NCBI RefSeq assembly: GCF_024449025.1
Contig: NZ_JAHLKM010000008.1
Location: forward strand, 51,266-94,870
Length of the DNA: 43,605 nucleotides
From: Natronomonas aquatica
Lineage (GTDB): Archaea > Halobacteriota > Halobacteria > Halobacteriales > Haloarculaceae
Reading direction: 5' to 3'
The first letter of the stretch is position 1. Each line of letters begins with the position of its first letter. Of the stretch, positions 1-43,605 are shown in pieces. A program made the position numbers and the translations under genes. Under the pieces are notes generated by a model. The model saw only the letters and a list, made by a program, of their open reading frames with translations, searched no databases and had not been told where the DNA came from.

Positions 1-309
1 GGGTTCGTCATCGTCCTTTATAACTGCTGGCGCGACCACGAGCGGGCGATCGACGTGATCCGCGAGGAGCGATCCGACGACGTGCCGGTCGCCATCTTCA
101 ACGACGCCGGCCGCGGCGCGGCCGGACGCAACCTCGAGGACGAGACCCACACGATCACGACGCTCGGCGAGACCGAGGAACACGCCGACGAAGTCGGCGG
201 CATGGGCACCTCGATCCTCGTCGGGACCGCAGAGAGCCACGAATGGGAAAACGACTACGAGCACTACCTCGTGACGCCGCGCGGCGGCCGCGAGGTGGAG
301 GACTTCTGA
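1..309 (+). CDS. cbiH: Precorrin-3B C17-methyltransferase family protein, 5' truncated by window edge
   Basis: Only the last 102 codons are present; the frame is open from base 1 and ends in TGA. The visible part is the C-terminal subdomain of a tetrapyrrole (SAM-dependent) methylase: a strand-rich start (GFVIVLYN), then VPVAIFNDAGR, and an ending HYLVTPRGG that recurs almost unchanged at the end of the next gene (MVTPRGYE). In corrin synthesis this family methylates C17 and contracts the ring in the cytoplasm. The next gene starts 2 bases after the stop, so the two belong to one operon. Two adjacent CbiH-like genes are, from memory, usual in haloarchaeal cobalamin clusters. The SAM-binding half lies outside the window, so the exact methylation position (CbiH versus another CbiF/L-type enzyme) is inferred from similarity to the neighbour. 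Confidence 0.75.
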   Translation, partial: GFVIVLYNCWRDHERAIDVIREERSDDVPVAIFNDAGRGAAGRNLEDETHTITTLGETEEHADEVGGMGTSILVGTAESHEWENDYEHYLVTPRGGREVEDF

Positions 310-311
310 TA

Positions 312-1289
312 ATGAGCACCGACGACACCACAGAGACGGCGGAGGCATCGACGACGGAAACTGATTCGAGTTCGAAATGCGGCGGCGCGACGACGACTGA
401 GAGCGACTCGACGAGCAAATGCGGCGCGTCTTCGTCCTCGGAATCGAGTTCGGGGTGTGGTGCCTCGAGTGACGACGAGGAAGAGGTCGGCGCGAGCGCC
501 GACGATTTCAAAGCCGATCCCGGGAAACTGATCACTGTCGGGCTCGGTCCGGGACAGCCAGAGGGCATGACGGCCCGGGCGAAGGCCGCACTCGCCGATG
601 CCGAACACATCGTCGGCTACCGGACCTACGTCGACCTGCTTCCGGACGAGATCACCGACGATGCCGAGGACATCTACTCGACGCCGATGTGCGGGGAGGT
701 CTCCCGGACCGAGGAGGCGATCGACCGGACGCTGGCCGGCAACGACGTCGCGATCATCGGCTCGGGCGACCCGAACGTCTATGCGCTGTCGGGACTGGCG
801 CTCGAGATCCTCGAATCGAAGGGCGGCAGCGCCGACGCGGTCGACTTCGAGGTCGTCCCCGGCGTCCCGGCCGCACAGTCGTGTGGCGCCCGCCTCGGCG
901 CCCCGCTCGTGAACGACACCGTCTCGGTGTCGCTGTCCGATCACCTCACGCCGATGGCGGAGATCGAATCGCGGCTCGAAGCCGTCGCCGGCGAGGGCTT
1001 TACGATCGCGATTTATAACCCCTGGAGCCGCAAGCGGCGGGAAAACTTCCAGACCTGCTGTGAGATCCTGCTCGAGCATCGCGACCCCGACACGCCGGTC
1101 GGGATCGTTCACGGCGCCTCCCGCGACGACGAGGAGACGATGCTTACCGATCTCGAAACGCTGCCCGAACTGGGCGAGGAGGACATCATCGACATGACGA
1201 CGACGATCATCGTCGGCAACGAGGACACCTACGTCTTCGAAGACCGGATGGTGACGCCCCGTGGCTACGAGACGAAATACGACTACTGA
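312..1289 (+). CDS. cbiH: Precorrin-3B C17-methyltransferase with Cys/Ser-rich N-terminal tail
   Basis: A 325-residue cytoplasmic SAM-dependent methylase of the corrin pathway (CbiH/CobJ type), acting on the C17 carbon with ring contraction. The catalytic domain begins near residue 74 with GKLITVGLGPGQPEGMT, the glycine-rich SAM motif; IGSGDPNVYALSG and EVVPGVPAAQSCGARLGAPL are further family motifs, and the chain ends MVTPRGYETKYDY. Before it lies a 60-70 residue acidic, Ser/Thr-rich tail carrying three evenly spaced cysteines (23, 37, 49), each followed by Gly. A longer GTG-started reading exists from 243, but it overlaps the upstream gene and adds a basic leader; ATG 312 sits just after the upstream stop and gives a typical acidic haloarchaeal start. 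The tail is not part of the catalytic fold; metal or iron-sulfur binding is only a guess. Confidence 0.85.
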   Translation: MSTDDTTETAEASTTETDSSSKCGGATTTESDSTSKCGASSSSESSSGCGASSDDEEEVGASADDFKADPGKLITVGLGPGQPEGMTARAKAALADAEHIVGYRTYVDLLPDEITDDAEDIYSTPMCGEVSRTEEAIDRTLAGNDVAIIGSGDPNVYALSGLALEILESKGGSADAVDFEVVPGVPAAQSCGARLGAPLVNDTVSVSLSDHLTPMAEIESRLEAVAGEGFTIAIYNPWSRKRRENFQTCCEILLEHRDPDTPVGIVHGASRDDEETMLTDLETLPELGEEDIIDMTTTIIVGNEDTYVFEDRMVTPRGYETKYDY

Positions 1290-1290
1290 C

Positions 1291-1527
1291 ATGACAGAAT
1301 ACGAAATCACGGTCGACCTGGCGGCCTGCGACGGGATCTTCGCCTGTCTCGTCCGGGACGATCGGTTCGAGGAGTCCGAAGACGGGTTGGTAACGCTGCC
1401 GGACAGCGAGCGGAACGGCGACGAACTGACCGCGACGTTCGACGACGACCGGCTCTCAGACGCCGAGGACGCCGCGGCGGCCTGTCCGACTGACGCGATC
1501 GCGGTTCGGGAGGTGCCCGAAGCGTGA
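1291..1527 (+). CDS. Small single-cluster ferredoxin (3Fe-4S type) of the cobalamin operon
   Basis: A 78-residue protein. The first cysteine pair is CDGIFAC (C-x5-C, residues about 11-17) and the last is in ACPTDAI near residue 67. This C-x5-C ... CP arrangement is that of [3Fe-4S] or three-Cys [4Fe-4S] ferredoxins such as the P450-associated ones, rather than of the two-cluster bacterial type. Start at ATG 1291, one base after the methylase stop; its own 3' end overlaps the next start (GTG 1524) by 4 bases, so translation is probably coupled. By position it probably supplies electrons to the corrin pathway (for example to ring contraction or to cobalt reduction); that role is inferred from context. 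Confidence 0.75.
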   Translation: MTEYEITVDLAACDGIFACLVRDDRFEESEDGLVTLPDSERNGDELTATFDDDRLSDAEDAAAACPTDAIAVREVPEA

Positions 1528-2246
1528 GTCTGGAAAACGAGCCCGGTGGCTCCTCGGACGAGACGAGCGCCGAGGCCGACCGACTCGATTTCGATGCGCC
1601 GAGCGACCTGCTCGATGCCCACCCCGAGACGGCGTACTTCTGGGGTCGAGTCATCGGTGACGGCGAGGTGACGACGGCGGGCGTCACCGTGCGGACGACC
1701 GACGAGGTGGCCGCCGACCGGCTCGCGGCGATCGCCGGGGCCGACGCCGTCGATCACGATACTATCGAACGAGAGTACGCCCACGACACCTCGATCACCC
1801 GCAGCGAGGACAGCTACACGGTCCAACTCCACGGCGCCGTCGGCGACCGCGCCGCCGCGGCCTTCGGGCTGCCGCTTTCGGGAGCGTCGGGCGGGTACCG
1901 ACTCGACGCGCTCGCCGATCACGACCGCCAACTCCTCCGCGGCCTGCTCGAGGGCTGTGGCACCGTCTGTTTCAAGTCCTCCGCGGGGACCGTCGGGATC
2001 TCCTTCGTTCACGACGACCGGAAGCTCCTCGAGCGGGTCCAGTCGCTGCTCGATAAGGCCGACATCGGGGCGCCGTACGGCGGGATCTCCGAGACCTCCT
2101 CGGGCGGGTACTGGTTCGGGATCGACGACGACGCCGCGCCGGCAGTCGGCCGGTGGCTCTATGAGAACAGCGAAACGACGGGGCTTCTCGCGCCGAGCCG
2201 GCGCCGGAAGCTACGGCGGAGCATCGAGGAGGCGACTGCGTACTAA
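1524..2246 (+). CDS. LAGLIDADG-fold protein embedded in the cobalamin operon
   Basis: A 240-residue protein starting at GTG 1524 inside the end of the ferredoxin gene. Two segments look like the paired helices of LAGLIDADG homing endonucleases: AYFWGRVIGDGEV (about residues 38-50) and LLRGLLEGCGTVCF (about 138-151), each followed by beta-rich sequence, as in a two-motif monomeric enzyme. The acidic metal ligand expected at the end of each motif is kept in the first (GDGE) but replaced in the second (EGCG), so DNA cutting is doubtful. There is no intein or intron around it; the gene is a stand-alone member of a biosynthetic operon (overlap of 4 bases upstream and 1 base downstream). The first 30 residues are an acidic low-complexity tail. 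Function unknown; a domesticated nucleic-acid-binding or regulatory role is inference. Confidence 0.6.
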   Translation: MSLENEPGGSSDETSAEADRLDFDAPSDLLDAHPETAYFWGRVIGDGEVTTAGVTVRTTDEVAADRLAAIAGADAVDHDTIEREYAHDTSITRSEDSYTVQLHGAVGDRAAAAFGLPLSGASGGYRLDALADHDRQLLRGLLEGCGTVCFKSSAGTVGISFVHDDRKLLERVQSLLDKADIGAPYGGISETSSGGYWFGIDDDAAPAVGRWLYENSETTGLLAPSRRRKLRRSIEEATAY

Positions 2247-3433
2247 TGTTAGACAGCGAAGCCGTCGTGTTGGCCGGCCACGGCTCCCGGCGGGAGAGAT
2301 CGAACGAACAGGTCCGCGAACTGGCCGCCGGACTCGAGGGGCGGCTGGGTCTGCCGACGAACGCGGGCTTTATCGAACTCGAAGAGCCCTCGATCGCCGA
2401 GGCGATCGCCTCGCTTGCGCCCTCGGTCTCGGACGTCACCGTCGTCCCGCTGTCGCTTTTCGCCGCCAGCCACGTCAAGGCGGACGTCCCGCTGGTGGTC
2501 AACGAGGCGCGGGCCGAACACGATATCGCCGTCCACAGCGGCCGGCACCTCGGCGTCCATCCGGCGATCGTCGAGCTGCTCGACGATCGGGTCGCCGAAG
2601 TCGAGGACGACCTCGGCGTCGATCGAACCGAAGACGACGTGCTGGTCGTCCTCTGTGCCCGCGGTTCCTCCGATCCGGACTCGAACGGCGACGTCCACAA
2701 ACTGGCGCGTCTGCTCTATGAGGGCCGCGATTTCGCCGACGTCGAGGCCGCGTTCATCGGTGTGACCGAACCGCTCCTCGAGGACGCCCTCCATACCGTC
2801 TCGAAACGGCGCCCCGACGCCGTCGTCGTCGTACCCTACATGCTCGGCGACGGGGTGTTGACCGGCCGGATCCGCGAGCGGACCGCCGAGTTCGACGACG
2901 AGTATCCCTACGCCGTCGCCGGCTGTGGCGACCCGCTCGGCACCGACGAGCGCCTGCTGGAGGTGCTCGCCGACCGCTTCGAGGAGGCCCGCAGCGGCGA
3001 CGTCTCGATGTCGTGTGACACCTGCAAGTACAAAGTCGAGATGGACGGCTTCGAGGCCGACGCCGGCGGCGCGCGGGCCATGCTGCGCGCGATGACTCAC
3101 CGGGCGGCCCACGAGGACCGCTCCGACGTCGGCGAGGACCCCCACGCCCACGACGCGCCGGACAAACACGTCGCCGTCTGCACGAACCGGACCTGTGCCG
3201 GCCAGGGTGCCGTCCAGGTGTTAGAACGGCTCCGCCAGGCGGTCGACGGGCTGGACGTCGACGCCCGGATCACCCGCTCGTCGTGTCTGGATCGCTGCGG
3301 CGAGGGGCCGAACGTCGCCGTCTACCCCGACGGCGTCTGGTACGGCTCCGTCGAACCGGACGACGCCGACCGGCTGGCGGCCGCTATCGACCACGACGGA
3401 ATCGTCTCCGATCTCGTCGATCAAACCCTTTAG
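2246..3433 (+). CDS. cbiX: Sirohydrochlorin cobaltochelatase CbiX with [2Fe-2S] thioredoxin-like C-terminal domain
   Basis: A 395-residue enzyme that inserts Co2+ into sirohydrochlorin, the entry step of the anaerobic cobalamin route. Two chelatase half-domains are visible: residues 1-130 with the metal-binding VLAGHGSR (His12) and ASHVKADVP, and about 133-250 with VVLCARGSSDP and a second fold repeat. A short Cys motif (MSCDTCKYK) and a His-rich linker (EDPHAHDAPDKH) follow. The last 85 residues form a thioredoxin-like [2Fe-2S] ferredoxin domain (VCTNRTCAGQG ... SSCLDRCGEGPNVAVYPDGVWYG). Family knowledge: such long CbiX proteins with Fe-S and His-rich parts occur in haloarchaea. ATG overlaps the previous stop by one base (TAATG). 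Confidence 0.9.
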   Translation: MLDSEAVVLAGHGSRRERSNEQVRELAAGLEGRLGLPTNAGFIELEEPSIAEAIASLAPSVSDVTVVPLSLFAASHVKADVPLVVNEARAEHDIAVHSGRHLGVHPAIVELLDDRVAEVEDDLGVDRTEDDVLVVLCARGSSDPDSNGDVHKLARLLYEGRDFADVEAAFIGVTEPLLEDALHTVSKRRPDAVVVVPYMLGDGVLTGRIRERTAEFDDEYPYAVAGCGDPLGTDERLLEVLADRFEEARSGDVSMSCDTCKYKVEMDGFEADAGGARAMLRAMTHRAAHEDRSDVGEDPHAHDAPDKHVAVCTNRTCAGQGAVQVLERLRQAVDGLDVDARITRSSCLDRCGEGPNVAVYPDGVWYGSVEPDDADRLAAAIDHDGIVSDLVDQTL

Positions 3434-3435
3434 TT

Positions 3436-3807
3436 ATGACCTGTCACGAAATCGAAGCGCTCCGACTCGGCCTGATGAACAGCCTCGGCGTCGGCGACGA
3501 CGCCACACGGAAACACGCCCGCGAGGAACTCGGCGAGAGCCCCGAACCGCACATCGCCGCGCTCGCCGACGCCGACAGCCTCGCCGCCTGTCGACGACAC
3601 CTCGATACCGCCCTTGTCGAACTCGAATCGGAGGTCGCGGCGACCGATGAGGCCGATCCCGAGTACGACTACCTCCGGGGGCGGGTGGTCGCCGTCAGGG
3701 ACGCAGCCGGCGCGCTCGACCGTCTTTTGGACCACGGCGGGGCGTTCCTGGAAGACCTCGGCGACAGCCACCACACGCTCCACGAGACGTTCCCCGTCGA
3801 TGAGTGA
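3436..3807 (+). CDS. DUF3209-type small protein of the cobalamin operon
   Basis: A 123-residue, strongly acidic, mostly helical protein starting MTCHEIEALRLGLMNSLG, two bases after the cbiX stop. A Cys-His pair (C3-H4), a central Cys in AACRRHLDTAL and a His-rich end (DSHHTLHETF) could bind metal. I recall this as the haloarchaeal DUF3209 family found in cobalamin clusters; no biochemical role is known to me. A longer reading from 3283 exists but lies inside cbiX and is basic, so ATG 3436 is the start. Its stop overlaps the next start by eight bases (ATGAGTGA), which points to translational coupling. A small cobalt carrier or CbiX partner is possible but inferred only from context. Confidence 0.65.
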   Translation: MTCHEIEALRLGLMNSLGVGDDATRKHAREELGESPEPHIAALADADSLAACRRHLDTALVELESEVAATDEADPEYDYLRGRVVAVRDAAGALDRLLDHGGAFLEDLGDSHHTLHETFPVDE

Positions 3808-5026
3808 CACGCCCCGTCCCCCGGGATCGTCCCCCACTGGCCGTCGGATCGATCTCGGTGACGTCGACCCCTGCGGCTCCCGGCAGGCCGGCCGTCGGTC
3901 GGGCGTGACGCTGACCGAAGCGGGACCTGTCGTCGGGCTCGCCTCCGGCACCGTCGAGGCGTTCGATCCCGACGGGACCCGGCGGTGGTCCTTCGAGGGG
4001 TCCGGAAGCGCGATCACGCTCGTCCCCTTCGAGGGGGGCGTGCTGATCGGCGAACGATCGGCCCGGGGCGGAATTCGCCTGCTCGTAGACGGCAACGAGC
4101 GGTGGCGACACGACGCCGCCGACGTTCTCGGCGAGCCGACCAAAGAGACGCGGTTTTTCCTGCCGATGGTCGTCGACGCCGCCGTCTCGACAGACACGGC
4201 CTACGTCGCTGCCAGACGTTATGAACGCCGCGATGGGGAGCGGCACTTCGAGAGTTCGGTGTACGCGCTCGCGCCCGACGGGTCGGTTCGGTGGCGCTAC
4301 GACGCCGACGCCTCGCCGATCGCGCTCGCGCCGTTCGACGGCGGCGTCGCGGTCGCGTACAACCGCTGTCCGGGGGCCCACGACGACGGGCTCGTCGTCC
4401 TCGATGGCGACGGTGCAACGCGATGGACGTGGGATCCCGACCGGAGCGCGACCCGCCGGGTCGGCGACGTCGCGGCGGCCGGCGGTGACCTCGTCGTGAC
4501 GAGCCACGCCGACTACTGCGGCTATCGGCTCGCCGCTGGGGACGTCCGCTGGCGGGTCGATCTCGGCACGCCGCGGCCGGAGGGCGACGAGGTGTACACG
4601 TACCCGAACCACGTCCACGCCGACGGATCCGGCGTCGTCTTTCTGACCGGCAACTCCTTTCCGAGGGAGGGCCGCGAAACCGACGAACGACACCCGAACG
4701 AACAGTCGGCGTTCGGCTACACGCCCGACGGTGAACGGTGCTGGCACGCCGACGTGGGTGGGTTCTGCCACGAAATCGCGACCGACGGCGATCGGCTGCT
4801 CGCGCCCGTCGCCCAGCACTTCCGGGATCGCGATCCGGGCGTCCACGGCTTTCGTTTCTTCGAGGTCTCCGAGGGGCTCCTCGAGAGCGGCCCCACCGAC
4901 GGCGTCCTCACGGCAGCGGCCCTCGAGGACGGCCGCCGGGCGCTGATCGAAGAGCCCGTAAAATACCACGACGAGGGGGCCGTCCGCGGCGAGTACGCAC
5001 TGTTACTGCTGACCGGGGCGGACTGA
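3800..5026 (+). CDS. PQQ-like beta-propeller protein, last gene of the cobalamin operon
   Basis: A 408-residue protein built from repeats of the form DPDG-x-x-x-W: GTRRWSF, GNERWRH, GSVRWRY, GATRWTW, GDVRWRV and GERCWHA are visible, that is about six blades. No signal peptide or lipobox is present, so it should stay in the cytoplasm, unlike the Tat-exported propeller at 14602. Start at ATG 3800 overlaps the DUF3209 stop; the earlier in-frame reading from 3614 lies within that gene. A propeller gene in this position recurs, as I recall, in haloarchaeal cobalamin clusters; whether it is a scaffold, sensor or enzyme is unknown. No PQQ-ligating residues are evident, so the name describes fold only. 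The downstream gene purO is convergent and ends 9 bases later. Confidence 0.75.
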   Translation: MSDTPRPPGSSPTGRRIDLGDVDPCGSRQAGRRSGVTLTEAGPVVGLASGTVEAFDPDGTRRWSFEGSGSAITLVPFEGGVLIGERSARGGIRLLVDGNERWRHDAADVLGEPTKETRFFLPMVVDAAVSTDTAYVAARRYERRDGERHFESSVYALAPDGSVRWRYDADASPIALAPFDGGVAVAYNRCPGAHDDGLVVLDGDGATRWTWDPDRSATRRVGDVAAAGGDLVVTSHADYCGYRLAAGDVRWRVDLGTPRPEGDEVYTYPNHVHADGSGVVFLTGNSFPREGRETDERHPNEQSAFGYTPDGERCWHADVGGFCHEIATDGDRLLAPVAQHFRDRDPGVHGFRFFEVSEGLLESGPTDGVLTAAALEDGRRALIEEPVKYHDEGAVRGEYALLLLTGAD

Positions 5027-5034
5027 CCGCCCGC

Positions 5035-5613
5035 TCACTCGCCGTTATACATACCCGTCCGGAACGCTCCCTCGGTCCGGGCGACGGCGGCCCCACAGAC
5101 CGGGTGTTCGAAACCCCGTTCGTAGAGTTCCCGGGCCATCGCGTCCGGTTCGGTCGCTTCGAGCGTCGTCGCCTCGGGGCTGTCCTTCTCGTAGGTGGCG
5201 ACGAGCGTCGGCTCCCCGAGTGCCTCGACGAGAAGCGCGTCCCGCCGGACGATCCCGACGTAGCTCTCCTCGCCGACGACGCCGGCGATCCGGGGGGTGT
5301 CGTAGTCGTCCTTCTCGTAATCCAGGGCGAGCAACGACTCCGCCAGGGCGTCCCGGGGCGGATATCCGGACTCGAGTTTCTCGGTGATCGGGTCGACCTG
5401 CGTCCCGTTGCCGATCACCGCAAACTCGTCGTCTTCGGTCGTCCGCAGGCAGTTATACGAGATGTATGGGTTGTCCGTCTCCGGGGCCTCCGCTGTCGGG
5501 ACGACCGTGAGCGTCCCGTCGCGTTCGATTACCTTCCGGTTCGGAAACGACCGCGAGGAGACCCGATAGCCAGCCCGATCCGGCGCGACGACGATGAACC
5601 GTCCGACGTACAT
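5035..5613 (-). CDS. purO: Archaeal IMP cyclohydrolase PurO
   Basis: A 192-residue enzyme closing the last ring of IMP (FAICAR to IMP) in purine synthesis. The start [20 protein letters not shown], the segment [10 protein letters not shown], then [18 protein letters not shown] and SYVGIV match the archaeal PurO signature throughout its length (family about 200 residues), so it is complete. It is the archaeal type and unrelated to bacterial PurH. It is transcribed toward the cobalamin operon, whose last gene ends 9 bases away, and diverges from the HNH gene over a 114-base spacer. Confidence 0.93.
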
Positions 5614-5698
5614 ACGCGTTCGTGGTGGCGACGGGAGTATGTCGGTGTCGGTTCGCCGGCGACGGAGACTCCTCTTCAGTTTCGCCTCGTGGCTGGCT

Positions 5699-5707
5699 TT
5701 TTATATT
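5699..5707 (+). promoter_or_regulatory. TATA element of the HNH nuclease gene
   Basis: TTTTATATT lies about 25 bases before ATG 5728, the standard distance for a leaderless haloarchaeal transcript. This supports 5728 rather than any upstream start of the much longer open frame. Confidence 0.6.
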
Positions 5708-5727
5708 GTAACGAACGAGACGAAAAT

Positions 5728-6603
5728 ATGGCGACGACGACGGAGGCGGAGTGTCTCGATGCGCTCCGGGAGGCGGCCGAGCGGCTCGGCGAATCGCCGA
5801 CCAAGAAACAGTATGATGAGCTTGGATTGACGCCGGCATCGACGACCATCTGTCGAATTCTCGGGAGTTGGAATGAGGCGAAAGGGCGGGCTGGACTTCG
5901 AACATATACCCAGGACGAAAACGGTGGAATAGATGTTCAGCCAAAACCCGAGTCGGTCACTATCCCCGATAACGAGGACTGGGCCGATCTCACGGCACAA
6001 CAACGGTGGTACTACAAAAACAAGCAGGACCGAATCGAGACGAAGGAGTGTCGCCGGAAGCAACTCCGGGAGTGGTTCTCTCAATTGAAACGTAAACAGT
6101 ACGCTTGCGAACGATGTGCCGAAGGTCGTTCGGCGGCAATCGACTTTCATCACCCAGAGTCAAAGGTCGCCGGTGTCTCTCAGATGGTCAACCACGGTTA
6201 TTCAAAACGTCGTATCAGAGCCGAGATCGAACGATGTACTGTCCTCTGTGCGAATTGCCACCGGAAAGAACACGATGAGATATCGAAACCGGTGACGCCC
6301 AAGGATCCGGAGCGCATTGAGGCGACGATACGGAATACGTCGGATACCCGGATTCGCAAACAGCGTCGGGCGTGGGTTACGGCGTACAAATACCACAGCG
6401 ATGGATGTGCGCGATGTGATGCCTCTGATCCTGCCTGTCTCGATTTTCATCACGAGGGAGAGAAAACGGTGGGGATCGCAAGGATGCTATCCGAGAGGCG
6501 ATCGCTCGACGATATCCGCCGGGAGATCGACAACTGTGTGTTGCTCTGTGCGAATTGTCATCGCGTAGAACACCACGCCAGGAGAAAAACCGATAGCGTT
6601 TAG
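5728..6603 (+). CDS. Tandem HNH endonuclease-like protein with homing-associated repeat
   Basis: A 291-residue protein with three visible parts. Residues 1-58 (ECLDALREAAERLGESPT to NEAKGRAGL) resemble the small helix-turn-helix repeat found beside homing HNH nucleases. Two HNH modules follow: CERC ... IDFHHPES ... VLCANCHRKEH (about 130-178) and CARC ... LDFHHEGE ... LLCANCHRVEHH (about 228-284). Each keeps the His-His pair and two CxxC zinc knuckles, so both may be active. The gene is visibly poorer in GC than its neighbours and less acidic, and it sits 26 bases upstream of a tRNA gene, both signs of horizontal arrival. No intron or intein surrounds it, so it is a free-standing nuclease; the target is unknown. 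Confidence 0.8.
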   Translation: MATTTEAECLDALREAAERLGESPTKKQYDELGLTPASTTICRILGSWNEAKGRAGLRTYTQDENGGIDVQPKPESVTIPDNEDWADLTAQQRWYYKNKQDRIETKECRRKQLREWFSQLKRKQYACERCAEGRSAAIDFHHPESKVAGVSQMVNHGYSKRRIRAEIERCTVLCANCHRKEHDEISKPVTPKDPERIEATIRNTSDTRIRKQRRAWVTAYKYHSDGCARCDASDPACLDFHHEGEKTVGIARMLSERRSLDDIRREIDNCVLLCANCHRVEHHARRKTDSV

Positions 6604-6629
6604 TTTCCCACTTACTTGGTTCCGAGTGC

Positions 6630-6702
6630 AGTCCATTGGGGTAGCGGCCAATCCTGTCAGCTTCTGGGGCTGACGACCCTGGTTCGAATCCAGGATGGAC
6701 TA
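6630..6702 (+). tRNA. tRNA-Gln (anticodon CTG)
   Basis: A full cloverleaf can be folded. Acceptor AGTCCAT pairs with ATGGACT, followed by discriminator A. The T arm is CCTGG-TTCGAAT-CCAGG. The anticodon arm TCAGC-TTCTGGG-GCTGA has T33 and anticodon CTG at 6664-6666, decoding CAG (glutamine). The D stem is weak (GGGG with TCCT, with G-T pairs). No intron is present and CCA is not encoded. An A/T-rich stretch (TATTACTTTG) follows and may end transcription. Confidence 0.93.
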
Positions 6703-6824
6703 TTACTTTGGGCGTTCGAATCCTTACAGCAACCGCCGTCGTCTCGTGCCGTAGACGGCCTCGACCGCCAGCGCTCGTGCCCGTCCTGGGATGGGCTTTT
6801 GCCGCTAGGGGACATTAGATCGGT

Positions 6825-7520
6825 ATGACGAGCACACTGTTCGTTGTCAGCGAGCATGGGTACTGGGGCGAAGAATGCATCGAGCCACTGACCACGCTCG
6901 AGGAGCACGACCTCGACGTGACGGTCGCAACGCCGACCGGCGAGCCGCCGGTCGTCGACGAACGGTCGGTCGATCCCGACAACGTCGGCGAAGAAACCGC
7001 CAATCAGGTCCGCGAGGTACAGGAGAACCACCCGGAACTGAACGACCCGGTGCGGCTGGCGAAGGCGACGGCGGTAGACTACGATGCGATTGTCTTCCCC
7101 GGCGGCCACGGCACCGAATGGGACGTCAACCAGGATAGTCACGCCCGGCGCCTACTCCGGAACGCCGTCGCTGGAACCGAAGGGAAGGCGCTGGTCGTCT
7201 GTCACGCCGTCGGCCTCCTGGCGTTCACCCGCGACGACGGGGGATTCTTGGTCGAGGGTCGAGCCGTCACGGGGTTCCCAAACGAGTGGGAGGAGGGAAT
7301 CGTCGACGAGGACGACCTCATGCCGGACGGACGCAAACTGCCGTACTGGGTCGAAGACGAGGTACGGGCGGCGGATGCCGACTGGGACGCCGAACTCGAC
7401 GCCGACACCAGCGTCACCGTGGACGGCGATCTCATAACTGCTCGCGGGCCGGGCTCCTCCGCGCAGGCCGCCCGGACGCTGCTGGACGAACTGGACGTAG
7501 AGGCGCCCGCGGACGACTGA
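6825..7520 (+). CDS. DJ-1/PfpI (class I glutamine amidotransferase-like) family protein
   Basis: A 231-residue cytoplasmic protein of the Hsp31/DJ-1/PfpI fold. Visible marks are LFVVSEHGYWGEE at the start, the conserved IVFPGGHGTEWD, and the nucleophile elbow VVCHAVGLL with the reactive Cys followed by His (about residue 127). The long loop ETANQVREVQENHPELND before the elbow is typical of the Hsp31-like branch (glyoxalase III, deglycase or chaperone activities reported in the family). A T-rich element GGGCTTTTGC lies about 28 bases before the start, fitting leaderless expression. The exact substrate cannot be told. It converges on nhaC, with a 245-base spacer in which I see no gene. Confidence 0.8.
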   Translation: MTSTLFVVSEHGYWGEECIEPLTTLEEHDLDVTVATPTGEPPVVDERSVDPDNVGEETANQVREVQENHPELNDPVRLAKATAVDYDAIVFPGGHGTEWDVNQDSHARRLLRNAVAGTEGKALVVCHAVGLLAFTRDDGGFLVEGRAVTGFPNEWEEGIVDEDDLMPDGRKLPYWVEDEVRAADADWDAELDADTSVTVDGDLITARGPGSSAQAARTLLDELDVEAPADD

Positions 7521-7765
7521 CTGGACTCCCGGCCCGGTCGTGGAGGCGGCCGACGGATGAACTTGATGCTGTTATCACAGACTGCGAAGGCCGCCGCGAG
7601 TAACTTCGAATGAACAGGGAATCTTTCGGTTTTCTAGCGCGTACCGTCTCGAGATTCAAACATCGGAATTTCACCGCCAGGATGGACTATATTTTTCGAT
7701 ACCGAACCCTCGAAGCCACCGGCTCGACACGATCGACGATACCCAGTAACTCACACCAGTCCGTC

Positions 7766-9376
7766 TCAGTCGTCGCCGGGTACCACTTCCGGGGACCCCT
7801 GTGTCGCCTTGGGTTCGACGTCGCGCCGCCGGGCGTCGAACTCCGAGAGCCCGTAGACGATGCCGACGAGCGCGAGGACGCCGACCGGCAGCAGGACGAA
7901 CGGCGTGATACGGGTAAAGCCCCACACCAACATCAGCCCGGCGGCCACCAGGACGACCGTGAACGCGTAGTAGAACTGGGTCCGGACGTGATCGATGAGG
8001 TCGGCCCCGGTGAAGGTCGACGACAGGACAGTGGTATCGGAGATGGGCGAGGCGTGGTCGCCGAAAATCGACCCCGAGAACACCATCCCGACCATGACCG
8101 CGACCATGGTGTGGCTGCCGGTGAGGTTCCAGGCGACGGGCACGGCGACCGGCGTCACGATCCCCATCGTTCCCCAGGAGCTCCCGGTCGAGAAGGCGAT
8201 GAAGGCGGCGGTAAACAGCACGACGACTGGCAGGACCTCGGGGGAGAGGAACGCCTCGACGAAATCGGCGACGTAGGCCCCCGTCCCGAGGCCGCCCTCC
8301 TCGACCGGCGAAACGACGTTGCCGATGCCCCACGCGAGCACCAGGATGGTCACCGCGGTCAGCATGATCCCGAAGCCGTCGATGGTCGTGTCGACGCTTT
8401 CGCTCAGCGACAGGATGCTGTAGACGTAGCCGAGGGCGTAGGTGGTCGCCACCATGGCGAACGATCCGAAGATGAGCGCCAGGGCGTAGTCGGCTCCGGC
8501 CACCACGTCGTACAGCGACGCGCCGGGTTCGTAGCCGGTGTACAGCGCCGATCCGATGGTGACCCCGATGAGGACGACGATGGGCAGGATGAACGAGATC
8601 AGCCGGGCATCGTCGACGTTCGGCTCGCCGAGTTCGGCCTCGACGTCCTGCATCGGGCGGGCGTCGTCGCGCGTCACCTTCCCGGTCTCGGCGGCCCGGT
8701 GCTCGGCGGCGAGCATCTCCCCGTAATCCCGGCCGGTGAGGACGATGATGCCGACCATCGCGATGGCCAAGATCGCGTACATGTTGTAGGGGATGGATTC
8801 CAGGAACACCGTGAAGGAATCGGGAATCTCGCTTGCGGCCAGATCCGTCGCCTCGTACCCCGACTCGATCATCGATAGCTGGAAGGCGACCCACGAGGAG
8901 ATGGCGAGCGTCGCGACCGGTGCCGCCGTCGAGTCGACGAGATACGAGAGCTTCTCCCGAGAGATGTTCAGGTTGTCCGAGATGTCCTTCATCGTGCTCC
9001 CGACGACGGCCGTGTTGGCGTAGTCATCGAAAAACAGCACGATACCCAGAAGCCACGCCGAGAGGCCGGCTTTACGCTTGGTATCGACCCGTTCGGCCGC
9101 CCAGGCCCGGACGGCGTGTGATCCCCCGAGCCGCCACATCATCGCCACCGCCGACCCCAAAAGCAGCGTGAAGATGATGATCTGAGCGTGGAAGACGCTC
9201 TCCCCGATCGCCGAGGCGATCCAACCGAAGGTCTGTCCCAGACCGACCCCGCCCGTGAGGATGACGGCCCCGGACCAGATACCGAGGAACAGCGACAGCA
9301 CTGCTTTCCGGGTAACGATGGCGAGCGCGATCGCCAAGAGCGGTGGCAAGAGCGACAACGCACCGAATTCGGACAT
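7766..9376 (-). CDS. nhaC: NhaC-family Na+/H+ antiporter
   Basis: A 536-residue inner-membrane transporter exchanging Na+ for H+, important for cytoplasmic ion balance in halophiles. About a dozen hydrophobic segments are visible, starting with LLPPLLAIALAIVTRKAVLSLFLG. Family marks include LFFDDYANTAVVGSTMKDI (charged Asp pair in a membrane segment), SWVAFQLSMI, FSTGSSWGTMGIVTP and FGDHASPISDTTVLSS. The C-terminus is a short charged tail. It shares a 74-base divergent promoter with the universal stress gene at 9451. Family members also carry malate/lactate exchange (MleN), so the counter-ion is not certain. Confidence 0.88.
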   Translation of the reverse strand: MSEFGALSLLPPLLAIALAIVTRKAVLSLFLGIWSGAVILTGGVGLGQTFGWIASAIGESVFHAQIIIFTLLLGSAVAMMWRLGGSHAVRAWAAERVDTKRKAGLSAWLLGIVLFFDDYANTAVVGSTMKDISDNLNISREKLSYLVDSTAAPVATLAISSWVAFQLSMIESGYEATDLAASEIPDSFTVFLESIPYNMYAILAIAMVGIIVLTGRDYGEMLAAEHRAAETGKVTRDDARPMQDVEAELGEPNVDDARLISFILPIVVLIGVTIGSALYTGYEPGASLYDVVAGADYALALIFGSFAMVATTYALGYVYSILSLSESVDTTIDGFGIMLTAVTILVLAWGIGNVVSPVEEGGLGTGAYVADFVEAFLSPEVLPVVVLFTAAFIAFSTGSSWGTMGIVTPVAVPVAWNLTGSHTMVAVMVGMVFSGSIFGDHASPISDTTVLSSTFTGADLIDHVRTQFYYAFTVVLVAAGLMLVWGFTRITPFVLLPVGVLALVGIVYGLSEFDARRRDVEPKATQGSPEVVPGDD

Positions 9377-9398
9377 ACGCGGGTAATTATCACGATAT

Positions 9399-9428
9399 CA
9401 TTTAAATTCACCTGGGTGATTTTAAATA
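9399..9428. promoter_or_regulatory. Symmetric divergent promoter with central palindrome (nhaC / usp)
   Basis: The 74-base spacer holds a TATA element for each direction: TTTAAATA at 9421-9428, about 27 bases before usp ATG 9451, and its counterpart (AATTTAAATGA on the minus strand, about 9399-9408) some 27 bases before nhaC start 9376. Exactly between them is the dyad TCACCTGGGTGA (9408-9419; TCACC-tg-GGTGA). A regulator bound there would cover both TATA boxes. Both genes should be leaderless. Confidence 0.6.
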
Positions 9429-9450
9429 AAGGGGCGACAAAACCGTCGCT

Positions 9451-9873
9451 ATGGCCGCTGTACTGGTTCCCTACGACGGGTCGAAGCTCTCGACGGACGC
9501 CCTCGCGTTCGCCTGTGAGCGGTTTCCCGAGGCGGAGATCACGGCGCTTTTCATCGTTGACACGACCGTCGCCCACCAGCCCGAGCAGTACGTGGGGGTC
9601 AAACTCGGGGACATTTACGAACAGCGCGAGACAGAGGGAGAGCGGATCCTCGAAGACGCCGAGGAGTTCACCGACGAGCACGACGTCCAGCTCTCGACGG
9701 CCATACGGAAGGGCCGCCCCTCGAAGGAGATCCTCGAGTACGTCACCGAACACGGGATCGATCACGTCGTCATCGGGAGCCACAGCCAGGACCTCATCGA
9801 GCGGTTCTTCGTCGGAAGCGTCGCCGAACGCGTCGTCGACCGGATCCCGGTGCCGGTCACCGTCATCCGCTGA
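9451..9873 (+). CDS. Universal stress protein UspA family
   Basis: A 140-residue single-domain cytoplasmic Usp. It starts VLVPYDGSKLSTDALAFA (strand 1 and the conserved Asp) and ends with the nucleotide-binding loop VVIGSHSQDLIERFFVGSVAERVVDRIPVPVTVIR, close to the G-x2-G-x9-G-S/T ATP motif although the first Gly pair is altered (GSHSQ). Such proteins usually dimerise and bind ATP or AMP. Divergent from nhaC with a shared operator-like palindrome, so it may respond to the same salt or pH signal (inference). Confidence 0.88.
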   Translation: MAAVLVPYDGSKLSTDALAFACERFPEAEITALFIVDTTVAHQPEQYVGVKLGDIYEQRETEGERILEDAEEFTDEHDVQLSTAIRKGRPSKEILEYVTEHGIDHVVIGSHSQDLIERFFVGSVAERVVDRIPVPVTVIR

Positions 9874-9924
9874 TCCCGCGTCGGATCGGCGGCGGACCGC
9901 CCGACAGCGGTTCGATTGTTCCCC

Positions 9925-10689
9925 TCAATACCAGACGGTACCGGCGTCAACGTTGATGTCCTGGGCCGTCACGTTCCGGGCGCGTTCGCTGGCCAGGTAG
10001 GCGACCGTCTCGGCGACGTCCTCGGGTTCGGTCAGCCGATCGAGCGCGGTGTCGTCGGTGAAGACCTTCCGTTTCGCCGCCTCGTAGCTGATCCCCCGCT
10101 GTTCGGCCTGGTTTTCGATGACGTCCTCGATGCGGGGCCCACGGGTCGCGCCGGGACAGACGGCGTTGACAGTAACGTCGTCGTCGCCGAGTTCGCGCGC
10201 CAGCGACCGCGTCACGCCGAGTATTCCCGCCTTCGACGCCGCGTACGTGACGTCGACGCTCCCGATCTCGGCCGCGACGCTCGCGACGTTGACGATCGCT
10301 CCCTCCGTCTCCCTGAGCGGATCGACGGCCGCCGCCGCGTTGTTGATCGCTCCCTCGACGTTGACCGAGAGCACTCAGCCGATCCGTTCGGGCGCCGACT
10401 CGAGCGGCCCCGGATCGGCGACGCCCGCGGCGTTGACGAGCACCGACAGCGGCCCCAACTCGCGGGCGCCGTCGACGAGTTCCCGCGCGTCGTCCGGATC
10501 GCCCACGTCGCCCTGCAGTATCGCCGCCCTGCCCCCGTTTGATTCGACCGTCTCTGCGGCCGCCCTCGCACCCGACTCGTCGCTGTGGTACCCGACTGCG
10601 ACGTCCAGTCCGTCCCTCGATAATTCCGCGGCGATCGCTCGTCCGATCGATCCCGAACCGCCGGTGAGGAGCGCCGTCCCTTCGCTCAT
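9925..10689 (-). pseudogene. SDR family oxidoreductase (FabG-like) interrupted by in-frame TGA
   Basis: Read through one stop codon, this is a complete short-chain dehydrogenase of 254 codons. It has the NAD(P) motif TGGSGSIG near the start, LVNAAGV, a Ser-containing strand (VNVASVAAEIG), the catalytic YAASK, and the C-terminal QDINVDAGTVWY. The stop (TGA on the minus strand, plus-strand 10375-10377) follows PERIG and precedes VLSVNVEGA, a place where SDR proteins simply continue. Everything after it remains in the same frame and fully conserved in look. A restart at the GTG immediately after the stop would give a 149-residue protein without the cofactor-binding half. Either a young nonsense mutation or a base-call error. 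The gene lies 73 bases downstream of the NRAMP gene on the same strand and may be co-transcribed. Confidence 0.8.
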
Positions 10690-10762
10690 GCTCGCCCCTT
10701 CGTGCCGCCGGAGTTAACGTTCCCGACCCGTTCGGCCGCCTTCGCGGCCGAATCACCGTCGC

Positions 10763-12106
10763 TCATGCGTATCGAGAGCGCAGGAACTTCCCGCCGAGGC
10801 CGACCATCGCAAGCACCATCACGCCCGCGAAGGCCACGACGAACCCCGAGAGGCCGCCGAGCCCGGAGGCGATCTGCTCGCGGATGAAGTTCCCGGCGAG
10901 TACCGCGGTGATGCCGACGAGCGTGACCCCGCCGACGTTCGCGAGCCGCGAGTTCCGCTCGGGGACGGCCTCGGAGTTCAACAGGTACAGCACCACCAGA
11001 AGCGCGAAGGGCGTCCCCACGAGGCCGAAGGCGAGTACGAGCACCAAAAGCGGGAAGAACGCGCCGCCGATGAACGCCCCGGCGGCCGAGATCAGCGCGA
11101 CGGCGACCAACAGCCCCCGGTACCGCGAGTCGGAGACGTCCGTGCCCCAGCCGAGTTTGTCCGCGACGAGATACGGCGGCACGATCGTGTTCCCGCCCAG
11201 CGTCGAGACGGCCGCGGCCCACAACCCGAGCAGGAACAGCCACTCGGCGCTCGGCCCGACGAGCGGCCCGAGCGCCTGCGACGCCGAGATGGCTGTGAGC
11301 TCCCCGGCGGCGACCTCCGGGGTATGGAGGACGCTCGCCGCGACCAGAAAGACTGCGAGGCTGTAGATCCCGAAGGCGACGAGCATCGAGGACCCGACGT
11401 CGAAACTCGCGAGGCCGTAATCGCGGGCCGTCCAGCCCCGCGCCCGCATCGTGTAGGAGTGCATCGTGATCAGGGTGATATGGACCGCGCCGCCGAGGAT
11501 CCCCGCCGCCACGAGGGCGCTGTCCAGCCCGCCGGGGAACCCCGGGACGACCCCGCCGGCCGCGCTCCCGACGTCGACTGGAACCACGACGAGCGAGGCC
11601 AGAAACGCGACCACGACGGCGGTGACGAGCAGTTTCGCGACGATCTCCAGGAACCGGTACCCCCGCCCGGCGAGCCCGACCGCGAGCACGAGGGCCCACG
11701 CGACGCCCCAGATCCGGGCGTCGACGCCCGTGACGGTCTCGCTCACGTCGGCGAGCGTCTTCATGATGACGAGCTGTGCCAGCCCCGCCGCCAGCACCGC
11801 ATCGGAGACCAGAACCCAGGCCCACCCCTCGCCCAGGTGGGTCTCGACGGCGTCGACGATCCCGGTCTCGGTCAACAGCCCGAGCCGCATCGCGAGATAC
11901 TGGGCGAGCGCCCCCGAGAGCGCCGAGAGCACCACCACCCAAAGCAACGCGTAGCCGAACGTCGCCCCCGCCGTCACGAGGGTGGCCATCGACGCCGGCC
12001 CCGCGGCGATGGCGCCCGCGATCCACGAAGGCCCCATCTCGGCGACGTACTCTCCGAGCCGTCCCCGCGAAACCGACGCGACGCCCGTGGACGTGTCTCC
12101 GCTCAT
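10763..12106 (-). CDS. NRAMP-family transporter lacking the canonical metal-site residues
   Basis: A 447-residue membrane protein with about 11 hydrophobic segments. The NRAMP signature is clear around the first helix (GPSWIAGAI ... TLVTAGATFGYALLW). The metal-binding DPGN of helix 1 reads GPAS here, and the helix-6 MPH motif is replaced (GAVHITLITMHSYTM), so both Asp and Met ligands of Mn2+/Fe2+ transporters are missing. Related non-canonical branches in bacteria are reported to carry Mg2+ or other substrates, so the usual Mn/Fe label is unsafe here. A TATA-like AAAATTTTAA lies about 27 bases before the start on this strand. The SDR gene follows. Confidence 0.75.
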   Translation of the reverse strand: MSGDTSTGVASVSRGRLGEYVAEMGPSWIAGAIAAGPASMATLVTAGATFGYALLWVVVLSALSGALAQYLAMRLGLLTETGIVDAVETHLGEGWAWVLVSDAVLAAGLAQLVIMKTLADVSETVTGVDARIWGVAWALVLAVGLAGRGYRFLEIVAKLLVTAVVVAFLASLVVVPVDVGSAAGGVVPGFPGGLDSALVAAGILGGAVHITLITMHSYTMRARGWTARDYGLASFDVGSSMLVAFGIYSLAVFLVAASVLHTPEVAAGELTAISASQALGPLVGPSAEWLFLLGLWAAAVSTLGGNTIVPPYLVADKLGWGTDVSDSRYRGLLVAVALISAAGAFIGGAFFPLLVLVLAFGLVGTPFALLVVLYLLNSEAVPERNSRLANVGGVTLVGITAVLAGNFIREQIASGLGGLSGFVVAFAGVMVLAMVGLGGKFLRSRYA

Positions 12107-12130
12107 GCCCGTGGGTCACCGCACCCGGGC

Positions 12131-12141
12131 TTAAAATTTTC
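12131..12141 (-). promoter_or_regulatory. TATA element and nearby dyad for the NRAMP-like gene
   Basis: On the minus strand GAAAATTTTAA sits some 25-35 bases before the ATG at 12106. Just upstream of it lies a short dyad GGTGGTATCACC (plus strand, roughly 12146-12157), a possible operator. Metal-responsive control is only a guess. Confidence 0.4.
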
Positions 12142-12266
12142 TACTGGGTGGTATCACCGAGTGGTCTCCCGGGTCGTCCGCCGTATCGTCGAGCAGGGTT
12201 GTCTCGGGTATCGAGGAGAACGAGCGTCGCTAATCCGCTCCCGTGCCCGCCGTCCGACCGGAGCTT

Positions 12267-13784
12267 TCAGTAGACGGCGTTTCGGATATCTTTGTCGAGT
12301 TGTTCGAATGCGTTGAGATATTCGCGTCGTTCGGCGCGCAGGCGCTGGAGCTTTTGTTCGTAGTCGTCGACGTGATCTGGGACTCTGAACTGCTCGATGT
12401 CCATGCCGGGGACGGTCTGAGGGACGGTGAGTCCGATCGCGTCGTTGTCAGTCCACTCGACGGTTCCGCGGGCGATTTCGCGCAAAAGTGTCACCGACTC
12501 TTCGACGCCGATGTCTTTGGCGTCGTCGCCGAGACATCCCGTGTTGAGGAGGAAGCACTCGAGGTCGAGGTCGGTGATGAGTTGGCGGAACCGGTTGCCT
12601 TCCTCGCCCTCGGGGCCGATGATGAAGGGGTTGGTGCCGACGACACGGATCGATTCGCCGGCTTTCGAGGGGTCGCCGGCGCTGGTCTGGATGGATTCGC
12701 CGAGCATGAACGCGGCGGCGGCTTCTCCGGGCGAGAGTTTGGCGACGGGCGGCATCACGGGGTTGCGCGTGATGAAAAAGACCTGGTCGACGGATCCGAG
12801 GTCGATCTCCTCGCCGGCGGAATCGAGGTGTTCGCGGCGGATCGCTGCCCGGCCGTTGGCGGTGTATCGGTCGCTGTCGAACGCGACGGTGCCGTCCTCG
12901 TCGACGGCGACGTTTTCCAGGACGGCCGACTCGTGTGTTGCGGCGGCGTACATTTCGGGTTGTTCGTTTGGGTCGAGGCCGTGTGTTTTGATGTAGAGGC
13001 CGTTGGCTTCGCTGCCGGCGACGGTGCCGTCGGGGAGGAGGCCACAGACGTCGTCTTGGAGCATCGTCGCGGTTTCGGGCTCGTCGAGCCACAGTCCGTG
13101 GGCGGTCAGGGTGGATTTGCCGGTCGCGGACAGTCCGAGGAACAGTTGGCCGACGTCCTCGAGGTCGCCTGCGTCGTTTTTCAATCTCACTCGTTTGCTG
13201 CCGGCGTGGAGGCCGAGGCCGCCGTGTTCTTTGGCGCGGCGCATGAAGAGTCGGAGGAACGACTTTTTGGCTTCGCCGGAGTAGTCGCTGCCGAGGACGG
13301 CGGTGACGCCCGTATCGGGGAGGATGCGGATGGCGGTTTCGTCGTAGTCGGGGAGTTGGACGGTGAGGAATTCGGGTTCGGCGTCGTCGTCGTCGGCGGG
13401 TTCGAAGAGTTTCGTGACGGTGAGTGCGATGCGGGCGTAGGGTTTGGGGACGTAGTAGCGGCCGACGGAGGCGTGCTCGGGGTGGCGTCCGATTCGGCGG
13501 TCGAGACAGATCATTTCGCGTTCGCGGGCGGCTTCGAGCGCGGTATCGATGTGGGCGTAATCGGGTGCGTCGAAGGGGTCGTCGAGGGCGTTTTTGGTTT
13601 TGTCGGCACATCGGGAGCGCTGTTGGCTCACGTAGGCCGGGGCGCCGAATTCGGTTCCGGTTTCGAGGTTCCGGGAGAACGCTCGGAGTTGGTCGGGCGA
13701 TGGTTGATAGACGACGTTGTCGGCGTCGGCGGGGTTGGGGAGTGCCGTCTCGGGTGACGGGTGTATCAGCCCGGAATCTGTCAT
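12267..13784 (-). CDS. pckA: Phosphoenolpyruvate carboxykinase (ATP)
   Basis: A 505-residue cytoplasmic enzyme that converts oxaloacetate and ATP to phosphoenolpyruvate and CO2 in gluconeogenesis. Visible motifs are DYSGEAKKSFLRLFMRRAKE (substrate/Mn site), the kinase P-loop GLSATGKSTLTAHG, the metal-binding LQDDVCGLLPDG, and VVGTNPFIIGPEGEEGNRF near the end. Length is slightly below the usual 520-540, with no obvious internal loss. Upstream on its strand ACGTTTATCTG about 30 bases before the ATG is a probable TATA element. It diverges from the cytidylate kinase gene. Confidence 0.92.
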   Translation of the reverse strand: MTDSGLIHPSPETALPNPADADNVVYQPSPDQLRAFSRNLETGTEFGAPAYVSQQRSRCADKTKNALDDPFDAPDYAHIDTALEAAREREMICLDRRIGRHPEHASVGRYYVPKPYARIALTVTKLFEPADDDDAEPEFLTVQLPDYDETAIRILPDTGVTAVLGSDYSGEAKKSFLRLFMRRAKEHGGLGLHAGSKRVRLKNDAGDLEDVGQLFLGLSATGKSTLTAHGLWLDEPETATMLQDDVCGLLPDGTVAGSEANGLYIKTHGLDPNEQPEMYAAATHESAVLENVAVDEDGTVAFDSDRYTANGRAAIRREHLDSAGEEIDLGSVDQVFFITRNPVMPPVAKLSPGEAAAAFMLGESIQTSAGDPSKAGESIRVVGTNPFIIGPEGEEGNRFRQLITDLDLECFLLNTGCLGDDAKDIGVEESVTLLREIARGTVEWTDNDAIGLTVPQTVPGMDIEQFRVPDHVDDYEQKLQRLRAERREYLNAFEQLDKDIRNAVY

Positions 13785-13926
13785 CGTAGATGGAGGGGGG
13801 ATCCGGAAACAGATAAACGTAGATCATCGGAGCGAGCGTGGCTGCTCTTCGCACACCGGATGGCGAGGTTCGTTCGAGCGCCCCCCGATGACGGGGTTTA
13901 TTCGAGCGCCCTCCGAACCTCGGGGC
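13785..13926. promoter_or_regulatory. Divergent promoter region pckA / cmk
   Basis: A 142-base spacer. On the minus strand CGTTTATCTG (about 13813-13822) is placed for pckA; on the plus strand GGTTTATTC (about 13896-13904) is placed some 25-30 bases before ATG 13927. A near-duplicate octamer TTCGAGCG occurs twice (about 13872-13879 and 13903-13910), flanking the short dyad region CCCCCCGATGACGGGG. Confidence 0.45.
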
Positions 13927-14538
13927 ATGTCGGACGACGGACGCGACGCCGAACGCATCGATACCGATCTTTTTCTCACCGTCTCGGGACCGCCGGGCTG
14001 TGGCGTGACGACGCTGTGTGAGGCGCTCTCCGAGCGGCTCGATTGTGGCTACGTCTCCGGCGGCGAGGTCTTCCGCGAGATCGCCGAGGAACGCGGGATG
14101 AGCCTCTCACAGCTCACCGCCGAGGCCAGCAGCGACGCCGAACTCGACCGCGAACTCGATCGGCGCCTCCGGGGCATCGCCGAGAAGTGGGGCGAGGCCG
14201 AGAAGGCGTTCCTCCTCGAATCGCGGCTGGCCGGCTATCTCGCGGCGGGCCACGCCGATCTGCGGATCTGGCTTGACGCCCCCGAGGAGGTCCGGGTCGA
14301 GCGCACGGCCGACCGCGAGGAGGTCTCCGCGGAGATGCGGGTCCGGGAGGTCATCGAGGAGAAGCGCTACGCCGCCTACTACGGGGTCGACCTGAGCAAC
14401 CGCTCGTTTTACGATCTCGCGATCAACACGGCGCGGTGGAGCCCGGCGGGAACGCTCGAACTCGTCATGAGCGCGATCAAGAACTACGATCCCGAAGCCA
14501 ACGAGGGTGCCTTCGACACGCCGGAGCTGAATCTGTAG
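13927..14538 (+). CDS. cmk: Cytidylate kinase (archaeal type)
   Basis: A 203-residue cytoplasmic kinase converting CMP and dCMP to their diphosphates. It has a P-loop-like GPPGCGVTTL near residue 22 (Val replaces the usual Lys, as in the archaeal AAA-type Cmk group), then DCGYVSGGEVFREIAEERGM and DLRIWLDAPEEVRVERTADRE. Start ATG 13927 was chosen over the long upstream reading because it follows the TATA-like element and opens with an acidic haloarchaeal N-terminus. The C-terminal extension (YDPEANEGAFDTPEL) is acidic. Single gene; nothing overlaps it. Confidence 0.87.
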   Translation: MSDDGRDAERIDTDLFLTVSGPPGCGVTTLCEALSERLDCGYVSGGEVFREIAEERGMSLSQLTAEASSDAELDRELDRRLRGIAEKWGEAEKAFLLESRLAGYLAAGHADLRIWLDAPEEVRVERTADREEVSAEMRVREVIEEKRYAAYYGVDLSNRSFYDLAINTARWSPAGTLELVMSAIKNYDPEANEGAFDTPELNL

Positions 14539-14601
14539 GACACGACCCGCGCTCTGCGGCGACCGGGACGCCTATACCGTCGGCGGCTCTCGCCTCGGGT
14601 A

Positions 14602-15939
14602 ATGGCAGACGGATCGGACCGACGGGGCGTCTCCCGTCGCCGCCTCCTCGCGGGGTTCGGCGCGGCGTCGCTCGGCGCGATCGGGTGGCATCGACTCCGG
14701 GGTGAGTACGACCGATCGGGGGCCGATTTCGACCCCGAGATCCTCCCGTACGACGAGACGTACCCGGACGACGACGGGATCACGATGTTCAGACGCGGGC
14801 TGCGTCGGCTCGGATACTACCCCGACGCGGTCGTTCCAGACGCCGTCGAGATCGAGTGGTCGATGCCGGTCAACGGGATCGGCCACACCGCCGCCAAATC
14901 GAGCCCCCGGCCGACCCCTGACGGCGAGACGGTGTTGATCCCCTCCGATACGGGCAAACTGCACGCGGTGACCCCCGACGGCGAGAAGCGATGGACCGTC
15001 GAGACGGGCGCATCGAGAAGCCTCGGCTTCCACGGGACGCCGCTTGTCGTCGACGGGACGGCCTACATCGGCGGCTACGACGGCTCGATGTACGCCTACG
15101 ACGTCGAGACGGGCCGTCGCGTCTGGAAGACCTCGAACTGGCGGCTCCACGGGGCGATCGCGATCGGCTCGAGCCCGGCCTACTGGGACGGCGTCATCTA
15201 CGTGGTCGCCGAGTACAACTACCCCTGGCAGGAGCCCTCGGGGACGATGTGGGCCCTGGACGCGACGACCGGCAAACCGCTGTGGAACGACAGCCGCCTG
15301 TGGGGAATGCCCCACCCTTCGCCGGCGATCGATCCCGCGACCGAACGGATGCTGATCGGCTCGAACGACGGGGTGTGTTACTGCTGGGAGTTCCCCTCGC
15401 TGGAACCGGCCTGGGAGTTCCAGACCGGCGCCGAGATCAAGGGGACGATCCCGACCTACGAGGGCGGCGCCTTCGTCGGCTCGTGGGACGGCAACTTCTA
15501 CCGGCTCGATCTGGCGGACGGCACCGAGGAGTGGCGCTTCGAGACCGACCGGATCATCATGTCCAACCCCGCGATCGACCCCGACACCGGGATCGTCTAC
15601 GTCGGCGGCGACGACCGGTACGTTCACGCGCTGGACACCGAAACCGGCGAGGAGCTGTGGTCGACCCACGTCGGCGGGACCGTCCTCGGGTCGCTCACGG
15701 TCACCCGAGAGACCGTGCTGGTCGGCTCCTACGACACGCACCTGTACGCTCTGGACAAGGCCACCGGCAAAGTGCGTTGGCGCATCGAGGGCGTCGGTCA
15801 CGTCACCAGCGCGGCCGTCCCCCACGACGACGGCGATCGGATCTTCTTCGCCGAGCGGGGCGACATCTCGGGGTACTGGAGCGACGATCCCTTCCAGCTC
15901 CACGAACCCGGCCACGCCTACAGTCTCGTCCCCGCGTGA
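14602..15939 (+). CDS. Tat-exported PQQ-like beta-propeller protein
   Basis: A 445-residue protein beginning with a twin-arginine signal (RRGVSRRRLLAGFGAASLG), so it is folded inside and exported by Tat. The rest is repeats ending in W: GEKRWTV, GRRVWKT, GKPLWND, LEPAWEF, GTEEWRF, GEELWST and GKVRWRI, seven blades, as expected for a full propeller. No lipobox Cys follows the signal, so it may be released or held by an uncleaved signal. No catalytic PQQ-dehydrogenase residues are obvious. A lipoprotein gene follows 41 bases later on the same strand; the pair may act together at the cell surface. Confidence 0.82.
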   Translation: MADGSDRRGVSRRRLLAGFGAASLGAIGWHRLRGEYDRSGADFDPEILPYDETYPDDDGITMFRRGLRRLGYYPDAVVPDAVEIEWSMPVNGIGHTAAKSSPRPTPDGETVLIPSDTGKLHAVTPDGEKRWTVETGASRSLGFHGTPLVVDGTAYIGGYDGSMYAYDVETGRRVWKTSNWRLHGAIAIGSSPAYWDGVIYVVAEYNYPWQEPSGTMWALDATTGKPLWNDSRLWGMPHPSPAIDPATERMLIGSNDGVCYCWEFPSLEPAWEFQTGAEIKGTIPTYEGGAFVGSWDGNFYRLDLADGTEEWRFETDRIIMSNPAIDPDTGIVYVGGDDRYVHALDTETGEELWSTHVGGTVLGSLTVTRETVLVGSYDTHLYALDKATGKVRWRIEGVGHVTSAAVPHDDGDRIFFAERGDISGYWSDDPFQLHEPGHAYSLVPA

Positions 15940-16389
15940 ATCTGAAGACATATACCGCCGGCGGGGGCTATTCCGATCGTATGCGACGCCGAGCCCTCCT
16001 CGTCGCCGTCGGCAGCGCAGCCCTCGCGGGCTGTCCCGATGGCGACGGAAACGACGACACGACAGACGACTCGACTGACGACCCGAACGGGAACTCGACT
16101 GACGACCCGAACACGTCCGACGGCTCGACCGGAGACGGCTCGACCGGCGAGGACGAGATCCCCCTGATCGCCTCGGCTGATCTCGCCGGCGAGTGTCCGG
16201 CGTACCCGGACGATCACGTCATCTGTTACGACGCGATCGTCGCCCACGAGCGTGACATCGGGGCGTTCGAACTGGTCCTCGAACCCGGGGCGGAGACGGC
16301 CGAACGCGGGGCAGCGATCGCTTTCGAGTTCGCCAACCGGTCCGAACGGCGGTTCGCGACGAACTTCTACAGGCGGTACGAGGCGAGTG

Positions 16390-16410
16390 CCTCGGGGCTT
16401 GACCCCGGGG
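16390..16410 (+). repeat. Left-end subterminal hairpin of the first TnpB element
   Basis: CCTCGGGG - CTTGA - CCCCGGGG, an 8-bp stem with one G-T pair. It matches the right-end hairpin in loop and stem length. Confidence 0.7.
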
Positions 16411-16510
16411 GTGAAGCCGACAGTGGCCGACCAGCCGCCGGGATGTCTCTCCCGGCCCACTGGCCCACGGTATCGAAATGTTTACTTCGATCGAATCTGA
16501 ATGAGTGCGT

Positions 16511-16645
16511 ATGGGCCAGACAGAAATGGAATGTTACCCGACTGTCCGTGACCGGGGACAGGTCACGATTCCCGAAGATGTGCGCGAACCGCTCGGTATT
16601 GAACCGGGCGACCGAATCAAACTCACTGTCGAACGACTGGACTAA
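16511..16645 (+). CDS. AbrB/MazE/SpoVT-like mini DNA-binding protein of the TnpB element
   Basis: A 44-residue protein, too short for common ORF cut-offs. Its core DRGQVTIPEDVREPLGIEPGD is the swapped-hairpin AbrB/MazE motif (G-Q-[VI]-T-[IL]-P ... LG[IL]-x-x-GD). Such mini AbrB genes accompany tnpB in many haloarchaeal elements as I recall them. Start ATG 16511; the gene ends 5 bases before the original tnpB ATG (16651). A role as repressor of the element, or as an antitoxin-like partner of TnpB, is inferred from fold and position only. Confidence 0.75.
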   Translation: MGQTEMECYPTVRDRGQVTIPEDVREPLGIEPGDRIKLTVERLD

Positions 16646-16672
16646 CTCAGATGGATGTAACGCTTCGCTGTC

Positions 16673-17941
16673 GTGCATATCCCGACGAGGAAACTGCCAG
16701 CGAAGTCGTTCGAAACGGCTTCGCCGTTTCGTGATGACGAAAGAGCTTCGCTCTTTCGAACCACGTGGCGTCACATCGAAATCCATCGGCAGATACGGAA
16801 CCACGCCATCCGCGACTACTACTCCTACGACTACGGAAACCGGCCAAGCGCCTACGACCAGCACCGCAAACTCACCGACTGGAAACAGCAGTGGCCGCTC
16901 TTTTCGGAAGTCTCGGCACACGCCGCTCAACAGACCGTTTCGGAGATACACAAGAACGTCGAGACGCAGAAGGGGCGGCGGGAGAACGGCCACAAGACAG
17001 GGCGATTGAAGTGGCAGGGAAGCGGCGAACGTCGGTCAGTCGCGTATCAGTCTGAAGGCTTCGACGTGAATCACACCACGGGTCAAGACGGATACGCAAC
17101 ACTTCGACTCTCAAAAATCGGCTACATCCCGATTCGAGCGCACCGGGAGCTTCCCGCGACCGAGAACATCAAGCGCGTCGTGTTGAAGAAGGAGCGAACC
17201 GGCGACTGGTTCGTGTGTCTCGTCACGGAACGCCCGGACGAGGACCTTCCGGAAAAACCCAGTCCAGATACGCTCGACTCTGCCGACTGCGTGGGCGTGG
17301 ACCTCGGGATTCTCTCGTACATCCACACCAGCGACGATACGGCGGTGGATATGCTCGACCTGTCCGACGAGTATGACCGCTACGGGCGCGAACAACGGAA
17401 ACTCGATCGGAAAGAACACGGGTCGACCAACTGGGAGAAACAACGGCAGAAGGTCGCCACGGCGAAGCGGCAAATCAAGCGGGAAGTGCTGGACTACCAG
17501 CACAAACTCACGACGTGGCTGGTTCGGGAGTACGACTTGGTGGCAGTCGAGGATTTGGACGTGAAGCCGATGCTGGAAACCAGCCAGAACGCCAAGAACA
17601 AACAGGACGCCGCATGGTCGCGGTTTCTGGACCTCTTGGAGTACAAAGCCGACCTGCATGGCACTCAGGTCGTTCGAGTCGAACCAGCAGGAACGACCAA
17701 AGAGTGTTCGGAGTGCGGTGTGGAAACGTCGAAACCACTCTGGATTCGAGAACATTCCTGTCCAGCGTGCGGTCATACTGAGGACAGGGACCTGAACGCG
17801 GCGAAGAACATCCTTTCTCGTGGTCGCTCACAGCTAGGGGCGGGACGCTCCGAATCAACGCCTGTGCAGACTGCGCTCCCTACGGGAACCCTCTCGGTTC
17901 CTGCAAAGCGCGTCGTAGAAGCAGGAAGCCCCGAGGCTTGA
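16673..17941 (+). CDS. tnpB: TnpB RNA-guided nuclease (IS1341-type), N-terminus rewritten by an insert
   Basis: The RuvC triad is intact: D210 (CVGVDLGILSY), E293 (LVAVEDLDVK) and D373 (DRDLNAAKN). The zinc ribbon CSEC ... CPAC is also intact. The expected start is ATG 16651 (MDVTLRCRAYPDEETASEV), but that frame stops at 16732-16734 after 27 codons because 58 bases with two hairpins separate EV from WRHIEIHRQIRNHAIR. Reading from GTG 16673 in the next frame passes through the insert and yields 422 residues whose first 31 are novel. Whether this product is made or active is unknown. The 3' end overlaps the right-end hairpin, where TnpB elements make their guide (omega/reRNA). Confidence 0.75.
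   Translation: MHIPTRKLPAKSFETASPFRDDERASLFRTTWRHIEIHRQIRNHAIRDYYSYDYGNRPSAYDQHRKLTDWKQQWPLFSEVSAHAAQQTVSEIHKNVETQKGRRENGHKTGRLKWQGSGERRSVAYQSEGFDVNHTTGQDGYATLRLSKIGYIPIRAHRELPATENIKRVVLKKERTGDWFVCLVTERPDEDLPEKPSPDTLDSADCVGVDLGILSYIHTSDDTAVDMLDLSDEYDRYGREQRKLDRKEHGSTNWEKQRQKVATAKRQIKREVLDYQHKLTTWLVREYDLVAVEDLDVKPMLETSQNAKNKQDAAWSRFLDLLEYKADLHGTQVVRVEPAGTTKECSECGVETSKPLWIREHSCPACGHTEDRDLNAAKNILSRGRSQLGAGRSESTPVQTALPTGTLSVPAKRVVEAGSPEA
16711..16758 (+). repeat. Pair of homologous perfect hairpins inserted in tnpB
   Basis: Two 21-base perfect hairpins lie side by side: CGAAACGGC-TTC-GCCGTTTCG (16711-16731) and CGAAAGAGC-TTC-GCTCTTTCG (16738-16758), separated by TGATGA. Both have 9-bp stems and a TTC loop. 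They differ at two stem positions, and both changes are compensated on the other arm, so they look like diverged copies kept as hairpins. The pair is the core of the 58-base segment that shifts the tnpB frame. Confidence 0.8.
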
Positions 17942-17949
17942 CCTCGGGG
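17929..17949 (+). repeat. Right-end subterminal hairpin of the first TnpB element
   Basis: CCCCGAGG - CTTGA - CCTCGGGG, a perfect 8-bp stem overlapping the last codons of tnpB, 9 bases before the element end (GGTTCAC). Confidence 0.75.
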
Positions 17950-18671
17950 TGGGTTCACAACTGGCGGCTCGACAAGCGCGTCGACGGCGAGTGGTTCCAC
18001 ATCGCGCCACAGGAGTATCCGGAGCCGCTGATGGCGATCGATCCTGGCGGAACGCACACCTGGCGGCTGGCCGTCGCCGATGACGCGGTCGATGCGAGCG
18101 AGCCGGTCGACCGAAGCGGCGAGACCGGGACCGAGGACCTCTCGCTGGAGGCGCTGGGCGGGGGACAGTACGCTTTCCGCGCCCGGGGCTGGTTCGAGGG
18201 CGGCTACGACGACGGAACGTACGCCTTCGGCGCGACGTTCGACGTCGACGCGCCCGCGCTGTCGATCACGCCGACGAACGCGATTGTCGGGACGCGCCGG
18301 GAGGGCGATACCCTCCTCGCCGAATCCGACCGGGGCGATCCCGAGACGGGCCAACTCGCCGCGTACGAACTCCGTCGGATCGGAGACGCCGGCTCGGACG
18401 GGGATCTCCCGACCGATGGGGAAATGACGCGGCTGATCGCCGAACAGGTCCTCCGGAACGACCAACTCCGGGACGCCGTCGCGCTGGCGATCGAGTTCGA
18501 CGCCGAAACCGTCCGGATCGAGGAGTACACCGGTATCAATCCCGTGTTCGGGTCCCCCGACGGCTACTACGAGGTCGGCGGGACCGTCTACGAAGTGACG
18601 ACCGAAGCGATCGAAGAGGCCACGATCGAGTTGTCGTCACCCTGATTACCCCGCCCGCCGTTTCTTTAGCC

Positions 18672-21600
18672 ATGTCGAAACACGGTGTGCCGACCACTGG
18701 AGGGGATCCGGCGGCAGACGCCAGGGCCGGATACGACTATCGGAACGACGCGGTCGAGCGACCCGACCTGCTATCGGGCCTCGAGGCGGTCGTCGACGGC
18801 GACGTTCGGTTCGACTCGTACTCGCGGTCGATGTACGCGACCGACGCCAGCATCTACGAGATGACGCCGATCGGCGTCGTCTTCCCGGAATCGACCGACG
18901 ACGTCGCCGCGACGATCTCTTTTTGCGCCGAACGCGGCGTTCCGGTCCTCCCCCGGGGCGGCGGTACCAGCCTCGCCGGACAGACGGTCAACGAGGCGGT
19001 CGTCCTCGATTTCACCCGACACATGGACGACCTCGTGGGGGTCGACCCCGACGCCGGAACGGCGACGGCCCAGCCCGGGATCTATCTCGGCACGCTCAAC
19101 GAGACGGTCAAACCCCACGGCCTGAAGTTCGCGCCCGATCCGGCCTGGGGGGACAAAAGCGCCCTCGGCGGCGCGATCGGCAACAACTCGACGGGCGCCC
19201 ACTCGCTGCAGTACGGCAAGACCGACGCCTACGTCGAATCGGTCGAGGCGGTTCTGGCCGACGGGACCGTGACGACCTTCGGGGAAGTCCCACTGGAGGA
19301 GCTGCCGGAACTGGCCGAGGGCGAGGGTCTCGAGGCGGCGATCTACGCCGAGATCGCCCGGGTCATCGACGAGGAGGGCGATCTGATCGAGGACCGGTAC
19401 CCCGATCTGAAACGGAACGTCTCGGGGTATAACCTCGATTGGCTCTTAGAGGACGTACGCGGGGCCGAACGGGGCATCGGCGAACCCGACGCCGAGGGCG
19501 GGACGGTAAACGTCGCGAAGTTGCTTTGCGGCAGCGAGGGGACGCTGGCCGTCGTCACCGAGGCGACGGTGTCGCTGGAGCCGATCCCCGAGACGAAGGG
19601 CATGACGCTTTTGGCCTACGAATCCCTCGACGCCGCGATGCGCGATGTCGCCCCGATCGTCGAGCACGGCCCGGCCGCGACGGAAGTGATGGACGACGTC
19701 CTCCTCGATCTGGCCCGTGACACCCCGGAGTTCGAACCCGTCACCGAGATACTTCCCGAGGGGACGGGAGCGGTGCTCATCGTGGAGTTCTACGCCGACA
19801 GCAACGCCGAGGCCAAAGAGAGTGTCGCCACGCTGCTCGACGACCGGCTGCCCGAGTACGATCCGGAGGCCGACCCCGACGGGACGGTCCCCGAGGCGAA
19901 CGCCGACGTCGGAACCTACGCCTTCGACGCCATCGAGGCCTACGACGAGGAGAGCCGGAAGAAGATCTGGAAGCTCCGCAAGTCCGGGCTCCCGATCCTG
20001 CTCAGCCGGACGACCGACGAGAAACACGGCTCGTTCATCGAGGACACCGCGATCCCGCCGGCAAACCTCCCGGAGTTCGTCGCCGATTTCAAGGAGATCC
20101 TCGAGTCTCACGACACCTACGCCAGTTTCTACGCCCACGCCGGGCCGGGAGTGTTACACATCCGGCCGCTCATCAACACCAAGTCCGTCGAGGGTGTCGA
20201 GACGATGGAGTCGATCGCGGACGCGGTGACCGATCTCGTCGTGAAATACGACGGCTCGGTGTCGGGCGAGCACGGCGATGGCCGTGCCCGCACCCAGTGG
20301 AACCACAAACTCTACGGCGACGAACTCTGGGAGACGTTCAAGCAACTCAAAACGGCGTTCGATCCCGACTGGCTTTTGAACCCCGGACAGGTCGTCTTCC
20401 GGGCGGAGAACCCAACCGACATGACCGAGAACCTCCGGTTCGATCCCGAATACCGGTTCGAAGCCGGCTTCGAGTCCACACTCGAGTGGGACAACGAAAA
20501 CGGGATGCAGGGGATGGTCGAACTCTGTCACGGCTGTGGGGGCTGTCGGGGGCCACAGGAGACGACTGGCGGCGTGATGTGTCCGACCTACCGGGCGAGC
20601 GAGGAGGAGATCACGAGCACCCGCGGCCGGGCCAACGCCCTCCGGGAGGCGATGAGCGGTCAACTGGACCCCGAGGAGGCGCTCACGACCGAGTTCAGAG
20701 AGGAGGTGCTCGACCTCTGTATCGGCTGTAAGGGCTGTAAGATCGATTGTCCGAGCGGCGTCGACATGGCGAAACTGAAAGCCGAGGTGACCCACGAACA
20801 CCACGAGCGCGAGGGGGCGCCGTTTCGCGATCGGCTCTTTGCGAACTTCGAGTTCCTCGCCCGCCTCGGGAGCGCGACTGCGCCGCTTTCGAACGTCGCC
20901 TCGGAACTGCCGGGCGCGCGGTGGCTGCTCGAACGGACGCTCGGGATCGACGCCGAGCGGCCGCTCCCGCGGTTCCACCGGACGACGTTCGCCGAGTGGT
21001 TCGAGGATCGCGGCGGGGCGGTCGCCTCGACAGAGCGGGCGAGTTCGGCCACCGACGAGGGGCCGCTCCGGCGAGCGGTGCTGTATCCCGACACGATCAC
21101 GAACTACACCAACCGGGACGCGGCGAAGGCCGCCGTCGAGGTGCTTGAGGCGGCGGGTGTCGCGGTGACGGTCCCCGACGGGATCGGCGACACCGGCCGC
21201 CCGGCCTTCTCGAAGGGAATGCTCGATACCGCCCGGGAGGCCGCCAGGGAGAACCTCGACGCCCTCGGCCCGCTCGTCGAGGATGGCTACGACGTGGTCG
21301 TGATCGAACCCTCCGACGCCGTCATGTTCCAGTCGGATTACCTCGATCTGTACCCCGATTCGGTCACCGAGCGGGTCGCGGCCAACACCTACGGTGTCTG
21401 TGAGTATCTCGATACCTTCGGACTCGACAGGGGGCTTTCGTTTTCCTCCGACGACGAGCCGTTCGCTTATCACGGTCACTGCCACCAGAAAGCGACGAAG
21501 AAGGACCACCACGCCGTCGGCGTTCTCCGTCGGGCCGGGTACGCGGTCGAGCCGCTGGATTCGGGGTGTTGCGGGATGGCGGGTTCCTTCGGCTACGAGG

Positions 21601-21779
21601 CCGAACACGCCTCGATGAGCGACGCGATCGCGGAGATCCTCTACGGTCAGATCGACGACAGCGACCCCGACCGCGTCGTCGCGCCCGGGGCGTCGTGTCG
21701 GACGCAACTGCACAACCGCGAGGGCGAAAGCGAGGAGCCGCCGACGCCGATCGAACTGCTCGCCGAGGCGCTCGAGTAG
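18672..21779 (+). CDS. FAD-binding and Fe-S (CCG-domain) dehydrogenase, D-lactate / 2-hydroxyacid type
   Basis: A 1035-residue fusion. Residues about 60-280 form the FAD-binding PCMH domain (PRGGGTSLAGQTVNEAVVLDF, GGAIGNNSTGAHSLQYG). About 300-580 is the FAD-oxidase C-terminal domain (YASFYAHAGPGVLHIRP, SGEHGDGRARTQWN). Then come iron-sulfur parts: CHGCGGCRG, CIGCKGCKIDCPSG, and a CCG domain with GHCHQKA and DSGCCGMAGSFGYE. This is the layout of D-2-hydroxyacid dehydrogenases such as D-lactate, D-2-hydroxyglutarate or glycolate enzymes (YdiJ/Dld with GlpC part) that pass electrons to the quinone pool at the membrane face. Substrate not determinable. The frame has the normal haloarchaeal look throughout; start ATG 18672. 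Confidence 0.87.
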   Translation: MSKHGVPTTGGDPAADARAGYDYRNDAVERPDLLSGLEAVVDGDVRFDSYSRSMYATDASIYEMTPIGVVFPESTDDVAATISFCAERGVPVLPRGGGTSLAGQTVNEAVVLDFTRHMDDLVGVDPDAGTATAQPGIYLGTLNETVKPHGLKFAPDPAWGDKSALGGAIGNNSTGAHSLQYGKTDAYVESVEAVLADGTVTTFGEVPLEELPELAEGEGLEAAIYAEIARVIDEEGDLIEDRYPDLKRNVSGYNLDWLLEDVRGAERGIGEPDAEGGTVNVAKLLCGSEGTLAVVTEATVSLEPIPETKGMTLLAYESLDAAMRDVAPIVEHGPAATEVMDDVLLDLARDTPEFEPVTEILPEGTGAVLIVEFYADSNAEAKESVATLLDDRLPEYDPEADPDGTVPEANADVGTYAFDAIEAYDEESRKKIWKLRKSGLPILLSRTTDEKHGSFIEDTAIPPANLPEFVADFKEILESHDTYASFYAHAGPGVLHIRPLINTKSVEGVETMESIADAVTDLVVKYDGSVSGEHGDGRARTQWNHKLYGDELWETFKQLKTAFDPDWLLNPGQVVFRAENPTDMTENLRFDPEYRFEAGFESTLEWDNENGMQGMVELCHGCGGCRGPQETTGGVMCPTYRASEEEITSTRGRANALREAMSGQLDPEEALTTEFREEVLDLCIGCKGCKIDCPSGVDMAKLKAEVTHEHHEREGAPFRDRLFANFEFLARLGSATAPLSNVASELPGARWLLERTLGIDAERPLPRFHRTTFAEWFEDRGGAVASTERASSATDEGPLRRAVLYPDTITNYTNRDAAKAAVEVLEAAGVAVTVPDGIGDTGRPAFSKGMLDTAREAARENLDALGPLVEDGYDVVVIEPSDAVMFQSDYLDLYPDSVTERVAANTYGVCEYLDTFGLDRGLSFSSDDEPFAYHGHCHQKATKKDHHAVGVLRRAGYAVEPLDSGCCGMAGSFGYEAEHASMSDAIAEILYGQIDDSDPDRVVAPGASCRTQLHNREGESEEPPTPIELLAEALE

Positions 21780-21831
21780 ATCGCGCCGGCGAGCCACACG
21801 TTTCAAATCCCTCCCGCTCACAGAGGCCGGT

Positions 21832-23337
21832 ATGTCAGCCTCGGAACTCGCGGCCGAAATCAAGGAGGCACTCGACGTCGACCCCGATGCGTTCGAAGCC
21901 AAGGTCGACGCCGAGGCCGAGGCGCTGTGCGAGGCGGTCGCCGACGGGATCTTCGATAACCCGCAGGCGATCGTCGGCCTCGAGTACGAGTTCTATGCCG
22001 TCGACGCCGAGACGGACGCTCTCATGCGGGTGCCGCGCCGACTGTTGGAGTACATCGGCTTCGAGAAGGAACTCGGGCTCCACAACGCCGAACTCTCGAC
22101 GACGCCCCAGCCGCTGTCCCGGTACGGCCTCCGCGCACAGGAGGCGGAGGTACAGGCGAAACTCGATGCGGCCAGGACCGAGGTCAACCGGGAGGGGATG
22201 GCGCTTGTCAGCGACGGCCTCTGGACGGTCCCGCCGATCGGCGAGACGGCCTCCGAGTATCTCACCGACAGCATCGAGGAGGAGGGGGTCCGGATGGCGA
22301 CCAACATGTCGCGGGCGGTTCGGTATCACGCGATGGCCAACACCGACTACGCCGCCGAACTCCAACTCGAGGCGCCACACGTCTCGCTTTCGGCCGATAC
22401 CGTGATGCCGGAGAGTCTCATCACTTCGATCCAGCCACACTATCAGGTCGCCCACGCCGGCGACCTGCCGGAGAACTTCCGGTATGCGCTCCGGATCGCC
22501 GGGCCACTCCTGGCCGTCGCGGTCAACTCCCCCTTTTTCCCGCCGGATCTGTACGACGAGGACGGCGAGACGGTCCTCGAAGAGTGCTGGATGGAAAACC
22601 GGGTCCCCGTCTTCGAGTCGGTGCTGAATCCAACCGACGCCGAGAAGGTGACGTTCCCCGAGGACATCGACAGCGTCGAGGAGGCGATCGACCGGATCGC
22701 CGAGGACGCGACGGTCGTGCCGGCCGATCTGGATCCGAAGGGCCGCTTCGACGACGAGTTCGCCCACTTCAGACACACACACGGGAGCTTCTGGCGGTGG
22801 GTCCGCCCCGTCTTCGACGGATCGACACGCAAGAGCGCGAACGCCCGCATCGAGTTCCGGCCGCTGCCCGGCCAGCCGACCGTCCGGGGCACCGTCGCGC
22901 TTTTGGCCGTCTTCGCCGGCCTGCTCGAGAGTCTCCCCCGCCGCGAACACCCCGTCTTCGATCAGCCCTGGGAGCGTGCCGAGGCGAACTTCTATCGGGC
23001 CGTCCGCGACGGGCTCGAGGCCGATCTGACGTGGGTGACCGCCGACGGGACCGAAACGACCGACACCGAGGAGATCTACGCCGAACTGTTCGAACTCGCC
23101 CGCGACGGCCTCGAGTTGCGGGGACTCGACGCCGCCGAGGCCAACCGCTACATCCAGCCGCTCAGAGAGCGTGTCGACCGGCGGATGACGCCGGCGCGCT
23201 GGAAACACGACCGCGTGAAAGCGCGGATGGAGGACGGCGAGCCGTTCGGACAGGCGATCTGGGGGATGCAGGCCGACTACATCGACGCCCAGTCGGGGAC
23301 GCTCATCGAGGGGAGTTTCCCCGAGTGGCTCGATTGA
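21832..23337 (+). CDS. Glutamate-cysteine ligase-like (GCS2-type) protein
   Basis: A 501-residue cytoplasmic protein. The mark QAIVGLEYEFYAVDAETDAL (about residue 43) matches the nucleotide/metal-binding start of the GCS2 carboxylate-amine ligase family. HVSLSAD (about 184) and ARIEFRPLPGQPTVRGTVA (about 342) carry further family residues. Haloarchaea use gamma-glutamylcysteine as their main low-molecular-weight thiol, made by a GCS2 relative; this protein is longer than that enzyme as I recall it, so it may be a paralogue with another amine or acid substrate. It follows the FAD/Fe-S dehydrogenase by 52 bases on the same strand and converges on tfb. Confidence 0.7.
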   Translation: MSASELAAEIKEALDVDPDAFEAKVDAEAEALCEAVADGIFDNPQAIVGLEYEFYAVDAETDALMRVPRRLLEYIGFEKELGLHNAELSTTPQPLSRYGLRAQEAEVQAKLDAARTEVNREGMALVSDGLWTVPPIGETASEYLTDSIEEEGVRMATNMSRAVRYHAMANTDYAAELQLEAPHVSLSADTVMPESLITSIQPHYQVAHAGDLPENFRYALRIAGPLLAVAVNSPFFPPDLYDEDGETVLEECWMENRVPVFESVLNPTDAEKVTFPEDIDSVEEAIDRIAEDATVVPADLDPKGRFDDEFAHFRHTHGSFWRWVRPVFDGSTRKSANARIEFRPLPGQPTVRGTVALLAVFAGLLESLPRREHPVFDQPWERAEANFYRAVRDGLEADLTWVTADGTETTDTEEIYAELFELARDGLELRGLDAAEANRYIQPLRERVDRRMTPARWKHDRVKARMEDGEPFGQAIWGMQADYIDAQSGTLIEGSFPEWLD

Positions 23338-23361
23338 CTCGCCGGGTCGTTTCCGCCCGTC

Positions 23362-24318
23362 TCACTCGATCTCCGCGACCGAGAGCACCTCCCGGTAGCG
23401 GTTCCGGATCGTCACCTTGCTGACGTCGGCCGCCTCCGAGACGTCCGCCTGCGTCAGCCCGTCGTCGCGCAGCCGCCCGGCCGCGTAGAGCGCGCTCGCG
23501 GCGATCCCGACCGGGCTCTTGCCGCTGTGGATGCCCGCCTCGACGACCGTCTCGATGAGGTCGCGAGCGAGCCGTTCGGTCGACTCCGGACAGTCGAGCT
23601 CGGAGGCGAACCGGCCGATGTACTCGCCCGGGTGGGCCGGCGGGATCTCGAGTTCGAGTTCCCGGGCCAGATACCGATGGGCGCGTTCGATCTCGAGGCG
23701 TTCGACCCGACTGACCCGCGTCACCTCGTCGACCGATCGGGAGACGCGCTCCAGCCGGGAGGCGGCGTACAGCGCCGCGCTCGCCATCCCCTCGATCGAT
23801 CGGCCCCGCAGGAGATCCGCCGAAAGCGCCCGCCGGTAGATGGCGCTTGCGGTCTCTCTGACCGGTTCGGGCAGCCCCAGTGCCGACGCCATCCGGTCGA
23901 TCTCTCCGAGGGCGTGTCTGAGGTTTCGATCCTGGGCGTCCTCCGTTCGGCTCCGGCGGTTCCAGGTCCGCAGCCGCCGGAGCTGTCTGCGTTTCCGTCC
24001 TCCGAGGGCGTTGCCGTAGGCGTCGGTCGCGTCGAACCCGATCGTCGTCGAGAGCCCCTTGTCGTGGATGGTGTTCGTCGTCGGGGCGCCGACTCTGGAC
24101 TTCCGGTCGCGTTCGGCGGCGTCGAACGCGCGCCACTCGGGGCCGGCGTCGATCTGCTGGCCGTCGACGACGAGCCCACACTCCGTACAGACGCGCTCCT
24201 CGCGGTCGCCGCCGACGACGTCGCCGTCGCACTCCGGACAGACGTCCCGTGTCGTCCCGTCCGGATCCATCTCCCGTTCGTCCGGCGGACGGTCCGAAAC
24301 CCGCTCCCGGCCGGTCAT
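23362..24318 (-). CDS. tfb: Transcription initiation factor TFB
   Basis: A 318-residue general factor that bridges TBP/TATA and RNA polymerase. It has an N-terminal zinc ribbon (CPEC ... CTECGLVVD, residues about 27-48), the B-finger/linker region with EWRAFDAAERDRKSRVGAP, and two cyclin repeats (about 125-215 and 222-310, including SIEGMASAALYAASR and SPVGIAASALYAAGR). The C-terminal recognition helix VSKVTIRNRYREVL is present. Haloarchaea carry several TFBs for different regulons; which one this is cannot be told. Divergent from the dehydrogenase at 24551 across a repeat-rich AT-rich spacer. Confidence 0.94.
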   Translation of the reverse strand: MTGRERVSDRPPDEREMDPDGTTRDVCPECDGDVVGGDREERVCTECGLVVDGQQIDAGPEWRAFDAAERDRKSRVGAPTTNTIHDKGLSTTIGFDATDAYGNALGGRKRRQLRRLRTWNRRSRTEDAQDRNLRHALGEIDRMASALGLPEPVRETASAIYRRALSADLLRGRSIEGMASAALYAASRLERVSRSVDEVTRVSRVERLEIERAHRYLARELELEIPPAHPGEYIGRFASELDCPESTERLARDLIETVVEAGIHSGKSPVGIAASALYAAGRLRDDGLTQADVSEAADVSKVTIRNRYREVLSVAEIE

Positions 24319-24413
24319 CGACGCTCACCACCGACCGCGACGGATGGTTCCTCGGCGGGGATACTTCGGCTCGTCGATGGGGGAGTTCCGATCGTGTGAT
24401 GCATTAGATATCG

Positions 24414-24527
24414 ATTACGGTTCGGTAATCAGGTAACTGTTAGTAGTTATATAACAATAATTTTTCGGACGGGAGAAACTCTTTACCGTTACCGAAGTCG
24501 CTTTGGCGTACACCGTAACCGATTTAT
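24414..24527. promoter_or_regulatory. Cluster of TTACCG-type half sites between tfb and the ttuC-like gene
   Basis: An AT-rich spacer with a dyad ATTACGGTTCGGTAAT (24414-24429), GGTAAC at 24432, a tandem TTACCGTTACCG (24483-24494), and GTAACCG at 24515-24521. GATTTATG at about 24520-24527 is a plausible TATA for ATG 24551, so the last half site touches it. On the tfb side TATATAAC (about 24449-24456) could serve the minus strand with a longer leader. The repeated motif is best explained as binding sites of one regulator; the regulator is unknown. Confidence 0.5.
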
Positions 24528-24550
24528 GTTTCGACGGTGCCCGATAACTG

Positions 24551-25609
24551 ATGCCGAACGACATCGCAGTCATCCCGGGAGACGGTATCGGCACCGAAGT
24601 CGTCGATCGCTCGTTGCCGGTCGCCGAGGCGGCCGCCGACGCCGCCGGCGTGTCGATCGAAACCGCCGACTACGGGTGGGGTTCCGAACGGTACCTCGCG
24701 GAGGGGGCCATGATGCCCGAGGACGGTCTCGATCGGCTCCGCGATCACGACGCGATCTTTCTCGGCGCCGTGGGCCACCCCGAAGTGCCGGACTACGTGA
24801 CGCTCGGCGGGCTCCGCCTCGAGATCACGAAGGGGTTCAAACAGCACGTCTGTGAGCGTCCCACCCACCTGTTCGAGGGGGTTACGAGCCCGTTGCGGGA
24901 GTATGCGGGCGGGGAGATCGATTTCGTCGTCTACAGACAGAACACGGAGGGCGAGTACGCCGACATCGGCGGTCGCGAGTACGGGGGCTTCGACAACGAA
25001 GTCGCCGTCCAGAGCGCGCTGTTTACGCGCGAGGGAACCGAGACAATCGTTCGGGCGGCCTTCGAGGCCGCAGCCGACCGCGACGGCGAGCTCACCAACG
25101 TCACGAAGTCCAACGCACAGGCCCACGGGATGGTCTTCTGGGACGATATCGTCGACGAGGTCGGCGCGGAGTACCCCGGGGTTTCCGTCGAGCGGCTGCT
25201 CGTCGACGCCGCCAGTATGGACCTCGTCAGACGGCCCGAGGAGTTCGACGTGCTCGTCGCCTCGAACCTCTTCGGCGACATCCTCACCGACCTCGGTGCG
25301 GGTATCTCCGGGAGCCTCGGCCTCGCGCCCTCCTCGAACGTCGACCCGACCCGCGAACACCCCTCGATGTTCGAGCCGGTCCACGGCAGCGCCTTCGACA
25401 TCGCGGGCGAGGGGATCGCAAACCCCATCGGCGCCGTCCGATCGTGGGCGCTTCTCTTCGAGCATCTCGGCGAGGCCTCGGCCGCCTCGAAGCTGCGGGA
25501 CGCGGTGGCCGACCAACTCGCCGACCCCGACGCCCCGCGCACCCCCGACATCGGCGGCACGTCGGGAACGGGGGCTGTCACGGCCGACCTCCGCGAACGG
25601 ATCGAGTGA
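24551..25609 (+). CDS. Isocitrate/isopropylmalate dehydrogenase family, tartrate/D-malate dehydrogenase-like
   Basis: A 352-residue NAD(P)-dependent decarboxylating dehydrogenase. IAVIPGDGIGTEVV opens the fold, NTEGEYADIGG carries the catalytic loop, the Lys/Asp residues lie in VTKSNAQAHGMVFWDDI and LLVDAASMDLV, and FEPVHGSAFDIAGEGIANPIG is the cofactor region. The substrate loop FLGAVGHPEVPDYVTLGGLRL fits the tartrate/D-malate dehydrogenase (TtuC/DmlA) branch better than LeuB. It stands alone, without leuC/leuD, next to tfb. Substrate assignment is by family resemblance. Start ATG 24551 about 25-30 bases after a TATA-like element. Confidence 0.8.
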   Translation: MPNDIAVIPGDGIGTEVVDRSLPVAEAAADAAGVSIETADYGWGSERYLAEGAMMPEDGLDRLRDHDAIFLGAVGHPEVPDYVTLGGLRLEITKGFKQHVCERPTHLFEGVTSPLREYAGGEIDFVVYRQNTEGEYADIGGREYGGFDNEVAVQSALFTREGTETIVRAAFEAAADRDGELTNVTKSNAQAHGMVFWDDIVDEVGAEYPGVSVERLLVDAASMDLVRRPEEFDVLVASNLFGDILTDLGAGISGSLGLAPSSNVDPTREHPSMFEPVHGSAFDIAGEGIANPIGAVRSWALLFEHLGEASAASKLRDAVADQLADPDAPRTPDIGGTSGTGAVTADLRERIE

Positions 25610-25679
25610 CCTGTCCCCGAAGCCCGTCTCCCGTCCCCCGTCCCCGATCTCGGTTCCCTTCGCCCCGGTTCGACGCCGG

Positions 25680-26462
25680 TTACACCTCGTCGGATTCGAC
25701 GCGGCCGAGGAACCCCTCGATCGCGTCAGTCACGGCCGCGGCGTGTTCGATATAACAGCACCGCTTGCCCTCGACGGCCTCGAAGCGTCCCCGCGGGAGC
25801 GTCTCGGCGAGAGTCTCGCCGGCCGTCTTCGGCACTACCGGATCGTCGGTCCCACGGAAGACCAGCGCCGGGACCGACAGTTCGTACAGCGGTCCGGGAT
25901 CGAACCCCAGCGCCACAGAGCGGTGTCCGGCGAGCGCCTCGCCGGCCGCGTCCTCGGTTTTCCGCCACTCGAGGATCCGATCGACGGCGTTCGACTCGGC
26001 CAGAAACCGGTCGGTGAACGCCAACGACAGCGACGACCGGAGCCGCGATGGGTCCGAGGGGTGCAGCGCCGCGAGCGCGTCGGCGTCGATCCGATCGCCC
26101 GACGGCGGCACGCCGAAAAGCGAAAGCGACCGGGCGCGGCCGTACGTCCTCGCGTGTCGGAGCGCGACCATCCCGCCGAGCCCTGCCCCCACGAGGTGGA
26201 CCCGCCGGAGACCGGCCGCGGCGAGGACCGCCTCCAGATCGGCGGCGAACCGATCGAGGGTGTAGGGGCTACTCCGGTCGGACCCGTCGGTGCCGCGCGC
26301 CGCGTAGACGAGCGTCCGGTACGGTCCCGAGAGCGTCGGCGCCTGCCAGCCCCACACCCACGGGCCGAACCCGACGTCCGGAACGAAGGCGATAGCCGGT
26401 CGATCGGCCGGCCCGGACTGTTCGTATCGGAGCCGCGTCCCGTCAGTCGTGACCGTCGGCAT
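25680..26462 (-). CDS. Alpha/beta hydrolase-fold protein lacking the catalytic Ser
   Basis: A 260-residue protein. TDGTRLRYEQSGP and IAFVPDVGFG open the fold. The nucleophile elbow, normally G-x-S-x-G, reads LVGAGLGG with Gly at position 94 where Ser should be; the coding bases (GGG GCA GGG CTC GGC on the minus strand) are clear. The acid (FRGTDDPVVP) and His (CYIEHAAAV) positions look conserved. ATG 26462 (MPTVTTDG) is the start; the longer upstream reading is basic and overlaps the neighbour. Without Ser it is probably not an ordinary esterase; a cofactor-free dioxygenase/lyase-like or binding role is possible. It converges on the dehydrogenase gene. Confidence 0.75.
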   Translation of the reverse strand: MPTVTTDGTRLRYEQSGPADRPAIAFVPDVGFGPWVWGWQAPTLSGPYRTLVYAARGTDGSDRSSPYTLDRFAADLEAVLAAAGLRRVHLVGAGLGGMVALRHARTYGRARSLSLFGVPPSGDRIDADALAALHPSDPSRLRSSLSLAFTDRFLAESNAVDRILEWRKTEDAAGEALAGHRSVALGFDPGPLYELSVPALVFRGTDDPVVPKTAGETLAETLPRGRFEAVEGKRCCYIEHAAAVTDAIEGFLGRVESDEV

Positions 26463-26521
26463 GGACGGCGTTTCGTGACGCCGACGGATAGAACTGCCCG
26501 TCGAGGCGGGTTCGGAGGCCT

Positions 26522-27808
26522 TCAGGACTCCAGCGTGTCGAGGACCTCCCGGCACGCGGCCGGGGCGTTCCGGGCCCGCAGAGTCGCCGTGACGTACCGC
26601 CGGATCGTATCGTCCAGGCCGGCGGGCCTGACGTTGCTGTGTTGACGCGCCAACTCGTCGTCGGCGTGGACCACGAGCCACGCCGCGTCGGCGAGGGCGC
26701 CGCGGACGAGCGCCGGACGGGGGCTCTCCTCGAGCCCTGTCCGGATGGCCGAAAGTGCCTCGGATCGTATCGCACGGACGTCCTCGCCGGTTTCGGCGCG
26801 GAAGCGCTCGCCCTCGTCGATCCGGTCTCGGAGCCGATCGTACGCGAGGATGTCGACGAGCGCCTCCGTGGCGGACTGTACCGTCCGTGCCGGGCTCTCG
26901 ATGTCTCTCGCGCTCCGGGCGCTCGATTCGGCCTCGTCGTGGAGGCGACCTTCGAGCCGCATACGCAATCGGCTGTCGCTCTCCTCGGGGGCGGCCGGCA
27001 GTTCCGCCAGGTGGCGTTCGAGCGTCCCGGTCAGCGATTCGGCCGACGCCTCGAACGTCGACGCGAGGTCGCCGGCGTCAGACGGCAGGGAGGCCCCGAA
27101 CCGCCCGTACAGATAGCGGCTGTCCTCGAGGCCCGCCCGTGCCGACTCCGCGCTCTCGCCCCACTCGGCGACCGTCAGGAGCGCGCCGGGATCGCCGTAG
27201 GGTGCCGGATCACCTCCGAAGATCCGCTCGATGGTCTCTTCGATGCCGGCGTGGACGACGACGGCACGGACCGGATCCTCGCCGCGGTACTCGTGTTCCG
27301 ACCGGAAGGCGTTCGCCTCGTTCAGCGTCTCCCGGTGGGCCGAACGCAGGTCCGGCTCCGTCCGCCCGTCGGCGACGAAGGCCCACCCCGCCGCGGCGTA
27401 TCGAGCCTGGGTCCGTGCGCGCCGGAGCGACCTCATCGCCGACAGCCGCGTTCCCGCCGATCGGGCCGCATCGAGGCGGTCCGTCGCCCGTTCGGCCGCC
27501 GCAACGAGTTCCTCCCGGACGTGCCCGTTGGGGATGTCTTCCGGCCCCAGCGGCATCGGGAGCCGCCCGAGCAGGTCCGTCACACGGCTCGCGGTTCCGG
27601 CCAGCCGGTCGCGCTCGATGTCGACCGGGAGGTCCGCTTCGACGATCGGCGTCGACTCGTCGGGATCGGGAACGTCCGGAAGCCGCGTGATCGGGATCGC
27701 TTCGGCCGAGTCGTCCGATCGCCCGCCGAGTCCGCTACAGCCGGAAAGAGCCGCCGCCGCCCCGGCCGAAAGCAGGACCCTCCGCCGTGTCCAGGTCGGG
27801 TCGGTCAT
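26522..27808 (-). CDS. Helical Tat lipoprotein of unknown function
   Basis: A 428-residue protein with a Tat-type lipoprotein signal (TRRRVLLSAGAAAALSGC, lipobox Cys about 25), so it should be anchored outside the membrane. The mature part is rich in Ala, Arg and Glu and almost entirely helical (many ERA, ARS and LRRAR runs), with some coiled-coil character; I recognise no domain. Its start overlaps the stop of the upstream lipoprotein gene by four bases (ATGA), so the two are translated together. Other readings start far upstream (to 28096) but lie inside that gene. Probably a structural partner of the upstream protein; not identified further. Confidence 0.65.
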   Translation of the reverse strand: MTDPTWTRRRVLLSAGAAAALSGCSGLGGRSDDSAEAIPITRLPDVPDPDESTPIVEADLPVDIERDRLAGTASRVTDLLGRLPMPLGPEDIPNGHVREELVAAAERATDRLDAARSAGTRLSAMRSLRRARTQARYAAAGWAFVADGRTEPDLRSAHRETLNEANAFRSEHEYRGEDPVRAVVVHAGIEETIERIFGGDPAPYGDPGALLTVAEWGESAESARAGLEDSRYLYGRFGASLPSDAGDLASTFEASAESLTGTLERHLAELPAAPEESDSRLRMRLEGRLHDEAESSARSARDIESPARTVQSATEALVDILAYDRLRDRIDEGERFRAETGEDVRAIRSEALSAIRTGLEESPRPALVRGALADAAWLVVHADDELARQHSNVRPAGLDDTIRRYVTATLRARNAPAACREVLDTLES

Positions 27809-28500
27809 CGCTCCGTCCCCCCGTCGGTGGCGTTCGCCGCGTCCTCCGTGGACCCGCCGTCGGCGCCCTCGGCACCGGCGGGACCGTCGCCGTGGCAGGA
27901 CCCGCGTCCGCTGATGCTGGAGCCGTAGCCGTTGACCTCCGATTCGGCGAGGCTCGCGGGGATCCGGACGAGCCGTGACTCGAAGACCTCCGCGTCGGCG
28001 GCACAGCGCTCGTCGTAGGGGCGCCCACGCCGCACGTAGTTCGTCTGTACCTCGTCGACGGCCCACGAGACCGAACAGAGCTTCAGCCGGAAACACTCCG
28101 CGACGCGTACCGTCTCGAGATAGATCGTCTCGTTTTCGAAATCTGTCGCCGAGATGAACGACGAGACCGCCGTCGCGTCGGCGCCGTCGGCGACGACGAG
28201 GTTCTCGGCCCGCGATCCGCTGTCGACGACCGTGTGTGTGTGATACCTGGACTGTCGGTCCGCCCCGGCCGGTGTCCCGTCGGCACCTGCCAGCCGGATC
28301 GACGGCTCGGCCGCGTCGGTCCGGAGCAGGAGGCTGTCGGGGTCGGTTTCGCTGTTCTCACCGCGGGTCGACGGCCCGGGGCCGTCCGAGGCCGACCGCG
28401 AGACGCTCGACTCCTCGCCGGTGAACCGCCCACAGCCGGCCAGCCCGGCGGTCAAAGCGGCGGCTGTCCGGAGGAGGTTGCGTCGCGTTGGGGGGACCAT
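27805..28500 (-). CDS. Cysteine-containing lipoprotein of unknown function
   Basis: A 231-residue protein with signal RRNLLRTAAALTAGLAGC (Tat-like, lipobox Cys about 23). The mature part holds a low-complexity acidic linker, then a beta-rich domain (ENLVVADGADATAVSSFI, ENETIYLETVRVAEC) with Cys in ECFRLKLCSVSW and DERCAAD that may form disulfides outside the cell. The end is Gly/Ala/Asp-rich (GRGSCHGDGPAG). I recognise no named domain. First gene of a two-gene lipoprotein operon; it diverges from the aminotransferase at 28626 over 125 bases. Confidence 0.65.
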   Translation of the reverse strand: MVPPTRRNLLRTAAALTAGLAGCGRFTGEESSVSRSASDGPGPSTRGENSETDPDSLLLRTDAAEPSIRLAGADGTPAGADRQSRYHTHTVVDSGSRAENLVVADGADATAVSSFISATDFENETIYLETVRVAECFRLKLCSVSWAVDEVQTNYVRRGRPYDERCAADAEVFESRLVRIPASLAESEVNGYGSSISGRGSCHGDGPAGAEGADGGSTEDAANATDGGTER

Positions 28501-28625
28501 CTGTGTCGTCTCCGAGTGGGGGACAATAGGATAAACCGTTTACGTCTCGACTGTGGTTGTGGAGTACCGTCCCTGTCGGCGACGGGATGGGGTAGACCTT
28601 TTCCGCCGGCGGCCGAACCCGGCCC

Positions 28626-29720
28626 ATGGATCCGACCGATCTCCGCGCGGAGATTCCCGCCTGTCAGTCGTGTGCGTACCTGAACACCGGCGCCAGCGGA
28701 CCGTGTCCCGAACCCGTCGTCGAGGCGGTCGCCGACGCCCAGCGACGCCAGGAATTCGACGTCTGCTCGGTCGGTCACTACACCGCCGCCGCAGACCTCA
28801 AGGAAAAAGCCCGGGGGGCGATCGCGCCCCACGTCGGCGCCACCCCGGCCGACATCGCGCTGGTCGATGCGACCGGCGACGGGATCAGCCGGATCGCCAA
28901 CGCTCTCGAGTGGGAACCGGGCGATCGGGTCGTTCGGACCGACCTAGAACACCCTTCGGGCGTGTTGCCGTGGCGGCGCCTCGCCGAGACGGGCATCGAG
29001 GTCACGACGGTTTCCTGTCCCGAGGGTCGGTTGCCGATGGACGCCTACCGGGAGGCCGTCGAGGGGGCACGGCTGGTCTGTCTGAGTTCCGAAAGCTGGC
29101 TCCACGGAACGCGGCTCCCCGTCGCCGAGGCTGTCGAGATCGCCCACGACGCCGGCGCGCTCGTCGTCGTCGACGCCGTCCAGACGGTCGGCCAGCACCC
29201 GATCGACGTCGAGGCGTGGGGTGCCGACGTCGTCTGTGCGTCGGGCCACAAGTGGTTGCTCGGGCCGTGGGGCGCCGGGTTCGTGTACGTCGCCCCCGAC
29301 TCGCTTTCGGCGCTCCGCCCCCGCCACATCGGCTACCGGAGCGTGACCGATCCCACCGGAGAGGGCCTGGAGTATCACCCCGATGCGAGCCGTCTCGAGG
29401 TCTCGACGAACGCGGTCGCCCCCTACGCCGGCCTGATCGAGGCGATCGACCTGCTCGAGTCGGTCGGGATGGACACGGTCGAGGCCCGGATCGAACGGCT
29501 CACCGATCGGCTCAAGGCGGGCCTCGGCGATAGGTGTCTCTCGCCAGACGTCTACGAATCCGGGCTGGTCGCCTTCGAGGTCGACGATACCGGGTCGTTC
29601 CTCGAGCGAACCGAGGCGGCTGAAATAGCTGTCCGCGATCTCCCCTCGGGAGTGATCCGGGCGTCCGTCCACGCGTTCAACACCGCAGAGGAGATCGACG
29701 CGCTCCTAGAGCTGTGTTGA
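28626..29720 (+). CDS. Class V aminotransferase (cysteine desulfurase-like fold)
   Basis: A 364-residue PLP enzyme. The PLP lysine is in VCASGHKWLLGPWGAGFVYV (about residue 211), the cofactor-binding Asp in ALVVVDAVQTVGQHPIDV, and the N-terminus YLNTGASGPCPEPVVEA is typical of the group. The Cys loop of true cysteine desulfurases is not evident, so an aminotransferase, kynureninase-like or isopenicillin-epimerase-like activity is more likely; substrate unknown. Start ATG 28626 lies about 25-30 bases after a T-rich CTTTTCC element, so probably leaderless. Confidence 0.82.
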   Translation: MDPTDLRAEIPACQSCAYLNTGASGPCPEPVVEAVADAQRRQEFDVCSVGHYTAAADLKEKARGAIAPHVGATPADIALVDATGDGISRIANALEWEPGDRVVRTDLEHPSGVLPWRRLAETGIEVTTVSCPEGRLPMDAYREAVEGARLVCLSSESWLHGTRLPVAEAVEIAHDAGALVVVDAVQTVGQHPIDVEAWGADVVCASGHKWLLGPWGAGFVYVAPDSLSALRPRHIGYRSVTDPTGEGLEYHPDASRLEVSTNAVAPYAGLIEAIDLLESVGMDTVEARIERLTDRLKAGLGDRCLSPDVYESGLVAFEVDDTGSFLERTEAAEIAVRDLPSGVIRASVHAFNTAEEIDALLELC

Positions 29721-29811
29721 CCGCCGCCCGCCCGCGCCCCCGTGACGGCCGTTCCGGCGCGGTACAGTCTCTCACACTATAATTATGTGTATTCGGACCT
29801 TCCAGGTATGT

Positions 29812-29970
29812 ATGCCGGAATGTCAGAACTGCGGCGCGTTCGTGACGGCAGCGTACGCACGGGTTTTCACGCCGAACGGTGTCGAGAACCCGCGCGTCTG
29901 TCCACAGTGTGAGGACAAGATCCGGGACGGATCGGACGTCCGCGAGGCCCGTTCGACCCGCCGGACGTGA
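29812..29970 (+). CDS. Small two-CxxC zinc-finger protein (DUF7563-like)
   Basis: A 52-residue protein: CQNCGAFVTAAYARVF, then CPQC. Two CxxC pairs should bind one zinc. A second copy of the same kind is at 34085 (CDHCDAHVSGRFARVF ... CPNC). ATG 29812 (MPECQ) was preferred over ATG 29785 because it aligns with the start of the other copy and lies about 32 bases after ACTATAATTA. Such tiny zinc proteins are common in haloarchaea; function unknown, possibly nucleic-acid or protein binding. Confidence 0.7.
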   Translation: MPECQNCGAFVTAAYARVFTPNGVENPRVCPQCEDKIRDGSDVREARSTRRT

Positions 29971-30010
29971 CCTGACCGCCCGACTCTTCGTTCTTTCGTG
30001 TTCGTGACGT

Positions 30011-31330
30011 TTAGCCGCCGCCGTCGGCGTCTTCGACGAGCGAACGGGCCTCCGCGAGCAGCTCCTCGGCCCGTCCCGACGCGCGCGCTTCCGCCGTGAG
30101 CCGAACGAGCGGCTGGGTACCGCTGGCACGGATCAGAAACCAGCCGTCGTCGCGCTCGACTCTGACGCCATCGAGGGTCCCGACCGACTCGTAGGTTTCC
30201 AGCACCTCCGCTTCGACGGCCGCCATCGTCGCCGCCTTGTCCGTCCGTTCGATACTCGCCCGCCGGATCGGATACGAGGGGATCGCCTCGAGTCGCTTCC
30301 CGATCGGTTCGGCCGCCGCGAGCGCCGCCAGCCGAACCGCCGCGAGCGGGCCGTCCGGACACAGCGTCGCCTCGGGCCAGATCCAGGCGCCGGAGGGCTC
30401 CCCGCCGAAGGCGACGTCCTCGGCGCGTGCGGCCTCGGCGACGTGGACGTCACCGACGGGCGTCCGGGTGACGGCCACGCCGCGGTCGGCGAGAAAGTCC
30501 TCGACGGCGAGGCTGGTATCGACGGGGACGGCGACACGCCGGCCCGCCTCGGCGGCGTCGGCCGCAAAGAGCGTCAAAAGCGCATCGCCCGACAGGAAGG
30601 TCCCGTCGCCCGCGACCGCCCGGGTCCGGTCGGCGTCGCCGTCGTGGGCGATCCCCAGATCGTAGGCGCCATCAGCGACCAGCGCCGCGAGCGCGCGACA
30701 GTTCGCTTCGGTCGGCTCGGAGGGCCGCCCCGGGAACCGTCCGTCCGGCTGGGCGTTGAGCGTCTCGACGGCACACCCGGCTTCGATGAGCGCCTCGACG
30801 GTGACCCCGCCGGCGCCGTTACCGAGGTCGACGGCGATCTCGAGATCGAGCGCGTCGGCCCCGCCTGCGGCCTCGAGGAGCGTCCCGACGTGCCGGGCGG
30901 ACGTGTCGGCGGCGGTCCGCGTTCCGAGCCCGTCCCACGGCCGGAGGTCGTACTCGTCGGCCTCGATTCGTTCCGCGATGCGGTTCTGGTCGGCGGTGTC
31001 GTAGGCCTGCCCCGAGGGCTGCCACAGCTTGAGCCCGTTGTCCTCGGGGGGGTTGTGACTCGCCGTCACCGCGAGGCCGGCGTCGGCTCCGAGCCAGCCG
31101 ACGCTCCGTGCGACCGTCGGCGTCGCGGCCATCCCCAGATCGACCACGTCGGTTCCGAGCTCCCGGAGCCCGGCCGCCGCCGCGTCGACGAGCACTTCGC
31201 CGCTGTCCCGTGGATCCCGGCCCACGACGACCCGGTCGGTCTCCGCGCCGAGGGCCCGTCCCACCCGAAGCGCCAGGGCGGCGGTCACCTCCGTTCCGAC
31301 CGCCCCGCGGATCCCGCTGGTTCCGAACAT
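30011..31330 (-). CDS. glmM: Phosphohexomutase (phosphoglucosamine/phosphomannomutase type)
   Basis: A 439-residue enzyme moving phosphate between C1 and C6 (or the amino-sugar equivalent), feeding glycan and sugar-nucleotide synthesis. MFGTSGIRGAVG opens domain 1, the phosphoserine loop is VTASHNPPEDNGLK (Ser91), the metal loop is AHDGDADRTRAV, and the sugar-binding FGGEPSGAWIWPEA and phosphate-binding IRASGTQPLVRL complete the set. Start at minus-strand ATG 31330 is the natural start of the domain. The exact sugar (GlcN, Man or Glc) cannot be read from motifs, so the symbol is tentative. Divergent from rpiA. Confidence 0.87.
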   Translation of the reverse strand: MFGTSGIRGAVGTEVTAALALRVGRALGAETDRVVVGRDPRDSGEVLVDAAAAGLRELGTDVVDLGMAATPTVARSVGWLGADAGLAVTASHNPPEDNGLKLWQPSGQAYDTADQNRIAERIEADEYDLRPWDGLGTRTAADTSARHVGTLLEAAGGADALDLEIAVDLGNGAGGVTVEALIEAGCAVETLNAQPDGRFPGRPSEPTEANCRALAALVADGAYDLGIAHDGDADRTRAVAGDGTFLSGDALLTLFAADAAEAGRRVAVPVDTSLAVEDFLADRGVAVTRTPVGDVHVAEAARAEDVAFGGEPSGAWIWPEATLCPDGPLAAVRLAALAAAEPIGKRLEAIPSYPIRRASIERTDKAATMAAVEAEVLETYESVGTLDGVRVERDDGWFLIRASGTQPLVRLTAEARASGRAEELLAEARSLVEDADGGG

Positions 31331-31434
31331 ATCGGCGGCACTCGCGCCACGGGCAAAACTCTGCCCGTCCGTCCGGGCGACAGCACACGGCATACACCAC
31401 AAGTGCTTTTTCCGCGTCGGTCCGAGACGCCGGC

Positions 31435-32127
31435 ATGAAACAGCCCGGCGGAACGGACACACAGAAACGACGGGCCGGCGAGAGCGCCGCCGCGGCCGTT
31501 CCCGACGGCTCGGTCGTCGGGTTCGGCACCGGCTCGACGGCCGCCGAAGCGATCCGTGCGCTGGGCCGGCGGGTCGAGTCGGGGCTCGATATCCGTGCGA
31601 TCCCGACCTCCTATCAGTCCAGACAACTCGCCCGCGAGGCGTCGATCCCGCTCGTGACGCTCGAGGACGCCGCACCCGACGTCGCGATCGACGGCGCCGA
31701 CCGAATCGCCGGCTTCGATCTGATAAAGGGCGGCGGCGCGGCCCACGCCCGCGAGAAACTCGTTGCGACGGCCGCCGGCCGCCTCTGGATCGTCGCCGAC
31801 GGGACGAAACTCGCCGACACGCTGGACCGTCCGGTCCCGATCGAGGTGCTGCCCGACGCCGTCCCCGTTCTCGAACCGGCGCTCGAATCGCTCGGCGGTG
31901 ACCCGACGCTTCGGGCCGCCGAACGCAAGGACGGCCCGGTCGTCACCGACAACGGCAACCTCGTCGTCGACTGTGCGTTCGGCGAGATCGCCACGCCCGC
32001 CGATCTCGCTGCCGACCTCGCGGCGCTGCCGGGCGTCGTCGAACACGGCCTCTTCGTCGGAATGGCCGAGGAGATCCACGTCGGAACCGAATCGGGCGTC
32101 GACGTCCGCGAACGCGGATCACGGTAA
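31435..32127 (+). CDS. rpiA: Ribose-5-phosphate isomerase A
   Basis: A 230-residue enzyme interconverting ribose-5-phosphate and ribulose-5-phosphate, the supply route of ribose in archaea. Full-length motifs are VVGFGTGSTAAEAIRALG, DVAIDGADRIAG, LIKGGGAAHAREK, IVADGTKLAD, and VTDNGNLVVDCAF near the end. Start ATG 31435 follows a TGCTTTT element by about 25 bases; the longer reading from 31108 is antisense to glmM. Confidence 0.94.
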   Translation: MKQPGGTDTQKRRAGESAAAAVPDGSVVGFGTGSTAAEAIRALGRRVESGLDIRAIPTSYQSRQLAREASIPLVTLEDAAPDVAIDGADRIAGFDLIKGGGAAHAREKLVATAAGRLWIVADGTKLADTLDRPVPIEVLPDAVPVLEPALESLGGDPTLRAAERKDGPVVTDNGNLVVDCAFGEIATPADLAADLAALPGVVEHGLFVGMAEEIHVGTESGVDVRERGSR

Positions 32128-32185
32128 GTCGCGGTCCGGCCCCGCCGCTCTTCGGGTGATATAAAAAACGTAAACGCCGTCGACC

Positions 32186-32353
32186 TTACAGGTCGCGCGG
32201 CTGGACCGTCTTGCGGTCGTTCTCCTCTGCCCGTCGGGCGGCGTCCTCGAGCAGTTCTTCGACCTCGTCGTCGAGGGCGGCGTAGAAGTCCGAGGCAACG
32301 TTCATGTCATCGAGCGCTTCCTTCACAGTGGCTTTGACGATCAGGTCTGCCAT
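32186..32353 (-). CDS. Short histone-fold protein (DUF1931 / CBF-NF-Y-like)
   Basis: A 55-residue protein, MADLIVKATVKEALDD ... ASDFYAALDDEVEELLEDAARRAEENDRKTVQPRDL. The RKTVQPRDL end is the histone-fold loop and last helix start seen in archaeal histones (which run to about 67 residues), so this is a single, shortened histone fold. Its acidic surface is unlike DNA-compacting histones. A clear TATA (32378-32386) gives a leaderless transcript. A second TnpB element begins only some 40-50 bases upstream of that TATA. Confidence 0.8.
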   Translation of the reverse strand: MADLIVKATVKEALDDMNVASDFYAALDDEVEELLEDAARRAEENDRKTVQPRDL

Positions 32354-32377
32354 ACAGGGTCTTGTTTCTCCGGGCCC

Positions 32378-32386
32378 TTTATATAC
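32378..32386 (-). promoter_or_regulatory. TATA element of the short histone-fold gene
   Basis: On the minus strand GTATATAAAG, preceded by a purine-rich BRE-like GGGAAA, lies 25-33 bases before ATG 32353. It is intact despite the mobile element upstream. Confidence 0.75.
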
Positions 32387-32446
32387 TTTCCCAAAATCGG
32401 GCGGCATGGATGCTTCTATCGCCCGTTTAGCAGATTGGGCGAGAAG

Positions 32447-32491
32447 CCCCTACCCTCAAGGAGCGACCCGATGGGAGCGAGTAGGGTGGGG
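32447..32491 (+). repeat. Left-end hairpin of the second TnpB element
   Basis: Outer arms CCCC-T-ACCCT and AGGGTGGGG pair with a bulged T, enclosing an inner CTC/GAG stem. The same layout, with CCCCTGCCT/AGGCAGGGG arms and CAAGGA start of the loop, is seen at the right end. Confidence 0.65.
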
Positions 32492-32556
32492 ATGAATCGT
32501 CCTGCGAGGGATGCTTATTTTTAAGTTTCTACAGGTAGATAATCAAGGTACGGCGC

Positions 32557-33840
32557 ATGGATTACGCACTCAAGTATCGGTTGTTTCCTGACAGTCAGCA
32601 GCGGGAGCAACTGGACTGGGTGCGTGACACCGTGCGACAACTCTACAACCACAGTCTGCACCGCTACAACCGGATACCCGAAACCGAGGGCACTGTCAAA
32701 CAGCGCGTCACACAGGTCAGAGATGAGATACCCGATTTGAAAGACTGGTGGACTGATCTGACGAACATCTACTCGACAGTCCTTCAACAGGCTGTTGAGC
32801 AGATCGCCACCAACATCGAAAACCTCGGGAAGCTCAGGCAGAAAGGCTACTCGGTTGGGTCGTTAAACTGGAAAGCGCCACATGAGTATCGGAGTTTCAC
32901 GTATCGCCAACGGGGTTTCGAACTCGATGAGAAGAGTGGCCCCAATAGACGTGGACTCCTGACACTCAAGAAAGTCAACGGCGACAACATCGACGTTCCG
33001 ATACGGCTCCACCGACCACTCCCAGACGACGTTGACGTGAAACACGTCACGGTCAAAAAAGACCAGACGGGTGCATGGTATGCCTGCCTCAACATCGAAC
33101 AAGACGCCGCCGAGAAGCCCGACCCCGGCGAGATAGACACTGAATATACTGTCGGGTTGGACCTCGGCATCACGAACTTCATCCATGACTCTGACGGCAG
33201 GCAAATCAGCCGTCTCGACCTATCCAGTGACCGAGAACGGCTGGAACGCGAGCAACGGAAGCTCTCCCGGAAAGAACACCGGTCGAACAACTGGGAAAAA
33301 CAGCGACAGACGGTGGCTGAAGTGCATAAGCGGATGCGGCAGAAGAAACTGGACTTCAAGCATAAGGTTGCGGCGTTCTACACCAGCGAGTTCGACGCTG
33401 TGTTTGTGGAAGACCTCAACGTGAAGTCACTGCTTGAAGACGACAAGAACGGTCGGAACACCCACGAAGTTGGATGGCGAGCCTTCATCACTATTCTCAA
33501 ACACCACGGTAACAAGCGTGGGTGTCACGTCGTGGAAGTTGACCCGGAAGACACGACGAAAGAATGCAATCAGTGTGGTGTGAAAACCGAGAAGCCGTTG
33601 TGGGTCCGGGAACACTCATGCCCGAGTTGCGGTTTTGAAACCGACCGTGACTATAATGCCGCGTTGAACGTCTGGGAACGTGGTTTGCGGAAGATAGGAG
33701 TGGTTCACTCCGAAGCAACGCCTGCGGAGACTGGAACCGCTGTGGACACGGATGCCATCCATGAAGTGTCTGCAAGTTCCGTCGTGGAAACAGGAAGCCC
33801 CTGCCTCAAGGAACGAACAGCGATAGCCGTGAGTGAGTAG
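32557..33840 (+). CDS. tnpB: TnpB RNA-guided nuclease (IS1341-type), intact
   Basis: A 427-residue complete TnpB. The N-terminus MDYALKYRLFPDSQQREQL is the usual start. The RuvC residues are D202 (YTVGLDLGITNF), E285 (VFVEDLNVKSL) and D365 (DRDYNAALNVW), with the zinc ribbon CNQC ... CPSC between the last two. Family knowledge: TnpB cuts DNA next to a short motif under guidance of an RNA made from the element's right end. The reading frame runs into the right-end hairpin, so its last codons overlap the likely RNA scaffold. It is only distantly similar to the TnpB at 16673. Base composition is lower in GC than the host genes. Confidence 0.88.
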   Translation: MDYALKYRLFPDSQQREQLDWVRDTVRQLYNHSLHRYNRIPETEGTVKQRVTQVRDEIPDLKDWWTDLTNIYSTVLQQAVEQIATNIENLGKLRQKGYSVGSLNWKAPHEYRSFTYRQRGFELDEKSGPNRRGLLTLKKVNGDNIDVPIRLHRPLPDDVDVKHVTVKKDQTGAWYACLNIEQDAAEKPDPGEIDTEYTVGLDLGITNFIHDSDGRQISRLDLSSDRERLEREQRKLSRKEHRSNNWEKQRQTVAEVHKRMRQKKLDFKHKVAAFYTSEFDAVFVEDLNVKSLLEDDKNGRNTHEVGWRAFITILKHHGNKRGCHVVEVDPEDTTKECNQCGVKTEKPLWVREHSCPSCGFETDRDYNAALNVWERGLRKIGVVHSEATPAETGTAVDTDAIHEVSASSVVETGSPCLKERTAIAVSE

Positions 33841-33847
33841 GCAGGGG
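33798..33847 (+). repeat. Right-end hairpin of the second TnpB element
   Basis: CCCCTGCCT (33798-33806) pairs perfectly with AGGCAGGGG (33839-33847); the inner region carries further short pairing. The element ends 8 bases later in TTCAC. This hairpin should also form the end of the guide-RNA scaffold. Confidence 0.75.
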
Positions 33848-34084
33848 TAGTTCACCCCCACCCTGTGCCCCCCGGATCGGGGTGATCGGCTCCCTATTTA
33901 AATCGTTTCGACCGCGGGCCTCGATCCCGGGGTGGGACCTGCGGCCTTCCGACCGTCGACGCTCGCTCGGTATAACGGCTCTTAACCCCCTCGGATCCGG
34001 TCGTTTGGTACCGTTTGCCGAGAGTATTAATGTCTCGAAGCCCTTCATATGAATACAGGCGAGTGACCCCTCGCTGAGGACAGA

Positions 34085-34237
34085 ATGCCCAGATGTGACC
34101 ACTGTGACGCGCACGTTTCCGGGCGGTTCGCCCGGGTGTTCGCCGACGAGAGCGGACGCGTCCGTGCGTGTCCCAACTGTTCCGCAAACGCCGGTATCGC
34201 AGAGGTTTCCAGAGACCGCGCCGGCGAACGGTCGTAG
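34085..34237 (+). CDS. Small two-CxxC zinc-finger protein, paralogue of the one at 29812
   Basis: A 50-residue protein, below usual ORF cut-offs: MPRCDHCDAHVSGRFARVF ... CPNCSANAGIAEV. Both CxxC pairs match the copy at 29812, as does the F/YARVF stretch. Candidate TATA elements are GTATTAATG (34024-34032) and CATATGAATAC (34046-34056), leaving a short leader that contains the hairpin GCGAG-TGACCC-CTCGC (34060-34075). The 229-base spacer between the mobile element and this gene shows no other gene. Confidence 0.7.
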   Translation: MPRCDHCDAHVSGRFARVFADESGRVRACPNCSANAGIAEVSRDRAGERS

Positions 34238-34297
34238 CGGGCCGCGAGCAGCCGTTCGATCCACGGACTTTTATCCGCCGTCGGGCAACTGATATCG

Positions 34298-34561
34298 ATG
34301 CCGACACCGACCGACGGATCGCATTTCGTCTACGTACTCGAGTGTGCCGACGGCACCTTCTATACTGGCTACACGACGGACGTCGAGCGGCGCCTCGCCG
34401 AACACAACGCGGGCGAGGGCGCAAAGTACACCCGCGGGCGGACGCCCGTCGAGGTAATTCACACGGAGCGTTTCGACGGTCGCCCGGCCGCGATGCGCCG
34501 CGAACACGAGATCAAAGGGCTCTCGCGGGCCGGAAAGAAGCGGCTGGTCCGAAACGAGTGA
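34298..34561 (+). CDS. GIY-YIG nuclease-fold protein (UPF0213 type)
   Basis: An 87-residue protein. [29 protein letters not shown] is the GIY-YIG core (FVYVL ... FYTGY), with the catalytic Arg in ERRLAEH, and [18 protein letters not shown] near the end carries the Glu and basic patch. The family is small stand-alone nucleases of unclear DNA-repair or other role. CTTTTATCC at 34268-34276 gives a leaderless transcript. Convergent with archaemetzincin. Confidence 0.85.
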
Positions 34562-34569
34562 GCGCCGAG

Positions 34570-35091
34570 TTACAACACGAGCCGCTGACAACTCCCACAG
34601 AGGTGTTCCTCCTTGACGTCGACCTCCCGGACCGTCGGCGAGAAGTTCATGACACACCGGGAGTTGTCGCAGTGTTCCAACCCGAGCGTGTGTCCGATCT
34701 CGTGGATGACTTCCTTGCGGACCCGGTCGGCGAAGATATCGCCCGCGGACCGCTCGGAGAACCCGCCGTCCGAAGAGGTCTGGAGCCGGTACGTCGAGAT
34801 GACCGAGCCGTTCCCCGAGAGGTACGCCAGCCCGAAGACGTAGTTTCGCCGGCGGTAGTAGAGGTCCTTGTCGGTGACTGCGATGTTCTTTTCTCCGTCG
34901 CCGATCCGCCCGGCGAGTTCGATGAACTCCTCGGCACGGTACTGCTCGCGGTCGGCGTCGTAGGCGCCGTCGGGGATCGGCTGGCCGTCCTGAATCGTCA
35001 CCTCACAGTCGTAGACCGACCGCAGCCCCCCCGATGCCTCCCGCTTTACGACCGCGGGGAGGTCACCGACCGGCACGATGTCGACGTGCAT
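34570..35091 (-). CDS. amzA: Archaemetzincin family zinc metalloprotease
   Basis: A 173-residue enzyme. The zinc-binding motif HEIGHTLGLEHC and the following NSRCVMNFSPTVREVD (Met-turn and Cys cluster) with HLCGSC at the end are the archaemetzincin signature: HExxHxxGxxHC, then CxM and CxxC for a second zinc. Length matches the family. Cytoplasmic, no signal. Its biological substrate is unknown. Divergent from the UPF0146 gene. Confidence 0.93.
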   Translation of the reverse strand: MHVDIVPVGDLPAVVKREASGGLRSVYDCEVTIQDGQPIPDGAYDADREQYRAEEFIELAGRIGDGEKNIAVTDKDLYYRRRNYVFGLAYLSGNGSVISTYRLQTSSDGGFSERSAGDIFADRVRKEVIHEIGHTLGLEHCDNSRCVMNFSPTVREVDVKEEHLCGSCQRLVL

Positions 35092-35145
35092 GCGAAATTG
35101 TTAGATACCGTTGCTCATAAACATCCCGACGTGCAACCCGACCCG

Positions 35146-35520
35146 ATGGCCACGCTCGTCGACCGCCTGGCCCGATACGACGAACTGATCGAAGTCGGCG
35201 TCGGTGACTGCCCCGACGTCGCGGCCGCGCTGGCCGAACGCGGGTGCCGCGTCACGGCGACGGACCTCCGCGAGCGGCCGGTGCCCGCGACGGTCCGGTT
35301 CGTCCGCGACGACGTGACCGACCCCGATCCGTCGCTGTACGCCGGCGCCGACGCGGTCTATGCGCTCAATTGCCCGCCGGAACTCCAGGGACCGCTCGCC
35401 GACGCGGCGGAAACGGCCGGAGCGGACTGTCTTTTCACCACGCTCGGCGCCGACCCGGCGGTCGTCGAGGCGACCCCGGAGACGCTTCCGGCGGGAACGC
35501 TGTTCGGAGTCACGACATGA
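35146..35520 (+). CDS. UPF0146 family protein
   Basis: A 124-residue protein with a Rossmann-like start: [30 protein letters not shown], then [21 protein letters not shown]. This is the small archaeal UPF0146 family, a shortened methyltransferase-like fold of unknown activity. GTG 35131 is in frame, but CTCATAAAC (about 35113-35121) is only some 14 bases before it, whereas ATG 35146 is about 29 bases after it, so ATG is the likely leaderless start. It overlaps the HAD gene by four bases (ATGA). Confidence 0.8.
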
Positions 35521-36380
35521 ACGCCGACGCGATCGTTCTGGATGTCGACGGCGTCCTCGTCGACGTCGCCGACTCCTACCGGCGGGCTATCGTCGAATCG
35601 GTCGAGCACGTCTACGGCGAGACGATCGAGTACGACGACATCCAGCTGTTCAAGAACGCCGGCGGCTTCAACAACGACTGGGAGCTGACCTACGCCGCGG
35701 CGCTGTACGTGCTGGCCAGCCGGGAGAAACCGCGGCTCAGCATCGAGACCTACACCGGGCTGATAAAGGCCTCCGGCGGCGGCCCGGCGGCTGCCGAGAC
35801 CGCCGTCGCGGACGAACTCGACCCGGCGTCCCGCGAGCAGATCCTCTCGGAGTGGGACCGCGAGCGGCTCCGGGACGTCTTCCAGCAGCTGTATCTGGGG
35901 AGCGACCTCTACCGAGAACTCGAGGGCGGCGAGCCGGATCTGGACACCGAGGGATTCATTCACGACGAGCCGGTTTTGCTCGAGGCGGAGACCCGCCGTG
36001 CGCTCGAGGCGTGGCCCCTCGGTGTCCTCACCGGGCGGCCGGCCGCGGAGGCCGAGATCGCCCTCGATCGCGTCGGGCTCTCGATCCCCGAAAGGCGCCG
36101 GTTCACGATGGACGACTGGGAGGGAGGCAAACCCGACCCCGGCGCGCTCGTCGAGTTGGCAGACCGGCTCGATGCCGACCGGCCGGCCTTCGTCGGCGAC
36201 ACCCTCGACGATATCCGAACGGTAAACAACGCCGTCGAGACCGACCCCGATCGGACCTACCGGAGCGTCGGCGTCCTCACGGGGGGACTCAGGGGGGAGA
36301 CCGGCCGCCGGAAGTACCGCAACGTCGGCGCCGACATCGTCATCGAGAGCATCAACGAGCTGCCCGGCCTGATCGAGTGA
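35517..36380 (+). CDS. HAD superfamily (subfamily IA) hydrolase
   Basis: A 287-residue protein. The nucleophile motif [18 protein letters not shown] (Asp9 and Asp11), the Thr motif [11 protein letters not shown], and KPDPGALV with [12 protein letters not shown] for the Lys and acidic motifs are all present. A large helical cap (about 40-160) lies between motifs 1 and 2, as in the haloarchaeal HAD-IA group annotated as phosphatase or phosphonatase-like. Substrate unknown. The start is coupled to the UPF0146 stop. Confidence 0.85.
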
Positions 36381-36456
36381 TCGCCCTCCCGTTCCGTCCG
36401 TGGCAACGGTCTCCGATCTCACAACCGTTAACCCGCCGCCGGCCGGAGACAGGAGT

Positions 36457-37125
36457 ATGCGAATCGCACTCCTCGGCGGTACCGGCGACATCGGACGCGG
36501 GCTCGCGCTCCGGTGGGGTCGCGATACGGACCACGAACTCCTCGTCGGCTCTCGGGACCCCGAGAAGGCGCGCGATCGGGCCGAGGCGTACGCCGCCGAA
36601 CTCGACGAGCGCGGAATCGAGGCCGATTACAAGGGCTTCGAGAACGCGATGGCGGCCGATCGGGCCGACGTCGCCGTCCTCGCCGTGCCCGCCTACCACC
36701 TCGTCGACACCGTCGAGGCGGTCGCCGGTCGTCTCGACCCCGGGACGGTACTGGTCACGCCGGCAGTCGGGATGCGGCGCGACGAGGACGGCTTTCACTA
36801 CAACCGCCCCGGGGCCGGCAGCGTCGCCGCCCTCGCGGCGTCGGCGAAACCCGACGACGTCCCGCTGGTCGGCGCCTTCCATAACCTCCCGGCGGGCGGG
36901 CTGGCCGACCTCGACAACGACTTCGAGTGGGACACGCTCGTCTTCGGCGAGGACGACGACGCGACGGCGACCGTCTCGGACCTCGCGGCGGAGATCGAGG
37001 GGCTCCGTCCGCTCGACGCCGGCGGCATCGCGAACGCCCCGGAGATCGAGGCGCTGACGCCGCTTCTGATAAACGTCGCGATGCAAAACGAGGGCTTGCA
37101 GGATCTGGGCGTGCAGTTCCGGTAA
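36457..37125 (+). CDS. npdG: F420H2:NADP+ oxidoreductase (NpdG-type)
   Basis: A 222-residue cytoplasmic enzyme moving hydride between coenzyme F420 and NADP. The NADP-binding MRIALLGGTGDIGRGLALRWG opens the protein, followed by ELLVGSRDPEKARDRAE. VGAFHNLPAGGLADL is the conserved mid-region, and NVAMQNEGLQDLGVQFR is the family-typical C-terminus. The start is ATG 36457 with a GGAG sequence just before; the longer reading from 36400 adds unrelated residues. Convergent with the PrsW gene. Confidence 0.9.
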   Translation: MRIALLGGTGDIGRGLALRWGRDTDHELLVGSRDPEKARDRAEAYAAELDERGIEADYKGFENAMAADRADVAVLAVPAYHLVDTVEAVAGRLDPGTVLVTPAVGMRRDEDGFHYNRPGAGSVAALAASAKPDDVPLVGAFHNLPAGGLADLDNDFEWDTLVFGEDDDATATVSDLAAEIEGLRPLDAGGIANAPEIEALTPLLINVAMQNEGLQDLGVQFR

Positions 37126-37151
37126 CCGTCCGTCGGCGCCGCTTCACCGCC

Positions 37152-38204
37152 TCACCGCGTCGCCGGATCGAACTCCGTTTTCTCGACCTCGAACTCCGAG
37201 GCTCGCTCGGCGCCCTCGTGGGCCTGCCGGTAGGCCGCCTCGTAGCGTTTCAGCTTCCGGTAGAGGATATACAGGAAGACGCCCTGGTAGACGACGACGA
37301 ACCCGAAGAACAACACGAGGACCGGCACCCCGGGAACGAGGAGGCTGACGAGCCCCGGCACCAGTCCGACCAGCGTGTTGTACGTGGCGTGGATGAACGC
37401 CGCGATGAGCAGTCCCTTGGCGACGATCGGCCCGGCGTTCTCGCGGTTGAACTTCGCCAGTCCCAGATAGTAGCCGGCGAACGCCGAGTAGACGACGTGG
37501 CCCGGCCCCGCCAGCCCGCGGACGGCGGCTATCTGCCCGCCCGCCTGGATCGTTTCGGTAACCCCGCCCACGAGGCCGCCACTCGTCTGTAACAGCACCG
37601 ACGCCGGCGTCTGGAGGTTCTGGGTGATATAGAGGACGTTCTCGATCGCGGCAAAGCCCAGCCCGGCCATCGCCCCGTAGACGGCGCCGTCGACGACCGA
37701 GTCGAACCGGCTGTCTCGGTACGGGTACAGCCAGACGGCGAGCAGTTTGACCGACTCCTCTACCGGCCCGACGACGAGGTAGAAAAAGAGGACGATCCCC
37801 ACGAGCGGAAACAGCTGGACGAAGCCGAAGACGGTGTTGATGATCGCCGCGAAGCCGGCAAACAGCACCGAGAGGACGAAGGTCGCCAGGAGCAATCCGG
37901 GCGGTTCCCTAGTCGTGATATCGGTCCGGTAGATGTACAGCGCCAGGACGCCGGCCGGAACGGCCGAAAACGCCGCCAGCCCGAGGATGAAGGGGTCGTC
38001 GATGATCAGCCCGCCGGCCCCGCTGACGGCCAAAATGACGAGCAGGATGAACACCCCGAGGGCGACGACGAACCGCCGTCCGGCCCTGAGGATCCCTCGA
38101 TACGTCCGGATCGCGAGCCGATCGAGCGCGGTCCGTGGCTCCCAGTCGGCGATGTCGTAGAGATCCTCCGAGTCGTCGGCTCGCGTCTCGACCGGATCTT
38201 TCAT
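37152..38204 (-). CDS. PrsW-family intramembrane metalloprotease
   Basis: A 350-residue membrane protein with about nine hydrophobic segments. YLVVGPVEESVKLLAVW carries the Glu-Glu motif, FAAIENVLYIT the second Glu-containing helix, and HVVYSAFAGYYLG and FIHATYNTLVGLV the His-containing segments; these are the PrsW/CAAX-protease-like metal ligands. The N-terminal 40 residues and the C-terminal tail are charged and cytoplasmic. In Bacillus the relative cleaves an anti-sigma factor; the haloarchaeal substrate is unknown. Confidence 0.85.
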   Translation of the reverse strand: MKDPVETRADDSEDLYDIADWEPRTALDRLAIRTYRGILRAGRRFVVALGVFILLVILAVSGAGGLIIDDPFILGLAAFSAVPAGVLALYIYRTDITTREPPGLLLATFVLSVLFAGFAAIINTVFGFVQLFPLVGIVLFFYLVVGPVEESVKLLAVWLYPYRDSRFDSVVDGAVYGAMAGLGFAAIENVLYITQNLQTPASVLLQTSGGLVGGVTETIQAGGQIAAVRGLAGPGHVVYSAFAGYYLGLAKFNRENAGPIVAKGLLIAAFIHATYNTLVGLVPGLVSLLVPGVPVLVLFFGFVVVYQGVFLYILYRKLKRYEAAYRQAHEGAERASEFEVEKTEFDPATR

Positions 38205-38340
38205 ACGAGGACTCTCTCGCGGTATCCCCCTAACCTTTCCGCCGCCAACCGTCCGTCTCCCGCCCTATCGTCGCCCCCGCCGCTGCTCGCCGGCCGGGGG
38301 AAGCCGGGACGCTTTCAACGATCGGCCACGAACGGCGGGC

Positions 38341-38715
38341 ATGCACTTCGACCAGCGCACCCAGACGGCGCTCCGGGAGTTCGGGCTCTCGACCGCGGAG
38401 ATCGCCGAGGTCTCCGGGTCGGTCCTCGAGGCGACCGCCGCCGAGGCCGACGCTATCGAGAGCTTTCTCGCGGACCTCGATACCGTGTACTCGGATATGG
38501 ACATGGCTCACTCCTCGGCGGAGTTCCCCAAACACGACCTCGTCGGCGTCGATCTCTACACCCACGCCGCCGACCTCCGGGGGTACGTCCACTTCGATGG
38601 GTGGGGCGCCTACGTCGAGGACGGTCGCGTCCTCTCGGAGTCGGTCGTCGAGTTGACGCTCGGCCCGGAGATCCACGATCGGGTCCGCCTTGCGGCCGAC
38701 CGAACCGAGCTATGA
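38341..38715 (+). CDS. Conserved haloarchaeal hypothetical protein
   Basis: A 124-residue acidic cytoplasmic protein: MHFDQRTQTALREFGLS, a helical N-terminal half (VLEATAAEADAIESFLADL), then a beta-rich second half (LVGVDLYTHAADLRGYVHFDGWGAYVEDGRVLS). I do not recognise a named domain; it resembles small haloarchaeal DUF7532-like proteins. Its stop overlaps the start of the FAU-1 gene (ATGA), so they are coupled and it may be a partner in RNA processing. Confidence 0.6.
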   Translation: MHFDQRTQTALREFGLSTAEIAEVSGSVLEATAAEADAIESFLADLDTVYSDMDMAHSSAEFPKHDLVGVDLYTHAADLRGYVHFDGWGAYVEDGRVLSESVVELTLGPEIHDRVRLAADRTEL

Positions 38716-40091
38716 ACGTCCGGATCCGCGGCATCTACACGACCGCCCTCACCGAGCTGCTCCGGGACGAACACGACATCGTCTCGGCGTCGCCGCCGAT
38801 CCGCGAGCGGTTCGACGAGCCGTTCCCGGCCGCCGTCGCCGACGCCACGGTCCGGACGACCGACGACCGGCTGGGTATCGGCGTGGCCGGCGAACCCGAG
38901 GCCGTCTCCGGGCTACGGGGCCGGCTCGAGTCGATCGGCCGGGACACGCTCGCCTGGCGTGCGCCCGCGCCGAAAGGCGCCGTTTTCGCCGGCGAGGTCA
39001 CGGAGACGCTCGGCTCCGGCGCGGTCGTCGATCTCGGCTCGGTCGACGGCGATCGGGTGTCGGGGTTTCTCCCCTACGATCGCGTCGACGGCTACGTCGA
39101 CGAGGGCGACCGCTACCGCCTACAGGTCGCGTCCCCGGCCCCGCCCTGGAGTGACCGTCGGCCGACGCTCGCGACCGATCTCCGCGTTCCCGGCGGTCTC
39201 GTCGAACTCCGCCGCGACGGGAGCGGCTCGCGGGGCGAGACCGCCCGGATGGCACAGCTCCTCCCCGTCGACCCGGCCGAGGGCTGGACGCCCCGGTGGT
39301 CGCCGGCCGCCGAGGAGGCTTCCCTCGATGCGATGGCCGAGGCGCTCCGGCGGGTCAACGACCGGGCCGAGGCCCTCACGGCGGCGGTCGCCGACGCGGA
39401 TGAATATCCCGGCCGGATCGTCGCCCCGCAGGCCGGCGCGTGGCTGTGGTTCGGCCGCGAGAGCCGGTTCGAACTGGACGAGTATCGCCGCCGGGTGGCG
39501 ACCACTATGACCGGCCACCACCGAACGAAGGCCGCCGACGAGGCCGCAAGCGCCGCGGTCGATTTCGTCGAGGCCCTCTGTGAGCCGGCCGGCGAGTTCC
39601 CGTTCGGGGCCGTTACCCGGCAGTTCGGGCCGGTCGCGGGCGATCGGATCGCGATCGAACACGGCAAGCCGGACGGCCGGACCGTCACGCTTGGCCGCGG
39701 CGAGGTCACCGAGGTCGATCCCGACGGTTCGATCACGCTCGAACGGGAGATGTCCGGCGGCGGCACCTACGACGCGCTCGGCGTCGAGCGGGTCGAAGGC
39801 GACATCGCGACGACGACGTTCGTCGAGGGGCGGTGGTGGTACGCGACCGTTTATAAAGGAGCCGACGGCGAGCGCCGCGGTACCTACGTCAACGTCTGTA
39901 CGCCCGTCGAGGTCTTCCCCGGCGCGGTCCGGTACGTCGACCTCCACGTCGACGTCGTGAAAGGCCCCGACGGCGAGGTCCGGCGGGTCGACGACGACGA
40001 ACTCGACGAATCCGTCGAGGCCGGCCAGGTCTCGGAACCGCTGGCCGACCGGGCTCGGGAGGTCGCCGCCTCGATCGAGAACGCCCTGTAA
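38712..40091 (+). CDS. fau-1: FAU-1 family RNA-binding protein / probable ribonuclease
   Basis: A 459-residue protein of the archaeal FAU-1 group, related to the RNase E/G S1-like N-terminal half. The N-terminus MNVRIRGIYTTALTELL and an S1-like strand region (AVFAGEVTETLGSGAVVDLG ... VSGFLPYD, about 95-140) bind RNA. The central helical part follows, and the C-terminus is a DUF402-like beta domain (TTFVEGRWWYATVYKG ... TPVEVFPGAVRYVDLHVDVV). The family binds AU-rich RNA and has reported 5S rRNA processing activity. ATG 38712 overlaps the upstream stop; the longer reading from 38601 is out of the natural frame start. Confidence 0.85.
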   Translation: MNVRIRGIYTTALTELLRDEHDIVSASPPIRERFDEPFPAAVADATVRTTDDRLGIGVAGEPEAVSGLRGRLESIGRDTLAWRAPAPKGAVFAGEVTETLGSGAVVDLGSVDGDRVSGFLPYDRVDGYVDEGDRYRLQVASPAPPWSDRRPTLATDLRVPGGLVELRRDGSGSRGETARMAQLLPVDPAEGWTPRWSPAAEEASLDAMAEALRRVNDRAEALTAAVADADEYPGRIVAPQAGAWLWFGRESRFELDEYRRRVATTMTGHHRTKAADEAASAAVDFVEALCEPAGEFPFGAVTRQFGPVAGDRIAIEHGKPDGRTVTLGRGEVTEVDPDGSITLEREMSGGGTYDALGVERVEGDIATTTFVEGRWWYATVYKGADGERRGTYVNVCTPVEVFPGAVRYVDLHVDVVKGPDGEVRRVDDDELDESVEAGQVSEPLADRAREVAASIENAL

Positions 40092-40094
40092 TCG

Positions 40095-40366
40095 CCGGCG
40101 TATGACATCCTCCTCGGCGTGAACACCGAGGTTTCCTCTCGCATGGAACAGGCCGTTCCTGAACCACCGGAGGCAAGATTCCCCTCGCGGGTACTCTGGT
40201 TTGTGTGTTGTTCGTCGGTCCCGGGTGGGAGTGGTGTGCTTGAGTATCCGCTTGAACCACACAGGCCGTGCCATCGACCTGACTCAGCCTCACGACGGAG
40301 TCTCACGTTGGGCAGGCTCGCGTTTTTGATAACGGAGGAACGCCAAACCACTTCCAATTTTCCCAA
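40095..40366 (-). pseudogene. Remnant of an IS200/IS605 right end with tnpB tail (minus orientation)
   Basis: On the minus strand a frame reads REGNLASGGSGTACSMREE then SVFTPRRMS, the kind of junk-like C-terminus made where a tnpB frame runs into a right-end hairpin. The hairpin itself is CCTCGG ... CCGAGG at 40112-40131 with loop holding GTGAAC. No RuvC or zinc motif is left. The right end abuts the FAU-1 stop. Assigned by comparison with the two intact elements in this window; moderate certainty. Confidence 0.45.
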
Positions 40367-40437
40367 GTGAACTATCTAAATACAGGGGTTTGATTGGATT
40401 AAAACTTCTGTCTGTATGGTGGGTTGTCGGATTCACG

Positions 40438-40455
40438 CCCGCCGTGAACGACGGG
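40438..40455. repeat. Isolated hairpin resembling an IS200/IS605 end
   Basis: CCCGCC-GTGAAC-GACGGG with one mismatch, preceded by ATTCACG. The GTGAAC loop matches the hairpin at 40112-40131, so it may be another end fragment of the same family of elements. Confidence 0.35.
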
Positions 40456-40492
40456 ACTCTCTGCTTGAATCAGGTAGTTTCTCGGGAACCCG

Positions 40493-40672
40493 TCAGTTGA
40501 TTCGACGTTCGTCCACCCCGTCGTGATCGCATTCACGGACCGCGATCCCCCGCGAGCGTAGCGCCGATACGACTTTCGCCGTCGAAACGTCGCCGTGCTT
40601 GGCTGCGCCTTCGAGTGTGAGCGTCCCGCTCCGGTACAGCGTCAGTGCCGCCGTGAGTGTCCGGGATGACAT
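40493..40672 (-). CDS. Small helix-turn-helix protein (59 residues)
   Basis: Missed by common length cut-offs. Minus-strand ATG 40672 to TGA 40493-40495: SRTLTAALTLYRSGTLTLEG, then AAKHGDVSTAKVVSALRSRG and an acidic tail. The Leu/Ala helix, the turn GDVST and the recognition-like helix VVSALRSRGI are those of small haloarchaeal HTH proteins (UPF0175/DUF7317-like as I recall). A TATA-like TTTAATAAAC lies about 34 bases upstream. It is normal in GC and acidity while its surroundings are AT-rich IS debris, so it is probably a real resident gene. Partner gene, if any, was lost or lies elsewhere. Confidence 0.65.
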   Translation of the reverse strand: MSSRTLTAALTLYRSGTLTLEGAAKHGDVSTAKVVSALRSRGIAVRECDHDGVDERRIN

Positions 40673-40702
40673 GTGGGCTTCGTCAGAACATCCCCGGTGT
40701 AG

Positions 40703-40712
40703 TTTATTAAAC
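40703..40712 (-). promoter_or_regulatory. TATA element of the small HTH gene
   Basis: TTTAATAAAC on the minus strand, with purine-rich CGAAAGG in front, 31-40 bases before ATG 40672. Confidence 0.5.
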
Positions 40713-40934
40713 CTTTCGTGGGAATAGATAGCATATTGTTTCGTTATACTCCGATATTGGTGCTCTATATGAATATTCTATCCCTAAAACAAACATTATC
40801 CAAATTTCTAATCGACTCGATATCGATTCCGAGTAGAGCGCGACACGGCGCTACGGAGACTCACACGCCGAAAGAAACCGAATATCCGGTCGCTCGTCGG
40901 GAACCGGCTACGACCGTCCGCCTCATGCGGTAAC
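40713..40934. other. AT-rich stretch without a recognisable gene
   Basis: About 220 bases, the most AT-rich part of the window in its first 100 bases. One short open frame (40718-40933) is hydrophobic, not acidic, and resembles nothing I know. Its end (RREPATTVRLMR) looks like the tail of yet another tnpB, since the next bases carry a half hairpin of that kind. Confidence 0.4.
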
Positions 40935-40958
40935 AGCGAGAAACCCCACGGCTTTAGC
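40935..40958 (+). repeat. Half of an IS200/IS605 right-end hairpin
   Basis: AGCGAGAAA CCCCACGG CTTTAGC is the left arm and loop of a hairpin whose right arm (CCGTGGGG) is absent, as if cut away. The CTTTAGC loop and CCCCACGG arm are typical of haloarchaeal elements of this group as I recall them. Confidence 0.35.
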
Positions 40959-40992
40959 ATTGTGCTGGCCTACAGTGATGAGGGCGTCATAG

Positions 40993-41067
40993 CAGTACTT
41001 CCGAGGTTTAATTGGCTATCGACCGCTTTCTGAGTGAATTTTACCGTAATAAACCTCGGAAGTACTG
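40993..41067. repeat. 75-base inverted-repeat unit (MITE-like)
   Basis: CAGTACTTCCGAGGTTTA at 40993-41010 is perfectly repeated in reverse complement at 41050-41067 (TAAACCTCGGAAGTACTG), 18 bp arms around a 39-base spacer. No target duplication is visible around it. It directly abuts the truncated IS6-type transposase fragment. It may be a miniature element or a pair of IS ends brought together by deletion. Confidence 0.7.
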
Positions 41068-41069
41068 GT

Positions 41070-41255
41070 CTGAACGGTTGATCGAGCCCGCTCGACACCA
41101 AATATTTCAAGAATAGAAACTGTATTCGAAAGTGACAAGCCAGCAAGATGGGGATGAATACCGAGTTTCATCAGCAATTTCGGTGTCGCTTCTCGTTTCA
41201 CAAAACCTAATTCGATCTGGTCGATACTACCGCTGAGGCGTGTGTTTTCGGGCAT
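41070..41255 (-). pseudogene. N-terminal fragment of an IS6-family transposase
   Basis: From minus-strand ATG 41255 (MPENTRLSGSIDQIEL) the frame reads LMKLGIHPHLAGLSLSNTVS and IFGVERARSTVQ, the N-terminal helix-turn-helix region of haloarchaeal IS6-type transposases. There it is cut, and the last residues (TSTSEVYYGKIHSESGR) come from the inverted-repeat unit. The DDE catalytic core is entirely missing. Confidence 0.75.
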
Positions 41256-41326
41256 GAACAACTCAGAAAACACACCGCCTCACTCGTCATCCTTATCTGA
41301 ACACCGCCCGCGGCGGCGACAGAAAG

Positions 41327-41351
41327 TTTAATAACCACAGGTGACACCTGT
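41327..41351 (+). promoter_or_regulatory. Promoter and operator-like palindrome of the homoserine dehydrogenase operon
   Basis: TTTAATAA at 41327-41334 (with purine-rich AGAAAG before it) is a TATA element. Directly after it lies the palindrome ACAGGTG-A-CACCTGT (41337-41351), 7-bp arms around a single base, placed between TATA and the expected start of transcription (about 41356-41361). A repressor bound there would block initiation. The first ATG is at 41361. Confidence 0.65.
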
Positions 41352-41360
41352 TTCGAACGC

Positions 41361-41459
41361 ATGACGCGGAGTGTCGCATCCGAGCACGCACGCTTCGACA
41401 GCGGTGACTCCGGGAACACAGTCGTCGGCATCCACGGTACTATTGGGGCTCTCAAGTAG
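41361..41459 (+). CDS. Candidate 32-residue leader peptide, leaderless
   Basis: ATG 41361 lies at the position expected for the transcription start given the TATA at 41327, so a ribosome would load here first. It encodes MTRSVASEHARFDSGDSGNT then VVGIHGTIGALK and stops at 41457-41459, within the hairpin at 41444-41464. Not rich in one amino acid. Could be a leader ORF coupled to folding of the hairpin, or simply a chance frame; protein product unproven. Confidence 0.4.
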   Translation: MTRSVASEHARFDSGDSGNTVVGIHGTIGALK

Positions 41460-41464
41460 CCCCA
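41444..41464 (+). terminator. Hairpin in the homoserine dehydrogenase leader (attenuator candidate)
   Basis: TGGGGCT-CTCAAGT-AGCCCCA, a perfect 7-bp stem with a 7-base loop, overlapping the stop codon of the 32-residue leader frame. It is followed by CCATCATACTATTCTC, which is only mildly T-rich. A second hairpin CGCCGG-TATG-CCGGCG lies at 41520-41535. About 300 bases separate the promoter from the first certain gene, so the leader is long for haloarchaea. Confidence 0.4.
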
Positions 41465-41557
41465 CCATCATACTATTCTCGATCCGGTCCGGTTCGAAAC
41501 GCCCGATAACCAACCCCATCGCCGGTATGCCGGCGACGCTACAGACCCGCCGAACGG

Positions 41558-41770
41558 ATGTCAAAACGCACGACAGCTACCGAAGCAACGACCGACGAAT
41601 CGCCCGGACGACCAGTCACGGCCAGTGTCGACGCCGCCATCACAGCGCTCGAAGCCGGCGGCAGCGAGAACGTCACGACGGCCAAAGAACAGGGTATCGC
41701 CCGCGTAAATGACCGCGTTCATATATCCGGCGGTCTTGAAAACGAACAATGGATCAACGTACGGAGGTGA
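41558..41770 (+). CDS. Thr-rich 70-residue protein or leader peptide upstream of the ACT gene
   Basis: Starts MSKRTTATEATTDESPG: five of the first twelve residues are Thr, encoded by mixed codons. The rest (VDAAITALEAGGSENVTTAK ... WINVRR) looks like an ordinary small haloarchaeal protein. Its stop codon lies inside the strong Shine-Dalgarno GGAGGTGA of the next gene, 4 bases before that start, so the two are translationally coupled. I recognise no domain. The Thr-rich start just upstream of a homoserine dehydrogenase operon recalls Thr leader peptides of bacteria, but a real protein is equally possible. Confidence 0.5.
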   Translation: MSKRTTATEATTDESPGRPVTASVDAAITALEAGGSENVTTAKEQGIARVNDRVHISGGLENEQWINVRR

Positions 41771-41774
41771 ACCG

Positions 41775-42299
41775 ATGAGCGAGACGGACGTCCGATCGTA
41801 TACGGTCCGGCTGGAACTCGTCGACGAGCCGGGGGAGCTGTTGCGCGCCCTCGAACCGATCGCGAACAACGGGGGGAACCTGCTTTCGATCTTCCACGAG
41901 CGCGGGAACCTCACGCCCAGGGGGCACATCCCGGTCGAGGTCGACCTGGAGGCGACGGAGACACAGTTCGAGACGATCGTCGGGGCCCTCCGAGAGGCGG
42001 GCGTCAACGTGATCCAGGCCGGCGCCGAGCGCTACAGCGAGGAGTTGACCGTCGTCCTGGTCGGCCACCTCGTGGCGACGGATCTTTCGGATACGCTCCG
42101 GCAGTTCACCGAGTGTGGCGGCGTCTCGGTCGGCGACGTGTCGCTTTCGGCCCCGCAGGGAACCGAAGGGGAATCCAGTGCCCGGCTCAGACTCGAGGCG
42201 ATCGAGGGCCAGACGGGCGACGCTCTGGAGACCGCCCGGACGGTCGCCGACGAGAAGGGGCTGCGTCTGATCGAGCCGCTAACGGAGGAGGGGCCATGA
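41775..42299 (+). CDS. ACT-domain amino-acid-sensing protein paired with homoserine dehydrogenase
   Basis: A 174-residue protein. Residues about 8-75 are an ACT domain: YTVRLELVDEPGELLRALEPIANNGGNLLSIFHERG. The second half (EELTVVLVGHLVATDLSDTL ... SSARLRLEAIEG) resembles a second, weaker ACT-like unit. ACT domains bind amino acids, so this is a likely allosteric subunit or regulator of homoserine dehydrogenase, which in bacteria often carries its ACT domain fused at the C-terminus; here HSD has none. It starts after a strong GGAGGTGA, and its stop overlaps hom by four bases (ATGA). Confidence 0.85.
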   Translation: MSETDVRSYTVRLELVDEPGELLRALEPIANNGGNLLSIFHERGNLTPRGHIPVEVDLEATETQFETIVGALREAGVNVIQAGAERYSEELTVVLVGHLVATDLSDTLRQFTECGGVSVGDVSLSAPQGTEGESSARLRLEAIEGQTGDALETARTVADEKGLRLIEPLTEEGP

Positions 42300-43243
42300 G
42301 ACTCGCCGTGATGGGTGCCGGAGCCGTCGGCACCGCGGTACTCGAGTTGGCCGGCGAGTACGGCCACGACGTCGTCGGGGTCGCCGACTCCTCGAGCGGC
42401 GTCGTCGAGGACGGGGGAGTGGATCCGGACGGCGTCGTCTCCCGGAAGCGCAAGCGCGGGATCGTCGGCGACGGGACGCCCGAAGCCGTCCTCGGCGCCG
42501 ACTACGACGTCCTCGTCGAGGCGACGCCGACGACGCTCGGGGATGCCGAGCCCGGCTTCTCGCACGTCGAGCGGGCGCTCGGACGCGACCGTCACGCTGT
42601 GTTGGCGAACAAAGGACCGGTCGCCGAACGCTACGACGAGGTCCGGGCGCTGGAGGCCGACTCCGGGGGGACCGTCCTCTTCGAGGCGGCCGTCGGCGGC
42701 GCGATCCCGATCCTGTCGACGATCGACGACCTCAACGGACAGGTGGCCGCGGCACGCGGCGTTCTCAACGGGACGGCGAACTTCATACTCAGCCGGATGG
42801 CCGCCGAGGGGATCGATTACGAGCACGTACTCGCGGAGGCCCAAGACCTCGGGGTCGCCGAGGCCGACCCGGCCTTCGACGTCGAGGGAACCGACGCCGC
42901 GCTGAAGTGTGTCATCCTCGCGAACGTCCTCTATGAGGGGACCTACACGCTCGCCGACGCGGAGGTCGAAGGGATCGCGGATCTGCCGGGCAGCGCCCTG
43001 GAGTTGGCCGCCGAGGACGGCCGGACGATCCGGCTTGTCGGCGAGGTCTCCGACGGCAACGTCCGTGTCGGACCGCGGCTCGTCCCCGAAAACGGAACGT
43101 TGGCGGTCTCGGGGACGCTCAACATCGTCCAACTGGAGACGAACCACGCCGGACGGTTGAACATCTCGGGGCGGGGCGCCGGCGGCCCCGAGACGGCGAG
43201 TGCGGTACTCGCGGATATCGGCCGGCTACCGGAACTGTCGTAG
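42296..43243 (+). CDS. hom: Homoserine dehydrogenase
   Basis: A 315-residue enzyme reducing aspartate semialdehyde to homoserine for threonine and methionine. MRLAVMGAGAVGTAVLELAGE is the NAD(P) site, HAVLANKGPVAERYDEV contains the catalytic-region Lys, FEAAVGGAIPILSTIDD the conserved active-site loop, and RGVLNGTANFILSRM with EADPAFDVEGTDAALK the substrate-binding part. It ends without the C-terminal ACT domain of many bacterial forms; the separate ACT gene upstream probably supplies it. Translation is coupled to the ACT gene. EF-1A follows 132 bases downstream, an arrangement I recall from other haloarchaea. Confidence 0.93.
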   Translation: MRLAVMGAGAVGTAVLELAGEYGHDVVGVADSSSGVVEDGGVDPDGVVSRKRKRGIVGDGTPEAVLGADYDVLVEATPTTLGDAEPGFSHVERALGRDRHAVLANKGPVAERYDEVRALEADSGGTVLFEAAVGGAIPILSTIDDLNGQVAAARGVLNGTANFILSRMAAEGIDYEHVLAEAQDLGVAEADPAFDVEGTDAALKCVILANVLYEGTYTLADAEVEGIADLPGSALELAAEDGRTIRLVGEVSDGNVRVGPRLVPENGTLAVSGTLNIVQLETNHAGRLNISGRGAGGPETASAVLADIGRLPELS

Positions 43244-43375
43244 CGGTCGTCGCTCCCCGTGGTATCGGCTCGCAAACCGCCCGAGGCGCCCGGATTCGGG
43301 CGAATCCCTTTCGAAATCGTTTTACGGGGCACCGACAAATGATCCCGATACAGCGCATCCGCGCGTGAGACAATA

Positions 43376-43605
43376 ATGAGCGACAAACCACACCAGAACC
43401 TGGCCGTCATCGGCCACGTCGACCACGGAAAGAGCACGATGGTCGGGCGGCTCCTCTTCGAGACGGGGAGCGTACCCGAACACGTCATCGAGCAGTACCG
43501 AGAGGAAGCCGAAGAGAGGGCAAAGGCGGCTTCGAGTTCGCCTACGTGATGGACAACCTCGCCGAGGAGCGAGAGCGAGGTGTCACCATCGACATCGCCC
43601 ACCAG
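43376..43605 (+). CDS. tef1a: Elongation factor 1-alpha, 3' truncated by window and frameshifted
   Basis: The translation GTPase that brings aminoacyl-tRNA to the ribosome. [21 protein letters not shown] has the G1 P-loop, followed by [12 protein letters not shown]. The frame then goes wrong: the reading [10 protein letters not shown] ends in TGA at 43535-43537, whereas one base later the expected protein resumes ([20 protein letters not shown], then GVTIDIAHQ) up to the window edge. One base, probably an A, is missing near 43517. EF-1A is essential, so a sequence error is the simplest reading, unless another copy exists. Confidence 0.85.

Follow-up and report, generated by a model that had tools for sequence, protein, structure and literature searches.

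Natronomonas aquatica carries in its corrin (cobalamin) cluster a protein of the LAGLIDADG fold, the fold of homing endonucleases, which judging from its residues is almost surely no nuclease. We put the chance that it is a domesticated, non-catalytic accessory protein of the aerobic cobalt-early corrin pathway at roughly one in two. Its gene is tied to corrin synthesis by a near-absolute link across the order, and it belongs to a small gene set that is missing from the corrin makers lacking COX1.

Place of the gene in the corrin cluster

The stretch of DNA analysed here (43,605 nucleotides, hereafter the window) starts inside a haloarchaeal corrin cluster, with genes in the order cbiH2, three-cysteine ferredoxin, LAGLIDADG gene, cbiX with a 2Fe-2S domain, DUF3209 and PQQ-like protein. 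The features are:

312-1289, + strand: cbiH2, precorrin-3B C17-methyltransferase (TIGR01466, 302 bits against a cut-off of 246)
1291-1527, + strand: small ferredoxin (Fer4_15) of 78 aa, absent from the three COX1-less clusters
1524-2246, + strand: LAGLIDADG-fold protein of 240 aa, HVO_B0055 family (ORF list, PF14528, AlphaFold2, Foldseek, 70 orthologous loci)
1632-1670, + strand: first LAGLIDADG-type helix and following turn, residues 37-49, AYFWGRVIGDGEV, catalytic slot D46
1932-1973, + strand: second LAGLIDADG-type helix and following strand, residues 137-150, LLRGLLEGCGTVCF, catalytic slot C145
2246-3433, + strand: CbiX cobaltochelatase, with an MSCDTC (MxCxxC) motif and a C-terminal 2Fe-2S thioredoxin-like domain
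3436-3807, + strand: DUF3209 (PF11483), all-helical, with the fold of Thermus TTHB059 (2EHW)
3800-5026, + strand: PQQ_2-type beta-propeller protein, absent from the three COX1-less clusters

The LAGLIDADG ORF (1524-2246, +) starts with GTG. It shares 4 bp (GTGA) with the end of the ferredoxin ORF at 1527, and its stop codon shares 1 bp with the start of cbiX at 2246 (TAATG), so that the coupling by overlapping codons claimed for both sides in the original prediction is indeed present; the overlaps were found again in an annotated Halorussus cluster (one cluster). Among the 70 loci that carry the gene, ferredoxin and cbiX flank it in nearly all and the order is kept in most. The gene is therefore a stable member of the operon, as had been proposed, and its link with cobalamin genes is conserved in other Halobacteria. 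Farther along the window, the C-terminal part of the ORF at 4738-6603 (+) contains two HNH-like CxxC...FHH...CxNCH units in translation, and a tRNA-Gln gene (6630-6702) directly follows this ORF.

In Haloferax volcanii, HVO_B0055 occupies the same place (ferredoxin, LAGLIDADG gene, CbiX, DUF3209), and the window gene is taken as its ortholog because the cluster order, the one character compared, agrees. The main text of PMC8305020 counts HVO_B0055 among four genes in the cobalamin cluster that are left unassigned; that main text mentions no LAGLIDADG fold for it, and no tie to aerobic life was found there. PGAP names the orthologs 'cobalamin biosynthesis protein', and in the main texts of the open-licence literature no paper joining LAGLIDADG with haloarchaeal cobalamin genes was found. 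While the gene itself is known as HVO_B0055, the LAGLIDADG assignment and the COX1 contrast described below appear to be new.

A LAGLIDADG fold with a degenerate catalytic site

The AlphaFold2 model of the ORF, built from an alignment of 57 orthologs, has a mean pLDDT of 91 and a pTM of 0.87. It runs through alpha-beta-beta-alpha-beta-beta-alpha twice to form a pseudo-dimer, with one strand short in the second half, and both motifs lie on long predicted helices that run into a strand (H34-46 and H127-145). The original prediction of a LAGLIDADG fold with two such helices, for which this pseudo-dimer had been named as the deciding feature, is thus borne out by the predicted structure. All 41 of the PDB matches obtained by Foldseek at E<=0.001 are LAGLIDADG proteins; they include I-Tsp061I, bI3 maturase, WhiA and I-DmoI, and comprise intron and intein endonucleases. 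TM-scores of about 0.5 mark the ORF as a distant member of the superfamily. At the sequence level, Pfam LAGLIDADG_3 (PF14528) matches the window protein in its second half only (residues 134-182), where the score of 23.6 bits just exceeds the cut-off of 22.5, and it matches 23 of the 57 family members at E<=0.01. Motif 1 alone was matched by no profile, and a sequence search of the PDB with the ORF returned no relatives.

The archaeal enzymes I-Tsp061I and I-DmoI share the pseudo-dimeric fold with the window protein at about 14% identity and a TM-score of about 0.5. Both enzymes keep two catalytic acids and are intron-encoded. The window protein differs on each count, as its catalytic acids are not both kept and it is not encoded in an intron. 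Of the 71 family sequences, 42 have D at position 46, the first catalytic-acid slot, and the other 29 have S, G, A or N there; at position 145, the second slot, 68 have C, three have A or S, and none has an acidic residue. The earlier statement that the acid is kept in the first motif and lost in the second therefore describes the window sequence correctly but fails as a rule for the family. Since both catalytic acids have been lost, nuclease activity of the protein is very unlikely, and a still active nuclease was ruled out as a candidate on these residues.

Conservation is strong elsewhere in the protein. The polar residues H87, R93, R126, R139, E143, C149, S160, R226 and K229 are invariant in the 71 sequences, R226 and K229 being the first and last residues of a basic run, RRRK (226-229), that is conserved. 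A diverged homolog in genome G008 retains H87, R126, R139, E143, C149, S160, R226 and K229. Together with the loss of the catalytic acids and with a free-standing gene that is single-copy in nearly all genomes, this conservation lends good support to the idea that a selfish nuclease has been turned into a working part. In one ortholog (genome G045, locus L080, 2748-3566), a run of SNAT repeats is inserted between the two halves.

Distribution among corrin makers and the relation to COX1

Among the 145 genomes of the order, 69 were counted as corrin makers, CbiH (over cut-off) and CbiC marking the identical 69. The LAGLIDADG gene is present in 65 of these and in none of the 76 non-makers (Fisher p=6e-37). 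This p-value overstates the evidence because it treats genomes as independent samples, which they are not, but the pattern extends over many families. No relatives were found outside the order (392 genomes of the phylum). Three weak matches (G039, G069 and G081; E 6e-4 to 6e-6), intein-like and located inside ORFs of 793-2061 aa, were set aside. In G008, where several contigs each hold part of the corrin genes, the diverged homolog (about 31-35% identity) is still retained; it lies away from the corrin genes, between two cation-diffusion-facilitator (cation-efflux) genes and beside a rhodanese gene. On a Haloarcula rara plasmid (L025, L028), the corrin cluster with the LAGLIDADG gene is present twice.

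The four corrin makers without the gene are G007, G009, G026 and G093. COX1, the haem-copper oxidase gene, is absent from four of the 145 genomes, and the three of these that make corrins are G007, G009 and G026, which are also exactly the corrin makers lacking both the LAGLIDADG gene and DUF3209. Their clusters run cbiT-cbiL-cbiF-cbiG-cbiH1-cbiH2-cbiX, followed by VWA/cobN, cbiC and cbiE, with no ferredoxin, LAGLIDADG gene, DUF3209 or PQQ gene, and their CbiX ends in a His-rich tail and has no 2Fe-2S domain. The fourth COX1-less genome, G082, matches at 100% a plasmid of Halanaeroarchaeum sulfurireducens, a strict anaerobe (PMC5437934), which shows that a missing COX1 can flag anaerobes among these genomes. 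Because they lack COX1, G007, G009 and G026 are probably anaerobes as well; however, cytochrome bd occurs in G009 and G026 (not in G007), so that anaerobic life can be read only imperfectly from a missing COX1.

Cluster trees were built from CbiF, CbiG and CbiH2 using FastTree. The three COX1-less clusters fall outside all others, together in one tree and as basal lines in another (low support), and they therefore provide one or two independent contrasts, not three. Halobacterium, which shares family group f9 with G009 and G026, is placed among the other clusters; cobalamin synthesis in this genus is aerobic and proceeds via the 'anaerobic' branch (PMC3403918). On one or two evolutionary contrasts, then, the set of ferredoxin, LAGLIDADG protein, CbiX-2Fe-2S, DUF3209 and PQQ protein may be tied to aerobic life.

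The set does not always occur whole. COX1, ferredoxin, CbiX-2Fe-2S, DUF3209 and PQQ are all present in G093, but a second, His-tailed CbiX occupies the slot of the LAGLIDADG gene (L078, 2703-3644), which implies that the protein is dispensable or replaceable. Locus L026 departs from the usual composition in another way, combining ferredoxin, the LAGLIDADG gene and PQQ with a His-tailed CbiX that has no 2Fe-2S domain, and lacking DUF3209. In G045, the ferredoxin gene is missing from its usual place. These exceptions suggest that each part of the set can be lost alone. We gave up the idea of an inverse relation between the LAGLIDADG gene and a His-tailed CbiX, as L026 carries both.

The C-terminus of CbiX occurs in two forms, a His-rich tail and a 2Fe-2S thioredoxin-like domain (seen in L082, L083, L084, L026, L078 and the window), and the 2Fe-2S form is that of nearly all COX1-bearing corrin makers. 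The CbiX of the window shares the MxCxxC motif with CbiXL of Bacillus megaterium, where it is said to hold a 4Fe-4S centre (PMC7242693, ref. 109 therein). CbiXL has a His-rich tail, whereas CbiX of most haloarchaeal corrin makers has the 2Fe-2S thioredoxin-like domain instead. A CbiX-2Fe-2S is also encoded in a Leptospira corrin operon, beside DUF3209 and close to cbiD; in that Leptospira stretch no relative of the LAGLIDADG gene was seen. DUF3209, which has conserved Cys, His and Glu residues (window 3436-3807; L088 12001-12372), is also found in Thermus. Leptospira and Thermus are aerobic genera, and the occurrence of DUF3209 in both would fit an oxygen-related reading of the set.

Alternative readings and the proposed role

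The original prediction had also suggested an RNA- or DNA-binding regulator of cobalamin genes. That the protein regulates the corrin operon by binding nucleic acid seems unlikely to us, though this is the best of the alternatives. Known members of the fold bind DNA, and WhiA (DUF199), whose N-terminal domain is a LAGLIDADG domain without nuclease activity that has been put to cellular use (PMC11701221), is among the best structural matches (3hyj, 8dy9). The basic RRRK stretch at 226-229, with R226 and K229 retained in G008 too, points the same way. However, WhiA is a transcription factor with an added HTH domain, whereas the window protein belongs to a metabolic operon and has neither an HTH nor any other added DNA-binding domain: its two repeats make up the 240 aa, no family match to a C-terminal HTH was obtained, and the model ends with the second repeat and one helix. 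Nor does the G008 homolog adjoin corrin genes.

The regulatory signals of the cluster also speak against such a regulator. All 58 of the 58 loci compared have the site TAAnACAAnCAAAATTGTTTTA, which contains an inverted ACAA-N6-TTGT core, 24-27 nt upstream of cbiT with no more than 2 mismatches, and the genome of the window has one copy within 2 mismatches. The site is probably a promoter or operator dedicated to the corrin cluster. It is kept in the three clusters without the LAGLIDADG gene and in G093, so whatever reads TAAnACAAnCAAAATTGTTTTA does not need the LAGLIDADG protein. The protein is thus unlikely to be the main regulator of the operon, a role that was rejected on this ground, and the regulatory part of the original prediction is disfavoured, although the protein might bind mRNA or a different site. 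In L087, the site is seen at about 6137-6153, upstream of cbiT and outside the window. Similar sites precede some other ORFs in related loci. An Rfam scan for a riboswitch in 15 kb around the cluster gave no matches.

More doubtful is a cobalt-binding protein, in which the metal site at the LAGLIDADG dimer interface would have been rebuilt with Cys and would supply or hold cobalt for CbiX. C149, E143 and H87 are invariant and C145 is nearly so, the G008 homolog is flanked by its two cation-diffusion-facilitator genes, and in G093 the LAGLIDADG slot is held by a CbiX with a His-rich tail, a feature proposed in Bacillus CbiXL to serve metal storage and delivery (PMC7689651). Against this, D46 is unconserved, and since three loci have lost C145, a metal site that depends on this residue cannot be common to the whole family. 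L026, moreover, has both the LAGLIDADG gene and a His-tailed CbiX.

It is improbable that the protein fills one of the two known gaps of the pathway, that is, CbiD (EC 2.1.1.195) or CbiJ (EC 1.3.1.106). Family searches found each of the two in 0 of 145 genomes; these gaps in the haloarchaeal pathway have been described in PMC8305020 and PMC6719526, and the former proposes the four unassigned cluster genes, HVO_B0055 included, as candidates to fill them. However, the matches at E<=0.001 include no methyltransferase, CbiD or reductase structures. The ORF has no match to PF01888 and no CbiD structure among its fold matches, and comparison with CbiJ/CobK gave no PF02571 match and no nucleotide-binding reductase fold. 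Moreover, G007, G009 and G026 have CbiH, CbiC and the rest of the cluster and lack CbiD, CbiJ and the LAGLIDADG gene alike, and G093 too is without this gene. Gap filling was rejected on these clusters. In view of the three module-free makers, the ferredoxin, the LAGLIDADG gene, DUF3209 and the PQQ protein are weak gap candidates, unless these three makers use something else.

It is scarcely credible that the protein is a homing endonuclease, active now or until recently, with no more than its location tying it to the operon. The LAGLIDADG fold and weak similarity to intein-like stretches in long ORFs (G008, G039 and G081; E 6e-4 to 6e-6) are outweighed by unconserved catalytic acids, an operon position identical in nearly all loci without intein or intron context, and a gene that is single-copy in nearly all genomes and confined to corrin makers of this order.

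We therefore return to a domesticated accessory protein. The LAGLIDADG protein, its nuclease chemistry lost, would serve as a non-catalytic accessory in the aerobic haloarchaeal cobalt-early pathway. The genes added after cbiH2, namely the ferredoxin, the LAGLIDADG protein, the 2Fe-2S-extended CbiX, DUF3209 and the PQQ-like propeller, may together let an otherwise oxygen-independent corrin pathway run in air. Judging from the position of its gene, with the ferredoxin on one side and a 2Fe-2S-extended chelatase on the other, the LAGLIDADG protein most likely acts near the CbiX/ferredoxin stage, in cobalt insertion or electron supply, and a structural partnership with CbiX, the other role suggested originally, is possible. 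Speculatively, the conserved basic and Cys/His residues of the former DNA and metal sites could provide the binding surface for a partner protein, for cobalt or for a carboxylate-rich tetrapyrrole. A more specific version, which we advance only tentatively, is that the nuclease-dead protein binds cobalt or a corrin intermediate and, with the ferredoxin, the 2Fe-2S chelatase and DUF3209, enables the oxygen-independent B12 route to operate in air.

If true, this would be a case of a homing-endonuclease fold recruited into small-molecule metabolism, an unusual fate for a LAGLIDADG protein, which would act neither as a nuclease nor as a maturase, and probably not as a transcription factor either, but as part of a biosynthetic pathway. 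In haloarchaea, the so-called anaerobic route yields B12 in air, and two known enzymes are missing from the pathway. A small gene set present in COX1-bearing makers and absent from COX1-less ones makes this puzzle of aerobic B12 synthesis experimentally addressable, and the three module-free clusters narrow the search for CbiD and CbiJ to the genes common to both kinds of cluster, such as cbiH1.
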